From: Kappaphycus alvarezii
Taxonomy: Eukaryota; Rhodophyta; Florideophyceae; Gigartinales; Solieriaceae
Assembly: GCA_002205965.3 (NCBI GenBank)
Contig: NADL03000046.1
Location: forward strand, 1 to 64,000
Length of the DNA stretch: 64,000 nt
Direction of reading: 5' to 3'
Shown here: positions 1-64,000 of the stretch, piece by piece
Numbering within the stretch: the first letter of the stretch is position 1
Layout of the letters: every line of letters starts with the position of its first letter
Notes under the pieces: generated by a model
Told to the model about the DNA's origin: nothing
Database searches by the model: none
Seen by the model: only the letters and a program-made list of their open reading frames with translations
Program-made: the position numbers and the translations under genes

Positions 1-410
1 AGTATAGGATCCCTTTTACTGCTGAGACAAAACTACTTTCAAGTGATCTTTCCCGTTCGTGGCGTTTCAGAACTTCGTGGGAGTCGAACACTCTATCACA
101 AACAGTACACCTAGGGGTCTCCTTTCTGTTCGCTACTCTAGTCCTATGACCCTTAGAATGAACGTGATCGTAGAATGTCTTAGCACTATTGCAGCTAATC
201 TGGCAGGTCTTGCAGTACCTCTTGTGCCTCGGCGGAACTCGCTTCTTCGCCTTCAGCTCCCTTTTCGCGACTCGATCGGCAAGCGCTTTGGCTTTCTTGG
301 CCGAGAGTCGTTGAATTTTTCTAATTGGCGTCTGTGGAGGTACTGACCTGCGGGGGATCCTATATCCTTCCTGGGCGACAAGAGGGCGAGCGTCGGCGGC
401 GGTGGTGTTG
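1..410 (-). pseudogene. C2H2 zinc-finger protein fragment, cut by window edge
   Basis: The minus strand from about 410 to 1 is open and has no ATG. It encodes a basic Lys/Arg/Ala-rich stretch (about 340-225), then a zinc-finger segment. Finger 1 (about 216-145) is complete: C-x2-C, twelve residues, H-x5-H, beginning YCKTC and ending HVHSKGH, close to the U1/matrin-type spacing. A second finger-like unit (about 105-50) has C-x2-C, twelve residues and one His, but lacks the last His. An overlapping minus-strand ORF in another frame (612-253) has a stop at 255-253 just beside the finger-bearing frame, so the 5' part may be joined through an intron or a frameshift. Such fingers bind DNA or double-stranded RNA. 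The partner and function are unknown, and it could be a host gene end or an accessory gene of a mobile element. Confidence 0.5.
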
Positions 411-612
411 TCGGTTCAATAACCTCGATCCTCTCCACACTTGACCTCCTCCCTGACGGTAAACCTCTGACCGATGGAGCCCTGGGCACTCGCGGCACCA
501 GGGCTAATTCCGAGTCTAGCACAACCCCGCAGAAGCAGGCACAGATAGTGGAAGTGATCGTCAGTAACAGCTTTATGGAATTACAAGTCTTTAGACCAAC
601 CAAAAGGTGCAA

Positions 613-1107
613 AGAGAATCACTTCGATGTGCAAAGAAATGGAATTATTCAAATAACTTACCAGAAACGTGAGACATATTCAACAGGCTGAGACAAACAA
701 ACGAAACAGGCAACGACACAGGGCGACTTACGGGAATCAAAGACAGAGATAGCGTTGAACTGGGCCCATAACCTGATGATGAGTTGCGATAGGGAAGGCT
801 GGTGGGAGAGAGGATGAAGCTGCGGGCTTGGCTACCCAGAATTTACTCGGAACTCTAAAATCCTGCCTTAAGTACAACCTACAACTACTCTCTAACTCAC
901 TGCGTCCACTAACAAAAAATAGAAACTGACCATTTGACGGATTTGAAACATATTGGCCCGGTGATAACGTCATTGGGGCATTTGGAACTGCTTCCAAAGT
1001 TGTCAAATTGTGTAAATAGGTTGGCCCAATACACACATCAATACAGTACCTTATTTTGTAAACTACCGAAACGAATTCCTTGTGCCAAAATAACGGACTC
1101 AATCCGT
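613..1107. other. No gene seen
   Basis: Short ORFs on both strands overlap here, but none has recognisable motifs or composition. The segment holds an ACTGGGCCCATAA motif near 758 that also occurs near 37017, beside a tRNA-like sequence. Confidence 0.5.
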
Positions 1108-1117
1108 CATACGTATA

Positions 1118-1278
1118 GAATCACACAACTGATTTTGGATGCAGTCGGCAAACCGTAATCATAATCAGAAACCTCATACATATGAGAATCACATAACTGA
1201 TTTTGGATGCAGCGGTAACCTTAATCATAACTAAAACCTCATACGTATTATGGAATCACATAACTGATTTTGGATGCA
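1118..1278 (+). repeat. Three-copy tandem repeat, 67-68 bp period
   Basis: The segment GAATCACAYAACTGATTTTG begins at 1118, 1186 and 1253, giving periods of 68 and 67 bp. Between the copies a second block (cgtaatcataat / cttaatcataac followed by aaacctcatac) is also kept. Copies differ by a few substitutions and single-base indels, so the array is moderately old. Nothing here looks coding. Confidence 0.85.
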
Positions 1279-1375
1279 GCCGGCGGATACAGCAGGCATT
1301 CTACTGTACCTGGAGAGACCGGAGCGGTGTAGCCATGATAGTATTTTCATAACCAACTCCCACTGTACGAACTCA

Positions 1376-1462
1376 AGTGCAGTAAGAAGTACAGTACGAG
1401 GTACAGTAAGAAGCACAGTACGAGGTACAGTACGAAACTCGACACCAGTACAGTATGTATAC
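1376..1462. repeat. GTACAGTA-based short tandem repeat
   Basis: The stretch is a run of roughly 10-12 bp units of the form gtacagtacgag / gtacagtaagaa, repeated about five to six times. It is one of the densest examples of the TACAGTA motif that recurs across the window. The ORFs that cross it on either strand encode only periodic Thr/Val/Arg or Ser/Tyr/Cys/Thr peptides and are not believed. Confidence 0.7.
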
Positions 1463-2069
1463 ACCACTGCACCAAAGGTTTCTACTCTTTGCTGTACCAG
1501 CGTACATCACATACACAACTGCCACCACGTACACGTGTACATACCTTACCTCGACATACCTCTTATACAGTATACTCCTCACCCACTTACAGTGCCTACC
1601 CATGTAAAATGACCCCATAAACACCATTCTGCCCTCTAAAATAGCTCAAAGTCAACCCTTACACCTCTACAGCCATTACACGTGTACATCACCAGCCAAT
1701 AGAATTGCAGCATTTGACCTATCAGCCAATAGGATTAAAACAGGCAATTCTTAGCCTAGGCATTATGGGCCAAGTTCCACTTGTCAACAATTATGCAAAA
1801 TTTGCATTTATCGTCGACCCCTCGAAAATGGCTTTTCGTCCCCGGCAACTTTGTTTTTCGGTATATTTGGCATATATTATCCTTCAGAACCACATATGTC
1901 CACGTGTACAGATATACAGCTTTCCCAACCTCCGTGCGAGACGTCTAGTCAAGGCGATGGGCGTGTGATCGTCTCACAAAATCACCAACAAGGCGTTCAT
2001 ATAGATGCCGTGATTTTGGAGACCAAGTGTCCGTCGGAAGCAATTACTTTGGGTATGGCAATACTACGC
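1463..2069. other. No gene seen
   Basis: Several short overlapping ORFs are present without recognisable motifs. A segment near 1700-1740 repeats 'agccaatagaattg' / 'agccaataggatta' 30 bp apart. Nothing else stands out. Confidence 0.4.
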
Positions 2070-5000
2070 TGTTGAGCATCAGGTGGGGATCCGCAGTCTT
2101 ATTTTTGTTAGTTTTAATTTCAGTTCTTTGCCGTCTTATGACAGCTGACAACTCGAGAAGATGCTTACAAGTATTACTTTACTTAACCGTTCAACATAAA
2201 ACTTGACCGTTATGTTTATGCACTGTACAGTGCTGTAAGCTTGAGCTGATCTACCTTAGATTAGCTCAAGCAGGTCTGGGGTTAGGCACTCACCGTCGTC
2301 TAAATATCTTCTGGAAACTTCCTTTGATCAACTGAAAGCATCAGTCGACTCGCCATAAAGTCTACATAAGCCCTGGCCTCTCTCTATCTTCTACCTGAGT
2401 AAAGTTCCTCACCACCTTCTCCTCTCTAATCTCTCCTTCTTGTTCCTTCACTCTCTTCACCCTTCTTTCTCCCCTCCTGCTCTCCTTTGCTCTACCTCAC
2501 TCTCTGTCTCGATTGCTCGCTCCCTATATCTCGTTATGTCCATCAATTTTGAGGTGGACGAGGACACTATAATGGGAAACTTGCCAGGTCGCGAGCTCAA
2601 GGCTCCCTGGAGGGACCGGCTCGAGGCTGGGTCCCCCTTTTAGGGCGCCATCCCTATTTAGTGTGCGTGTCAAGATTCCACTCGATTATGGTAGCCAATA
2701 GCGTGCCGGCAAGTGGTGAACCGTATACGCACTATGCACCGTCGTACTTGCTGGGTAGAGTTGGAACGCGAGTATGAATAAAATCCTCCCTCTTTACAAG
2801 AGCGAAAAGGAGGAGGCAGACACATTTTTTGAACATCATTGCTACGCTCAGGCATATGCCATTATTTGCGCAGGAACGGTTCGTCGACCGTGCGTGGATA
2901 ATAGCTGGGACGTACGTCGACCCCGCTGTTGATGTTTTGTGCCTCAGCAAACCACATTCGCGAATTGAAAACTTATTTTGGTTTCTCCTTTTCCCAACAA
3001 CTTTCTTGAATTAATCTCTGGTTCCCCTTTACCAATTAAATCTAATCATGTCCTCCGCCCGCGGCGATAATCCAGAACCCCTCAGCGAAGCACATCGTCT
3101 ACCGCTAATGTTGGCGAGGGAAATCAAGACACGGAGGGAAGGGCAAGTCAAGTTTCATTGGTTTTGATCAGTGGTAATGATATGAATGCACTCTTTAGCG
3201 CACAAAGAGGCTTCATAGTGAGCATCAGAATGCTTGATGCACAGGGATCGCTCACAGGTGGATCTAAATTCTTGGAGACATGTTTCCTCCCTCTTTGATT
3301 TTAAGAAAGTACATCTGCGACTTACCGGCAGCTTAAAAAAGTCTTCGAGATTTTTGATTGCGTGGGGGCACTAATCTTCCCAAACTCGTTCCGCAGGATA
3401 TTCATGGCTCTTGCAAGCGGCCTATACGAATTAAATGAAGATACTCAAGTTGCGGAAGAAATAGAGAAGATTCTGGTTGATGCTGGACGCCGCCTCGGTA
3501 CCGATATCTCACCAGACCGACCATGAAGTTCAACCACGATCTTCCAAAATCATCGCAACTCACCATATGAACAGAGTTGCGCATAACGTCGGCATGCGTC
3601 TCAAGGAAGAGAGCAAAAAGTTCTCAGGTGCGCTCCGGGAATCAAAGATGGAATTTGTGGATGAATTCCTCCACATATGTCGAGACTATAGTCTTAACAA
3701 CGTTCAAAAGTTGCAGTAGCTGCATAATCTATTGCGGGGTGACGCGAAACGTTTTTGCATTAATAAAGTTGAGGGTGTTGCAGGTGGCTTCCAACAAGCT
3801 GTGGAGATGATTGAGGGATAGTTTAACTCTCATCTTCGGCAGAAAAGAGTTAAGAACTTTCTTCGTGTACTTAAGATGAACAGCTTTACCAACAAAGGGG
3901 TCTAGTCTTGCACTGCCCTCTCCATGATCTACATAAAGATTAAGAAGCTGTCAAGGCAGTGCCCTCGTTCTCATCAGGTCGAGGCACACAGAATCTAATT
4001 ATTGTGTAACTCTGTTGTCGGTATGGCCTGGGCCCGAGAACCTCTGGGCAGAGTTGCCGTACACAAGCTCACGTTCCAGCAACTGTATGCAGAGCTGTAA
4101 GCAGCGCTTCAGTTAGATGAGGAAGCTAAAATCTCTCTATTACGCGATCAAGCGGAGATGCCAGGCATGGAAACCAAAGGTGATGAAGGGAACGCTGTTT
4201 TCTATGCCGGTCGAGAAAACTATGTGCATACCTTAAGATATCCGAGGCAGAAGAGAAGCTTCAGGTCGAAGTCGCAACAAAATAATAAAGCAAGGACCAA
4301 ACCGATCCCTCGGAGATTTCTGATTGTTTTAACTGCGGAGGCCCACACCTCATGAAGCAGTGCAGCTTCCAATAAATGCATCCAGGGCAGCAGCGCGCCG
4401 TCTGAAATAATACCGCAAAAAGGATCGCTTGTCTCCACAACCAGTTCATCACGTGCTCGTGGATATCTAGCATCAGCTGGATGGAGATGAGAGCTATAAT
4501 GATGCTCGCGGAGAGGAAGAGTTAGTTGCAATGTTGTACGACGAAAGCAAAAGGGTGTAGGAATGCTTAATGGAGGAGATGGGAAGCATGACGGATCGCC
4601 AACTGTTATTGCCATTAGTGATAAGGTCAAACTACCACTTACCTGTAAAGGAGTAGAATTCCTTGGTGCATGCATTGAGTCTGCTGCACAATGAACCGTA
4701 ATTGGATTACGGCAAGCGCAATGCTATGAAAGTCACTGCGGAAAAACTCCAATCCCACTACGTCTTCAGAAGGCACCACTTTCACCTTCGGAACTCACAG
4801 GCAAACCGCTTTAGGAAGTATGGAGATCCGCGTACCAATATCTGAGGACGCATTTCTACTGGTCGTGGTCGAAATTGTAGAGCCCAACGTCCCATTTCTA
4901 CTCGGCCTCGATACTACGTGATCGTATAGCATGGTGCTGGATATGGAGTCGCAAACCCTCGAATCCAAGCGGCTTGGTTGTAAATTACCTCTTGTCTTTA

Positions 5001-7330
5001 AGTATGGTCACCTGTATTACGAGTGGATTTCTGACTTCCTCTTTACCGCTATGAAGATACATCGTATGGACAAGCGTTTCTATCACCCAGAAGCAGAACG
5101 ACTCCATGCCGTCATCAAAAGATCGGACCCGAGCAAAGAATTCCCTGATCTGCTTAAGGACATCAAAAGTATCAATGCTACTTGTGATAGTTGCCAACGA
5201 ATGGCACAAGGACCGCACCTTTTCGAAGTCGCTTTACCTTTTGGAACCATTATCTTCAATGCCACTGGTACTTGGACCTTGCGGAACTTGAAGTAGGCCA
5301 ACCCCTGCTCCACATGCAGTTGACAAGGACACGCGTTTTGGAGCGGCGGAGTTCCTTCGGGACCAATAAGCCCAAGGAACATGGGATAACTTTAAGGATA
5401 CATGGTGTTTTAGTTATGTCAAGTTCGCAGATGTCACCGCAGCAGACCAAGGTCCGCAGTTCAAGTCGAAGCGATGGGAAAGCCTGTGTGCCCCGGAAGG
5501 AGTGAAATTTCAGTTATCAAGAGTGCAGAGCCACAATGCGATAGGTTCAGGTGAGAGATACCATCCATTTCTCCGTAGTTTGTACCAAAAGATTCGGCAC
5601 GCGCACCCTTCCATATCTCCAATAGTGCACTTACCCTAGCTGTAAAAGCGTTGAACGATACTGCAGGCCCGAACGGTTTGGTTCCTGTGCTTTTGGTTTT
5701 TGGAATCATGCCACGAGTTTCATTCGTGCCTGTCGCACTACCAGGCCAGGTGGAGCGGATGAAGGCCTTGCAAGCGGCGAGAAGTGAGATGGCACGGCTT
5801 ATGGCGAGTGCCCGGATAGAAAGAGAGCTGAAACTAAATGCGCCTGCTGCAGCAGACAAGGATATCAAGATTGGCGAGAAAGTTCTCTTTTACCGTGAGA
5901 AACCGATACGAAAGTGGGTGGGACTGTACAGAGTTCTTGACGTAAATGTAAAGGTGTTCTCTGTTGACATTAACGGAGCAAGAACACAAATATCAGTAGG
6001 TAAAGTTGAAACCTACAAGGAGACTACCGATGAGGGCGTAGGAAGAGGAGCGGATGAAGTTGGCGAAATGATAAACGCATCGCTGCCAGGCCTTGCGCAA
6101 GGTGATTTGCTTGACAACCCCGCACTTGATTCATCTTCTGCTCCAACTGGAGACATAATTGCTGACTCGGAAAGGGTAGCACGAGAAACGGGAAACTCAT
6201 AAATTGAGTCTGAATCACTGCAGTCCTTGGATCCTTCTGAGAACATGCCAATCTGAAGCTTCTTCTCCATAATGGAGGTACACCTATCGGAGATTCTTGA
6301 ACCAGGTGATCCTCGTGCCGAATCAGATGAGTTCCGACAGGCTAAACAGGACGAAGTCGGGGGCCTTCGGAATCGTGGAACTTGGAAGACTATTCCCAAG
6401 AGGGCCTTAAAGAAGGATGCAAACGTATAATTTGTATTGAGTATCAAGAATTTAGGGTCAGAAAAGGAGAAGGCCGAGGCTCGCTATGTTGCACAAGGGA
6501 ATAAGTACAAGGACAAGCCGCACATGGTGCACAATATCACCACCCTACGGCGAAGCTCGACAAGGCTTATTGTTTCTGTTGCCACAGTGAAGAACAATCG
6601 CCTATTCTCACATGACTTTAACCAAGCGTATCTACAGAGCAAGGAGAATTTGACTCGCTAGATCTTCCTGCTCCCGAAAAATAAAGATCCGAAACTATTT
6701 GGACTCGAATAAAATGAACTCCTGCTTCTCCTAAAACCTTTGTACGGCACTGTCGAAGCTAGTGATTACTGGGGAGTCACCGTAGACACGAAACCCGTGC
6801 AGAGCTAGGCCTCCGTCCTCTTGATGGAGACCCATCGATGTACATCAAACCAAACAAGGATGATGTAGATGGTGTCATGGGCAACTACAAAAATGATGGT
6901 GCTCTCTGCAGTAACAAGAAATTTCAGAAGCTGACTGATGAAACACTGGAGTGGTTTCAGGCAAAACCAAGGGAGCGGGGCAGCTTTGAATTCTTTAGAA
7001 GGAAGTGAAAACTGTCCAAGATGGCTCTTTCAACATCAACTACACTACGTACTGCAAGAAGTTAAAGAGCAGTATTTGCCCGACAGACGCTTGCTTTGCA
7101 CAATTCAGATCTCGTCGCGCGATATTTGCATGGATTGGTCATACGAGGCCAGATTTATGCTGCAAATGTAGAACTCAATGCGTTCGTTCCTCTGCGCACA
7201 CTCACGTCGGCCCTCAGCAGCCGTCTTTATTGACCCTCAGCGGTCTCGAACTCAACTGTCCGGTGTTCTACAGTAACATGGCGGCGGAAACCATCAAGGA
7301 CACTTGTCCCATATCTGTAAGATACTAGGG
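2070..7330 (+). mobile_element. Ty1/copia LTR retrotransposon fossil 1
   Basis: A degraded copia element reads left to right. A possible 5' LTR begins TGTTGAG at 2070, followed by a pyrimidine-rich leader (about 2390-2530). Recognisable parts in order are: gag (about 3030-4370, with a helical segment around 3600-3720 and a CCHC-like knuckle near 4330-4365); protease (about 4800-4915); the pre-integrase zinc region (about 5060-5220); integrase C-terminal part with the family's GPNGLVP-type segment (5651-6200); and reverse transcriptase/RNase H pieces (about 6440-7170). The order integrase before reverse transcriptase is what separates copia from gypsy. No clear 3' LTR was found. It is broken in many places (well over ten) and looks old. 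Confidence 0.8.
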
Positions 7331-7486
7331 TTATCTTGCCTACGTACAGTAGAGTACAGTAGAATGCAGTTGTGTTGGTCCCTCAAGCCGGACCCGGCCT
7401 TTCCTCTACGCCGGCATCATTTGTACTGTACCTAGCGCCGCACACAAGCGGTGTTTAACAATGTACACACTATTTGGAATAGAGAT
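7331..7486. other. Intergenic spacer with TACAGTA motifs
   Basis: This stretch links the copia fossil and the piggyBac-type element. It contains three or four TACAGTA/TACTGTA-type motifs (about 7345-7365 and 7425) and nothing coding. Confidence 0.4.
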
Positions 7487-7526
7487 CTAGTGTCTATCCG
7501 TCATGGCACTGTCCTCATATGAGGAC
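7487..7526 (+). repeat. Left terminal inverted repeat, piggyBac-type 1
   Basis: It matches the reverse complement of 10254-10291 over CTAGTGTCTAT and again over CACTGTCCTCATATGAG, with a short variable spacer between. It carries a perfect 16-bp palindrome. Confidence 0.85.
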
Positions 7527-7699
7527 AAAATATAGGAAGTACTGTATTGTGGTAGTCAAATAAATTTTTTTGTCCGAATATTTATTAGTAAAAACATTGC
7601 ACTGTAAAGAGTTACAGTGGTGTTCGACTGATCGACGTACTGAAGATGCAATAAATTCCAACTTTATATACTCCCAGTCACCTCCTCACATCGATCACT

Positions 7700-7775
7700 G
7701 GAATGGTGGCTTATGATGCGAACCGTAGGTTCCTGACCCAGAGATCTTGAGTTCGATTATCGCTGGTCTTCTGTA
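7700..7775 (+). other. tRNA-like promoter boxes, possible SINE remnant
   Basis: An A-box-like TGGCTTATGATG and, about 43 bases on, a B-box-like GAGTTCGATTATC have the spacing of an internal RNA polymerase III promoter. I could not fold a full cloverleaf. It sits inside the 3' part of the piggyBac-type element, so it may be a tRNA-derived retroposon that inserted there, or chance. Confidence 0.25.
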
Positions 7776-7989
7776 AGAAGTCCGAGAATTTCAACGGGAA
7801 CTCGACTGGTTGTGAAAAAGCTGCTGTCTCAGCGCCATTAGGAATCCACTTAAACATGAGACAGAATACGGTGATATCTCATAAAGGGATAATTCAGTAC
7901 GCCCCAGACAGCAGCTCCCTTCGCAAGTCAGATGACGCAAGTAAAAGCAGTAGGGGGCTATAGAAATATAAGTCATTGATCATTTTTCC

Positions 7990-9960
7990 TTTTATAACAA
8001 AAAAGTCGCACTATTATATCAACTTGGAATCCTTTTTGAAATCCATATGATGTTTCTCCGGCACTTGTTCCATAAGGCAACACCTTTTTGTGCTCGCGTG
8101 ACAGATAAAACATCACCAAGGCCGTTGTCACGGCAAGTAGAACAAAGAAATTTTGACTTACTGGCCTTACAAACTCGACAGCGACCTTGGTAAGATGCGT
8201 TAGTACACTCACCATTACTCAATTTCCTCTTCTTTGTTTTCAAGCAAGATGAGTTCCAATCCCTGAAACGGAGTCCAACGACTCGTTGTCATCCTCAGTT
8301 TCTAAGCAGTTCTGCCCTACATGATATCGAATCAAAATTATTCTCAATGAGTTTCTTCGGCAAGCATCTCATAAAACTTGGATTGTGATAAGAAGAGTCT
8401 TGGACCGAGAGAATGCTTATACAGTAAAATGATCGACAGGAGAGAGGAATTGGCCTTGAACGGCCAATCTTTGACTTCAAATTTCTTCTCAGTTCCAAGG
8501 GTATCTAGTCTACATCTGTTTTGACGATCGATTTGAGAACACGTGTCGTAGAACCTCTCCACAGCATCTGGAACTGAAATATCGAATTCCACTTTCCTTG
8601 TCTCGCCATCCACAGCTCTCCATCTTTCCCTACAAATTGGGGTTCTCTGATTTTGTATGGCAACTGCTGACGAAATATTTTCGTTCTCTATACATCCACA
8701 ACACAGCCATTAAAGTTTTTTTGGTGTCAGTTTTCCTCGAAACCAGCGAGATATGATCCCCGCGCTCCGTGAGCTCCTGTGACGAGAAGTGTTGCATCGT
8801 AATTTACTTAACCGCATTCTTGACCACACCAATAAATCTCGTTCCATATCTCATCCAGGCTTCCGCAGTTGACACCGATGCAAAAAAGGAATCCCACATA
8901 CGAAGCGACCTGTCTTCACAGGTGCGGTGCTGTGACAGAATTGCTCTGTGAAGCCACGCAGAAGGCCACCCGTTTCCCAATCACGAGCTCCAATCTCAAC
9001 ATTATTCCAGACTGGCCACATGAAGAAGCCTTCAATTTCGCATCCATTCTCGGGCTTTCTGTCATAGGCAACGTAATGTGGGAGTCCTTTGTTGATCCAA
9101 CCTCCCCCAAGACCGTACCATCTGCTAATACTTTCATCGACGCCGATATGAGAAGATGGCGTGACATGTTGCCTGCTGTGGTCATTAATGGCCTTCAAAA
9201 AATCCACTTACCAGAGACCATATCGAGTCATCCAAGGGCCTTTCCTCCCGTTCAGAAGTGTGACTGAAGCAAATGTTTGCCAAAATCAGCTCAAACTTTC
9301 TACGTGACCTGATCTTTCCAAAGCTCGGTGCTGGAATGTACTTCGATCCAGATTCACTCCAGAGGTCGCAGCGGTTTGAAAATCAAAACCTTTTCATTAG
9401 TATGAGAATCCCAAAGGACTTCAATATCTCTCCTAACGAAACTGGATGATTGCCAATGGCATCCAATCTATCATTTGTAAGGTCACTTGTGACGTTTACG
9501 TGACAGAGCGGAAACATGCTCATAAAGCATTCAAATGGAGATAATTCTCGAGGAGCACAACCATACGCGAGAGTATTACCAGAGTAGCCAGTTATTTTGC
9601 AGCTTTTCCCGGACACATTTTCACTAATACGTGTGAAAATCTCCCGATTGGTCCATGATCATCCATGAGAAAAACCGGTGCATCTGATTGATGCACTGTG
9701 GAATCATCGGAATTCCCATTCGATGGCGACGGAGACGGTTGAAGAGCGTCCAAACCTTCAAGTAACGCTTCGTTTGGCAATTAAGCGTTCCTTCCTCCAC
9801 TGCAACGTCTGTTGAAGGCCACTCCGCTTTGATGTTGAAAATCTTCAACGTGACAGTTTTGAGACGGTCACGTATCTTCCAGCTTGCCTCCACTGACTTC
9901 CTCCTTCGATTGCTTACAATGTCGATGAGGACGGCAATGACGGTTCCAGCGAGCAATTTC
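7990..9960 (-). pseudogene. piggyBac-type transposase (DDE_Tnp_1_7), broken
   Basis: The gene reads from about 9960 down to 7990 and should cut and paste the surrounding element. An N-terminal segment (9956-9624) is followed by the family's opening block at about 9616-9383 (ELSPFECFMSMFP, then TNDRLDAIGNHPVSLGEIL). The catalytic block is at about 9207-9040 (VDESISRWYGLGG, GLPHYVAYDRKPENGCEIE). A later block lies at 8613-8344 (VPDAVERFYDTCSQIDRQNR), and the C-terminal cysteine-rich zinc domain at 8243-8140 (CRVCKASKSKFLCSTC). The catalytic block jumps frame near 9040 and the other blocks lie in different frames or are separated by stops, so at least four breaks are present. Residue motifs are well kept, which suggests loss of function is not very old. 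Confidence 0.8.
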
Positions 9961-10253
9961 GTCTTCCCAGCTGACCAATACAGGAGCTACATTCCGCAGA
10001 TGATGCAACAAGGGAAGCACGGCAGTTAATGGGATTTCCTGGAACGGTTCGTGGATCCATTTTTCTGAAATATGAGGGGAAGTTCGATGGGTATCGCGTC
10101 AGGAAAAGTTGTTTCTGCGTTGAGCAGAGTGGTAATTCTCGAAAAGATTGTTTTGATCGAGTATATACATGTTTAAAATAGTTTAAATAGTACGTGGGAA
10201 CTAAAAATAGGCGGCTAGAAAAATTTTGTATTTAGAAAAATAGTTATTAAAAG

Positions 10254-10291
10254 TTTTTCTCATATGAGGACAGTGGTCCAATAGACACTAG
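10254..10291 (-). repeat. Right terminal inverted repeat, piggyBac-type 1
   Basis: This is the mirror of the left end at 7487-7526. Outside it the sequence returns to unrelated flank (agagagaatg). Confidence 0.85.
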
Positions 10292-10879
10292 AGAGAGAAT
10301 GACGCCTCTGCCCAGGATTGTAAAACAATGGCAAAGAAATCGAATCATGAAAGGGGAAGACTGGGTGGGCACGGTCCGGTGGTTGGCCGGATGGGTGATT
10401 GGCATGAAGCACGCAGCACATGGGAGCTGTCATATGGCGTTGGGATTCAAGGAAGGCACCTGCGCTGAAATGGCCATTTTTGAGTTCTGATCATTTTCCT
10501 TAGAGGCATTGGGGCGGGGTTTTCGTTGTATCATACCGCAGATGCACCAGAGTACCTGCAGATATGACATTGTTTGATGACCACTTAAAGTAATAAATTC
10601 GTATCGTGCACTGCACTGTACTGTACAGTGTACAGTACTGTACAGTATGTCCAAGAGACAGTTTGATCCAATTCGCCATACTGTAGATGTCAATGGTGAA
10701 AGGCATACTAATAAATATAGAAAACTTAGAATCTAAGTAATAATTGTACAATACGGAACGAGGGTAGCACGCAAACAACCCTTACTTACCTACAGAGACT
10801 GAGATAGTACAGTACTATAGAGGCCAGAGAAGTAGTATCTACTCCCCTATTTCCCAAGGAGATAAAAAATTTAGTGGCG
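10292..10879. repeat. Spacer with dense GTAC palindrome cluster
   Basis: No gene was recognised. At 10608-10649 the sequence is built from overlapping ACTGTAC/GTACAGT units (TGTACAGTGTACAGTACTG in its middle) that can fold back on themselves. A further TAGTACAGTACTA palindrome lies near 10806. Confidence 0.6.
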
Positions 10880-10951
10880 TAGTGGATAATAAATATAGAA
10901 ACTATAGATAAAATACACAACAAGTAACTAAGAAGAAAAATAGAACACAGC

Positions 10952-11972
10952 CTAGTAGTTTATTTTGCCTCCATTAGCCTTAAGAACTTCGGCGCAACTT
11001 TTTTTCATCGACTAAACTAGCTACTGAGGCACAGTTGCATCGATTTTGGCCCACTCTTGGTCAATTGCCACTTTTAAAGCAAGAAATGAGTCAAACTGCC
11101 TTCCGCTACTGTAAACAGCTCGCGCCAGGATACCCCATAAGTTTTTGATTGTGTTTAGGTCCGTGGACCGAGAAGGACGTTACTGTAATGGATTGGTGCA
11201 GGCCACTCCATTACAGTAACGTCCTTCTCAGAAAACCATGCCTTCGTATGCTGAGATACATGGATAAGGGCATTATCCTCCTGAAACACCTAATCGAATC
11301 CACGGTTGAACTGCAAAACCTAATAAATTTTTCTCCATTGTCGTACAATAACTTGTAGATACCTGCCTTCCATTCAAATAAACAATTGGACACTTGTCAA
11401 AGTAAGAGAATCAAGCCCAAATCATAACTGAACCACCTCCATTATAGCGCTTAGCCAATAACCTTTCTTCTTTACGGATATCATGCCAGTAATGCTTAAA
11501 CCCGTCTGGCCCATCCAAATTAAACTTTTTTATTTGAAAAGATTACTTTCTTCAAATCATTCAGTCCTTTGCCAACCATCTCTGTAGCCCAATCAAGTCT
11601 TGCTTTTTGTGGGCTGCGGTAAGCAGCTGAACCTGTTTAATCTTCTTGTATGTAAGAGTACTCGTTGCACGTAATATCTGCTGCACTCTCTTGTTGCCTA
11701 TTGGCAAATCCAAGGTGGTACAGACCTGTCCCGCCGATTTCTCACCCTTGTGTTGCCTCTCTTAGTAGTTGCCTTCTTTTGGCGGGAGATATTTTTGGCG
11801 GGCGTCCGCTGCGTTTCTCTTTTTCATACTTCTCCGGGGCTTGGATAAATGTCCACAACACCTTTTAAGAGCGATTTATTTTCGATGCGATAGAATCAAT
11901 CCTCTCCTCGGCACACCTCATCCTCATAATTTCCCCTTTTTCTTGCTCCGTGAGTGACTTTACGCGAGGCAT
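10952..11972 (-). pseudogene. Tc1-like transposase, inactive
   Basis: The gene starts at ATG 11972 (MPRVKSLTEQEKGEIMRMR, a helix-turn-helix start) and ends at TAG 10954-10952 after GGKINY. This gives about 340 codons, the normal family length. It encodes the DD34E enzyme that moves the element. The block VFQEDNALIHVSQHTKAWF keeps the second catalytic Asp. The first, normally FSDE, reads FSNK. The third, normally IENLWG, reads IKNLWG. Two of three catalytic acids are therefore replaced, both by G-to-A changes on the coding strand. There are also stops (for example in the N-terminal domain and after MIWA), at least one frameshift just after FSNK, and a 23-bp inverted duplication at 11170-11229. 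This copy cannot be active. Confidence 0.85.
11170..11229. repeat. Perfect 23-bp inverted duplication (hairpin)
   Basis: Arms 11170-11192 and 11207-11229 are exact reverse complements with a 14-base loop. Only one arm fits the transposase reading (EKDVTVMEWPA); the other replaces the bases that should precede the SPDLN-type segment. This looks like a snap-back templated insertion. Confidence 0.9.
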
Positions 11973-12135
11973 TTTGCTGATGTGTAGTCGTTGTTCTTTG
12001 CCGTGTAGATACTAGTTGCAGTCGGTATTGTTCATTTAAAGTGTATAGCAAAGTACTTTATTAGTTTTACGGTGTTTTAAATTGTACTTTTTTTATAACA
12101 TTTCTATTTTTCTATATTCATTATCCGTTTACAAA

Positions 12136-13290
12136 TTGGAATAATGCATTTACGTCGCTCGATACCATTTTTTTTAATTCTTTATTGCTGCTCTTTCTCT
12201 ATCTGACTAAGACGCCTTTCTAGAGTATTCTTTTAAGGCGGGGGCTGTAGTAAGTGTGCAGAACTCAGAAATCGGAGAAGTTTCTATATTTATTAGGCGC
12301 ACTGTAGGTCAATACTCCCGAATAAACAACACAACAAACATACGCTTTTAGTAAATGTTCACTAAACCGAGCTGGGTCACTCAGGCATCAGGTGATTCGA
12401 GAGACAAAGCACGGCGAGATACGGCATGGGCCGTCACCTGGAAAACGAGGAGGCGAGGGTGGCGACCAATCGGTGGTATTCATCGGATGGGAGTTTCCCG
12501 CGGCGGAGTGCAAAAAAGGAGGCGACTTTGGCCAGGGCCTCACGGGCAGGTTTCGATGGCTCCATGAGTATCGAATCCAAGAGGGTAGAATTGGGCTTGT
12601 ATTGTCCCACAGAGGGCAGTCCCAAACTTGTTTTCGTCAATAGGTGTACTCGCCAAAGAATAGTGCACCGGAATTTGAAAAGTGTACTTTCATAATGTTA
12701 CATGAAATTTCACAGATAAATCGGCGATTGGATAAGAACTGTTGGGCGATTTAAGACGCCAAATCATTTCCAGATCTCGAGATTTATACAGTATTTTGAG
12801 ACCTACAGTACAGTACTGTGCAGTGCTGCACACCACGGTAGTGGACTAAGCGGAGAAGCCCAGATTTTCACTGACCATCGCGGACAAGTGGTGAGATAAT
12901 CTCGACTCAAGCAACCAGGTTGTACATAGTCGAAGCGTTTCATGTGAACAATGATTCTATCGAACCGCAAACGGGAGCAGGCCGGAGATGCAGTACGGAG
13001 GATGTTTTCTCCAAAAGCAAGTGATTCCACTAAGGTCTTGAACACCCTCAAAGCGAGAGGCTGTACGGGAGTCCCTCCTCAACCCTTCGGGGTTGGCGGC
13101 GTTTTGTAACGTACTAGCCGGGTTACAATCATCAACATCATCTGTTTTCAATATCAACTCTTCACACTCTGGTGCATCAGTTCGATCGATAGAGTGAGGA
13201 ATTATCAAGGAACCTGGTTCCTGCACTCTGCTCCAGTTCGCGTACAACCGAAAACTCTCCTTGAAGCACTCCGTTTCCCCGGATGACAAT
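12136..13290. other. No recognised gene upstream of RlmN
   Basis: Overlapping ORFs lie at 12392-12695 on the plus strand and at 12640-12434 and 13289-12957 on the minus strand. None has family motifs. The minus ORF 13289-12957 (110 codons, MSSGETECFKESFRLYANW at its start) diverges from RlmN and could be a small real gene, but I cannot support it. A TACAGTACAGTACTGTGCAG cluster lies at 12805-12824. A plastid transit peptide or first exon for RlmN may be hidden here. Confidence 0.35.
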
Positions 13291-13325
13291 ATGCATCCTT
13301 GGAGGGATGGGTTGACACAGCAATT

Positions 13326-14571
13326 ATGCAGATCTCAAGAAGTTCCAGTACCGACAGATCAAGAGGCCGAGTTATCCTGAAGAATATGACACTATTGGAA
13401 CTTGAGGATTGGGTTGTGTCACTTGGTCACAAACGTTTTCGAGCTCGGCAGCTTTGGAAGTGGATGTACAAAGGGGACAAATTGGCATCCTCATTTGACG
13501 AAATGACGGATCTGTCAAAAGACTTTCGAGATATGCTTCAACGGAGTGCACGGTTGGATACACTTGGCATCCACTCTATCCATGAAAGTGCAGATGGTAC
13601 GAAGAAGTTAACTTTCCATCTAGAAGGCGGGGGTGATAGAATCAGTCCTAATTCCATCTGATGGCAGGACAACCGTCTGCATATCTTCCCAATGTGAGTT
13701 CCGCTCTGTAGAAGAGCATTTCAAAATCAATTGCTGAGTCTATATCTGCAATGCACTAACACAATATCCTCCAAAATTCTGGTATCTCTAGCTGGCTGCG
13801 CTCTGAATTGCCAGTTTTGTTTGACTGGTCGAACCGGGTTCAACGATCTCTTTACTTCTGGCGAGATTGTGGAACAGGTAGTTTTGCGAAGCGATTCTTC
13901 GAGAATACCGGCAAGATAAGCAATGTTTGTATTCATGGGTGAGGGCGAACCTGCGAATAATTTGGATAATGTAATTCGAGCTGTGGACGTACTTCTAAAT
14001 AAGGACGGTCTGGATTTCAGTCACAACAAAGTCACTGTGTCGACATCTGGATTGATCCCAGAGATCCGAAAGTTTGCTGAATTGAGCAAGGCGAACTTGG
14101 CGGTATCGCTCCATGCGACAAACGACGAACTTCGGAGCTGGCTGATGCCTATCAACCGGAAGTATCCCTTGAACGAATTAATGAAGACCTTACGAGACGT
14201 CTTTCCGCGCAATGAAGCCAAGCAGAAGAAGGTTTTTTTTCAATACTTATTGCTGAAAGGCGTAAATGACTCTTTGTGGACGCCAAGGAATTACTACGGT
14301 TGACAGCAGGTGTGCCTTGCAAGATCAACCTGATTCAGTTTAACTCACATGACGGCAGTGAGTTTGAGGCTAGCGATGAGGAGACAATGGTAGCTTTTCG
14401 AGACTTTCTCGTTCGGAAAGGGATGACGGTAACAATTCGGAGACCCGGGGAGATGACAAGATGATGGCGTGTGGCCAGCTCGGAAAGCTTGGCCCCGTGC
14501 AGGCCCCTCGACTAACGGTTCCATCAAGATATTCACATCTGTTTAGCAGCGCCAATGCATCAAAAGAATGA
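13326..14571 (+). pseudogene. rlmN: RlmN-family radical-SAM adenine C2-methyltransferase, frame-broken
   Basis: This family methylates C2 of A2503 in 23S rRNA and A37 of some tRNAs using S-adenosylmethionine and a 4Fe-4S cluster. The first in-frame ATG is 13326. Motifs in order: an N-terminal domain (LGHKRFRARQLWKWMYKG); TVCISSQ with the methyl-carrying Cys; the cluster motif GCALNCQFC (C-x3-C-x2-C); TGRTGF; EIVEQVV; FMGEGEP; VSLHATND; LLKGVNDSL; CKINLIQFN; and the second catalytic Cys in MMACGQLGKLG. A 98-bp intron interrupts SSQ/GCAL. Homology changes frame at the G5 run 13629-13633, near 13882, near 13924 (restoring), near 14272 and near 14445, ending at TGA 14569-14571. All these shifts sit at or beside homopolymers, while residues are almost perfectly conserved. 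It is either a very young pseudogene or a live gene with sequencing errors. An organellar site is inferred from the bacterial origin. Confidence 0.85.
13694..13791 (+). other. Spliceosomal intron in rlmN, 98 bp
   Basis: The intron starts GTGAGT at 13694 and ends CTCTAG at 13791. CACTAAC near 13754-13760 is a good branch-point match. Removing it joins ...ISSQ to SGCALNC exactly at the place where the family is continuous. This is the only convincing intron in the window. Confidence 0.85.
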
Positions 14572-17097
14572 CATCTGCATCTGATCTGGCGCAAACATCT
14601 GTGGTTATATCTACCGTCGTTACGCCAGGAATTAGGGATATCCGCGGAGACGAAACCAGGGTGACCTTTGCTATGCGTCTCGATCATTAGTCAGCTGCGG
14701 GTCCAAAAGCGTCATTCCGTGACGTTCAAAGGACGCTGACGGAGAATCCGTCAATTGCTGACTAGCAAGTAACCATTACCCAGAATGACTTCATTCCACA
14801 GCTGATGCCCACAGCTGATGCCTAGCGCGAGATTCGCTCGGGGGGCGAGAACAAGCGGTTTTCGTGCGATTGTTTTCAGTACATAAAGTGGAAGACCAAT
14901 GACGTGTGTCTCACCACTGTCCTAGAGGGGGTCGGGGATCGTATGTTTCCAATCTTGCTTTCAGTTGATCATTGCGATTGCTATTACAACCTAGCTACCC
15001 GTAAGTTCAAAGACAATCACTAAAAATGGAATATACCTCTCGCCAGCGTGCCCAGTGTTACCAAACAAAAATTAAGCAGAAAAGCGCACAGCGTTTTCTT
15101 TCCTGCCAGATTACCTCATGACTCGGCCTGATTTCCAGACTCTCCATTACACAGACCTGCCCCCCTTAGTCTTCGGAAATCAGCCGTCCTGCATCCGTAA
15201 TCAGTAAAGCACCCCCCTACCTCGATTACAAGCGACATATGTTAGAAGTGCATCCTTTTCACCTTGACAACAAAACCGCACAAAACCTAAAACGTTAACT
15301 GTAACGACTGAGCAACATCAGCAGCTGGCGCGTCCTACGCATCAACCTCTGCTGTTGCCCATACTTCGATCCAACCAGGGGTTGGCCCTCATCTTTGTCC
15401 TCTTCTTCCTGCTTCACTCCAGACTGCTGCTTTATTTGCAAAGAGATAGAAATATAGCGTAAAATAGGCTCTCGTAGGCTCTCCGCCTGCTCATAGTTGC
15501 CTCCCTCACTTCATCAAAACGGGCGTTTCCCGTATCTCGCCGCTTCTCAATAGTCAAAATCCAAATTTCCCTGGCCTTTGCTCTAATTTTCAACTCCTCG
15601 CTAGCACCCTCTCTCTCTATAACATGTACATCCGAATGTTCGCCGTGTATGATTCTTTACTTTCCCGTTTCTCATCCAAGTTGGAAACGGGAAAGTAGGG
15701 AACATGCAAAGCCCAATTCATCTCCTGATCCCGTCACGTCTGGTCCATGTAATGCCTTCCAAAACGAACATGTCCCAGCATATCCCCTCTTGTAATTGAA
15801 CGCACTGCACACCGTGTCTTGGCTCCCAACTAATTCGATTTCACCTCCCTCCTACCTCAGGTTGACAATCCGCTAAACGCCTACACCTTCCATGAACACC
15901 GTGCACGCCGGCTACAGTTCACACAGCCACCCCCGACCAGGTTGTCAATATGTCATTCGTAATAACGACATAAATGCGCAAACAATAGATGTTTCGTCCT
16001 CTCATCGAAGCAAAGATTGTCATAAAGATTGGCCAGCATTGGCCTGAGTTTATAAGTACAACTAAGATTCTCCGAGAACGACCTCATATGAATTCGCAGC
16101 CCCGTACTCGATGCAAACTCGCCACCTGACAGCAACACTCTGTCCGGAGGTGGATAGCTTCTCCAGAAGCTATCCACGTGAGTCTATTGGATACCCTCAA
16201 CTGTGAAGTTCTCGTGCATTAAGCGCAATGAAATTCAGACACCGATACGAATCCAAGAAGGGCGACCAACTGTTAAGCCGCACAGCAAAACTCTTTACTG
16301 CGCTGGACGAGACATAAGTCAGTTGGAGTGCGCAGTTTGGTCAGTGCTGAAACCCATAATGGAGCTACAGGCTTGAACAGGAGATTATCCGGCTAAGCTG
16401 CTGCAGGCTTTGGAACCAAGCCTGGGGTTGAATGAGATGAGAAGGCTAGCGATCCTTCTCCTTGCTTTGACTAGTTACGTTTTTCCTGAGCGAAAGAACT
16501 CTAAAGATGTTTCTCACTCAAAATATTACTCTGAAGTTGCTTTGCCTCATTGATATGACCAGCGATAGCTTCCGATTGCAGGAAATGTGGAAGGAAGTGC
16601 ACAGCAATTTCTTACACAAAGCAGGTGGCCACACCAAAGAGTGAGCCAAGCTTATCATCACAAATCAGTTTCTTTCTATGGTTAGGTTAGGAGACCGCCG
16701 GACTAATGGTGCTGGGTATAAATCACGGGGAGGCGGACGCAACGTGAATTACAGCAGGGTGACGTAGAAGTTGGATATTACTGCTGGTGCGTGTGGGCTG
16801 TAGAGAGACGTAATCGGGCTGTGGGTGCGATGAAATAGAAAGGGATACAGGAAAGCGAGCAGCTTTAATGGATGAACGCTAATGGCAACAAATGGAAAAA
16901 AACCAGATGCAGGTAGCGTGTGGTCATTGACGGAGGCTTATTTTAAAACGTTGAAGCTAACGGCGGCGAAGAATATTCGGATGCGGACGCCTCTATTTCA
17001 GAGAAAAGTGCCGTAGGTTGAAGAGCGATTGAAGCCGGTCGTTTGATGTGATTTATATCGCGTCACAAAACTGATAGCAGAGAGGGAGATCTCGAAA
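14572..17097. other. No gene seen; pyrimidine-rich segment and hairpins
   Basis: Nothing coding was recognised in about 2.5 kb. The plus strand is C/T-rich from about 15100 to 15950. A minus-strand ORF at 16177-15953 (75 codons) has no known motifs. Two perfect hairpins are present: arms 15658-15671 and 15684-15697 (14 bp, 12-base loop), and arms 16150-16162 and 16165-16177 (13 bp, 2-base loop). Confidence 0.5.
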
Positions 17098-17440
17098 TTG
17101 TTAAGATGCTCGACGGCTCAAGCCCCAAGTGGCCTACGACATCACCGTATCCTCGCCATTCCAGGAGAGCTATATGTCAATGGGAGCACAGAAAGCGCGA
17201 GCCGTTGGCAATGCAGCAGAAAAGCGGAAGAAGAGGGACCTAGCCTAGGAAGTGGCTGCTATTCCTGGCCAGGTGTCCCGCGACGATCGAGGCTAGGATG
17301 GAATCTTGTGCCGCTAGCTTTTGACTCTCTTGGATCACCCTCTGAGACATCATTCAAGGTCATAGGGAAATACGCCGCAGTTGTCGCGTCTCGCAGCGGA
17401 TGCTCTGCTGGAGGAGTGAATACTCGCTTGTATTAGAAGC
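17098..17440 (+). mobile_element. LINE fragment, ORF2 3' end
   Basis: The plus-strand reading contains VPLAFDSLGSPSE followed by a KVIGKYAA segment and a short basic tail. The same block occurs at 18200-17930 (minus), 53420-53640 (plus) and 62870-62680 (minus). At the plus copy near 53.4 kb it directly follows a Cys/His motif typical of LINE ORF2 C-termini. I therefore read it as the 5'-truncated tail of a non-LTR retrotransposon. It is short and broken. Confidence 0.6.
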
Positions 17441-17484
17441 TTAGCTACGTCATTTGGTGCATTCGATTACTTTACCACAGGTGT

Positions 17485-17828
17485 GTAAGGATGGCTCTAC
17501 TACTCGAACAAGGTTTGCGAAGTCCACCGTACCCTGCCGCGCTCAAATCTTCCGTCATTTTGACGAACTGCGAGGGGTTGTGGTCTTCACAGCCTTGCGG
17601 GCTTGTCGTCAAGCTCGCTCGTCCGGAGTTCCCACCGTTGTCGTCGCTGTCTCTATCTGTACGCCTATGTGCCTACAGAGGAGTATTTTAAGCCTTCTGA
17701 ATCCTCGGTTGAGATGGTTTAGTTTTCTTCCGGTCCCATTTTCGCTTAAGTGGGCAATCGATTCAGCCATTGCCCGGAGTCGTCCGTCTAGCAGAACCCG
17801 AGGTCCTGTGTAGTGCGGACTTCTTTTC
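17485..17828 (+). repeat. Dispersed repeat copy, inverted relative to 49488-49822
   Basis: About 340 bp match the reverse complement of 49488-49822 at roughly 85 percent by eye, including AGTCGTCCGTCTAGCAGAAC and TTGACGRACTGCGAGGGGTT. It follows a LINE 3' fragment, so it may be part of the same family's 3' region, but the second copy has no LINE motif beside it. The overlapping ORFs are not convincing. Confidence 0.8.
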
Positions 17829-17867
17829 AAACAATAAAGCATCATTCCTTCCCTTTACACAGACATA

Positions 17868-17946
17868 TGCAGGTGCAACATGCAAAGTCTTGAATACCCC
17901 ACTGTAACAAACCTAACAAAATAAGGTTTGAATAGGGTGGCTTAAC
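17868..17946 (+). repeat. Direct repeat of 47864-47943
   Basis: It shares ATGCAGGTGCAACATGCAAA and AGGTTTGAATAGGGTG with 47864-47943 in the same orientation, with small indels between. The identity of the parent element is unknown. Confidence 0.75.
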
Positions 17947-18236
17947 ACTGCTTGTTGTGGGGAGCAACATATTACAGACGCTACACACGTGGACCAATTC
18001 GCATAACTAAGCCGCTGATCAAGCCGAGTCTTCACTCCTCCCGTCGAGCATCCGCTGCGGGTTGCGACAGCGATCGCGTATTCGTCGATTACCTTCGACG
18101 TCGTCGCAGACGGCGATCCAAGTGAGTCGAAAGCTAGCGGCACAAACTTCCATCCCAGTTTTGATCGTCCTGGGATGGCTTCACTTCGCCGAGTCGTCAC
18201 TCCTCCCGTCGAGCTCCGCTGCGGGTTGCGACAGCG
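17930..18236 (-). mobile_element. LINE fragment, ORF2 3' end, with internal duplication
   Basis: On the minus strand the reading is FVPLAFDSLGSPSATTSKVI, then TRSGCSTGGVKTRLDQRLS. This is closely similar to 62870-62680 (minus) and related to 17098-17440 (plus). The segment 18026-18072 (starting gccgagtcttcactcctccc) is repeated at 18190-18236 as a direct copy about 164 bp away, perhaps from two nested truncated insertions. Confidence 0.65.
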
Positions 18237-18417
18237 ACTTCTGGTGTGTGTATGCGGCGTCCGTAATACAGTATATCGTGCCTCGCAACGCGCAGAATCC
18301 AGTCACCTGATTCAAAATTAAATTCGCAGTGACCTCGCAGTGTTGCACACACATACAGGATCCCCTGGTCTGAATAATTGACTACACAGTCAACAAAAAT
18401 TTTAAAGATTGAATATC

Positions 18418-20578
18418 TTAACATGAGTGCCTTTTGAGCCATTCTAACCTCCAAATATGGACTTTTCGCTATACTTTTTACCCTAGTATGCCCCCTGTTC
18501 CAACATTCCCAGATGGCCTTCATACCCCCCTTCCCCGTACCATGCAGACCTCCCACACCGCCGACGCAATCTCAAGACTACTGCCTATTACTACGACAAT
18601 GAGTGTGGAATGCGAGTCTGAAGGCACAGAGGAATCTATACAGGGAGCGGAGGAGCTCTGTCAGAGAGATGCTGGCGCCGATCAGATGCTTGATCCGCTC
18701 TTAGATCGCCTGGGAAATGAAGATGATAATGATGACGTCCCGATTGCCCTCCTACCCGCTGCTGTTGCAGCAAGGAAAAGGGCGAAAGATTCCATTGTTT
18801 GAACCGATGAAGATGTTTCCATCCCAAAGTCACGCTACTGATAAGCCGATTTGTTAACACTGAGAAACAGCTTTAAATTCAACCCATTTGGGCTTTTTTA
18901 AGATGTTCGTATCTACCGAAACAATGCTGAATATTGGAACAAACGCAAACGTTTACGCAGCTATTGAATTGGCTGGTGCAGGACGCCCTTCGGTGCACAC
19001 AAGCGCTCGGAAATAGGGAACTTTATTAGCATTTGCTTGTACATGGGAGTTTATAAATGTTATCGAATCGAAGACAATTGGGACAACAGCGGTCAAGGAC
19101 AAAATCAATTACAAATTACATGTCGCTTCTGCTGTTTCTGCAAATCAAGCGCTATATTCACATATGCGGTCCCAGTGGTGACAACAGAAAAGTGTATTTC
19201 TTTGACAAAGTGCAGCCATTGTTTGACGCTATCATGTAGTTGTCTAGAAGGCTCTGGGTACCTGACGTAAACTTAAGTGCGGATGAGATGATGGTTATGA
19301 ATTATGGTCGGAAGAAGAAAACGGTACGAATGAGAAATAAACCGATAGGATCAGGATTTAAGAGATGGGCGATATATGACTCCGCCTTCATACTTTATGC
19401 TTTTCCTCATTCAAGTTAAAAGCCGAGGAAACACTGTATGGGTTAAAACGGTGTTCTTCCTCTCCCTTCAGTCGTGGTTGCCTGGCTATCTGATGGGTTA
19501 TCTATATATTTACCTGGATGTGTTGGGATCGTCAAGTATGTGATATTCATGGACAATCTATTTTCCTCTCCAAAACTCTTTCGTATGCTATGAGAAGAAA
19601 AAAGGGGCTATGGGGACTGTAAGATCAAATTCTGAAGGGTTTCTTAAATATTTCGCCATCTGGGGTCAGCAAAATGTTCGTCCTAACTGGAATACACTTG
19701 ACGCTAATGTCTGTGAGAACGGGATGGTACTTGCGTTGACATGGATTTACAATAGGCCCGTTCAGATATTATCTACAGTACACAGGGTTGGGGATGATCA
19801 AACTGTTATACGGTTACGAAAGCGTCCCGGACTGACGTCTAATAATGGAGCTTAAGTGCGGCAGGTTTTTGGTAATTCTGCTACAAAAAACCTTCTAATT
19901 CCCCTCTTAGTTGATAACTACGATTTCAATGTGGGTGGAATTGATATTTTTGACCAGCTTTGGTTAGATTACACATCTCAAATGGCTTCGCACCGCATGT
20001 GGAGGCCTTTATTCTTTTGGCTACTCGACAGTGCGCTTACTACAGCTGCATATTGCTGTGTAAGTTGTATGATTCATGGCAGAGAACGAATAAGCGCCTT
20101 ACAATTGAAATATCATGGGGCTCGGTGAGAGCTCACACAGCTTCAATTGGGATAGTCGTTCGGAGTCGTCATAATATGGGGTCTGAGGATGCTGGAATCG
20201 TAGGGAAGAAATGAGCAATGGTGGGAGGATATGTTAAGGGTAAGAACAGGAGCAAATCATTTATCAATGTCCAATGGAACAGCATATTCCAATCCGTGTT
20301 TCTAATAAGCGGCGTGGCGAATGCTTCCACTGTCGTCGGAGTGGAAGTTACAAAACGGGAAGACGGAAGTCTTCTTTTTAGTGTTCCAGTTGCGAGTTGT
20401 CCTTTGCCTTGAAGAGGATCGAAAATGCTTTTTAGGTTCCACAGTGATGGACTTCAAGCACGTCGCAATCCCTAAAATAATAATAATATTATGGTTTTTT
20501 CATAATCTGCAAGCGCATGTAAAACTGAGAGATAAATGCGAATCTTAAGCCTATTCGGGCTCAAAAAGCCTCATTTTG
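18418..20578 (+). mobile_element. piggyBac-type DNA transposon 2
   Basis: A TTAA at 18418-18421 is followed by CATGAGTGCCTTTTGAGCC. The right side at 20551-20578, read in reverse, gives CAAAATGAGGCTTTTTGAGC. These are plausible imperfect inverted ends, but no TTAA remains on the right. A piggyBac-type transposase lies between. An alternative pair of imperfect palindromes (TTGACTACACAGTCAA at 18379 and TGGACTACATAGTCCA at 20683) lies further out and could be the true tips. Confidence 0.65.
18487..20450 (+). pseudogene. piggyBac-type transposase 2, broken
   Basis: The N-terminus (to 18802) is acidic with Glu/Asp runs, as is usual before the piggyBac catalytic domain. The first Met past the terminal repeat is used as the start. 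The catalytic domain appears as VNLSADEMMVMNYGRKKK and NKPIGSGFKRWAIYDS (about 19265-19390), VIFMDNLFSSPKLFRML (about 19540), and YNRPVQILSTVHRVGDDQTV (about 19755). It continues with LLVDNYDFNVGGIDIFDQLW (about 19905) and MWRPLFFWLLDSAL (about 20000). A C-terminal zinc domain (ECFHC ... CSSC) lies at about 20310-20400. The first two catalytic Asp contexts (SADE, FMDN) are kept. The blocks occupy different frames with several stops (after 18802, around 19430 and at 19853), so at least four breaks are present. Confidence 0.8.
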
Positions 20579-20699
20579 CATAAAATGTCTTTTATTTGCC
20601 CAAGGATCGTAATTTTAAGAAAAGCTAGTAGATTTTAAATTAAAAAACCGCAAATTTTATTCAGGATCTTTATTTGATTTCTGGACTACATAGTCCACA

Positions 20700-21290
20700 A
20701 TCACTTACAGAAAAGGGGATAACAGTGATAAACTAATGACATGTCACACGAGAGAGTAGGTTTACTCGGGTTGAGAAATACCTCTGCCGTGACACGGCAT
20801 GCGAGCAAGGAGAGCAGTAGCAGTACTCTACTAAATGGCATAACTAAGGCTCTGCAATATTTGACCCTTTGCGTGACTGAATTGACGTACAGACTGAAAC
20901 GCGATGTTTGTAGCACAGTCCTCGATTACTTGTCGGTAGACATAGCACCAAATGTGTCAAAAGCAAGGAAAACAATATACCACCGGACGTGTGAGGACAG
21001 ATCCGTGTCGCTGGGTAGGAGGAGCGCGTCACGCACCATCCGGGCATGTGACCAAAGTTTGGCATCATCAGTTCGTTCGAAAGCGCCAACGCACTCCATC
21101 GCTGCGTATCGTATCGACCCAGCGTTCGCTGCACGCGGCCGACGTGGACCATCTGTTTTGCTCTTAGCTAGCAATATAGTCGGATCCTGTGGCGGACACC
21201 CGTTATAATACTGCCATAAAATGCAATCAATGTACACTACTGGCAATCCTATTCGCCACAATCTGTAAGTAAAGTAGTTTGCGCCCAAGC
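20700..21290 (-). mobile_element. Probable LINE 3'-end fragment
   Basis: The minus strand carries VFLAFDTFGAMSTD near 20960, matching the spacing and sense of the PLAFDSLG block in the other LINE tails. A basic segment (VKYCRALVMPFSRVLLLLSL) follows it. A plus-strand ORF of 155 codons over the same bases (20741-21208) shows no motifs and is taken as a shadow. The match is weaker than for the other LINE tails. Confidence 0.45.
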
Positions 21291-21689
21291 GATGCCATTA
21301 AAGTGCCATTACAGTGGCGTCGCACTCGCTGGGTCTGCGGATGCTATAACATACCTACACAGTATATTTTACCGTCTTCCGTCTCCCTTCACGGCACGCC
21401 GAACACACACTATATCGAGAGGTACAGGAGCGTTGAATACAAAAGTCCGTTGCACTGAAAAGGCGCTCCCCCTAAGGCCCTTCTCAAACAAAAACACCTT
21501 TTCTTTTACCTTTTGGTTGGTGACCTGGAGCTGTAACTGAAAATCAAGTGTTCCGGGGATGATGAGCAGCTTTGGACGGTGCCACTGGAGAAGCACATAC
21601 ATATGTATGATTGAAACTTTACTTCACTGAGTATGGCCTTGTGCACTCAACGTGAATCCTGCTTCTGTTTTGCTACCGAAATTGCTCGT
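21291..21689. other. No gene seen
   Basis: Short ORFs on both strands overlap without motifs. Nothing was recognised. Confidence 0.4.
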
Positions 21690-22205
21690 AAGTATTGTAA
21701 TGTGTACAAGTGTTCTGGCTCGTATGTATGAAGCATGCATATATACGTGTCCATATAAGACAGTATGCAGCGTGTGTGCACGAGATACAGACAAACTCTA
21801 TTGACAGATGGTACAGCTGGTACAGCACAGGCACCATGGTGAAGAGTGCAGGGACTTTCATGGCGTTTACAGGTACATGTTGTTTTAGTATGAATTTAGA
21901 TGAACTGGCACATTTACATAGCGTTGATAAGTAGGAATATGGTGACTTGTAGAATCGAAAATTGCTGGCGTGATGAATTTGTGTGTGATTAATTTGTGTA
22001 CTGAGTTGTTATACGTTTTTGGCTAGGTTACTTTTTGAGTTGTTATTGAGAGTGGGTGTGGGTTTGACGTAGTATATAAGTTTCAGTTTGCTGGGCTTCA
22101 AAGTAAAATCCCAGCCAGAGCTGGCGAGCTTCCTTTGCAATAAACTGTCCTTTTCCTTCAAATTTCCCTCCTAGCGATTAACAATATCACATTTTCTATC
22201 AGTTG
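21690..22205 (+). repeat. LTR-like block before copia fossil 2
   Basis: The block carries GTAGTATATAAGTTTCAGTT (TATA-like) near 22070 and GCAATAAACTG (polyadenylation-like) near 22136. It matches the reverse complement of about 37060-37440 over some 380 bp, sharing for example CTATTGACAKATGGTACAG and CCAGCYAGAGCTGGCGA. It lies just before the copia internal region, so I read it as that element's 5' LTR. The exact tips are not clear. Confidence 0.6.
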
Positions 22206-25200
22206 TCTAAGTACAGCGCCGATTTCCGTCCTGTTGATCACTGGCCGCGAAATGCGGTTCTCATTACAATCAGGACTTGAGGCTCGTTCTTTCCCGACCT
22301 CCACATTCTTTTTATCTTTTCCTCTTCTCCTATCGCTTTACTCTTCTCCATATATTGAACACCTTATGTTCTGTTCACATCGCTGGCAGTCGCATCAAGT
22401 CGCTCGTCACAGGCTGGTTCCAATACCAATCGCGATGTACGAGTCGAAGAAGCGCATGATACTCCGTATGATAAACGCAGCGTCGTTTAAGAATGAATAT
22501 GCTTAAAGGATGTTACGAGTCGCCAAATATACCCTCTAATTCTTGGCCTTCGAACATGAAGAAGATGAAACTGAGGATCCTCCAACCGCCGTGTGAAAAC
22601 ATCCGATTATTGAATTGGCAGCAGACTTCCTTCGCGATTTTCCCCCCCATACACATACAATTTTTGTCCAAAGCTTCTTCAAATCATCGATGTTCCCGTT
22701 CCGCATTTCGATTTAGATTGTCGAACTGTTTTCTTTCGAGAATATTCCGATTTATTTTATTTGAATCTTGTACATATGAAGTGCTTAGATAAAATTCAAG
22801 TGTATTTGATTATTAGATTGTTTTTTTAATGAAATGAAAGGTCTAATTTCACTAGCTGTTATGCAGATGTATAAAGATTTCGACAATTCACCTATACTGC
22901 ATATAGGCGGGATCCGTACTGGAAGGATTAGCTCATCTGATTCAAATGAGTTCCTTCTTCCACTGGAACTCCTGACTGCTGATCACGGAATTCAAGACCG
23001 GATCTATGATCGAAACACCAGAAATTTTCTTCCCATAGCGCCCGTGCCCGCATTTACGTCCACATTATTTCTAGAGAACAGTCCAACGTCTGCAGCAAGG
23101 CAAGAAACCTTGAATGCGTCCAGAGCTGGTAGGGTCCCGAAAAACTCGGTTTCTTATGACCAAAAGGACGGAGAAGACGAGCGCAAGGCGAAAAACATTC
23201 AGCAATTTTTCATGGATATGAAGTTCTCCAATGCGATATCCCAATAAATTCACGAAAATCTCAAGCTTTACAATTTCTTATCTCGCCAATATGGACTTTC
23301 CCCGGTGTCGAGGGCACAATTCCTCATTCACTGCTTCGATAGAGCTGCGCGAAAATTTTTCTTCGACAACTGTAGCGAGAATATGTCGTATGGAGAAATG
23401 GTCAATATTATACTCACAGAGTACGTCAGCGATGCGATACATATCCAAGTTAAGGGAAAACTGGAAAGCATTCACCTTCGCAGCTGCATGCAATGCAGAG
23501 AAATGAGCGACATTTCTCTTGGCCTTACGAATCTAGTCGAGTAAATCAACGAACTTCTGGCGCGGAGCCCCAGAGACTTCCGCAACGACGCTCATAAGTT
23601 CTATCACCTCCGCGAGGAGGTCTTTGAGTTCCCATCTTGGTCTCGAGTACCGATCCAGACGATTATTTACCAAGGATTCTCCTACAAAAAATTCGTAACA
23701 ACCTTGCACGAATCTATCCAGAACATGCTCCAATCTCCGGAATAAGCATCACCATCCACATCGCACCAAAAATGATAATTAAAGCTCACAACAAGGGCCA
23801 TCTAATTGAGAGAGATAGTTCTAGAAGCCGGTAACAAGCAGAAAATACAGCTCCGGATTATGTCGGAAATTCGGCAAACAAGATTATACCTCAAGGCACA
23901 GCTGTGCTCTGTTTGCAGTTGCTTCATTCACAAGTAGTCGCTTTTAGGGTGTTAGCACTTCAAATCCTCGCTGACTTCATAAAAACTGAAGACGAAGTGG
24001 TAATTTATTTAGTGGTATGTAGAGAGGAGGAAGATAAATATTTAACGAACAAGAAGATAGAACTGGATTCCCCGGACCAGTTTTTGCGTGATGGACCCAA
24101 AATTACCGATGGCTTCAACAATTTTACCCATTTCATGGAAACAAACGAGCCAGTGGAAGCCACAGGCCGCAACATCATCACAAGCTACATTACTGCTGTA
24201 TTTTGTTCGAGATACTATCCTACTTTTTCGCCTCCCTGGAAACTATCCCGGACTCAGAAGTCCATCACTCCCCAAGCCACGCTTCAGAGGAAGACTCCCA
24301 TGTTTCTTGATTGAAACATTAATTGGGGAACTTTCCAAAGAAGTCCAAAACAGCCGAACACTAGGCTTCGGAGATGAAATTGGCGCACCCAAGTCCGTCA
24401 TAGGCCCCACAGAGCTGAGTATCATACTTGTTGCCCTCAAGAAACATAAGCGGAAAATTCTTCCGTCTCAAAATACATTACCATCCGCTGATGCATCTAA
24501 TCCCTCTCTTGGTTGCGTCAAACTACCACTAAAGACCACGCACGGTGCCCAGCCTGTCCTTGTTACCATGGATATCGTCGACGCAGACATTCCAGCACTC
24601 CTTGGAATGGTCGTCATGGATAAGTAGCCCTTCAGTCCATGCAGGATCTCTAATCGCTTCGTCTGCCGCACAAAACATACCCTAGAAAACGGGTGCAACT
24701 GCTACATAGACCATTGGCCTGTCACGATGACAAGATCCGCGAGTAATCACTAGTAAATCCCATTTCATTCCTCATAAGGAATCCATTCAACGGAGACGCA
24801 GCCCGCGTGACTCCATAGCTAGTTCTTCCGTCCTCCGTCCAAGAAACTGTTCAACCTCATATCCCGCTCGCATCCAGAGGAAGAAACAGCAGAGGTGCTA
24901 AGGAAATTCGAAGGGATGTACACGCGCTGCGATCCCTGACAGAGAATTTAATACGCACTAACTCGCTTACGCGTTTACTTTTTGTCTATGAGAGGATCCT
25001 TTTGAACATCATTTACATTGGCAGAGACCTAGTTAACCATATTGTTGATGAAGTAACGCCGTCCAGTGCTCCATGATTCCTCTCTAACGTGTCTAGCCAT
25101 TACATCTGGTAGAAAATCATCAAATTTGGGTTATCTACAATGTGCTACCGAATAAGATCCTTACTGATCAAGGATCCGCTCTCGGGCAAAGATTCATACA

Positions 25201-27475
25201 GCTAGCAAGATTAGTGGACGTAGAAGTCTGATGCACAGGTGTTGAGACTCACTGAAGCCTTAGTATTTTAGAACGGTACCAAGATCCGCAAGATCATAGC
25301 GGCAAATCCAAGGTCAAAAAGGAATCAAACACTTTTACATACCGTAAAATCCATGAATGATACGCTAGGACCAGAAGAGTTAGTACCGTCCGCACTGTTG
25401 TTTGAGGAATTTCCGCAGCTTCGTACTCCCTCAAGGGTACTCGAACGCCCACCGACGGCGCAAAAAAGGGTAAATATTGCGAATATAGTACGTGAGAAAA
25501 TAGTTTAGCGTACTGCTACCCTCCGCCTTTAGCGCACTTTCAAGAATGTCGTACCTCCTGTTTGTGATCTTTCATACGAACCGAGAGACAAAATTCTCGC
25601 CCGGCGTGAAAAGTTCGTTGTAAAATGCATCGGAAAGTGGCTGGGACCCTTCACTGTTGAAAACTTCGACCCTGACAAGAATATAATCTTCATTCGCGAT
25701 ACAGAATACAGTCCCGCAAGGCCTCTAAACGTCGCACAAGTCAAGCTGTATCTTATCTCCGAAATTCTTACACATAAGATTCTTATTGAAGTCACAGAAA
25801 GCCTGAGTAGCTTCCAATCTCCGTCATCAGATCTAATCCTAGCTGCTGAGATACTATTCCAAAGCTTTATCAACCAAGGGGCCATAAATGATGGACGCAG
25901 AGAAAGCAGAGATACGAGGCTTGTTGGAGCGCGAAACTTTTAAGGTTGTAATTCGCGAAGAAGTGACTACCAATGAAAAAGCTTTACCCTGACGCTTAGT
26001 AGTCTCTTTCGAGTGAACAATCGACTGCAAGACAAAGTAAAAGGCAAGAAACGTCATTGGAGGGCATCCTGACAAAATGAAGCACGTCATTTTCCATTCC
26101 TCCTTAACCCTTCAACCCCATTTGGTACGCTTGCTCTTAGGCTTGGCAACTATCTTCGGTTCTCGATGTTTGGATCGCTGAAATGACAAAAGTGTACGTC
26201 TAGCATGCAGAATCCCTTTCGCGAGATACATATGGCAGCAAGTCTGCACGTGAGTTCCAGTTAGACCCTAATCAATGCCTGAAACTCTTCAAGCCGCTAT
26301 ATGGGCTACTTAAGGATGTAGACTTGTGTCACGATACGAATGACAAGAAAAAAAGCGAAGATCTCGGTATTAGGCCGCTGCAAATCGATCCAGCACTGTA
26401 TTAACTCATCGCTAAAGGAGTCCTCACTGGCGTCAGTGGAGCACAAGTCGATGATCACATAAAATATTGAAACCAGAAATCTCAAAAAACTATCGTATCA
26501 AACACGCCAGAAGTTCGGGATGAAAGACAATGAGGTCCTCCCTTCAGAATTTATTAGTTTTGTCGTAAGCAAGGAAAATATAGTTCGTTCTGTATAGACC
26601 ACAACTATTCCCTACGAAACCTAAACTGCTTTCCGCACTGTCGATTCCCCCGCGGAGGTCAATGCGCATGCAATTAGTTCGGCTGGCAAACTCCCGGCCA
26701 GAATTCCTCTTTGAATATCGCAATTAGTTCAGATAACTGAAGATGTGTACAAAAAAAGGAAGCACACCATTTTTCTCTGCTTTAAAAAAGTCGTAAAGAA
26801 TGCTATCAACAATCTTCCCCGCTTCCGCCCTGAGAAACTTGAACTAGCACCCCTCCATGTCATGGGATTCTCTGATTCATCTTTCACGAAAAACCGAGAC
26901 TTTCCTTGCAAGTATATCATATCTTATTCCCAGTAGATCACTTCCAAGCCGTCTTACGGATCTCATACAAGTCGTATAGGGCACGAAGGGTCCAGAGTTT
27001 CCCCATTTCCCGGGGATTAATTTCCTCCAGCGACATGTTCGATATCGCAATCGCCATTGTCCAATGACGATTTCGATATTGGACGATGGCGATTGCGATA
27101 TCGAACATGTTACTGAAGGCAGAGTAAAGCTGGAGAGCATGCTACCCCGCAGAGTTCCGATCCAAATTTTGACGGAAAGGAAGTCCTTTTTCGACATAAT
27201 TCCTAATGGATCGAGAATCTAGGATAAATGCATGCTGCTCGACATTGCCGCAGCAGAAGAAGGTTTTCGTCACTATATCATCTCATTCATCTGGCCCCTT
27301 CAAAGTCAAGAAAAACTCGCCGATGCCCTCAAGAATCCGATTGGTCAAACAAAGCTGATGTCCGAGCAGAACAGTGGATCATCCGGAGCCCAGATATCAC
27401 TTGAATTTACTCCACCACTAACCGAGGCACCTCTGCTACCTCCAATTTCGGGGCATTTGGACCACTGAACAGTTT
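22206..27475 (+). mobile_element. Ty1/copia LTR retrotransposon fossil 2
   Basis: Parts in order are gag-like (about 22830-24320), protease (about 24480-24630, ending in the family's PALLGM-type segment), integrase (to about 25870, with a KWLGPF-type C-terminal block), reverse transcriptase (about 26090-26400, with an LKPLYGLL-type block) and RNase H end (about 27220-27440, LLDIAAAEEGF). The layout parallels copia fossil 1 and the two may belong to one lineage. A short inverted duplication lies at 27033-27110. No matching 3' LTR was found in place. It is broken in many places (well over ten) and looks old. Confidence 0.75.
27033..27110. repeat. 33-bp near-perfect inverted duplication
   Basis: Arms 27033-27065 and 27078-27110 are reverse complements with one mismatch and a 12-base loop. 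This is the longest hairpin I saw in the window. Confidence 0.9.
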
Positions 27476-30400
27476 CATAACCTTCGAACTCAACATAACT
27501 CGGTACCTTTCTGCGTTGCACAGTATCGTTCCATGCCAACAATCAACCGCAACGCGATGGTAAACGCCAGGAAAGTTCTTCGCAACTTTATTCATACGTG
27601 CGAAAAAACCGCGTAATGATACACCGCAATCATCCGAAATCCCATTTTGCGTCACTTAGTGGGTTTCTGCGTCGATTTTGAAACAAAATTTCCTTGTCGT
27701 ACTTTTAGTGCAAGTAAAGACCATGTAGAAGTCGTCAAAGTACCTTAACAGCCTTTCCAAGTTCGCGGAAGTGCATTCTCGCTTCTTCCATTCCTTTCTT
27801 AATAATAACTGACTATTCCAACCAAAAGAGACCCTCCCTACAGATAACAGCAGCCACAAGCACACGATTTAATGCCCCATTCACGCCAAACAGCAGTTCA
27901 TCTCTGCCTCGATCATAATATTCTGTCAAGTCTTGGTTCAAAGACCGAGCACCGGGAAACCTGTCACAAACGCGACGCCTGGGTTTCTCTGGCAGAATTT
28001 CTTCTTAAAAGATAACGCCCGTAGCTCGCGTTGTTCAATACATTCATTTTTTGCTTGCTTTGAACGACCTGAAGGTACGATGCATTGTGGCAGAGATGCC
28101 TTACCAACAGTTAGTATTAAAATTACATCTAACGAAACACCAGAATTAATCTAGTCCATTGTTTCCCAACAAGTAGAAAGATTTCATCCACCAACTGGCT
28201 TCTAGTGCGTTTAAATTCTATCTTGATAATATTAAATATAGACTTATTAAGATTAAGTTTCTATTATTTCTTGGGAACATTGTAAAAGAAAATCTAATGA
28301 GTGGTGTATATAGAAAACAACAGGGAAGTAGATAGAGGAATATTGCGTACGAGAAATCCAAATATCATTTCATTTAGGAGGAAAAGAATCATTCATCATT
28401 CTAAACTGCACGAGATGGAATGAGTGAAGAATAAAAGGCATTTAAGTAGAGATATATGCATAAATTACACACTAGAGCACTTCATTAAACTAAATGATGA
28501 TATATTTTCAGACAAGAGTAATGAGATGGAGGATATATACTGTGTAAGAAAGAATGAAGTGATGACAGAAAACACGAGGAGTAAGGAAATAGAGGAGATA
28601 TTGGACATTTTTTCCCAGAACACTTTTACTATCGAAGCCAAAAAAGTGATGATTTTATTTCTTAGGGATAATAAACACAACACACTGTCATTTAATGACC
28701 ATCTTTTGGATATTTATTGAAGACAGATATCCAATTTACTCGGAATTTCTGTAGAAAATTTATATCCAGCGTACATATACTGCTAACTCCATTAATAAAA
28801 TATATGTCTAGTCAAAATTCAAACGTGCCGTCTTATTTCCTTGGAGTAATTTCAAAAAGCAAGCCTTGAGTATTAAAGAGCACCATCGAGTTAATAGGTC
28901 ACTTGAGTCTGGAAGGAAGCCTCTTTGGAATTACTGGTGTAGTTGCGGGACCCTTATTCAATCGATCTTAGTATTTCATCCCAATTTGAAACCCTCGGAT
29001 TCATAAAGTATCAAGTAATCCTAATATCCCAGAAGAAATGTTAAATTTAGATTTTAGAAAGTTGTAGTTTTACCTCTCTTCAGAGAATCAGTACCTTAAT
29101 TATTACAGTTCATAAAATGCATGACCTTAATTTCTCTCGCGTCAACATATTATCTCACCCTGTCGGCTGTTAGACGGAGCTTGTATCCATGTAAAACTTG
29201 TAGTTTGGTGAATTTAGAATATTATTATATCAATCAACTGCCAAGATAAGTGGCAAAGAAAGTTAATAGGCGCACATATTCGAAAGGCAGTGTGAAGTTT
29301 TTAGGCTGGTTTACTTACTCTGCCGCTGCAATTATTCTAAGCTTGCATCTAATAAAACGATGCAAAGGCCCGCTTAGAGCTATGCGGGAGCATAAAATAT
29401 GTTAGAATATAAAGAGAAGATACACGAGAAGATACAAGTTCTGCCGTAGAAGTACTCCATATTTCTTTCATCACATAATTCCAAAAGGCCCGATTGTGAT
29501 CTTAGAAGATTTTATTAGAATGCAAGCGATTAATGAGACCCAGATTATTCGCGTCTTATGGAGCGCTACTCATTTTTATTAAAATATAGCTAGAGGCTCT
29601 ACATTACGAATTATTAATAATTTTAACAAACTATAAAGAAGATAACATCCTGGACAACAAGCAAGTAACATTAGAGTCGACTTTCAGAGCTGTGAGTAGC
29701 TGGCAAAACATGTATCTTGGACCGTCGATTCAGGACTCTTACAGAGATCGATCGACCGGCTCTTTTTGACAAAAAATTCCATCAGAATTCCCTCCTCCGA
29801 GCGGGGAGATGTGAACGGGAAAGGGTCTGTTCCTTACCAAGTTCACAGGCCAGGCACCTTTCATTGCCGTTGCTAATTAGCGTATAGAGTTCTTAAGCTC
29901 TTTAAAGAGTTAAAGAGTGTCAATATGAGATTAAAAGGAGCTATCGAGCTCTCAAATGATATGTCAAATTAATTTTCCACCGTCAGCTTGCCCTGACATC
30001 CGGACTTTCTTTTGTACACATCTGGGCCAGAGCTTTGAATATTGATTTATTGCGCCGGGCCAAGATCAAATATAAGCAAAAAAGATTGTTTATCCATACC
30101 ATAAATTAGATCTTTTGTCAGCGGTGTTTCGACATAATTATGTTGAATTTCTTATCTTGCAATATGAGGATCCTATTTATTTTGGGCCAGATTCAAAAAC
30201 GAATATACCTATCTTGAGAAGTTTTGAAATGGACGGGTTAGATCTTGGATCTAATGTGAGCTTTCATAAGATGAGAACTCTCTAAAGACTTAAGAACTAA
30301 CCAAAAACACATATAGATAGGCAACAATTACAAAAATAACAATAAGCTTTCACCGGACGCTTTCAAGTTCATGATCGAAAATCGTCTCTTCATTTGCAAA

Positions 30401-33400
30401 TTTCTATAAACTTCCAGGTTGAGCAGGTTCTTATCTGTAATAAAGGAGCTTATATACGAAACATCTATTCGTATGCCAGCCTTTCGGTGGGGACACGTAT
30501 ACAGTGCAATTAAAAGATTCCATTGGAGGAATGCATTAGAGATCTAGATCGATGGCAAAGAAGATTTAAATATCACTACGGCAACAGGGAGATACATTAA
30601 ACAGAAATAATAAACGTTTTCAAGTCCTTGCGAATTATGAGATTCTTAACATTACTGTCTCTGAGTGAAATTAGTTTGCATCTCATTTCCAGTTTCTACG
30701 ACTCTCTATCAAACTTGACTTGGAATATTTTTTATTGCGAATAAGATTAGAATATCTTAGCAAGCTTCTCAGGTTTTGCTTCCTAGCACTAAGTCCTTAC
30801 AAATCATTTCCATTTCAATTAGTCAGTAAGTTAAGTTGATTCGATCGAATGGCTTTTCTCCCCGGATGAGGTCCCACCAATTACATTTCAAATTTGGTAA
30901 AGACTAATTCGTTTGTAATACACCAAATTGTGTGAAAAATGAAATTAAATATGAGATAAATGGTACCAACAGACTTTATTTTGTATTTAACCTGCTCATC
31001 ATGTTTTGTTGCTAATGGACGGCATTCAAGCTCGATGAAAATAAACGCGGAATTTTTCGGAGCATTAGTTACTCTGGTTCCTCTCTATAACCAACTTCAG
31101 CTTTTGGATATTCAAAGTGCCCAAACTCTCATTTATGCACTTAAAATCACTCCTAATGTGTTTCTTTTTTCCACAATACGCGAGTGCTTCTTTTCAAGCC
31201 AATGCCTACTGGGTTTTCTCATCGCAACATGGCTAAAATCTGTCATACTCGCCGTCCTCCCGATATGAATTCCACTCATTTCGTTGAAAGTGCGACTACT
31301 TGGTGAGAGCTAGTTCCTCGCCTCTTTTCAACTTAATCATGAAAAAATAGGCGTCTAACATCATAATAATATAGAGACTATAGTTGAGCCTCCCTGATAA
31401 CGAATTCAATCCTGTTGGGGTCTGAGCAAGAAAAATATGTAAATCCATCGCAATATCAAGACTTCAAATCTAATAACTAGGAATGTATACAGTATTCCAA
31501 ACATTTTTTTCTACTTTTCCAATTTATCCCGTTCAGTCGCAGTGTACTGCATATGTCGCATTCTGAATGGCCATAAAGAAGTAGATAAAGTATATATTAG
31601 CTACTAAAGGAGGGTTCACCACCCGTTGACGCCATAGAGTGGTTTTTAGTAACACCGGCTCGAAGCGCTATGCAAGTAGTTTGTGGTTATTTCAGATTTT
31701 CATCTTTACCCATTCTATCAGGATTTCTGATAATTTGAGTACTGAGTGCTAACGGAAGTCTGAAGCGCACTTTTCCCACTATGTACCTCGTTCTATTTGA
31801 TGATGCAACCCAGCCAAAGAGGTCACAGCGTTATAGGAACTAAACGCTCATCACTAACTACAGGCGATCGAATATTTAGGAGGCTCAGTTGCTTTATAGT
31901 AGTCAGGATACAGTACATTACATTTAAAAAAGCCAAAGATTTAGTAGTGGCCAACACTATGAGTTTTATGACTATTTCCATGATAAAGAAAAAATGAAAA
32001 TACAGGTATAAAGGAGAAAATGATCTATATTTGATAGTAAATACAGTTTAGGAATGATTTTTCAAAACATATATATTATTGCAAGATAGTAACCAATAGA
32101 TAATATGGATAAAACTATTTACAATAGGTAAAAATCGTTGCCGCACTTAAAACGATGAACAAATAGATTTATTGACTGCTCATAAATGATGGAAATATAC
32201 ACTGGATTTTATCACTCCCCATGAGGCATAGATCGGCCTTAATTGTTGGATATAAATGGCGCGTGGGGCAAAAATAAGCGACAGAGAGGGCAAAAATCTC
32301 TCCTTCAAACATTATTTATTGTCCTACAAGGAGATTTTAGAAGCTTTAAGCCGTAAAGTAACGATTTTAGAAAACTTTTGACGCTTACGGCGATTCGTGG
32401 GAAAAAGGTTTCAATAGAAAGAACTAGAGCTTACAAAACCTCCCAACTCCCGTATTATGAAGGATGAAAAATTAACGGAGAAAGAGGGTCTTCAACCACC
32501 AAAAAGGAATTAGAATAAGTTTCGCGACTGGTCCGCTGCTGTTTCTCTATGTTACCGTTTATGAATTATAGAATATCATGATTGCTTCTGTATCAGCGGC
32601 GAAGAATAAAAGAAGATCAAACTAAATGAAAAATTGATGGGCGTGACTAAGATATTCCGTTACGAAGGACAGCCTAACGTTCCAATTGCGAGCCATTATT
32701 ATTTATATTAAAGACCGTGTAAGTCGTACAGGACATTGAAAAATTGTTGATAAAGCGACAATGTCGAGGAAGTAAAGGTGGGAAAACGAAAATAATGGCA
32801 GTAGAGTAACTAAAACTTGCGTTAAGGCGCTCCAAGGAGTCTTACATGATGTAGAAGTGCGGTCTTCCTAATTTGCACCGAAATATGAGGCCCCAAACTT
32901 GGGCACCGAAAATTTTGAAAAACATTTGCATTGAAAATAATAGCCAAACTATTGATACAAGGCCATACACTGCATTAAACTTCTTTCTTCTTTCTTCTTT
33001 CTATTTTCATATTATTTATTTGTCCCCTGAATCCCTACTGGGCTTTCGCGTTTGCCAACCCAAGGTTACACAAAGATTGGGGAATTACGCACTGTAGTCC
33101 CATTACGAAAAGGACGTTCACTTAATCAGAAAAGTAATCACGGTATGATTATCTTCCATGAGAAATCCAAATTGAAGATCATCAGGCTTGAAAATATGCA
33201 GACAGGATTTGTATAAACCAGTTTTCGAGGGTTCAAATGAAAGGCATTAAAGGAATGAGATGCTACAGAGGTACAGCACCTCTTTCAGATTTCCCTTTTA
33301 AGTAACGTTCGGTAAGTCTTTTTCGCAGATATTCACACGGCGTTTGTCACAGCACTGATAATTTGCATAAATGTACAGTAATATACGGAACGCAAAAGAG

Positions 33401-35850
33401 TGAAGCCTTTTAAAACTAAGGATACTTTTCGTCACAATATCGGCTGCGAACGGAGCACAAATGCATTTTTGTGTAACGGCTGGGAATCTCTCTCAACTTG
33501 AGTATGGTTGTTATTGTTTCTTTCTTCGCCTAGCTCCGGGTCCCTACTATATATTACCTGTGACTGTGGAAAGTATGGTCAAGGATAGCGATTTCAAACC
33601 AGCTAAAAATTATTACTTCTCTCCGGCTAAAAATATTCCATCGAATGTTTAATAAAAGACTATATCGACCTTATTAAATTTAATAAGGTAATTTTGTAAA
33701 AAATGATTTCTCAGCAGGAGCCTTACTCACCGCCATTACCTCATTCTGGACCATGGGTACAGTACAAAGTATATTCACCTCGTTAAATCTCTCCGAATTT
33801 ACCCCCATTCAGATTTCAAATCGGCACAGAAACTTTGGCTCCTCAGCTCGCAATTTGCCTGCGATTTGCTTAAGCTCTGTTTGGCTCTCGCGCTTCCTGT
33901 CTCGAGCATCCCGCCCGAGCCCTAGATCTCTGTTTGCGCTCGGGATCCGTGCTCGGGCGTTTGTATTGTTCGCTCCTGTTTGGGCTTGTTTGGCTTTACC
34001 TTTTCGTCTTTTATCCTTAATCGAATTCTTCGGCTTGAAATACTCGTCTCGTGCGCTGCTCATCCGCAGCCGGTTTTCCTTTTTCATGTACTGTAGCGCA
34101 ACAACTGTGACGCTGAAGCTGCAAGAAAGGAACCATTTCAGTCGTGTTCATAAGCCACATGATGGCTATAACGAAGCAAGTGGTAAGTTTGAGCACGACA
34201 GTACAGTAATCTTTGCATCTGGATCTCCGTAACTCACAAGAGTAGGCACACGTGATTTACAAACATTATTTGCGAAGAATATAGTGTATGCAGCTTCTGT
34301 ATTGCCTAGTGGAGAGCTTGTAAAATAAAATTTAATACCAGATGGATCTAACAGAATTCCAATATAACCCCTTTACGTATATGAAAGTGTCCTGAAAGAC
34401 CGTATCTTCAAGTATATAACACAGAAGAAAAGTCAGCACTTTACGAGGATGAAGATGAGATCACCGGAGAATCACCATGCTGTCCTCTTGTGTAACTTGT
34501 CTTTTGAGGATATAAATTGTCCCTTCATGCATGATGTCGACGAGGAGAGTCATTTTGAGCTGTAATTGGACAACCGACGGGCAAGACCTTGGAGATTCAC
34601 GAATATTGTCAGGAACATTCCTGACGGACACTATTCATCTCTCTTTTGCGCTCCCGGGAGCCATGTGTTGGCAAAAATAGGTTTCGTTCCTTTCAATTTC
34701 TCAAGAACTCACTCGCAGATCAGAAAGTATGTTGTATTGGCTCCTCTGTAGACAAATTATTACTGTAATTAGGGAAAGAAGGTGGCACAAAGCGTTTTTG
34801 ACTGATTTCACTCACTTTTGGCTCCGTGCAGCGCCAAAACCTTGGAAATATATCGCATACGAGATCTATGCGGATCATAAATAATACTTGTTCCGAACAA
34901 TATTTTAATCGAGAAGCCATTGCAATATAAATCTCCCTAAAGTCCGCATTTTGTCTGGACCCTACCATTTACATCGTCTCTATAGTACATTCGAATGGAG
35001 TTAGACTCTTCGTAGCGATGAAAAATATACCGGTTCTTCTAATAGACCCGGCTGAGAGAGTATTCCTCGAGCTCACTAAGAAGTACTTACTTAATTGTGA
35101 TGCTCAAAATTAGAACTTCATCACGATATTGGATTTTTTCAGGCTGCTGCTGAAAATAGGTAGGTCTCGAAGAGTCACCACCGCTGTGGAAGTACTAAAT
35201 CAAAGATTGGTAAACGTCATGCCTAATATGGAGAAGTACTGTTGAAAGAGAAGGGATCAAGTGGCTCAAAGGCGTATAGTTCACATTGCTTCAAAAGATC
35301 ATCGCCAATAAACTTTATTCCCTCCCTGAATCCTTCCATTTACCTATTTTTTTTGTATTGTATAGATTAATCTAAGGTTACTATTACTCAAAGAAGAAAA
35401 TGGTTGAAAAAAGGTTTGAAGAAATTCATAGAATAACAATATAAAACTATATTACTCCATAAAAAGGCGGTAACTTTCGATAATAATGGAAATTATACAA
35501 CCGCTTAAGGTGATTTACTATTCCTGCAAGCTGTTGGATCATAAAAAAATAGGAACCAAACGCCTATCGTGAATACCGTGTTAGAAATGGCGTCCAACAT
35601 ACGATTTCAACCAGTACATCTGGTGATACTACCTCCATTTGCAGCACAGTACAAATTATCGGGACTCAAGTGCTGGTCACTTAAATGTTGACAGCAAGGC
35701 CGCTCCAATGAATTCAAGAACCCAGTCCTCAAAGTCGCACCCTGCGGCTCTATAGGAGCCTTCCCTACCGAATGGAGCTCGCTGTCGTCCTTTCTATGTG
35801 CTCAGAGCGCCAACTATGCAGGTAGCTCTAACCGGTGGTGTGTCTCTGAG
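27476..35850. other. AT-rich region without recognised genes
   Basis: Over 8 kb is markedly richer in A+T than the flanks, with stops in all frames. ORFs such as 28424-28720 (98 codons, Lys/Asn/Glu-rich) and 30960-31268 have the composition expected by chance in AT-rich DNA and no motifs. It may be an older layer of decayed elements beyond recognition. Confidence 0.5.
33809..34087 (-). CDS. Unrecognised small basic ORF in a GC-richer island
   Basis: This 92-codon ORF starts MKKENRLRMSSARDEYFKPK and is rich in Lys, Arg, Ala and Gln (for example KRRKGKAKQAQTGANNTN). It stands in a local GC-richer patch inside AT-rich DNA. The opposite strand is also open (33753-34232), so the strand is uncertain. 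I recognise no family. The composition would suit a nucleic-acid-binding tail, but this is only a composition argument. Confidence 0.2.
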   Translation of the reverse strand: MKKENRLRMSSARDEYFKPKNSIKDKRRKGKAKQAQTGANNTNARARIPSANRDLGLGRDARDRKRESQTELKQIAGKLRAEEPKFLCRFEI

Positions 35851-36964
35851 ACAATGGAAATAAGAGGATATCATCTCCGGATTCGATGCATGGCATCACT
35901 CTATACATTATTTCGAGCGGAATTTTTCCTTAGGCGAGACTACGACAGCGGTATCCATAGAGCACATTCGGCGGACTCTCCTCCCAATCTATTACCTGGC
36001 CTAAAGCCGTTTCTTGACCTCAGTCTTGTTTTTGCTTACTATAATTTAAACCTATCATTCGATATGGGGTCATAGAGCATTAGGGAGGTCCAATTAACTC
36101 CGTGCTTCCTCAAAATGTCAATGAGAGAAGCTGTATTTAAGCACCCAGCGTTGTTGGAGACAAATATCTTCAGAGGACCGAAACGGAAAAGTTGCCCGTC
36201 TCTATGAATTGAGCGAAAGCCTCGGCTGAATAATTTTCTGTGGCCAGTGTGAGCTTGCAATCCGTTCAGAGCTCTACCGAAATGAGTAAAATCTTCTTCC
36301 AGTCCCTTGATTTCGTAATCACCTCGTCATATTCGATCTACTACGTCATGAATATATTCGGAAACGTGAAAACGTGATTTTCAGAGTCTTGGGATAAGGT
36401 GGAATAGGTTTAGTCTTCTGACACCCCCAAAACTTTCCTCGGTATTTTTGGATGTCCATATGCATTTCAGTCACCATTATAGCGATCAGAGACATTTTTT
36501 TATCTTTTCACTGTCCCATTGCCCAATATCATCTTGATAGTCGCGTAATGTCGCATTCAATTTCTCTACGAGGGGTATGGCTTTGAGGCTCTTTTTCATC
36601 GCAGTAATTTTTCCTCCCAAAACATAGAGTGATTACCCGTACCCCCGATTAACATAGCTTGACTTTTTCTTCTTAGATTATTAACTCTTGCGGATTGCTA
36701 GCGATCTCAATCAGATATAACTCTAGTGCACGACTTTCAACGGCAAAAGTTACGTCGACTGCTGCAAATACATATCCTTCATCTACACCGAACGATTTTT
36801 GAAGGCTTTAACCACTGAGCCACATGCGCTGGCTATTTTCTGCAACTGAGCGCACCACAAAATATAGATTTCAACACCCTCGCTCATAGGCATCACCGCG
36901 AGATGCTTGTCGAGTGGTTCAAGGCTTGCACAGAGCATTAAAGTAATGCCTGGAATAAATGTAC

Positions 36965-37035
36965 AACTCAGTACAGCAAGCTAGGATCGGACCCGCGACT
37001 ACAGGGGCAATGTCAACTGGGCCCATAAAATAATG
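36965..37035 (-). other. tRNA-like sequence, possible SINE or tRNA remnant
   Basis: The minus strand reads GGGCCCAGTTGACATTGCCC and then GTAGTCGCGGGTCCGATCC. These resemble a tRNA A-box and a good B-box (GGGTCCGATCC), but are too close together for an intact tRNA. A second A-box-like TGGCTCAGTGGTTAAAGC lies nearby on the same strand at 36823-36806. Either a decayed tRNA-derived retroposon or a primer-binding remnant would fit. Confidence 0.35.
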
Positions 37036-37490
37036 AAGACTTTAGCTAGGAACTGGGAGTTGAAGTGAAAGGACTGTTGTTTTTGAAAGATTTTCGCCAG
37101 CTCTAGCTGGTATTCTACTTGGAGCCTCAGCAAACTACAATTTATATACTACGCCAAGCTCACAACTACAGTCAAAACCAACTCCAAGGATAACCTAACC
37201 AACATTAAACTACAATTCACTACCCAAATTCATCACACAAAATCATCATGCCAGCATACTGTAATTTTACAAATCACAATATTGTAAATGTGCCAGCTCA
37301 TGCAAATAATAATACAACAACATATACCTGTAAACCTCGTGGCGTTCCCTGTACTATTCACCATAGTGCCTGTGCTGCACCACCTGTACCATATGTCAAT
37401 AGGGTATACCTGTACCTCATACAAACGTTGCAAACTGTCTTAGGTGTAAAATTAGAAACAAAAAGGATCGCCTCGAAAAAGTAGGAACGA
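37020..37490 (-). repeat. Solo LTR-like insertion within the gypsy fossil
   Basis: On the minus strand it is homologous to 21690-22205 (plus), with the same order of blocks and a TATATAAATTG box. No internal region of its own is next to it, so it looks like a solo LTR. Its presence inside the gypsy element dates it as younger than that element. Confidence 0.65.
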
Positions 37491-38900
37491 CTCGCGAAAG
37501 GTAGTATGAAATCTCATTATTTGGGACCGGCCTGTACTCAACTTCGAATTGTTACTCTGCGAGTAAATCTATCTACCACTCCAGACTTCTGTGGATGTAG
37601 TTAAACTTGAAGACGCAGAAAGGGTCTTGATGATCGGTAATCATATTATAGATGTTTGGACAGAAGGAATACCCGAAACTTCTGCAAAGCAAAAATTACC
37701 GCTACGAATTCCTTTATGCCAGCGAAATAGTGCCATTCAGAATAATTTATGGTCCAGAATGCGTACGGTAAGGTATGTACCTTCTTTTTTTCCTTTTTAA
37801 TAGTAGGTACCTCCGCTACTGCGACGCTTGAAGCGTCTGTTTTTAATATGGAAGGAGCGTCAAAGCTAGAAAAAGCAAGCACATGTCGGGAGATGATTCT
37901 ATTTCAAAGTATCGAATGAGTCCTTCATCCCTTCTGTACAGATTGAGTCCTTTTTACAGAAATAGCAGCGTGTACAGCCGCGTAAACCATGACAAACTCT
38001 TGAATAAGACTACCATAATAACCAGCGGGGCCATTGAAGCCATTGTGCTCGGTTTTTTTTGTGTCTAAATAAAGAGTTCTCCTTGATTTACTTGAAATTA
38101 ATCTTGTCACTATGAACCCTGTTATTGTCGACTTTTTTTCTTGTCAATTTTACTACAGTTTCTCGAATTCAGACTTGGTGACCTAGAGCTTCAAGTTCGC
38201 CTTAATGATAGCGTCGAAGATGTTTTGACTGCTCAATGCGCTCCATTACATATTCAGAATAGATAAAGACATCTTCGAGGTAAACGCGGAAGAAGGGTTG
38301 TACCGCGAAACATAGTCCATAATAAGAGGGAACTTGATGTCGAATTAATGAGGGCAAAGGGAATTCACTCAGACTTGAATAACTAAAGCACCAAACGAAG
38401 GTGTTTATTTGCTTAAGATCTTCGCTCACGTGAACCTGTCAGTATCCTGCAAAAAAATAGAGGGGGTGAATATCGAACTACCCTTCAGACCATCGAATAT
38501 TTCCTCTTTTGTGGATATAAGCCAACGGTCGGCTAAATACATTGCCTCGGGGCGATTCGTTTATCCGGGGCTTGTATTATTCTTGAAGATGCGATCGTAG
38601 AGTCCTCAAAGCGCCACGAATTTAATCCTCTTATTCTAGGGTAGTTATTTCTCGCACAGGAAAGCTTTTCGTCTTCCTATGCCATTATGTATTAGCAAAT
38701 GACTGAAAAAAGCTATTCCTTCGGCAATTCTGACGATTACGGGCCAAATTTCTAATCGAAAATGAAAATTTCGCCGTTAGTACCGATTTGCTCACCCTTC
38801 ACTAGCTTCTTTCGGCCATTATGGTATCAGCCTCGAGCTAAAGTACGTCTTCCTCCGATCCGATGTATAGAAGCACTCTCGGCGCTCTAAGATACAGGTT

Positions 38901-40980
38901 TGAATGCATAGAAAAGAGTCAAATAAATCAGACAGTAGTATCGGATGGAGATTTTTTGACGACAATGTAGTCTAAGTTGACTCGTTTCTATCCCAAAGTG
39001 TTAGAAAATTCAACAAAGAGCTAAGAGGAGATGTGATTTCTCCATAACCGGCTGATATTCTCTTTGAAGTACAGTTTTTCGTTACTTATGAACGACGAGA
39101 CAAGTCAGCAGACATCAAATCAATCTAGAAAGAAACCCACTTCGGTGACATAAAAATTAAGTATAAAACATAAATTAGGGTAAATTACGGCTTGGTAACG
39201 ATTTCGAAGCGAAAGGCTGACTGTTTTCCAAGCAAGCGGTGAATTAGCTTCCTAGTTCTATCGACGATGCCACGACGAAGCTGTCCAAACATCATGCCAT
39301 AGTTAGTATTTGCGAGTTCGGAGAGGAGGAAATATTATTAGTCGACATATTCTCGTAACTTATTATCGTTCCTATTCTACTTATTCACTTGCTTTATATA
39401 GCTAAAGGCGCAAAAAATTTCCAATTTAATCATTTGTTTAGGTTGTATAGCACAAACCGCCTGTGGTACGGAAATGAAGCGAGATATCTGAATACATATA
39501 CATTCATATTGACAATTTTATTTTGGATAGACTACTAATGTGGCATTTTTTAAAGCGAAATAAACGCTTTCTTTTATTGAATAGTCGATATCGAAAGTTT
39601 CTCCGGGAACAACATTAATCCGGCAGACTCCGTCACAAGTATATTGTTTTCCAGCAAAATTCATTATTTCACAACTTTTTACGGCAAATATCACCGTAAT
39701 GTGGCTTTAAAATGACCTTTTTGACAAAACGGGAGAAACGAGTATTGAGGTGCAAGTTACTTTCGAAGTATGGGGCTCTATTGCCAATCTCATTGCCATA
39801 GCAACATGGGAGCACACTTTTACTCTTCTATAGTGATATTGAAGGTCCAATACCGAATTTCCCTTTCTTCTTCTTCGGAAATATTGTCAGCTCGGACTGA
39901 TCCTTCTGCAAAAAGTCTATTCTATTCTATTCTAAATGTTCCCGGTATGGGAATCGGAATGGGCCATTATTACCAGCAAACAACTACTTGAGCTATTCGA
40001 AGGGCTGATGAATTCCAGACGGTTCGAATTTAAATCTTTTCAACCCCTGAAGATTTCAGCGTAGTATTGTAGCCAGCTACACGGTGGCATTTGGAGAGAC
40101 ACAAGATTAAGCTGCAAAAAAATTACTAAAAACTACCGTGCCTCCTTGTGGAGACATGAAAAGGGGTTTCAAAGTCCAAAACATTCAATGTAGTCGAACC
40201 TTGATTTTTCATAAAGACAATAAATCTTCTTTGGCAAGCCGATTGTGTCATTAATTTCTATCATTACTTCTAGATCTTGGCAAATGACGTTTTAAGAGTC
40301 ATATGCTATGACGAAATACCCGAAAATGTTCTTTTTTGAAGTTGAAATAGTTATTCATCTCATTTACGAGTTCACTATTTGATGCGTTCTTGTCGTAGTA
40401 AAATTTGGAAGCATCAAAATTTAGATGTCCAAGGAGAGTAAAAGTTTTCTCTGGGTCGACTCCGGAGGCCATGAGGACTTACTCGTAGAAGAAAGAGAAC
40501 TTGCGCATATCGCTTGTGCCATCAAACACTACCATACAAGCGCTAGAAGTTCCTTCCCTGCTCAAGAGTACCATGCTTGTGTTGGAGTTGTTAGAATTTT
40601 TCTCGTACACCGTGTGGCCGAGAAGAGAAATTTCAAAGCAGCTATAAATTACTAATTACCCGCAGCCCAAATTATTACACAGCAAGAAGAATACATGTAA
40701 AGTACTGTATTGGCCTTATATTAAATATTTGCAGAACACTTAAAGAAATGACATTACTGTCCAAATAATAGAATTGGCATGAAAATCGGAAATAGTGGTA
40801 TTAACTCGCGTCTAAATACCACGCAAGCTTTCATATCAGCACATACAGTGAGATTGGCCAAACTCACATATGTACCAGAACTCGTTGAATTTTGAGTTTA
40901 TGCAATTTTCAATGTGCCACTTACGCACATATCAAGTTGGACGATTCCATAATACATCATCACTATCCCTCTTTAATAGA
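38901..40980. other. AT-rich, no gene recognised
   Basis: This may include the protease/gag side of the gypsy fossil, but no motif could be supported. Short ORFs at 39770-39991 and 40425-40655 have no recognisable features. Confidence 0.4.
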
Positions 40981-41003
40981 GCCATAACCTACCCGTCTCC
41001 CGC

Positions 41004-41567
41004 CTACCCGTCCTTGGTCGCTTCCCGCCGAATCTCCAAACTCCGCATATCGGTCGCCCCATCCAACACAATATTAACCGTATCGGCTCCCGTCTTGTCA
41101 GCTAAGGCTTTAAGCAATACGCCAGGGTCATCAAACCGAGTAAAAGCGTCCGTTTCACAACGCACACTTCTTCTATGAAGCCCTAACCCCAGGCAGCTTC
41201 CCGGGTCACTTGCCGCTATCCCTTCCTCTGATCCTAAGACATCCTTAATCGGCTCTCCTACACGTTGCAGCACTCCTGCTTTACTTTTTACCGTGAATTA
41301 TTCATATACATCCACGATCATTCGAAGTCCCAATCTCGCGATAATACCACATAGGGTGCCGCAACTGCCGCTCACGGCGATGATTGCAATACAACTGGTG
41401 TTTTTGGAACCGTTCCGCCAACGAGTGATGCCTAAAAATCTACTGCTGTTAGAACCGGTCCTCCAATGAGTGATTCCTGCACTTCCCCTCAGGCCACTTA
41501 TCCATCTCCTGGGATCCCACTGCAATGTACTAGCAAGGAGAGGAGAGCTCTCTAGCCATCCGCTCAC
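41004..41567 (-). CDS. Unrecognised GC-richer ORF pair
   Basis: Two consecutive minus-strand ORFs (41567-41298 and 41273-41004, 89 codons each) stand out by higher GC than their AT-rich surroundings. The second contains VRCETDAFTRFDDPGVLLKA and LADKTGADTVNIVLDGATD, which look like real folded-protein sequence. The first has a repeated segment (GITHWRTGSNSSRF / GITRWRNGSKNTSC). They are 24 bp apart and could be one broken gene. I recognise no family. It may be a host gene remnant or a gene carried in by the adjacent Harbinger-like element. Confidence 0.35.
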
Positions 41568-41639
41568 AGCACCGTGGTGCTCGTAACGCTTCTCGTTATT
41601 TATTTCCTTAAGGCTCTCTCTAGCTCAAGACGAAATGGA

Positions 41640-42360
41640 AGCCAAACGACCCGCAAAGCGATCGAGCAGACGCAATAGTCAAATTAACAAGTAGCTACAA
41701 TACTCATTTTGCTTAAGTATAGCAGTGAGACAAATAAAGTGATGCAAAAGGTACGAAAGCAGTTCGGAAAGCGTTTACGAGAATTTATTGGAGACAGAAG
41801 CAAATGCAAAGTATACCGGGACAAGTTAAGACTGAACACATTCTACAGAAATCGCGCTCAAAGATGCCTTCGCTCTGCCCTTGCGAAATTGCTACTGGTT
41901 TTCGGGTGCAGGGGTGTGTAAAGACGAGGATATAATGCGTCGACTAAAAGAAAGTGACACTTCCAACAAAAAGAAAATGTACAATTTCCGCAATAATTTC
42001 GTTGATGAATACCCGTCTGGAGGTGGTATATAGCAGAAGACAATGTAGAGGAGAGCTGCAATTGAAAAAGCAGCTAAAGATATAACAAACGGTTGTGGCA
42101 GTAGAGTCTGGATACGTTAAATGTCACGACTGGTTGACCACTGAAATAAGATACACGAGCGTGACGCTGAAGAGAAAATCTTACTAGAGAAGCAGCAGAT
42201 AGAGACCATGGAAAGAAAAGAGATGGACAGAAAAATTATTAGGCTCACAACGTTGAAGAATAGTAGTTTCATATCGGAGGAAGAATTCAAGGAGCAGGTT
42301 AAAGCATTTTTAAGCTGTGAACAGTCTACCATTCTGGGTCCTCGCCACCAGCGTCACTAT
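41640..42360 (+). pseudogene. Accessory (Myb-like partner?) protein of the Harbinger-like element, broken
   Basis: The readable pieces start MEAKRPAKRSSRRNSQ (about 41634) and end in a charged coiled coil at about 42150-42320: KIHERDAEEKILLEKQQIET, then SSFISEEEFKEQVKAFL. The last part resembles the short SHOCT-type helix pair found at protein C-termini. A middle block (DAFALPLRNCYWFSGAG) lies at about 41855-41920. Several stops and frame changes interrupt it. In Harbinger elements the second protein binds the ends and carries the transposase to the nucleus; that role is inferred from position only. The Myb fold itself was not seen. Confidence 0.4.
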
Positions 42361-42404
42361 CTAAGTGGATACTGAAGTCGTGCCCATGCCGGTGTATGAA
42401 AATT

Positions 42405-43150
42405 TTAAGAATAGCTGCAACTCTGAACATCACTCCAAATAGGTCTTCTGTTTGGCCATACCTGTACAACTCTTTTAAACTTCTTCTTCATTCCACCGAA
42501 TACCACATTCAAAACTTCGAGATGTCCTACATCTAAGCGGTTAAAATATTTAAGAATTGGATTTATACCTGTATCTGCGCATTCCCTTGTATCGAAGCGT
42601 CTAAGAACGAAATGATCGAACCCAATATATCCGGGGTCGCCTAGCAAGTATTCGGCAGGGCGAGAAGACTCCGGGTCTGTTTTAAAAATGAGCTAGCACT
42701 GAACGCCGAGCCCTGTACTCCTTAGTACACGTGTATCGTGGAAAGAGCCCTTATATCCAGCCTCACAGTAGATTATCTTCCCATCGTGGTCAAAAATTAT
42801 GACGTCGTTGAAGCAATATTTATTCTTGTGAGGGATAAAATAAGAAAGATGATCCGCGCATTGTGTTCCCTGAATTTAACACAGAGTACCATCAAAGATG
42901 CCTATACATCCAGTAAATTGCGACAATCTCGTAAGCAGTTGAAATCAATCCACCTGCGTTGACCACCGTATCTCATCCACCATGGTTTCATATATCAATG
43001 AACATATGAAAGGAAAATCGCCGCTAATGGAACATATATTGTAGTTCCAGCATGATGATTCATGTCACACGGCATATTTACAGCGAAGGTATAGAAATGT
43101 AGCAGCAGCCGCTCAACTGGCGTTAGTTCTAATGGCCAGCCACTTCTCTG
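42405..43150 (-). pseudogene. Harbinger-like DDE transposase, broken
   Basis: Reading down the minus strand, a segment with GIFDGTLC (first catalytic Asp, about 42900), an Asp/Gly-rich block (YKGSFHDTRVLRSTGL, about 42760-42710) and GDPGYIGFDHF (second Asp, about 42640) precede GGMKKKFKR..QVWPNRRPIW (about 42500-42430). This order is typical of the DDE_Tnp_4/HARBI1 group. The final ORF is 42647-42405. Upstream parts lie in other frames, with at least two breaks. Confidence 0.65.
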
Positions 43151-43200
43151 TCGAGGAGCTCCCGTGTTTCGTGCTTTGTTTTAGGTTGCGCTAAAAATAC

Positions 43201-44310
43201 GCTGACGGAGTCTTTCGAATTAAGATGAATAAAAATATGTGTTCATCTTTATAAGGGGGGCATGAACAGAAAGTAACTGTTAAAGTCGAGATATTTTACA
43301 CATGAGAAACGTCACAGAGTGGTCGCCGTCTGCATTCCTTATGAGGATTTTTGCCATCATCAGCGCAGAAAGAAATGCCTTGTGGATTGAAACACGTGTG
43401 TAGACAAAATTAAAACAGCGGGTGGAATGTTTTTATTGTCATCTACGGTTTGAAATTGGTTTCAAATGTTCATGATGCTTGGTCAAGTTGGAACCACCTT
43501 GACCGAGTAAATTTGTGTTACACTGCCACATGATGCTGTTTCACCATGTGCTGCACCCCAGCACATCATGATTTGAATGGAATGGCGGGTTGTTTTTGAA
43601 CTCTAGCTAGACCCTTGCTTAAAATTCCAAAACTTTTCGATGACGCTTCGTCCCGTTATTCACTGTCGATATATAGATTACATAAAATTTATTTATGTAC
43701 TATTTACGGTCCTGCAGTGTAGTTATTCGCCTTTCTGCTATATACATCCTATGTAGTCTATATTTTTTCTGTCTTATTTAACTGTTAGCATTGTCCGCTA
43801 TGACATTTGTAGTGCAAAGGTCACTAGGACCATCCGCAGGACTGTCCGCTCCGGAATTTAGTCAGTCGTTAGTAGGTGTACTATGGATAGTCGACGGCAT
43901 CTGCTGCTTAAAAAAGGCCTAGCCTCCTTGGGTACTTTGTGGTACAGGACCAATGGGTTCGTTGGTAGCCACTAAAAATAACGGATACCTAGAACGCAGA
44001 AAAGCACCGCAGGGGCACGGATATTCGTCTAACGGAGATTGACAGGTAAGCACTAGTAAAGGGGTAGGTTCAATGGGCGGGCGCTTAACCTTAAGGGAGA
44101 TAAAAGGAATACCCTAGAGGTGCTGATGGCTTTTAGACCTTGTAGCTGGGGGCCAAAGGGTGCTTCCCTTTACAAAACTACGACTTCCACCCCTCCCGCC
44201 CTTCTTATAAGTTTTTCTACCCTACTAATACTACAGTAGACGTATCGTAACGCTATTACTAAAAGAAAGGTGGCACCACTACCGCCACCTCCTTATTCCA
44301 CTGGTAGGAG
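43201..44310. other. No gene seen
   Basis: This contains scattered short inverted repeats, for example GGTCAAGTTGGAACCACCTTGACC near 43481-43504. No coding motif was recognised. Confidence 0.4.
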
Positions 44311-44582
44311 TAGTCTATCCTAAAAGCACCCAATACTTACCTATCGGTCCACCTGCTGTCCTTATAAGGGCCATGGTGTTCCATTCCACTATCCCAGGCT
44401 TACTGCCTCCACCAAGGTGCATCGTTTTACACCCTGCACTGTATCCCACAGAAGGGGGCGGGAAAATTCGATATTTGCATAATTCGGAAATTAAAAAATA
44501 TATAACCCGTGTCTTCAGACCAGGAACATTAAAGTCAACTACTGTACAAGCAACGTAAAGTGCAACGACGAATTCACCTCTT

Positions 44583-45132
44583 TTAACTGAGCAATGTAGC
44601 ATTTTCGAACGAATTCTCATCATGAAGGAAGGAATTGTTCTCTTCCAACGCCTTAAGGTCGATATAGACCATACGAGCGTCATTTTCCTTCCAGTCTAAA
44701 TTGTACTTCCCGTATACATTTTTTTTGAACGGTAAATAGTAAAAACAGCCTACAAAAAGAGTCAGAACCATCAGAAGAGCGTTATCTCCATGCCATAAAA
44801 GCATATTCAAAACCAATGTAACAAGAATGGTATAATTTCATACTTTTTGCATCAGTAGCAGTGAGACATTTCCTGTGCATCATAGAGAGCTCAGAAAGTA
44901 GCTCAGGCCAACGCACTGTCAACTCCAACGCCCTGTCTACCTTTAGCACACGAATAGAAAAGGCACCAGCCCCCACCCCACTAGGCAACAGAATTGCAAC
45001 CGTGACACACTTAATCGTCGTCCCAGGTTCAGTCCATGTTGAGATTAGATCTAGAGGCTGAAACAACTGAGAGGACCGAGTTTCTTTTGCTACCAACACT
45101 GAGTCAAATGAATCCGAAGAGTCTTCGTCCAC
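44583..45132 (-). CDS. Unrecognised conserved-looking ORF, one frame break
   Basis: The minus-strand ORF 45132-44782 begins with an acidic Ser/Asp-rich start. It then carries LLPSGVGAGAFSIRVLKVD, RALELTVRWPELLSELSMMH and YIGFEYAFMAWR. An overlapping minus ORF (44816-44583) continues in another frame with YYLPFKKNVYGKYNLDW, ARMVYIDLKALEENN. Together they read like one protein of about 190 residues with a frame change near 44800. The alternation of strands and the Trp/Leu spacing look like a beta-rich globular domain. I recognise no named family and see no membrane segment or signal. Its neighbours are transposons, so it may belong to one, but no ends were found. Confidence 0.4.
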
Positions 45133-46380
45133 AAATGATATATTTCTTCTTTTTGTCTAAAACAGCATCAGACATACATAGGGAACTCAATTCCAGCTGT
45201 TCCGAGTCTTCGTTACAAAACGTGTTAGATGAGAATTATACATAAAATCAAAAAATATAAAAACGTACGTACCTTCATTTCTAAAGTACACAGCTTTGAT
45301 TTTGTTGAGTTTAGTTCAAAATTAATCGAGCATATGCTCAAGGGACACAGAATCGGAGGCCCAAATATGCTTTGGATTAGAATTTCTAGAGATTTCTCTA
45401 GAAGCCAATTTACAGAGGAGCAAAACCGCGGTGCTTGAATTCTCGGTGAGCTGCTCAGGCATTCTGAGTAATGGTTCAGCTTGTGAGCCATCACTCAACA
45501 ACCACAGAAATATATTTGTTCCGCTATACACAACTCACACGGTGTTATTGTCATCAGTAGTGACTTGTACATACGCTACTCGACTGCAGAGAGAGGAGCT
45601 TTACAAATTTGATCCATTTCCACCGTCTAAACGTCACGCAGGTAGGTTGCATGGGACGTACATTATTGAAATAAAAATGTTAACTTAAACGAAAATAATA
45701 TTACTATTTATTACATTATGGATTGAGCGCGATTTTCGACGTTGATCATCAAAATTCGATTGGAACATAGATAACCGGTTTGATTCGTACTTTGAATTAC
45801 TGGTGAACTTTGGAAACCGAATCTCGACAGAACATCAAGCTAGTAGTCACACGACTGCCGAATTACTATGGAAAGCTCTAATAATTTTTGATATGTGAAA
45901 CTGTAAACAGCACTACTGAAACATAAATGCGCAAATTTGCCGACCTAGATCAGCGAAAACCGACCTTTTAATATATATTCGAGAATTTCGGACCGTAAAC
46001 ATGCTCAAATTATATTGTTAAAATAAAAATTTCCTTTAAAAATCCCGAACTAGTACTGTAAACCATCCCCCAGCTAGAATTTGGAAATCAGTATGCTTCT
46101 CCTCTTTTTAATTGCAGAAGTTCTTTGGTTTCTTTTTGGGAGGTTCTAAAAGGCCCAAACTGCCCGAAACAAATTCTCTTCGAAGAAGATGCCGCAAAGG
46201 TGGAGTTGCATGACTTATGATTGAGCTAATCAACGAAGTGCATTATTTTATATGTTATTGAAGACTAATTTCTTTAATCATCAATTTTGCATATAAAATT
46301 ATGAATTTCATTATATTTGCTTATGATATTTGTCCTCATCTTAATATAAGAATCCCTACATGCGTACATAAACAGCAGGG
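45133..46380. other. No recognised gene
   Basis: Short overlapping ORFs up to 45688 have no motifs. 45690-46380 is AT-rich with none. Confidence 0.4.
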
Positions 46381-46383
46381 AAC

Positions 46384-47364
46384 GTGGCTACAGGAGTAGA
46401 AAACCTTCGACTTGAAGGCGTAGGTCGGTTACTATGGGTATCCGCATGGACCGAAATTTTTTATGGAATGCGCAGGAAACTTTTTTTATACGAACAAGCG
46501 AGACTAAGCTGTTGTAATAAGGAAATTTCGAGGGCGTTTTGGCGTGAAACCAGACGTTGCTGGGTAGTTTTGGGTATGCTACGGAGTGAGCTGCCGACAA
46601 GGGCGCTACCCATTCATTCAATGTGGTCTCTGCATTTCGTCAAAAAATACTGCAGTGAGACAGTGAACGCATTACTGTGAAAATGCGATGAGAAATCTCA
46701 CAGAAAGTGGTGCAGGTCCTTTTTGGATTTGATATCGAAACTATACGTTGTATGTTCAATTTATTAATGTTTTGATTTCTTAATTTATTTTCAGTGACTA
46801 AATTGTTGAAGATCTCTTGCGATGCGCTTTTGATTAACAATGAAAATCTTAATTTATTTTCAGTGACTAAATTGTTGAAGATCTCTTGCGATGTGCTTTT
46901 GATTAACAATGAAAATTTTAAAACTTATTTACTGCCCTTTCGACGTAACTCACTGCCGTATTAATGAGCCGTTACCGTTTAGCGGTAAATGATACTCCCA
47001 CAAATTCAATGGCGCTGGTATACGCTACAAGATTGGTACGTTTGTGTCAAAAGGTGAAATTTTGTGGTGCTATGGGCGGTTTCCGTGGGGTCAGCATCCA
47101 GATATCTTAATTCTGAAGAAGAAAATGCTCCATGCTCTATATGATGGTGAGCGGGTAATTGCTGACGGAGGGTACCATCATCCGCGGTGCATTACCCCGA
47201 AAACCGTGGATGAATCTAAACGTCGGTTGTACTCTGTGATCCGAGCTCGGCACGAGACAGTTAGTGAAAGGATTAAATTTTTTAATTCTGCTAGGGATTT
47301 TTTCAGGCACAGCCTAGAGCTTCATGGTCCAGTATGTCACGCCATTATTCGGCTTAATGCTTAA
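46384..47364 (+). pseudogene. DDE_Tnp_4-type transposase, 3' part clear
   Basis: The C-terminal half is convincing: NGAGIRYKIGTFVSKGEILW (about 47010), then FPWGQHPDI, GERVIADGGYHHPRCITP with the second catalytic Asp, RARHETVSERIKFFN with the catalytic Glu, and FRHSLELHGPVCHAI near the stop at 47364. The first catalytic Asp region is not clear. An ORF at 46384-46680 may be the N-terminal part. Between them lies a 69-bp tandem duplication. The open frame at the end (47044-47364, 106 codons) is uninterrupted, so this copy decayed little at its 3' side. Confidence 0.65.
46779..46916 (+). repeat. Tandem duplication, 69-bp unit, two copies
   Basis: Copies 46779-46847 and 46848-46916 differ at one base, so the duplication is recent. 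Each copy contains a TTTATTTTCAG acceptor-like tract. Confidence 0.9.
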
Positions 47365-49070
47365 TGATCAGGACAAGTGACCCATTGTCTGAGATTTGAA
47401 TAAACTGTAACTGTCTTACGCAACAACTTGAGTAGTCTATGGAAATTGATTTATGTGCAGAAAATTATTCATAATTGCTTGCCGCGGCCAGCGGTAAAAG
47501 AGGTAGAAATACGAAGAAATTCACTGTTTTCGAATTTTACTGCAGCCCCCAAGTGCTACTTTATTACGTATTGAAGTAAAAAGAACACCAACAACATATT
47601 TTAACCTACCCAACTCGTCTACACCAGCAAACGTCTCCTGTTTTTTCAGACTCGCCGCTAACGCCTCCCACTTCTTTTATCTACGCTAAGCCTTGAATAT
47701 TCGCGACACTCAATGCTTGTTTTTTTGAAATAATTGTTATATTTCTTAACAACTTTAATAAATTACATATAATTTCCCCCGTTTTCAGGTCAGCAGCAGC
47801 GTTAATCACTGTAAACCATAATTCCTCGTATCGCATTGCTTTACTATTCACTTTACCGCAGAAATATGCAGGTGCAACATGCAAAGTGAATACCCAATTG
47901 GAGCTAACTTACATTACAAGAAATAGGTTTGAATAGGGTGTTGTAACAATCCAGAACCATATGAGTTGTTCTGGAGGGTTCCGGAGGGCTCTAGCGAGCA
48001 TGCTTAGCGTGGAAAATTTATTTTTGATTTTATTTTTGTAGTGCAATTGGCACTCGCACTTTACTGCCATCAGCAGAGCTGATTTTGGTGATCTTTTTTT
48101 GATCTGATTCACTGCTAACCAGCAGGCACTGTACTGTACAGTAAGGGAAATTTTCGCTTGTCGCCCACTATTTTTCCTGGTACTGTATACCCACCCGAGA
48201 GGCCATAAGGGCTTGCAATCCAAACCACTCGGCACACTCACAAATTGGACCTGATATTTTCGCTAAAGGCACGGATTGGGTCAAGTTTCGACTTTATTTA
48301 TCTCTAACTTGGATCCACCTTACTCGGTTGACCTTAACTTTACCCACCCCGCCGTCGTAGACAACCGTGACCTAGCTAACTATTATTTATACCTATCTTG
48401 CCACTAGGGACCCAGATTAAAGAGCCACCCCGGTGTTGGCTCTGACCTTTACTCCCATCTTCACCCTTTGCAGAAACCTTGCCGACGGCAACTTTCGCTG
48501 TAGCCACGTTTATCCGCCCGGGTCCCCAATTTTTATTTCCCCCCTCTATCCAATATTAAATATCCCTTTTGTTGTTTGTTTGTGATGTTTATTCACACTT
48601 GATGCCCCGGACTCTGGCGTCCATATAAAATAGGAACTTCAAGGTTGTCGTTGGTGACAACAGATCCTTATCAAGTTTCCAGCACTCCGCGGACCACGGT
48701 CCGGCCTTACAACCCGGAGGAAAAGTATACCGTCCAGCTGTTCAAGTAATAACCCCCGCTCTTCCAAATCCACTTCTCCTCGCCACAGGCGAGCTTTGAT
48801 ACTGCATCGCAGGGTGCTTAAAGAGAAAGAGGGACAGCGAGCACCCTGTGGGTCTTGGTGTGTATGTGTTGATTTTCTCATCGTCTGGCGGTGTTCCGTT
48901 CCTAAACGAGAAGAACTGCGCACCGCACATTGCACTACAATTTTGCATATTGCGCTGGATGCGCTGGCACTGGATGCAAGTTTTATTTTCGATTATTTTT
49001 AGATAGATGATTTCCATTGTAATGTAGCGGTGCGGAGCTGGCAAAGGTACTGCGCAGGTGCATGTGTGAG
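47365..49070. other. Repeat-bearing stretch without a recognised gene
   Basis: 47864-47943 is the direct repeat of 17868-17946. ORFs 48241-47909 and 48935-48639 (both minus) have no motifs. 48250-48620 is pyrimidine-rich with a CATATAAAATAGG box near 48621 and could be LTR-like, but no partner was found. Confidence 0.35.
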
Positions 49071-49076
49071 AATTTT

Positions 49077-49128
49077 ACTCATTACTTATCTTGAGTGTAC
49101 AACAACTGACCGACTATTCAGTTAAGAG
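49077..49128. repeat. Short repeat shared with 60358-60408
   Basis: Both copies contain ATTACTTATNTTNAGTGT and CGACTATTCAGTTAA in the same order. The copy at 60.4 kb has a polyadenylation-like AATAAAG on its minus strand, which suggests an LTR or 3'-end fragment. Confidence 0.6.
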
Positions 49129-49487
49129 CTTACTGGATGGATCACATCGGTCAAGTGCAGTGGGGCCCGCGATATGATGTCCATAGCTACAGACGACCAC
49201 AAATTGCAACTGATACGCTGGTAGATGCGTGTGCGAATCGTGGCGTCCGAGGTGTGCTACAAATTTCGGCAGCTCGGAACTGTATATAAGGAGGGGTACG
49301 AGTGAAAGTTTAGGGCGCTTGTGGGGGGTTTATTCTTCGATGAAAGTCAACCTTCTGAGTTTATTTTTCCCATCTTCCTATGCCTTAACTACTCTTCCGT
49401 TTCGGGCGGCTAAACTCTTAGTGTTGTTGGGGCATGACATACTGTACAATACCAGGAAGAAGTGTGACGCTTTGTTGTTAGTAGACA

Positions 49488-49822
49488 AGTCCGCACTAAA
49501 CAGGACCTCGGGTTCTGCTAGACGGACGACTTCGGGCAATGGCTGAACCAATTGCCCACTCAAGCGAGAAAGGAATCGAAAAAAACTCCACCGCCTGAAC
49601 CGAGAAATCAGGAGGCTTAAAAACTCCCGCTGTAAGCACATAGGCTTATAGATAGAGACAGCGACGACAGCGAGAATTCCGGACGACCGAGCTTGACGAC
49701 CAGCCCGCATGGCTATGAAGACCACAACCCCTCGCAGTCCGTCAAAATGACGGTGGGTTTGAGAGCGGCAGGGTACGGTGGACTACGCAAACCTTGCTGG
49801 AGTAGTAGAACCACCCTTCTAC
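49488..49822 (-). repeat. Dispersed repeat copy, inverted relative to 17485-17828
   Basis: This is the partner of 17485-17828. The surrounding minus-strand ORF (49725-49378) is not supported by motifs. Confidence 0.8.
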
Positions 49823-50319
49823 AGCTTCCACAGCTGGTCCCACGTGCGCTAGGGACGCGGAGAGGCAATCCACTCGATGTGGCCATCGACAAGAACGTTG
49901 CAGCGAGAGCACTGTAGCCGTGGCGGGAAATCTCCTGAGGGAAGAGCCGGATGAAGTCCGGCGCCCACGCCGTGCGCAGGCGCCGAGCGAGATGAAGTGA
50001 AGGTTGGGTTTATTAGCAGTCGAGAAAAGATGAATAGTTTACCAGATATCATGTACAGTACAGGAGTCGGCTTGTGCCTATCCCAATTTCTACGCTAGGA
50101 GGCTGTCACCCGGACGCCTACTCGGTGCTTACCGACATCACCCGGGGAGTCACTGTGAGGGCGTTGGAGACCTACGGAAAGGTTCGAGCAGTGCTCTATC
50201 AAAGGCATGCTGCAACTGCTGTAATGTCCAACGCAGCATGCTTGATGGCTGGTATTGAGCCACTACTTTAGAGAAGGTTACAGTCTGGGTATCATTGCGA
50301 ATATCAGCTACTGTATCAG

Positions 50320-50385
50320 ACGGAATATACTAGACCCCTCTATCATATATGAGGGATACTTTAAAAGAGCCAATGTGTTTAATAG
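50320..50385. repeat. Repeat shared, inverted, with 62415-62475
   Basis: It shares TAGACCCCTCTANCATATAT and GAGGGATACT..GAGCCAATGT with the reverse complement of 62415-62475. Confidence 0.7.
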
Positions 50386-50419
50386 TGCTGGGTTCATACC
50401 TCTATTGAGGGCTTCTTCT

Positions 50420-50517
50420 AATTTTATTTCTTTTTTTATTTTTTTTTTCTTTTTCTTTTTCCTTTTCCATTTTTTCTTTTTTCTTTCTTTTTCTTTTCCC
50501 TTTTTCTTTCTTTTTTA
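50420..50517 (-). repeat. T/C-rich tract, about 95 bp
   Basis: On the minus strand this is an A-rich tract with interspersed G, as found at the 3' tail of some retroposons. The ORF through it encodes only a Phe/Leu run. Confidence 0.6.
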
Positions 50518-50547
50518 GCTCAGGGTCTAAATTTTAGCAGTCACTGA

Positions 50548-50688
50548 GGGTATTACCCCTTGAACTTCGAGCTAAGCACCGAAAGTCCAAAGAGACAACA
50601 GACACCTGCAGTATAATGGGTATTGCCCCCTTGAACTTCGGTATGCACACCGTAAGTCCAAGGAGACAGGGGAAGCCACTGCTTTGAG
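50548..50688 (+). repeat. Tandem repeat, 70-bp period, two copies
   Basis: GGGTATTACCCCTTGAACTT at 50548 and GGGTATTGCCCCCTTGAACT at 50618 begin two copies. Each includes CACCGAAAGTCCAAAGAGACA or a close variant. Confidence 0.8.
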
Positions 50689-50699
50689 GACAGAAGACA

Positions 50700-50825
50700 G
50701 GAGGAGGCAAAGTGGTGTTTGTGGTAGGGTTTGTGATGTTGGGGTGTTGTTGTGTTGGTGTTGGGGTGTGAGTCTTTGGGTTGTTGGTGTTGGGTGTGGG
50801 AGTTTTAGGGTGGCAGTTGTTGCTG
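50700..50825 (+). other. G/T-rich strand-biased tract
   Basis: About 125 bp almost free of C and A on the plus strand, with many GGGG and GGG runs separated by short T-rich loops (TTGGGGTGTTGTTGTGTTGG and similar). It could form G-quadruplexes. Whether it is a decayed satellite, a telomere-like insert or an element end is not known. Confidence 0.55.
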
Positions 50826-51005
50826 GCCGGTCGAGACGCGCACCCCGGTCGACCAATCTTTATATAGAGGTTCGCAAATTTCTAAAATGCACAAATTAGT
50901 ACTAAATTCCTAGCAAAATACAAAAATCAGCCCGTACACTCCCTTATTTGCCTGTTTTAGACGCTTCATACTGTACTGTTCTGCAGTGAACGCTACTTGT
51001 AGCTC

Positions 51006-51110
51006 AGAGCCATGGACAGTACTGTACAGTACATGGCTCTCGTATTCCAAATTTGTGGCCATATACAGTACTGTACATGGCTCTCGGGACCATAACTTGT
51101 GGCCATAGGA
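51006..51110. repeat. Hairpin-forming tandem repeat with TACAGTACTGTACA cores
   Basis: Two units share ACAGTACTGTAC, CATGGCTCTCG and TTGTGGCCATA. The first unit is also a hairpin with arms AGAGCCATG (51006-51014) and CATGGCTCT (51032-51040) around the palindromic core. Confidence 0.7.
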
Positions 51111-51134
51111 CACCGGCCACCATGAGTCACATAA

Positions 51135-51172
51135 CAGTATTCCGGGAAACGAGGATTGCCCGTGAAATACTG
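51135..51172. repeat. Short foldback element, copy 1
   Basis: It starts CAGTATTCCGGG and ends TTGCCCGTGAAATACTG, a near-palindrome of 38 bp. An inverted copy lies at 62387-62423. CAGTATT ends are like those of Tc1/pogo-type MITEs. Confidence 0.65.
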
Positions 51173-51249
51173 TTGATCATGTCGCAATGATCCGTAAAAA
51201 CAAAAGAAAAATTATGTAGCGTATGACAATAATATCGTACAGTGACTTG

Positions 51250-51412
51250 AAGGGAAACTTACATTAAAATCAACTATAAATGAGGGCAAACTTTAATAGC
51301 AAGCCCGCATTTTTTGTAAGCGACATAATCATTGATATATGGCTCAATCTTGGCACAATGTATTTCAAATATACGCATTCCGAATACCTTCAATTTCAAA
51401 AACACCATTATT
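51250..51412 (-). repeat. Inverted partner of 59476-59638
   Basis: About 160 bp match the reverse complement of 59476-59638. Both copies encode, in matching frame, NGV.EIEGI..AY.EI.C and then a KRAGL-like end, so the parent was probably coding. The family is not recognised. Confidence 0.7.
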
Positions 51413-51539
51413 CCTCGTGACGCAGACAGCCGAATGGCAGGGCTGGTACGGTGGCAGAGTAGAGGGAAAGGTTTGTGTGTTTTTAATTTTGGAACATATA
51501 TACGATCGATCGCAGAGTAGAGTGTCGCGTAACCGGTTG

Positions 51540-52790
51540 TGCCGCCTCATGCCCCCTACCGGGCTCTTACAAACGGAGGCGTGGTGAAGGGGTGCATCAA
51601 GTATGGGGAGGTGCTAGGCGATGCTTTTCGCGCGCATCGGGCAGAGACGAGATCCGTCGAACATAGGGTTACCGAGGGGAACGTCAACCACAGTGCAATA
51701 GTCCTCGGCCTCGATGTAGTGGTCGTTCCTGGATAGTGGCTATCGTTCCTGGATAGTGGTAGGTGTAGAATGGAGCGGGTGCGGCTATGGAGGCAGCGGC
51801 TGCCAAGCGGGCACGGTGATGAGTGGAGGATGCGGGTGCTTGCTGTTGCAGACCGGGCAAAATATCGGTATGGAGGTTTGCGGTTATCTCTTGCTGGAGA
51901 TGACGGGGGTCGGAGGCGTCCTGTCGGGACGTCCTAGAGACAAGGTTCTGTAGTTGGAGGTCAGTAGGGAGGTTGAGGGCGATTGCAATGGGTTCATATA
52001 TGAGCGAGGAGGCGGACAGTGTAGAGTGTGGTATAGCCAAGAACCTGTTGTACCAGTGCCGAGTTAGTGAGGAGAGATACCGTGTACGCGATGACGTGAA
52101 CTCCTTGGGTTTGGCATAAGCCGACGCCACCCGAGCGGTAGGGGATTGTGGCCTGGGTCCAGCCTGTGTCGGTTTGGCGGCGATGTATGCTTTCGAACAC
52201 CCTTCGCATTCCATCGTCTAAGTACTTGGCAAGGGAAGCGGTTAAATGCTGCGGGGTACTGCGGAAAAGATACATAAGCCGACAGGAAGATGCGCAGCAG
52301 CGAAAATTTTGAAAAGAGAGATGAGGGTCGTTCAATATACAAGATACGCTCAGAAAGCTCGGATGGTGTCGAGATTATCGTCAAGGAGGCGGAGGCATCC
52401 CGTGGTACTACCAACCGGGCTTCCGAGCACAGAAGTGGCCTCCGCGGTCTTGAAGTCGGACGGCATTATGGCGACGGTAAGGAGGTCCTGGGACGGGGCG
52501 GTCGGCCACCACGCAGCAGTCTTGTGACGGGAAATGTTGATGTGGAACCCAGAGGCCCGTCCAAGGTGGAAAAGAACCGGAGCACCGAGCGAGCGTATTC
52601 CAGTGGCACAATGAGGTTTCCGTCATCTGCGTAGCAGACGTTAAGGGGAGGTCTGCAAAGTTATTGCGGATTTCTTGGAGCAGATGTTCAAGCGCGAGGG
52701 CGAACAGGATCATACGTAGGTAATTGGTTGTTGCATAAGCATAATCGGGACGCTTGGCATGGCGTACGGCAACTGCCACAAACCCGACCG
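51540..52790 (-). mobile_element. LINE (non-LTR retrotransposon) fragment, minus copy
   Basis: The minus strand reads ILFALALEHLLQEIRNNFAD (reverse transcriptase palm, about 52720-52650), then a region parallel to the active-site segment of the plus copy at 56.9 kb. Connection and thumb segments follow (RILYIERPSSLFSKFSLLRI, about 52370; LSAYVSFPQYPAAFNRFP), down to about 51540. It shares long stretches with 56750-58000 (plus). At least three frame changes are present. Confidence 0.7.
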
Positions 52791-52899
52791 CTCACAGCGA
52801 CGCCGAAGTTTGACATCGCATCCGTGGCGTAGCGTTCCGCCGCAGCCCCGCTGCGGCCTTTCTCTTCGCCCACCACACGGCAGCACCAAAGGAGCACAC

Positions 52900-53650
52900 A
52901 ACACACTGGCAGACCATGCTCCGACGTCACCTCGGACTTCCAGTGTATGATAACTCGACGCCCCTCAACTGCTACCACTGTGACCACCCTTGGACACCCT
53001 CGGGGATCACGGCGCCGACCTCTGCTGCCCTGGTGTCGGCCGTCGTCACCGCCATGACTCGCTCTGTTATGCGTTTGCGACAAACTTTACCCGCGTCGCG
53101 GGTCTGGATACTCGGCATGAGGTTCCGCTCCTCGTCCCGGGCACTGAGCTCCGGCCGGCCGATATCCTTGTACAAACCCCCTCAACCCCAAAAGGCACAA
53201 CGTTGCGCCCATTGCGTGTGACATCATTGTCATGTCGCCGTTCAAGGCCGCAGTTCGCACCAAGGCGACCAAGGTTGTCGGTGGCGCTGCTGAAGTGGCG
53301 GCCCGCGACATGGTTACAACTCTGGAACGCAACCTCTCCCGACGCCTCCGGGCGAGGTTGCGTTCCAGAGTACGCTCTCTCAACTGGCCCATCTTCTGCG
53401 CCTTACACGCCGAACTTCACGTTTCGACCTCTTGCGTTTGATTCCCTGGATGCCCCTTCCTCAAGTACAATTGCCTTTATCGAGGAGTTATTTCCGCGGA
53501 TCGCGTACAGGTGCCACTTGACACTTGGCGTTATTCGCCGCCGTATCTACCAGCGACTGAGTTGCACCCTCTGGTCATCCATTGCTCAAGCTATCCTATC
53601 TCGAGCCCCGATGCGCATGGACGACGAGGTACATCCGGTTAGATCTTAGC
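52900..53650 (+). mobile_element. LINE ORF2 C-terminal end, plus copy
   Basis: The plus-strand readings give LGLPVYDNSTPLNCYHCDHP with a Cys/His motif, GLDTRHEVPLLVPGTELRPADIL, and then FRPLAFDSLDAPSSSTIAFI with a basic end (LSCTLWSSIAQAILSRAP). These three blocks form the usual tail of this LINE type. ORF 52990-53649 (219 codons) covers most of it with few breaks. It abuts the minus-oriented LINE at 52790, a head-to-head arrangement. Confidence 0.7.
53319..53371. repeat. Perfect 18-bp inverted duplication in the LINE tail
   Basis: Arms 53319-53336 and 53354-53371 are exact reverse complements with a 17-base loop. Confidence 0.9.
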
Positions 53651-54110
53651 AGTGTAGTTAGGACTTGCGCAGTCCCCAGTAGATACCGAATGTATTAAAC
53701 TTCTCAACATCCATATCAATAAATGTACAGTACCCTTCTAGAAAGGCTAATTTGAGGCCAGCTGTTTAATTTTGGCGACCGAAATAGTTTGCTCCCAATT
53801 TGTGAGAACAGACAGCCTCACCCTGCATTCACAAACCAAACTTCACCAATGGAAATACCATTATAGCATAGTCCTGGGAAATCGCGATGCCAGTTTGCGG
53901 CCTAATCTCTCAATAGATATGATTGTCTCGCCGAAATCTGCCCTGTTTTTGCTTGTCTCCATTTCAAAGAACATATCCCCTCACAATGCCACAGAACATG
54001 CGCAGACAGACCATTAACAGGTCTAAGTCCATCCAAACACGTGTGGAAAGGTCCACAAAACGAAAAAAACAGTAAATCTGCTTCATGTTCGGACAAAGCG
54101 AAAGTTAAGA

Positions 54111-55532
54111 ATGAGCAATAGCCAAATTGCAAAGCTCACTTCTGTTCCGCGTAGTTTTTTCGATGAGCTGGCAAATTGCCTACAAGATAAAGACCAAGCG
54201 GCCATTGACGCCCTTAAAAGCCCAGATACAAAACCAGGGCGACGAACTGTGCTCTCCGAAGAAGAAGAGAACATTGTGGTGAGAAGGTTACAGTTCTTGT
54301 CTGCAAATGGAGCTGCAATTGGCTACTAGGGAATGAAGTACATGATGGCAAACGTTGCTGGAGCCGTTCGAAAGTGATTTGCCAAGGGCTTCCCATGCAA
54401 CGAGATTATTCTATCATTTCGTGAGCGTCAAAGAAAGCTCACTTTTAGGGCTCAAGAAAACAAAGAGATATCGAAGTTCACTGCAGAAAGCGAGCTCCAT
54501 GTCAAACCATTTTTTGAAATGATTTCATACCTGGAGAATATGAACCCCAGGCTTCTTTCTAACACACATAGGATATGGAATTTGGATGAAACAGCCGTGG
54601 ATGTCCATACGGCAAGAAAGAAAAAGTGTTCAGTTCTGCTTCCACTCACCATGGTGGATCACGCAAATGCAAAACAACCTTTACCTCAGAGAAGCATATT
54701 ACTGCCGTAGTTTGCATATCTGCAAGTGGAATCAAGACCCCCCTTTTTTATTGTGAAAGGGAAGTGAATCAACGAGCAATTGTTTGACCCAATTGATTGG
54801 TTACTTCCCAATGGTGAAGCTGCGTCAGGTATTTGCGCCAAGTTCTCCCTTTCGGGATGGTTCCCTAGGGACAGCGCGGTTGTGAAGGATAGCGAGGAGG
54901 GATCCATGGAGATGGGAATTCTGGAGTCCGCAGTCAAGCATATTTGCACAACCGTACGAGAGAAGGTAGGGAATGCATCCGTGCTCCTGACTTTGGACGG
55001 GTACGCCTCAAGAAATGGTGTCGGATGGGTGGAAGAATGTCGTCGTCGAAATATTATCGCCGTCATAGCACCCGCTAACACCTCCCATTTTCTTCAACCA
55101 TGTGATCAGGATGTTAACGCTAAATTTAAGAGAGCTGGTAGAGAGCTGCAAAACTGCTTCCTTCGCCAAGGTGACTTTGATACCCGAAAAGTTAACTTTA
55201 ACTTGGCGTGCGGTGTCTATGGGTTTGAGCAAGTATCGGCTTCCGACATAACGAACAGCTTTGTAAAGACCGGACTATTTCCCTTTCAACTTGACTTTGG
55301 TCGAAAGTTCCGTCAGAATATCGACACGTTGAAGGAAGAGCCATCTAAAAGAATTTCGCACACCGAAGGGCTCACTGTCGGTTCCCGTCGTTTTCCAGTT
55401 TTGCTTCGCCAATCAGAAAATATAACGTTCCAGAAACTGGAGCGAGTAATTGAGAACGCTGGTAGACCATCGAGCGCCATCCAAGAGGTATGTGTCCTAC
55501 TCAAAAACGCAAAACACTTAACGACATTGTAA
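54111..55532 (+). pseudogene. pogo-like DDE_1 transposase, broken
   Basis: The start at 54111 (MSNSQIAKLTSVPRSFFDEL) leads into a helix-turn-helix region with PGRRTVLSEEEENIVVRRL. The catalytic Asp contexts are WNLDETAV (about 54580), LLTLDGYASRNGV (about 54985) and LQPCDQDVNAKF (about 55100), as in the DDE_1 superfamily. In-frame stops at 54327-54329 (TAG) and 54375-54377 (TGA) and two frame changes near 54650 and 54750 break the first half. The second half (54780-55532, 250 codons) is open. All three catalytic acids are kept. It would move its own element by cut and paste at TA sites. Confidence 0.8.
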
Positions 55533-55619
55533 TGGGTTCTAAATCGACCAACACGGGATCTATAGCTACAAGCGCGAACGGTCCGAGACGTTTGTAAAAT
55601 CCTGGAGCACCTGCGGAGT

Positions 55620-56056
55620 GCGTTACTCTGAATGGGAACTTTGACAGACTGAAAAGGAAAGAGCAAGCCTGGAGGGAAGAAAAGGAACGTATAACTGCAG
55701 AAAAAGCTCGAAAAGAACAAATACGGATCCATAAAAAGACTGAAGCCATAAAAAGCCGTGCTGAAACGGAATTGCAGAGAGAGGCCAAGCGCATAAAGAA
55801 AGCGTCTGCTAAGTTGCTTGCGGAGCAACAAAAGGAGGCTAGAAGGAAAGAGAGGGCTGCAAAAGCAGAGCGAAAGAAGCTCGATCGAGTTCTGATCGCG
55901 GGGTTGGTGCAATACCCTATGGTAATGTATCGAGTGGTAGGGCTTCGTGAAGGCTCCGGATCCCACCCGAGATGTGTAAAGAGGCTCTTGGATGCTCGAC
56001 TTGTGGCAGCTAGTGTTATGGTCGAGGTTCTAAACAAGTCAATGGTAGGGAACTAG
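55620..56056 (+). CDS. Coiled-coil C-terminal segment of the pogo-like element
   Basis: A strongly charged Lys/Glu/Ala stretch (EEKERITAEKARKEQ, then KKASAKLLAEQQKEARRKER) ends in a short globular tail at TAG 56054-56056. It follows the transposase by less than 100 bp in a different frame. It is either the transposase C-terminus displaced by a frame change or a separate small ORF. Coiled coils in this position occur in jerky/Tigger-type proteins. Confidence 0.55.
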
Positions 56057-56459
56057 GTGTTTTTCCAGGAAACGGTGGCCAAAATTAGGCCTTCTTTCTC
56101 CTATTTTGGTTGTAGCGACGACAATCAGAAAAATAAAGCCGATAAGTCTTCAGTAGTCCGCTCTTTGCAAAATAGGTGTCTATTAAGACCTTTTTTCAAC
56201 GTTGAGTCCGTTGGTGTGCTCTTCAGTTGAATTTGAGTAATTTTTCGATTTTTTTCTTTTAAGTTGCGTTCGGTGGCCAAAAAATAGCCTTTCTGAAAGG
56301 CTACTGTACAGCACTGTACTTCCCGGGCGTCAGTTTGGCGGTCCGAAAATGCTGTGTAATTTTACATAGCAGAAGTAACGATTGACTAATTATTTTATTA
56401 AATCTTGATGATGTGCTTATTCTGAAATGGCCAAATATTAATAAATGGCTCGCGCTGTA

Positions 56460-56600
56460 CAATAGGTCTCTCCACCAAAGGCTGGGTGATATCTAAATCA
56501 TTTGATAAATGATGATTGACTTAGAGTGAATATATATCGTCGAATCCAAGAGGATTGATAATGTACCTGGCGGAAATTACTGTATACTCTTGTTGTACAG
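56460..56600. repeat. Inverted partner of 62470-62605
   Basis: Shared blocks include GGTCTCTCCACCAAAG, AAATGATGATTGACTT and CGTCGAATCMAAGAGGATTG against the reverse complement of 62470-62605. The flanks contain TACTGTA motifs. No coding potential was seen, so a MITE or terminal fragment is likely. Confidence 0.75.
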
Positions 56601-56749
56601 CACGAACCATTTAATAATATGTGGCCATTTCAGAATAAGCACATCATTAAAATTTAATGAAACAATTAGTCAGACGTTACCTACGCTGTGTAAAATAAAA
56701 AAGCATTTTCGGACCGCCCAAACTAACTTCCGAGGGGTACAGTACAGTA

Positions 56750-58100
56750 CAATCGTTGATATAGATTCTGCCTTTCGCCATGCCAAGCGTCGCGATACTG
56801 CTTGTGGGACGACAAACAACTACCTCTGTATCTCCTGTTAGCCCTCGCGCTACTGCCCCTGCTCCTCGAGCTCCTCAATACATTTACACACCTCCCCCTT
56901 AAAGTATGGTACACAGATGACGGAAACCTCATTGTGGCACTGAAAAACGCTCGCTCGGTGCTCGGGTTTCCCCCTGACCGTGAACGGCCTCTGGTTTCCA
57001 CATCAAAATTTCCCGCGACCAGACTGCTGCATGGCCGCAGACCACCAGTCCCAGGACCTCCTAACCACCGCCGCAATGTCGTGCGACTTCAAGACCGCGG
57101 AGGTCACTACTGTGATCGGAAGCCCGGTTGGTAGTACCGCGGGATGCCTTCGCCTCCTTGACGATAACCTCGACACTATCCGAACTTTCTGGACGTCCCT
57201 TGTCATGTTGAACGACCCCCATCTCGCTTTTCAGATTCATCGCTTATGGGCATCCTCCTGTCGGCTTTGATATCTTTTTCGCAGTGCCTCCGTCGCATTT
57301 AACCGCTTCCCTTCCCAAGTCCTTTGACGAGAGAATGCGAAGGGTGTTCGAAACCATACGTGGCCGCCAAACCGACACAGGCTGGACCCAGGCTACACTG
57401 CCCTTTCGCTCTGGTGGCCTCGGCTTATGTTAACCCCAAGGAGTTCACATTATCGGCGTACGCAGTATCTCTCCTCACGAATTGTGCAATGGTAAAACAG
57501 GTTCTTGGCTATTCCCCGCTCCGCACTGTCCATCTCCTCGCTCCATCATATGAACCCCTTTCAATCGCCCTCAACCTCCCTGCTGACCTCCAACTATGGA
57601 ATTTGGTGTCGAGGACGTCCCGACAGGAAGCTTCCAACCCCCGTCATCTCTAGCAAGAAATAACCGAACACCTCCACACCGACATATCACTCCGTCTTCA
57701 ACAGCAAACAACCGCATCCCCACTCATCGCCGTGCCCGCTTGGCAGCCGCTGCCTCCACAGCCGCATCCGCTCTATTCACACCCTACCATTATTCAGGAA
57801 CCACTACATCGAGGCCGAGGTCCGTAGCACTATGGATGATGTTCGCCTCGGTAACCCTACGTTGGAATGCTCTCGTCTCTGCCCGATGTGCGCGACAAGC
57901 ACCGCTCAGCACTTCCCAATACTTGGTGCACCCGGTCACCACCAGTCCGTTTGTAAAAGCGCGGCAGGGGCACGAGGCGGCACAACCGCTCACGCTACAC
58001 TCGACATCTTTCCCCTAGCTCTGTGGTGTCAAACTCTGCGGATCTTTCTCCCTCCTCCCGTTCCGTATCCATTCGGATTGACGAAGGCCGTTTCATAAAA
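56750..58100 (+). mobile_element. LINE (non-LTR retrotransposon) fragment, plus copy
   Basis: The reverse transcriptase active site is visible as VWYTDDGNLIVAL at about 56905-56945, preceded by LLALALLPLLLELL. It is followed by SPVGSTAGCLRLLDDNLDTI (about 57130) and connection/thumb segments. A Cys/His motif (CPMC..STAQHFPILGAPGHH..VC, about 57880-57955) and GARGGTTAHATLD follow. 5' and 3' ends are missing: upstream of 56750 is unrelated, and the PLAFDS tail is absent. Breaks are fewer than in the minus copy, perhaps four. Confidence 0.75.
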
Positions 58101-59345
58101 AATAAAACTTGTTCCTTTCTTTATCAGACTCAAACTCTCTACAGTTAAACTCTACATTACGAAACTGCAATTCAATACGCCTGCGCCGCTTGTACGATAG
58201 CGTTCCTGAACGTTGCGACGCGCGGTGGCAATATCCTCGCCAATAGAATACAGCCTCTTTTTGAACCGCTTTTGCTGAGTGTTGTCTTCCGAGCGCAGAG
58301 GATGCATCTGAATGAGAATATTTGACAGCGCTATACAAAGAAGAAAAACGCAATCATAGCGGTCTTCTTTCCAGCGCCACTTACTCCCAATTCCCGCCCA
58401 CAGTGAGCACAACTACCCGAAAAAAATTTTCGACGATAATACGATCATTCGACATTTTCTTGTTTGCAACCTTTCTTCACTACTTAAAATTCCATTAAGC
58501 AGCTTCTTTTTCGGAATCAATGCCTGGTCAATTCCATCGCTCCTTGGTACCCTTTATCCATTATTACACTCCAATAGTTTGGGAATTCACCGAAGAGGGG
58601 ACTAATGTCGGCAATTTGTCTTTCGGAAAATGTCTTCTTGAGGGCCTCTCTGCGGGAGTCAATATTCCGCTGAAAAATTTTAAAATCTGCCACTGACCCC
58701 GGGTACTGCGTCGAGATTTTCAGAACTGTCCATTCGGAAGCACAGAAACTTCTACTTTGAACCCATAAAGCTTGTTTTCCCGCTAAATAAACCTTACCCT
58801 CCTGCATATTTCCACTCGGCCTGTTCGCTTGATAAAAGTGACATCAGTAGCATACCTAACGGTAGGGTAGTAATTAAACTTATTGCCGTCTTGAAGCATT
58901 GATGAAAGGAAAACGGGTCCGACTACGTTCTACAACTGCTTCGTAAAGAGGTCACTAAGCAGTTCCATGAATTTTGTCATCATTTCTCGAACGTTGGACT
59001 TTCACGCTGAACATTTTCGCAGAATTTCCCACTGGCCTCCCACTTTTTGTGTCGTTAAAAGCATAAAAACATATCCTTGCCCCCGTAATTCCTCTTCTTA
59101 CCAGGTCCTACGGTATAGCACTCACTGACAATTGGCTCCATACTTCCCCAAATAGTTGAACTCTGACGCATCGAAGTTGGTCATGTCGTGCACTGCTTTC
59201 GCGCCTCCCGCTTCGTAGAAGATGTAGAAAAAGGGGGAAGGGGATGAAGTCTCATCGTCAGTGGAAAAAGCGCTGTCGCAGCCACCAAATTCCTGCAGAT
59301 CCGCTTCTCGCTCTACCGCAGCGTCTGCAAGAATATGCAACGCAT
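58101..59345 (-). pseudogene. Harbinger-like (DDE_Tnp_4) transposase A, broken
   Basis: The start at 59340 reads MHILADAAVEREADLQEFGG, then GAKAVHDMTNFDASEF, the family's N-terminal signature. The catalytic half follows: YATDVTF with the first Asp (about 58840), EGKVYLAGKQALWVQS (about 58790), YPGSVADFKIF, VIMDKGYQGAMELTRH with the second Asp (about 58560), and NDRIIVENFFG with the Glu (about 58440). It ends in KWRWKEDRYDCVFLLCIALS and HPLRSEDN (about 58370-58280). Frame changes separate the N-terminal block, the DKGYQGA block and the VENFFG block. All three acids are present by eye. It is paralogous to transposase B about 1.4 kb away in the same orientation. Confidence 0.75.
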
Positions 59346-59475
59346 TCGCCGCATGCTTCTCGGTTTGTATAAGGACGGGAGTTTCAGTAATTTTTGCTTG
59401 CTATGTGGACGGCATTTTAGTTGAGGGGTCGGGGAAGGAAGGGCAGGGACAACCAGATGATACTGTAAGAGGACT

Positions 59476-59638
59476 GAATGGTGTTTCTGAGATTGAAGGT
59501 ATTTTGTATGCGTATATTGAAATTAATTGTGGGAAGATTGAGTTTTATATCGAGCCTAGGTCGTTTACAAAAAGAGCGGGCTTGCTATTAGAGTTAGCCC
59601 TCATTTCTGGTTGATTTGATTGTAAGTTTCCCTTTTAG
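59476..59638 (+). repeat. Inverted partner of 51250-51412, with short ORF end
   Basis: The open frame ending at 59614 reads GVSEIEGILYAYIEINCGKI, then SFTKRAGLLLELALISG. The partner at 51.3 kb keeps the same reading. The open frame extends upstream to 59261, but that part overlaps the transposase A start on the other strand. Confidence 0.6.
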
Positions 59639-59639
59639 T

Positions 59640-60720
59640 CACTGCAGAGTATTATTGTCATATTGTAAATAATTTTTGTTTTGTTTTTTATGGATCATTA
59701 GGTCTCAACCGCAGTTATTTTCTTGCGCAAAGATCCTGTATTGCGCAAATACTCGATTTTCTAAGTAAAGGCTTGATCTTTCAGCACAAACAGCATAGTC
59801 AGCGCATACAGTAAGTCATTTCTAGACTGACATTAGAAATGGTATCGTGTACAGTAGTTACAGAAATACATACATATTAAAAATTGATATTTATAGCAAA
59901 AGAAAGATTCGTTTCAAGTCCAGAAATAAAACCCGTTCATTTACTCAATGCACACGTTACAAATCACTGGACAAACCATACTCTTTAAAGAATAGTGCCG
60001 TTATAAATTAATTATCTATATAACCATAAGCTACAGTGCGTACTGTAGACCGATTCCTGGTGGGGCGGGGCTGATCACCACTCCCCCCTAGGTAGCCATC
60101 CTTATATCTGAAGCGTTCTCCCTGGCAGCGCATTGGTAGCTGGCGCTATAAAATTAGTTAGTTTGTAAGTCGGAAATCACATATTGCGGAGCGATGGGTA
60201 TAGCTCCCATTCCATAAAAGTGCTAAAAAACCCTCGTCCCGCAGGGAGAAATATGCTGGTGACCTCACGAGTGGCTCCCTAGAATTTCTTGCCAAAATAG
60301 TGCCACGTGTAATAGCTGTAGACAATCCAGCCTTTGATAACAAAGAGAAGGATCTTTATTCATTACTTATATTCAGTGTGCACCGACTGAACGACTATTC
60401 AGTTAACTAAACCTTTCCCTCCTGGTAGTTGTGTATCCGAGATTATACTTTGGTAATTGAAGACTGCTTGAGCGGGGACGTCGCGGTGACTTCTCATGCG
60501 ATGGGTCGGTCCGGCAGGCCAGCTTGAGTGTCACGGGGGGATTCATTTCGAGAATGTCTGCGGGCCTGTAGTTTAACAAAAAAATACCTATATCTTTACT
60601 TAAGTAAACAATTAAGTAATGTTGAAGGTAAAGAACTAGACTACAGGTAAAAATAAAATGATTCACGAGATACGTCTCCTCTTCCTTTAGAAACAAAAGC
60701 AAGTAAAGTTTAGTTCAAGT
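59640..60720. other. No gene seen
   Basis: Contains the LTR-like fragment at 60345-60410 shared with 49077-49128, and AT-rich sequence. Minus ORF 60702-60403 has no motif. Confidence 0.4.
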
Positions 60721-60726
60721 GTACTT

Positions 60727-62023
60727 TCAGTAAAGGAACAACAAAACGATGAATTCAGAGAAAGTTCTAATGATCTTCTGTTTCAGAGAGAGATGCCCGG
60801 CGAAATTGCATTTCAACACGGCGACGACGCTTATCCCTGTACTTCTTTTGAATCTGTCGACGCTTTTCAATTTGACTATTGCCGATGTGGTACCACCGAT
60901 TCTTGATTTTCTTGAGTAGTTTGCTGTCTTCTGCACGGAGCGGGTTGTTACAAATATGAAAGTTCGTCAGAGCAACACAAAGCCTAAATATCTTGTCGTA
61001 CGAAGCTTCTGCCGACCTTCAGTTGGACGAAATCACAGTCCACAAACTGCTCATCCTTCCAAAGAAATTCTCGACGATAATGCGGTCGCTTGAAATGTGA
61101 CGATTTACAATCATTTCTGGGTGTGTTAGGACTCCATTTACCGGCTTCTTATTGGGATTAATGACTCTACAGAATTCACGGGCGCCATAGTACCCTTGTC
61201 TGTTAACACTGCCCATGCATCGTGGTAATCTTCACGTAAAGGTCCTTCATATTCAATGGCCTGCTGCTCTCGTCTAGTTTCTTCAGCTGCTGTTGATGAA
61301 ACGAGTTCAAAGATTTGGAAAGGGTGAGATCCGAAACGGACCCGGCTCATGTGCACTGCATCCAATTGCAAAGCCACATGGCAAGACGGATACTTCTGTC
61401 TTGTAACCATAGAGCTTGTGCTTTCCACTGAAATAAAGTTTGCCTTCTTCCATACTCCCACTCGGACGAAAGCTTGGCTGGAATGTCACATTGGTTGCGT
61501 AGCGAGCCATCGGATAGTTTTGAAACAATAATTTTCTAACCATTTCAGTCATCGTCCATTCTTTGCCTGATACTCGACAAAGTGTTCATACATGGCATCA
61601 GAAATGATATCAATGAACCGCATGATCATGCGCTCGAAGAGGTCCTTCATGCCAAACATCTTTGCAAGGAAGTCCACTGCCCACCGTGCTTTAGAACAGC
61701 CAGAGTCATGAATAAAACATCTTTGGGTTTGAGCACACTTGCGACCCCGACCGCTATTGTACCGTTCCTTGATGAATTTCTCGAAAGTCTGCCAGATATT
61801 CGTGTATTGAGCGATCGAAGTTGATCATTTGAACAATTGACTGAGAGCCACCATTGTTGTAGAATTGATCAAAGATGGGGGCATCACTACCTGAGTCTTC
61901 ATCAGAAAAATCGCCATCTTCAGAAGAGGAAGCATATACCTGAAGTTCGGCTTGTCTTTCAACTGCAACATCGGAAAGTAGAAGAAGAGCTCTTGCAGCT
62001 TGATTAGAGGTGAGAGATGCCAT
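60727..62023 (-). pseudogene. Harbinger-like (DDE_Tnp_4) transposase B, broken
   Basis: The start at 62023 is MASLTSNQAARALLLLSDVA, with an acidic linker and GSQSIVQMINFDRSIHEYL. The catalytic part has YATNVTFQPSFRPSG (about 61505), EGKLYFSGKHKLYGYKTEVS (about 61440), GYYGAREFCRVINPNKKPVN (about 61195) and SSDRIIVENFFGR with the Glu (about 61090). The first catalytic Asp, present as ATDVTF in copy A, is Asn here. In the DKGYQGA block the Asp sits in the LTDKG reading at about 61205 in another frame. The C-terminal Arg/Lys-rich tail runs to about 60730. At least three frame changes are present. Confidence 0.75.
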
Positions 62024-62379
62024 AATAGGGCTGAATAATGCGGGAAGTGGAATGAAAATGTCTGAGGGGTATTGAGGTATAGGTAGGTATGTTCAAGGCA
62101 ACTGTATTGGTTTGAAGATCGATAATTGCACAATTATCGAGTGTTTCCAATAAGACCGCCATAATTTGAAATTCACCAATAGTTTTCAGATTTACTGAGA
62201 TCTCTGCATTTTAATCAATCGTTGAAAAAGCTATTATCAAATTTGATAAAGATGAAATCTATTCCGAATTATTTGGCGTTTTTTCAATTAATTTTGTAAT
62301 AGCATTGCAGGGGCATTTTTGTAAATGACTGGGTAACTTTGCATGCATTTTATGTTTGCGCTAAAGCTATATTGCGAAA

Positions 62380-62640
62380 TGACCAACAGTATTTCACGGG
62401 CAACCCTCGTTGCCCGGAATACATTGGCTCATTCGGAGTATCCCTCATATATGGTAGAGGGGTCTAATAAGAGGATGCAGTAATTTCCACCAGGTACAAT
62501 ATCAATCCTCTTTGATTCGACGATATACTGTACAATTACTGTAAGTCAATCATCATTTACCAAATCATAGAGATATCATCCAGTCTTTGGTGGAGAGACC
62601 TACTGGGACACAGCCACCCACATCTTTCAAATATTAAAGA
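62380..62640. repeat. Cluster of three dispersed repeats
   Basis: In order: the foldback copy 2 (62387-62423, inverted to 51135-51172), a block at 62415-62475 (inverted to 50320-50385), and a block at 62470-62605 (inverted to 56460-56600). The first two have the same relative order, mirrored, at 50.3-51.2 kb, with about 750 bp between them there. Confidence 0.7.
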
Positions 62641-62679
62641 ACCAAACCTTTTTCCCCCTGTACAATACTACAGATGTGG

Positions 62680-62880
62680 CACACGTGGACCAAATCGCGT
62701 AACTAAGCTGCTGTTAAAGCCGAGTCTTCACCCCTCCCGTCGAACATCCGCTGCGAGTTGCGACAGCGGCCGCGTATTCGCCGATTACCTTCGACGTCGT
62801 CGCAGACGACAATCCAAACGAGTCGAAGGCTAACGGCAAAAACTACCATCCCAATTTCGATTGTCCGGGAGGGCTTCATC
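62680..62880 (-). mobile_element. LINE fragment, ORF2 3' end
   Basis: The minus strand reads PLAFDSFG followed by ATTSKVIGEYAAAVATRSGC and STGGVKTRL, very close to 18200-17930. Both copies are truncated at about the same point. Confidence 0.65.
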
Positions 62881-64000
62881 AGGGATGACTACCACACCCT
62901 TACAGGAGTAACAGTAAATGCATTCCAAGAATTGTACTGTACACGTAATGTACATGAATGTACAGTATACGTAATGTACAGTACGCAGTTTTGCAATCGA
63001 AACGCGGTCACCAAAAGGATTTCCGTTTTCCACTGTACACCCGCGGTTTTCACCCCAACAGCACTCAAACAGTATTTTGATTTCCAAATGCTCTCCGAAT
63101 GTCCAGATGATTAAACGCTCCGACTCTGTTTCTAGCAACTTGCGAAACAACTTGGCGACAGTTATTTCGCTGCTCGTGAACCTTGATCGTTTCATGGCCT
63201 TGAAAGCGCGGGAAAATCACTTGAAAAGCCCTATCCTGCGGCGAATAACAATGAGCTCCTCGACCCTCAATCGCTTTAGCGACTGCAGCACGTCGTGCTA
63301 AGAATACCTATAGACCTGTAGTTCATGATGCCGTAGGATAGTCTCTGAGCAAGTGAGATAATCGTGCAACATGACGACATTGGCTGAGTGTTACAAAAAG
63401 ACGCAATTATTAAATATTTCCGAGACGGCCATGACCGTTGGCCGATGGACACATTCGTAACCACCACCATCCGGTGAACATTTTCCAGCAGCAAAATACG
63501 AAGAAGGCTTGGCATTTGTATTAGAAACAATATCCTCGTCTGGCGCCTCCAACCGAGCGACTCCGTACTTTATCAGAATAGACGACCATGGGGATCTGGC
63601 GAGGGGTGCCACCAGAATTGACTGAACTGGCTGGGCTGTATGCACGTATTTCTATCTATCCACTACAGTAGCTTGCCATCCTCGATTAGATCATCCTTGA
63701 ATCATTTGTGGATAATGGTTTTTACAGTAGTTCAGCCGAAATTCAGCCAACATCTCCGTTTCAGTAAATGAACCCCCATTTTTCTCCGTCATATGTTTTG
63801 TTGACCGTAGCTACATTACAAACAGATTAGTCGATCCCTTAATGGGGATAAGTGGTGCTGCTTTACAGCAAGTGGTGCGACGGTTTGGAGTCGTATGAAC
63901 TTCAAAGTTCAGTGGGCTATCTGATTGCGACCTTTCATTCTTTCTAGACATCTCTGAGTGTTGACATTATGGTACCAAGCCACATGAGGCAATTTTTGCA
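62881..64000. other. No recognised gene; TACAGTA-rich start
   Basis: 62930-62990 holds four GTAC-type palindromes (TGTACTGTACACGTAATGTA and similar). Minus ORFs 63530-63276 and 63645-63391 overlap in different frames without motifs. The rest to the right edge shows nothing. Confidence 0.4.

Follow-up and report, generated by a model that had tools for sequence, protein, structure and literature searches.

TACAGTA/TACTGTA heptamers in the Kappaphycus alvarezii genome as likely excision footprints of TA-inserting DNA transposons

Our analysis of 64 kb of the Kappaphycus alvarezii genome (bases 1-64000 of contig C46, hereafter the window) shows that the heptamers TACAGTA and TACTGTA occur in large excess, both there and in a sample of the rest of the genome. 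We consider it likely, judging from sequence, that they are the excision footprints of at least one DNA transposon that inserted at TA, ended in CAG...CTG and was cut with a 3-nt stagger. Insertion of such an element would duplicate the TA, and staggered excision followed by end joining would leave TA-CAG-TA or TA-CTG-TA, so that the site ends up 5 bp longer. The TAs of such footprints could in turn be hit by further elements, giving rise to TA(CWGTA)n arrays, and a pogo-like element at 53733-56301, together with the MITE-like element that adjoins it, would have arrived later in such an array.

Results

The motif excess is confirmed in the window and in the genome sample. The window holds 66 copies of TACAGTA/TACTGTA, compared with a mean of 5.6 and a maximum of 11 in 100 dinucleotide shuffles. 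From the genome (336,021,096 bases in 884 contigs), we sampled 18 other stretches of 10 kb (L009-L026), which make 180 kb, or 244 kb with the window. These stretches contain 126 copies against 15.2 expected, the highest value of all 7-mers and an excess of about 0.6 copies per kb, and every one of the 18 carries the motif, with 1 to 16 copies each. Over the full 244 kb, 192 copies compare with 20.9 expected under a first-order model and 33.9 under a second-order model. The initial annotation had reported that these 7-mers recur dozens of times and had called for a count against a shuffled model; the recurrence and the excess both stand, in the window and in the 180-kb sample.

The excess is specific in both the bases flanking the CAG and the spacing. 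Among TA-N3-TA words in the window, TACAGTA/TACTGTA is the sole large outlier (66 versus 5.7 expected), and the next word reaches a z of 3.2. At other spacings, most of the words that score highly contain TACWGTA or have tiny counts, such as TACACGTGTA, with 3 copies against 0.03 expected. Among the 16 words of the form XY-CAG-XY, TA alone is far out (192 versus 20.9), the next ratio being that of CGCAGCG (30 versus 15.8), which is the specificity for TA duplications that footprints predict.

A motif excess alone is not diagnostic, because the viral-contig loci L001 (15 versus 1.6) and L002 (15 versus 2.6) show it as well. Seven viral contigs with TACTGTACAGTACTGTA have observed/expected motif counts of 15/1.6, 15/2.6, 4/3.3, 3/0.6, 9/1.4, 3/0.8 and 7/2.4, but they are no neutral control because they were picked by that very sequence. 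L002 (IMGVR_UViG_2595698293_000001) is 11 kb of AT-rich DNA in which the copies of TACAGTA are mostly single.

Comparing repeat copies provides a view of sites with and without the motif. Comparing all of the 244 kb with itself gave 146 alignments with eight 5-bp gaps, two of which set TACWGTA against TA. One is the TACTGTA at 62526..62532 (+) of the window, where the paralogue at 56460-56594 is shorter by 5 bp, and the other lies between L018 and L014. The same comparison yielded 72 motif-by-alignment observations, a redundant count that includes both directions; many motifs are common to both copies, and some differ by substitution. At 37257, both available paralogues carry other letters, with no 5-bp gap.

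A genome search with the LTR-like repeat L018:1510-2475 scored 40 places out of 523 candidates, and we aligned 40 copies (38 further copies plus L018 and L014; 38,791 bases, mean divergence 0.119), calling an insertion private if it occurs in at most three copies and skipping 40 columns at the left edge and 60 at the right. Four private insertions are 5 bp long, and each follows the pattern TA to TA-NNN-TA, where NNN is CAG or CTG in three and CCG in one. L044 reads TACAGTA where the other copies have GA (31), TA (4), AA (2) or TG (1); L018 and the near-identical L027 read TACTGTA where 19 others have TAT; L029 reads CAGTACAGTA where other copies have CAGTA, a nested case; and L041 reads TACCGTA in the position of the L018 insertion, but is treated as a case apart from L018/L027 because its letters differ. 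The other private insertions comprise 28 of 1 bp, two of 2 bp, three of 3 bp, six of 4 bp, and one each of 8, 9 and 13 bp. Three of the six 4-bp entries are the L018/L027 and L041 cases, which are 5 bp by aligned columns and fall in this class through gap placement. Many motifs within repeats were inherited or created by substitution; in this family the motif is ancestral at two columns, and at one other site substitution produced it in two copies (columns 944, 987 and 910). L018 1510-2475 and L027 (C590:3051906-3052873) are practically identical, lie on two contigs and carry the same footprint, which points to a recent duplication or an assembly overlap.

A net 5-bp gain relative to an empty copy is thus present in L044, L018/L027 and L029 as well as at 62526 of the window. 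We infer that excision lies behind this gain and that end joining would have been the repair. By our estimate, genome-wide density and a neutral steady state would predict about 14 to 23 footprints in the 40-copy repeat, whereas three CWG insertions were found. This shortfall, several-fold relative to the density, would mean that repeats of this kind are poor targets or that footprints are mostly older, and it speaks against steady activity.

These same sites bear on a reading without excision, in which motif-rich repeats were copied and grew locally in tandem. Repeat copies do share motifs, there is a 12-bp tandem array at 1375-1436, and AAAGTACAGT occurs in tandem copies in L022. However, most arrays (151 of 169) consist of a single site in unrelated flanks, and the L044 and L018 insertions lack a local template, since the adjoining empty copies have no CAG or CTG to duplicate. 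We therefore regard copying as an improbable source of the motif as a whole. LTR-like repeats with 12-bp tandem units that contain TACAGTA are found at 1375-1436 of the window and at 2509-2715 and 7455-7650 of L022, so local motif density is partly inherited in this way.

The excision reading would also account for the arrays. The window has 53 single, five double and one triple exact TA(CWGTA)n arrays, and the 244 kb have 169 arrays holding 192 units (151 single, 14 double, three triple and one quadruple). The triple array of the window (10631-10647) is part of a footprint cluster at 10619..10647 (+). The double arrays, all on the + strand, lie at 12804..12815, at 48132..48143, where the L015 and L016 copies differ, at 51020..51031, at 51064..51075 and at 56738..56749, the last reading TACAGTACAGTA. 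A near-perfect hairpin at 11170-11229, with arms 90% alike, has TACTGTA and TACAGTA at mirror positions, and a hairpin at about 1459-1481 of L016 resembles it. In the inverted duplication of L026, the array at 2662 lies outside the duplicated part.

Flanks and near-matches add to this picture. When 145 distinct single sites are compared with other TAs, the difference resides mainly in the immediately neighboring positions, with G preceding the motif and C following it (0.39). Outside the exact arrays, the seven one-substitution neighbors that differ by a transition number 311 against 165.3 expected, and the 13 that differ by a transversion number 449 against 349.1; this transition-biased excess supports a decay pattern of TACWGTA. 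One might propose instead that selection maintains a GTAC-centered word for a regulatory or structural role, given that GTAC-containing words are enriched too and that the motif is clustered, with 38 of 150 array spacings below 60 bp against 7.9 expected. This is quite improbable in view of the exact 5-bp gains at TA within repeats, the transition-biased neighbors and the near-random flanks. The view of the initial annotation that the 7-mers are excision footprints of a TA-inserting element is supported by the filled and empty sites, the 3-nt spacing, the TA specificity, the nesting and the decay.

The same annotation had placed an exact pogo-like element at 53728..56306, with CAGTA ends, and had suggested that these ends may explain the 7-mers. 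A pogo-type transposase remnant with inverted ends is indeed present, and its arms, at about 53.73-56.30 kb, are 37 nt long and 84% complementary. The boundaries have to be moved inward to 53733..56301 (+), with terminal inverted repeats at 53733-53754 and 56280-56301 and TA target-site duplications at 53731..53732 and 56302..56303. These termini are common to L065, L068, L072, L074, L075 and L076, and the relatives end in TA followed by CCCTTCCAGAAAGG. In L065 and L075, TA is followed by CCCTTCCAGAAAGGCTAATTTT or nearly so at both ends, starting TA-CCCTTCC, in unrelated flanks, and L072 and L074 have the same terminus. CAG stands outside the TA at four of the 12 termini in seven sequences (both in the window, one in L072 and one in L074) and is absent from eight.

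Because none of the four ends of L065 and L075 carries CAGTA and their flanks are unrelated, CAGTA/TACTG belongs to the target site and not to the element. The pre-insertion site, TACAG-TA-CTGTACAGCACTGTA, was therefore itself an array, of which TACAG at 53726..53730 (+) is the left part and CTGTACAGCACTGTA at 56304..56318 (+) the right part. From its termini, the pogo-like element appears to be a later arrival in an older scar array whose source lies elsewhere. The inner TA of CAGTA is uninformative here, because TACAGTA would be left behind by every TA-inserting element with CAG ends.

That the family of the pogo-like element has CAGTA ends and left the footprints is accordingly very improbable, even though the window copy is flanked by TACAGTA and TACTGTA and CAG adjoins four of 12 subfamily termini. 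Since the ends are CCCTTC, its own 3-nt footprint should be TACCCTA/TAGGGTA, which occurs only 28 times in the 244 kb against 18.2 expected. The footprint of a second pogo subfamily, TATCCTA, occurs 27 times against 24.6.

The longest open part of the broken transposase, 250 amino acids at 54780..55529 (+), matches DDE_1 (PF03184; E 4.5e-10, 39.8 bits, cut-off 22) and has, by hand count, 35 residues separating its second catalytic D from the third. For a CENP-B/HTH-type DNA-binding domain, the profile scan in the window covered this open part, and the longer homologue P0006 gave DDE_1 alone. The frame is broken by stops and shifts, as seen from its split match to P0002 and P0006. The element shares a DDE_1 domain, a TA duplication and inverted ends with the pogo superfamily. 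The genome yielded 706 first-look PF03184 candidates, of which 150 were scored, some in long stop-free frames, and 12 of the scored loci were read for termini. Eight metagenomic proteins resemble the open part. No relatives of the pogo protein or end pattern were found in viral_contigs, from which records of this genome are possibly excluded; the PDB search gave a single match (E 0.51), and the Rfam search gave none at gathering level. The longest stretch between stops in the window is 254 codons, and one frame at the edge encodes C2H2 zinc fingers.

Directly to the right of the pogo-like element and to the left of the double array at 56738..56749 is a palindromic MITE-like element at 56319..56737 (wider extent 56305-56751), with putative ends CTTCCCGGGCG and CCCCTCGGAAG after TA and CWGTA units on both sides. 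Its outer edge is uncertain because the arms also align through the flanking CWGTA units. A second copy of the inner 135 bp lies at 62466-62605.

A scan of the 244 kb for TA-bounded inverted ends (at least 18/24 matching, 80-5,000 bp apart) found no complete CAG-ended element, the sole CAG-led pair being the pogo-like element in its target. That the motifs are instead the ends of resident small elements or internally eliminated segments, whose ends in ciliates have a consensus similar to TACAGTA/TACTGTA, is very improbable, and we rejected it on pair orientation: pairs 12-60 bp apart, the only bin leaning inward, number 16 inward and 10 outward, but over 12-3,000 bp there are 115 inward, 162 outward and 283 in the same orientation. 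Repeat copies, moreover, are set apart by 5 bp rather than by a segment.

With the motifs read as footprints, our best guess for their source, with about an even chance of being right, is a Tc1-like CAG-ended family, because such transposases are numerous and the window has a remnant with one probable TA-CAGTGC end. PF13358 gave 1,153 first-look candidates in the genome, and 150 of 150 scored above the cut-off, many of them stop-free. The one locus read, L077, encodes 368 aa in an unbroken frame that contains DDE_3 and Tc3-type domains, and its best named homologues, among 120 listed of 814, are from Aphanomyces and Phytophthora. Its ends are perfect 24-bp CACTGGTGACTGATGCCATAGGAC with TA on both sides and CTACTGTACAG to the left of its TA; they begin in CAC, not CAG. 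The word TACACGTGTA, which CAC/GTG ends such as these would produce if both were kept, occurs five times in the 244 kb against 0.1 expected.

The remnant in the window, at 10955..11972 (-), was found when the protein of L077 served as tblastn query (E 1e-39 and 35% over 269 columns for the best piece). Its probable terminus, TA followed by CAGTGCGCCTAATAAATATAGAAACTTCTC, lies at 12275..12306 (-) and has a partial inverted match at 10878-10907; the sequence at 12304, TA followed by CAGTGCGCC, is the sole probable CAG-type terminus seen. TACAGTGC occurs 14 times in the window against 1.4 expected. Of the TACAGTG pairs, 14 face inward and 15 outward, and a single one reaches at least 13/24, which leaves TACAGTGC unsupported as resident Tc1 termini in general. 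A further candidate for the CAG-ended source, L017 3084-5611, was rejected because CAG is missing where its GGGGAA terminus recurs in other copies. L014 4558-6849 is TA-bounded, has AAG ends (21/24) and adjoins a frame that encodes a Tc5-type DNA-binding domain.

Discussion

Scars may also promote further scars. We tentatively raise the possibility, which we think rather unlikely, that G-TA-C scars, at best the palindrome CAG-TA-CTG, are better targets than an ordinary TA, so that arrays would act as landing pads for TA-inserting families of several unrelated kinds, the CAG-ended source itself having become rare or extinct. Extrapolation from the 18 sampled stretches would put the genome-wide load at about 200,000 scars. 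Extra units occupy 23 of 361 array TAs (about 6%), compared with arrays at 169 of 14,703 TAs (about 1%). A CWGTA unit adjoins three of the five pogo copies read at both ends, the MITE-like element of the window and the Tc1-like L077, but none of eight termini of the TCCCTCCC pogo subfamily. Landing in old scars is suggested by these cases, which were noticed after the fact and form no independent test set.

Excision scars have usually been studied one locus at a time. Where a scar is the top 7-mer of a genome, word counts would become a record of vanished transposons, of their history, their rate and their targeting, and frame-changing 5-bp insertions would be a notable class of small mutation. 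The pogo-like element also gives a warning, as neighboring scars may be taken for an element's own termini. We found no genome-wide footprint word in the titles or abstract openings of the literature searched, outside of which most subscription papers fall. What is new here is the footprint load and its nesting; short scars at TA were already known.

One of the closest known systems is Sleeping Beauty, of the Tc1 type. Its consensus footprints, as given in an excerpt of PMC4378557, are TACAGTA and TACTGTA at the former TA insertion site, although an excerpt of PMC2874221 disagrees and gives TAG(T/A)CTA. Unlike that system, the present genome has nested arrays, a sampled excess of some 0.6 copies per kb and a source that is putative. 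Passer (pogo type) and ZB (Tc1 type) are likewise TA-inserting with short scars, and the comparison extends to footprint length only, 0-4 bp for Passer in the part of PMC9976928 consulted and 0-3 bp for ZB in that of PMC7913693. The pogo superfamily with DD35D (Passer, Fot/Fot-like), as outlined in a portion of PMC7386202, shares with the window element a DDE_1 domain, 35 residues between the last two D, a TA duplication and inverted ends of 22-37 nt, a likeness drawn from the catalytic part and ends, the window copy being broken. Finally, Tc1/Tc3-like elements (DDE_3) are numerous in this genome, and L077 has an intact frame, perfect 24-bp ends and TA; it differs from the putative footprint source in its CAC ends, and the single probable CAG-type terminus is that at 12304.
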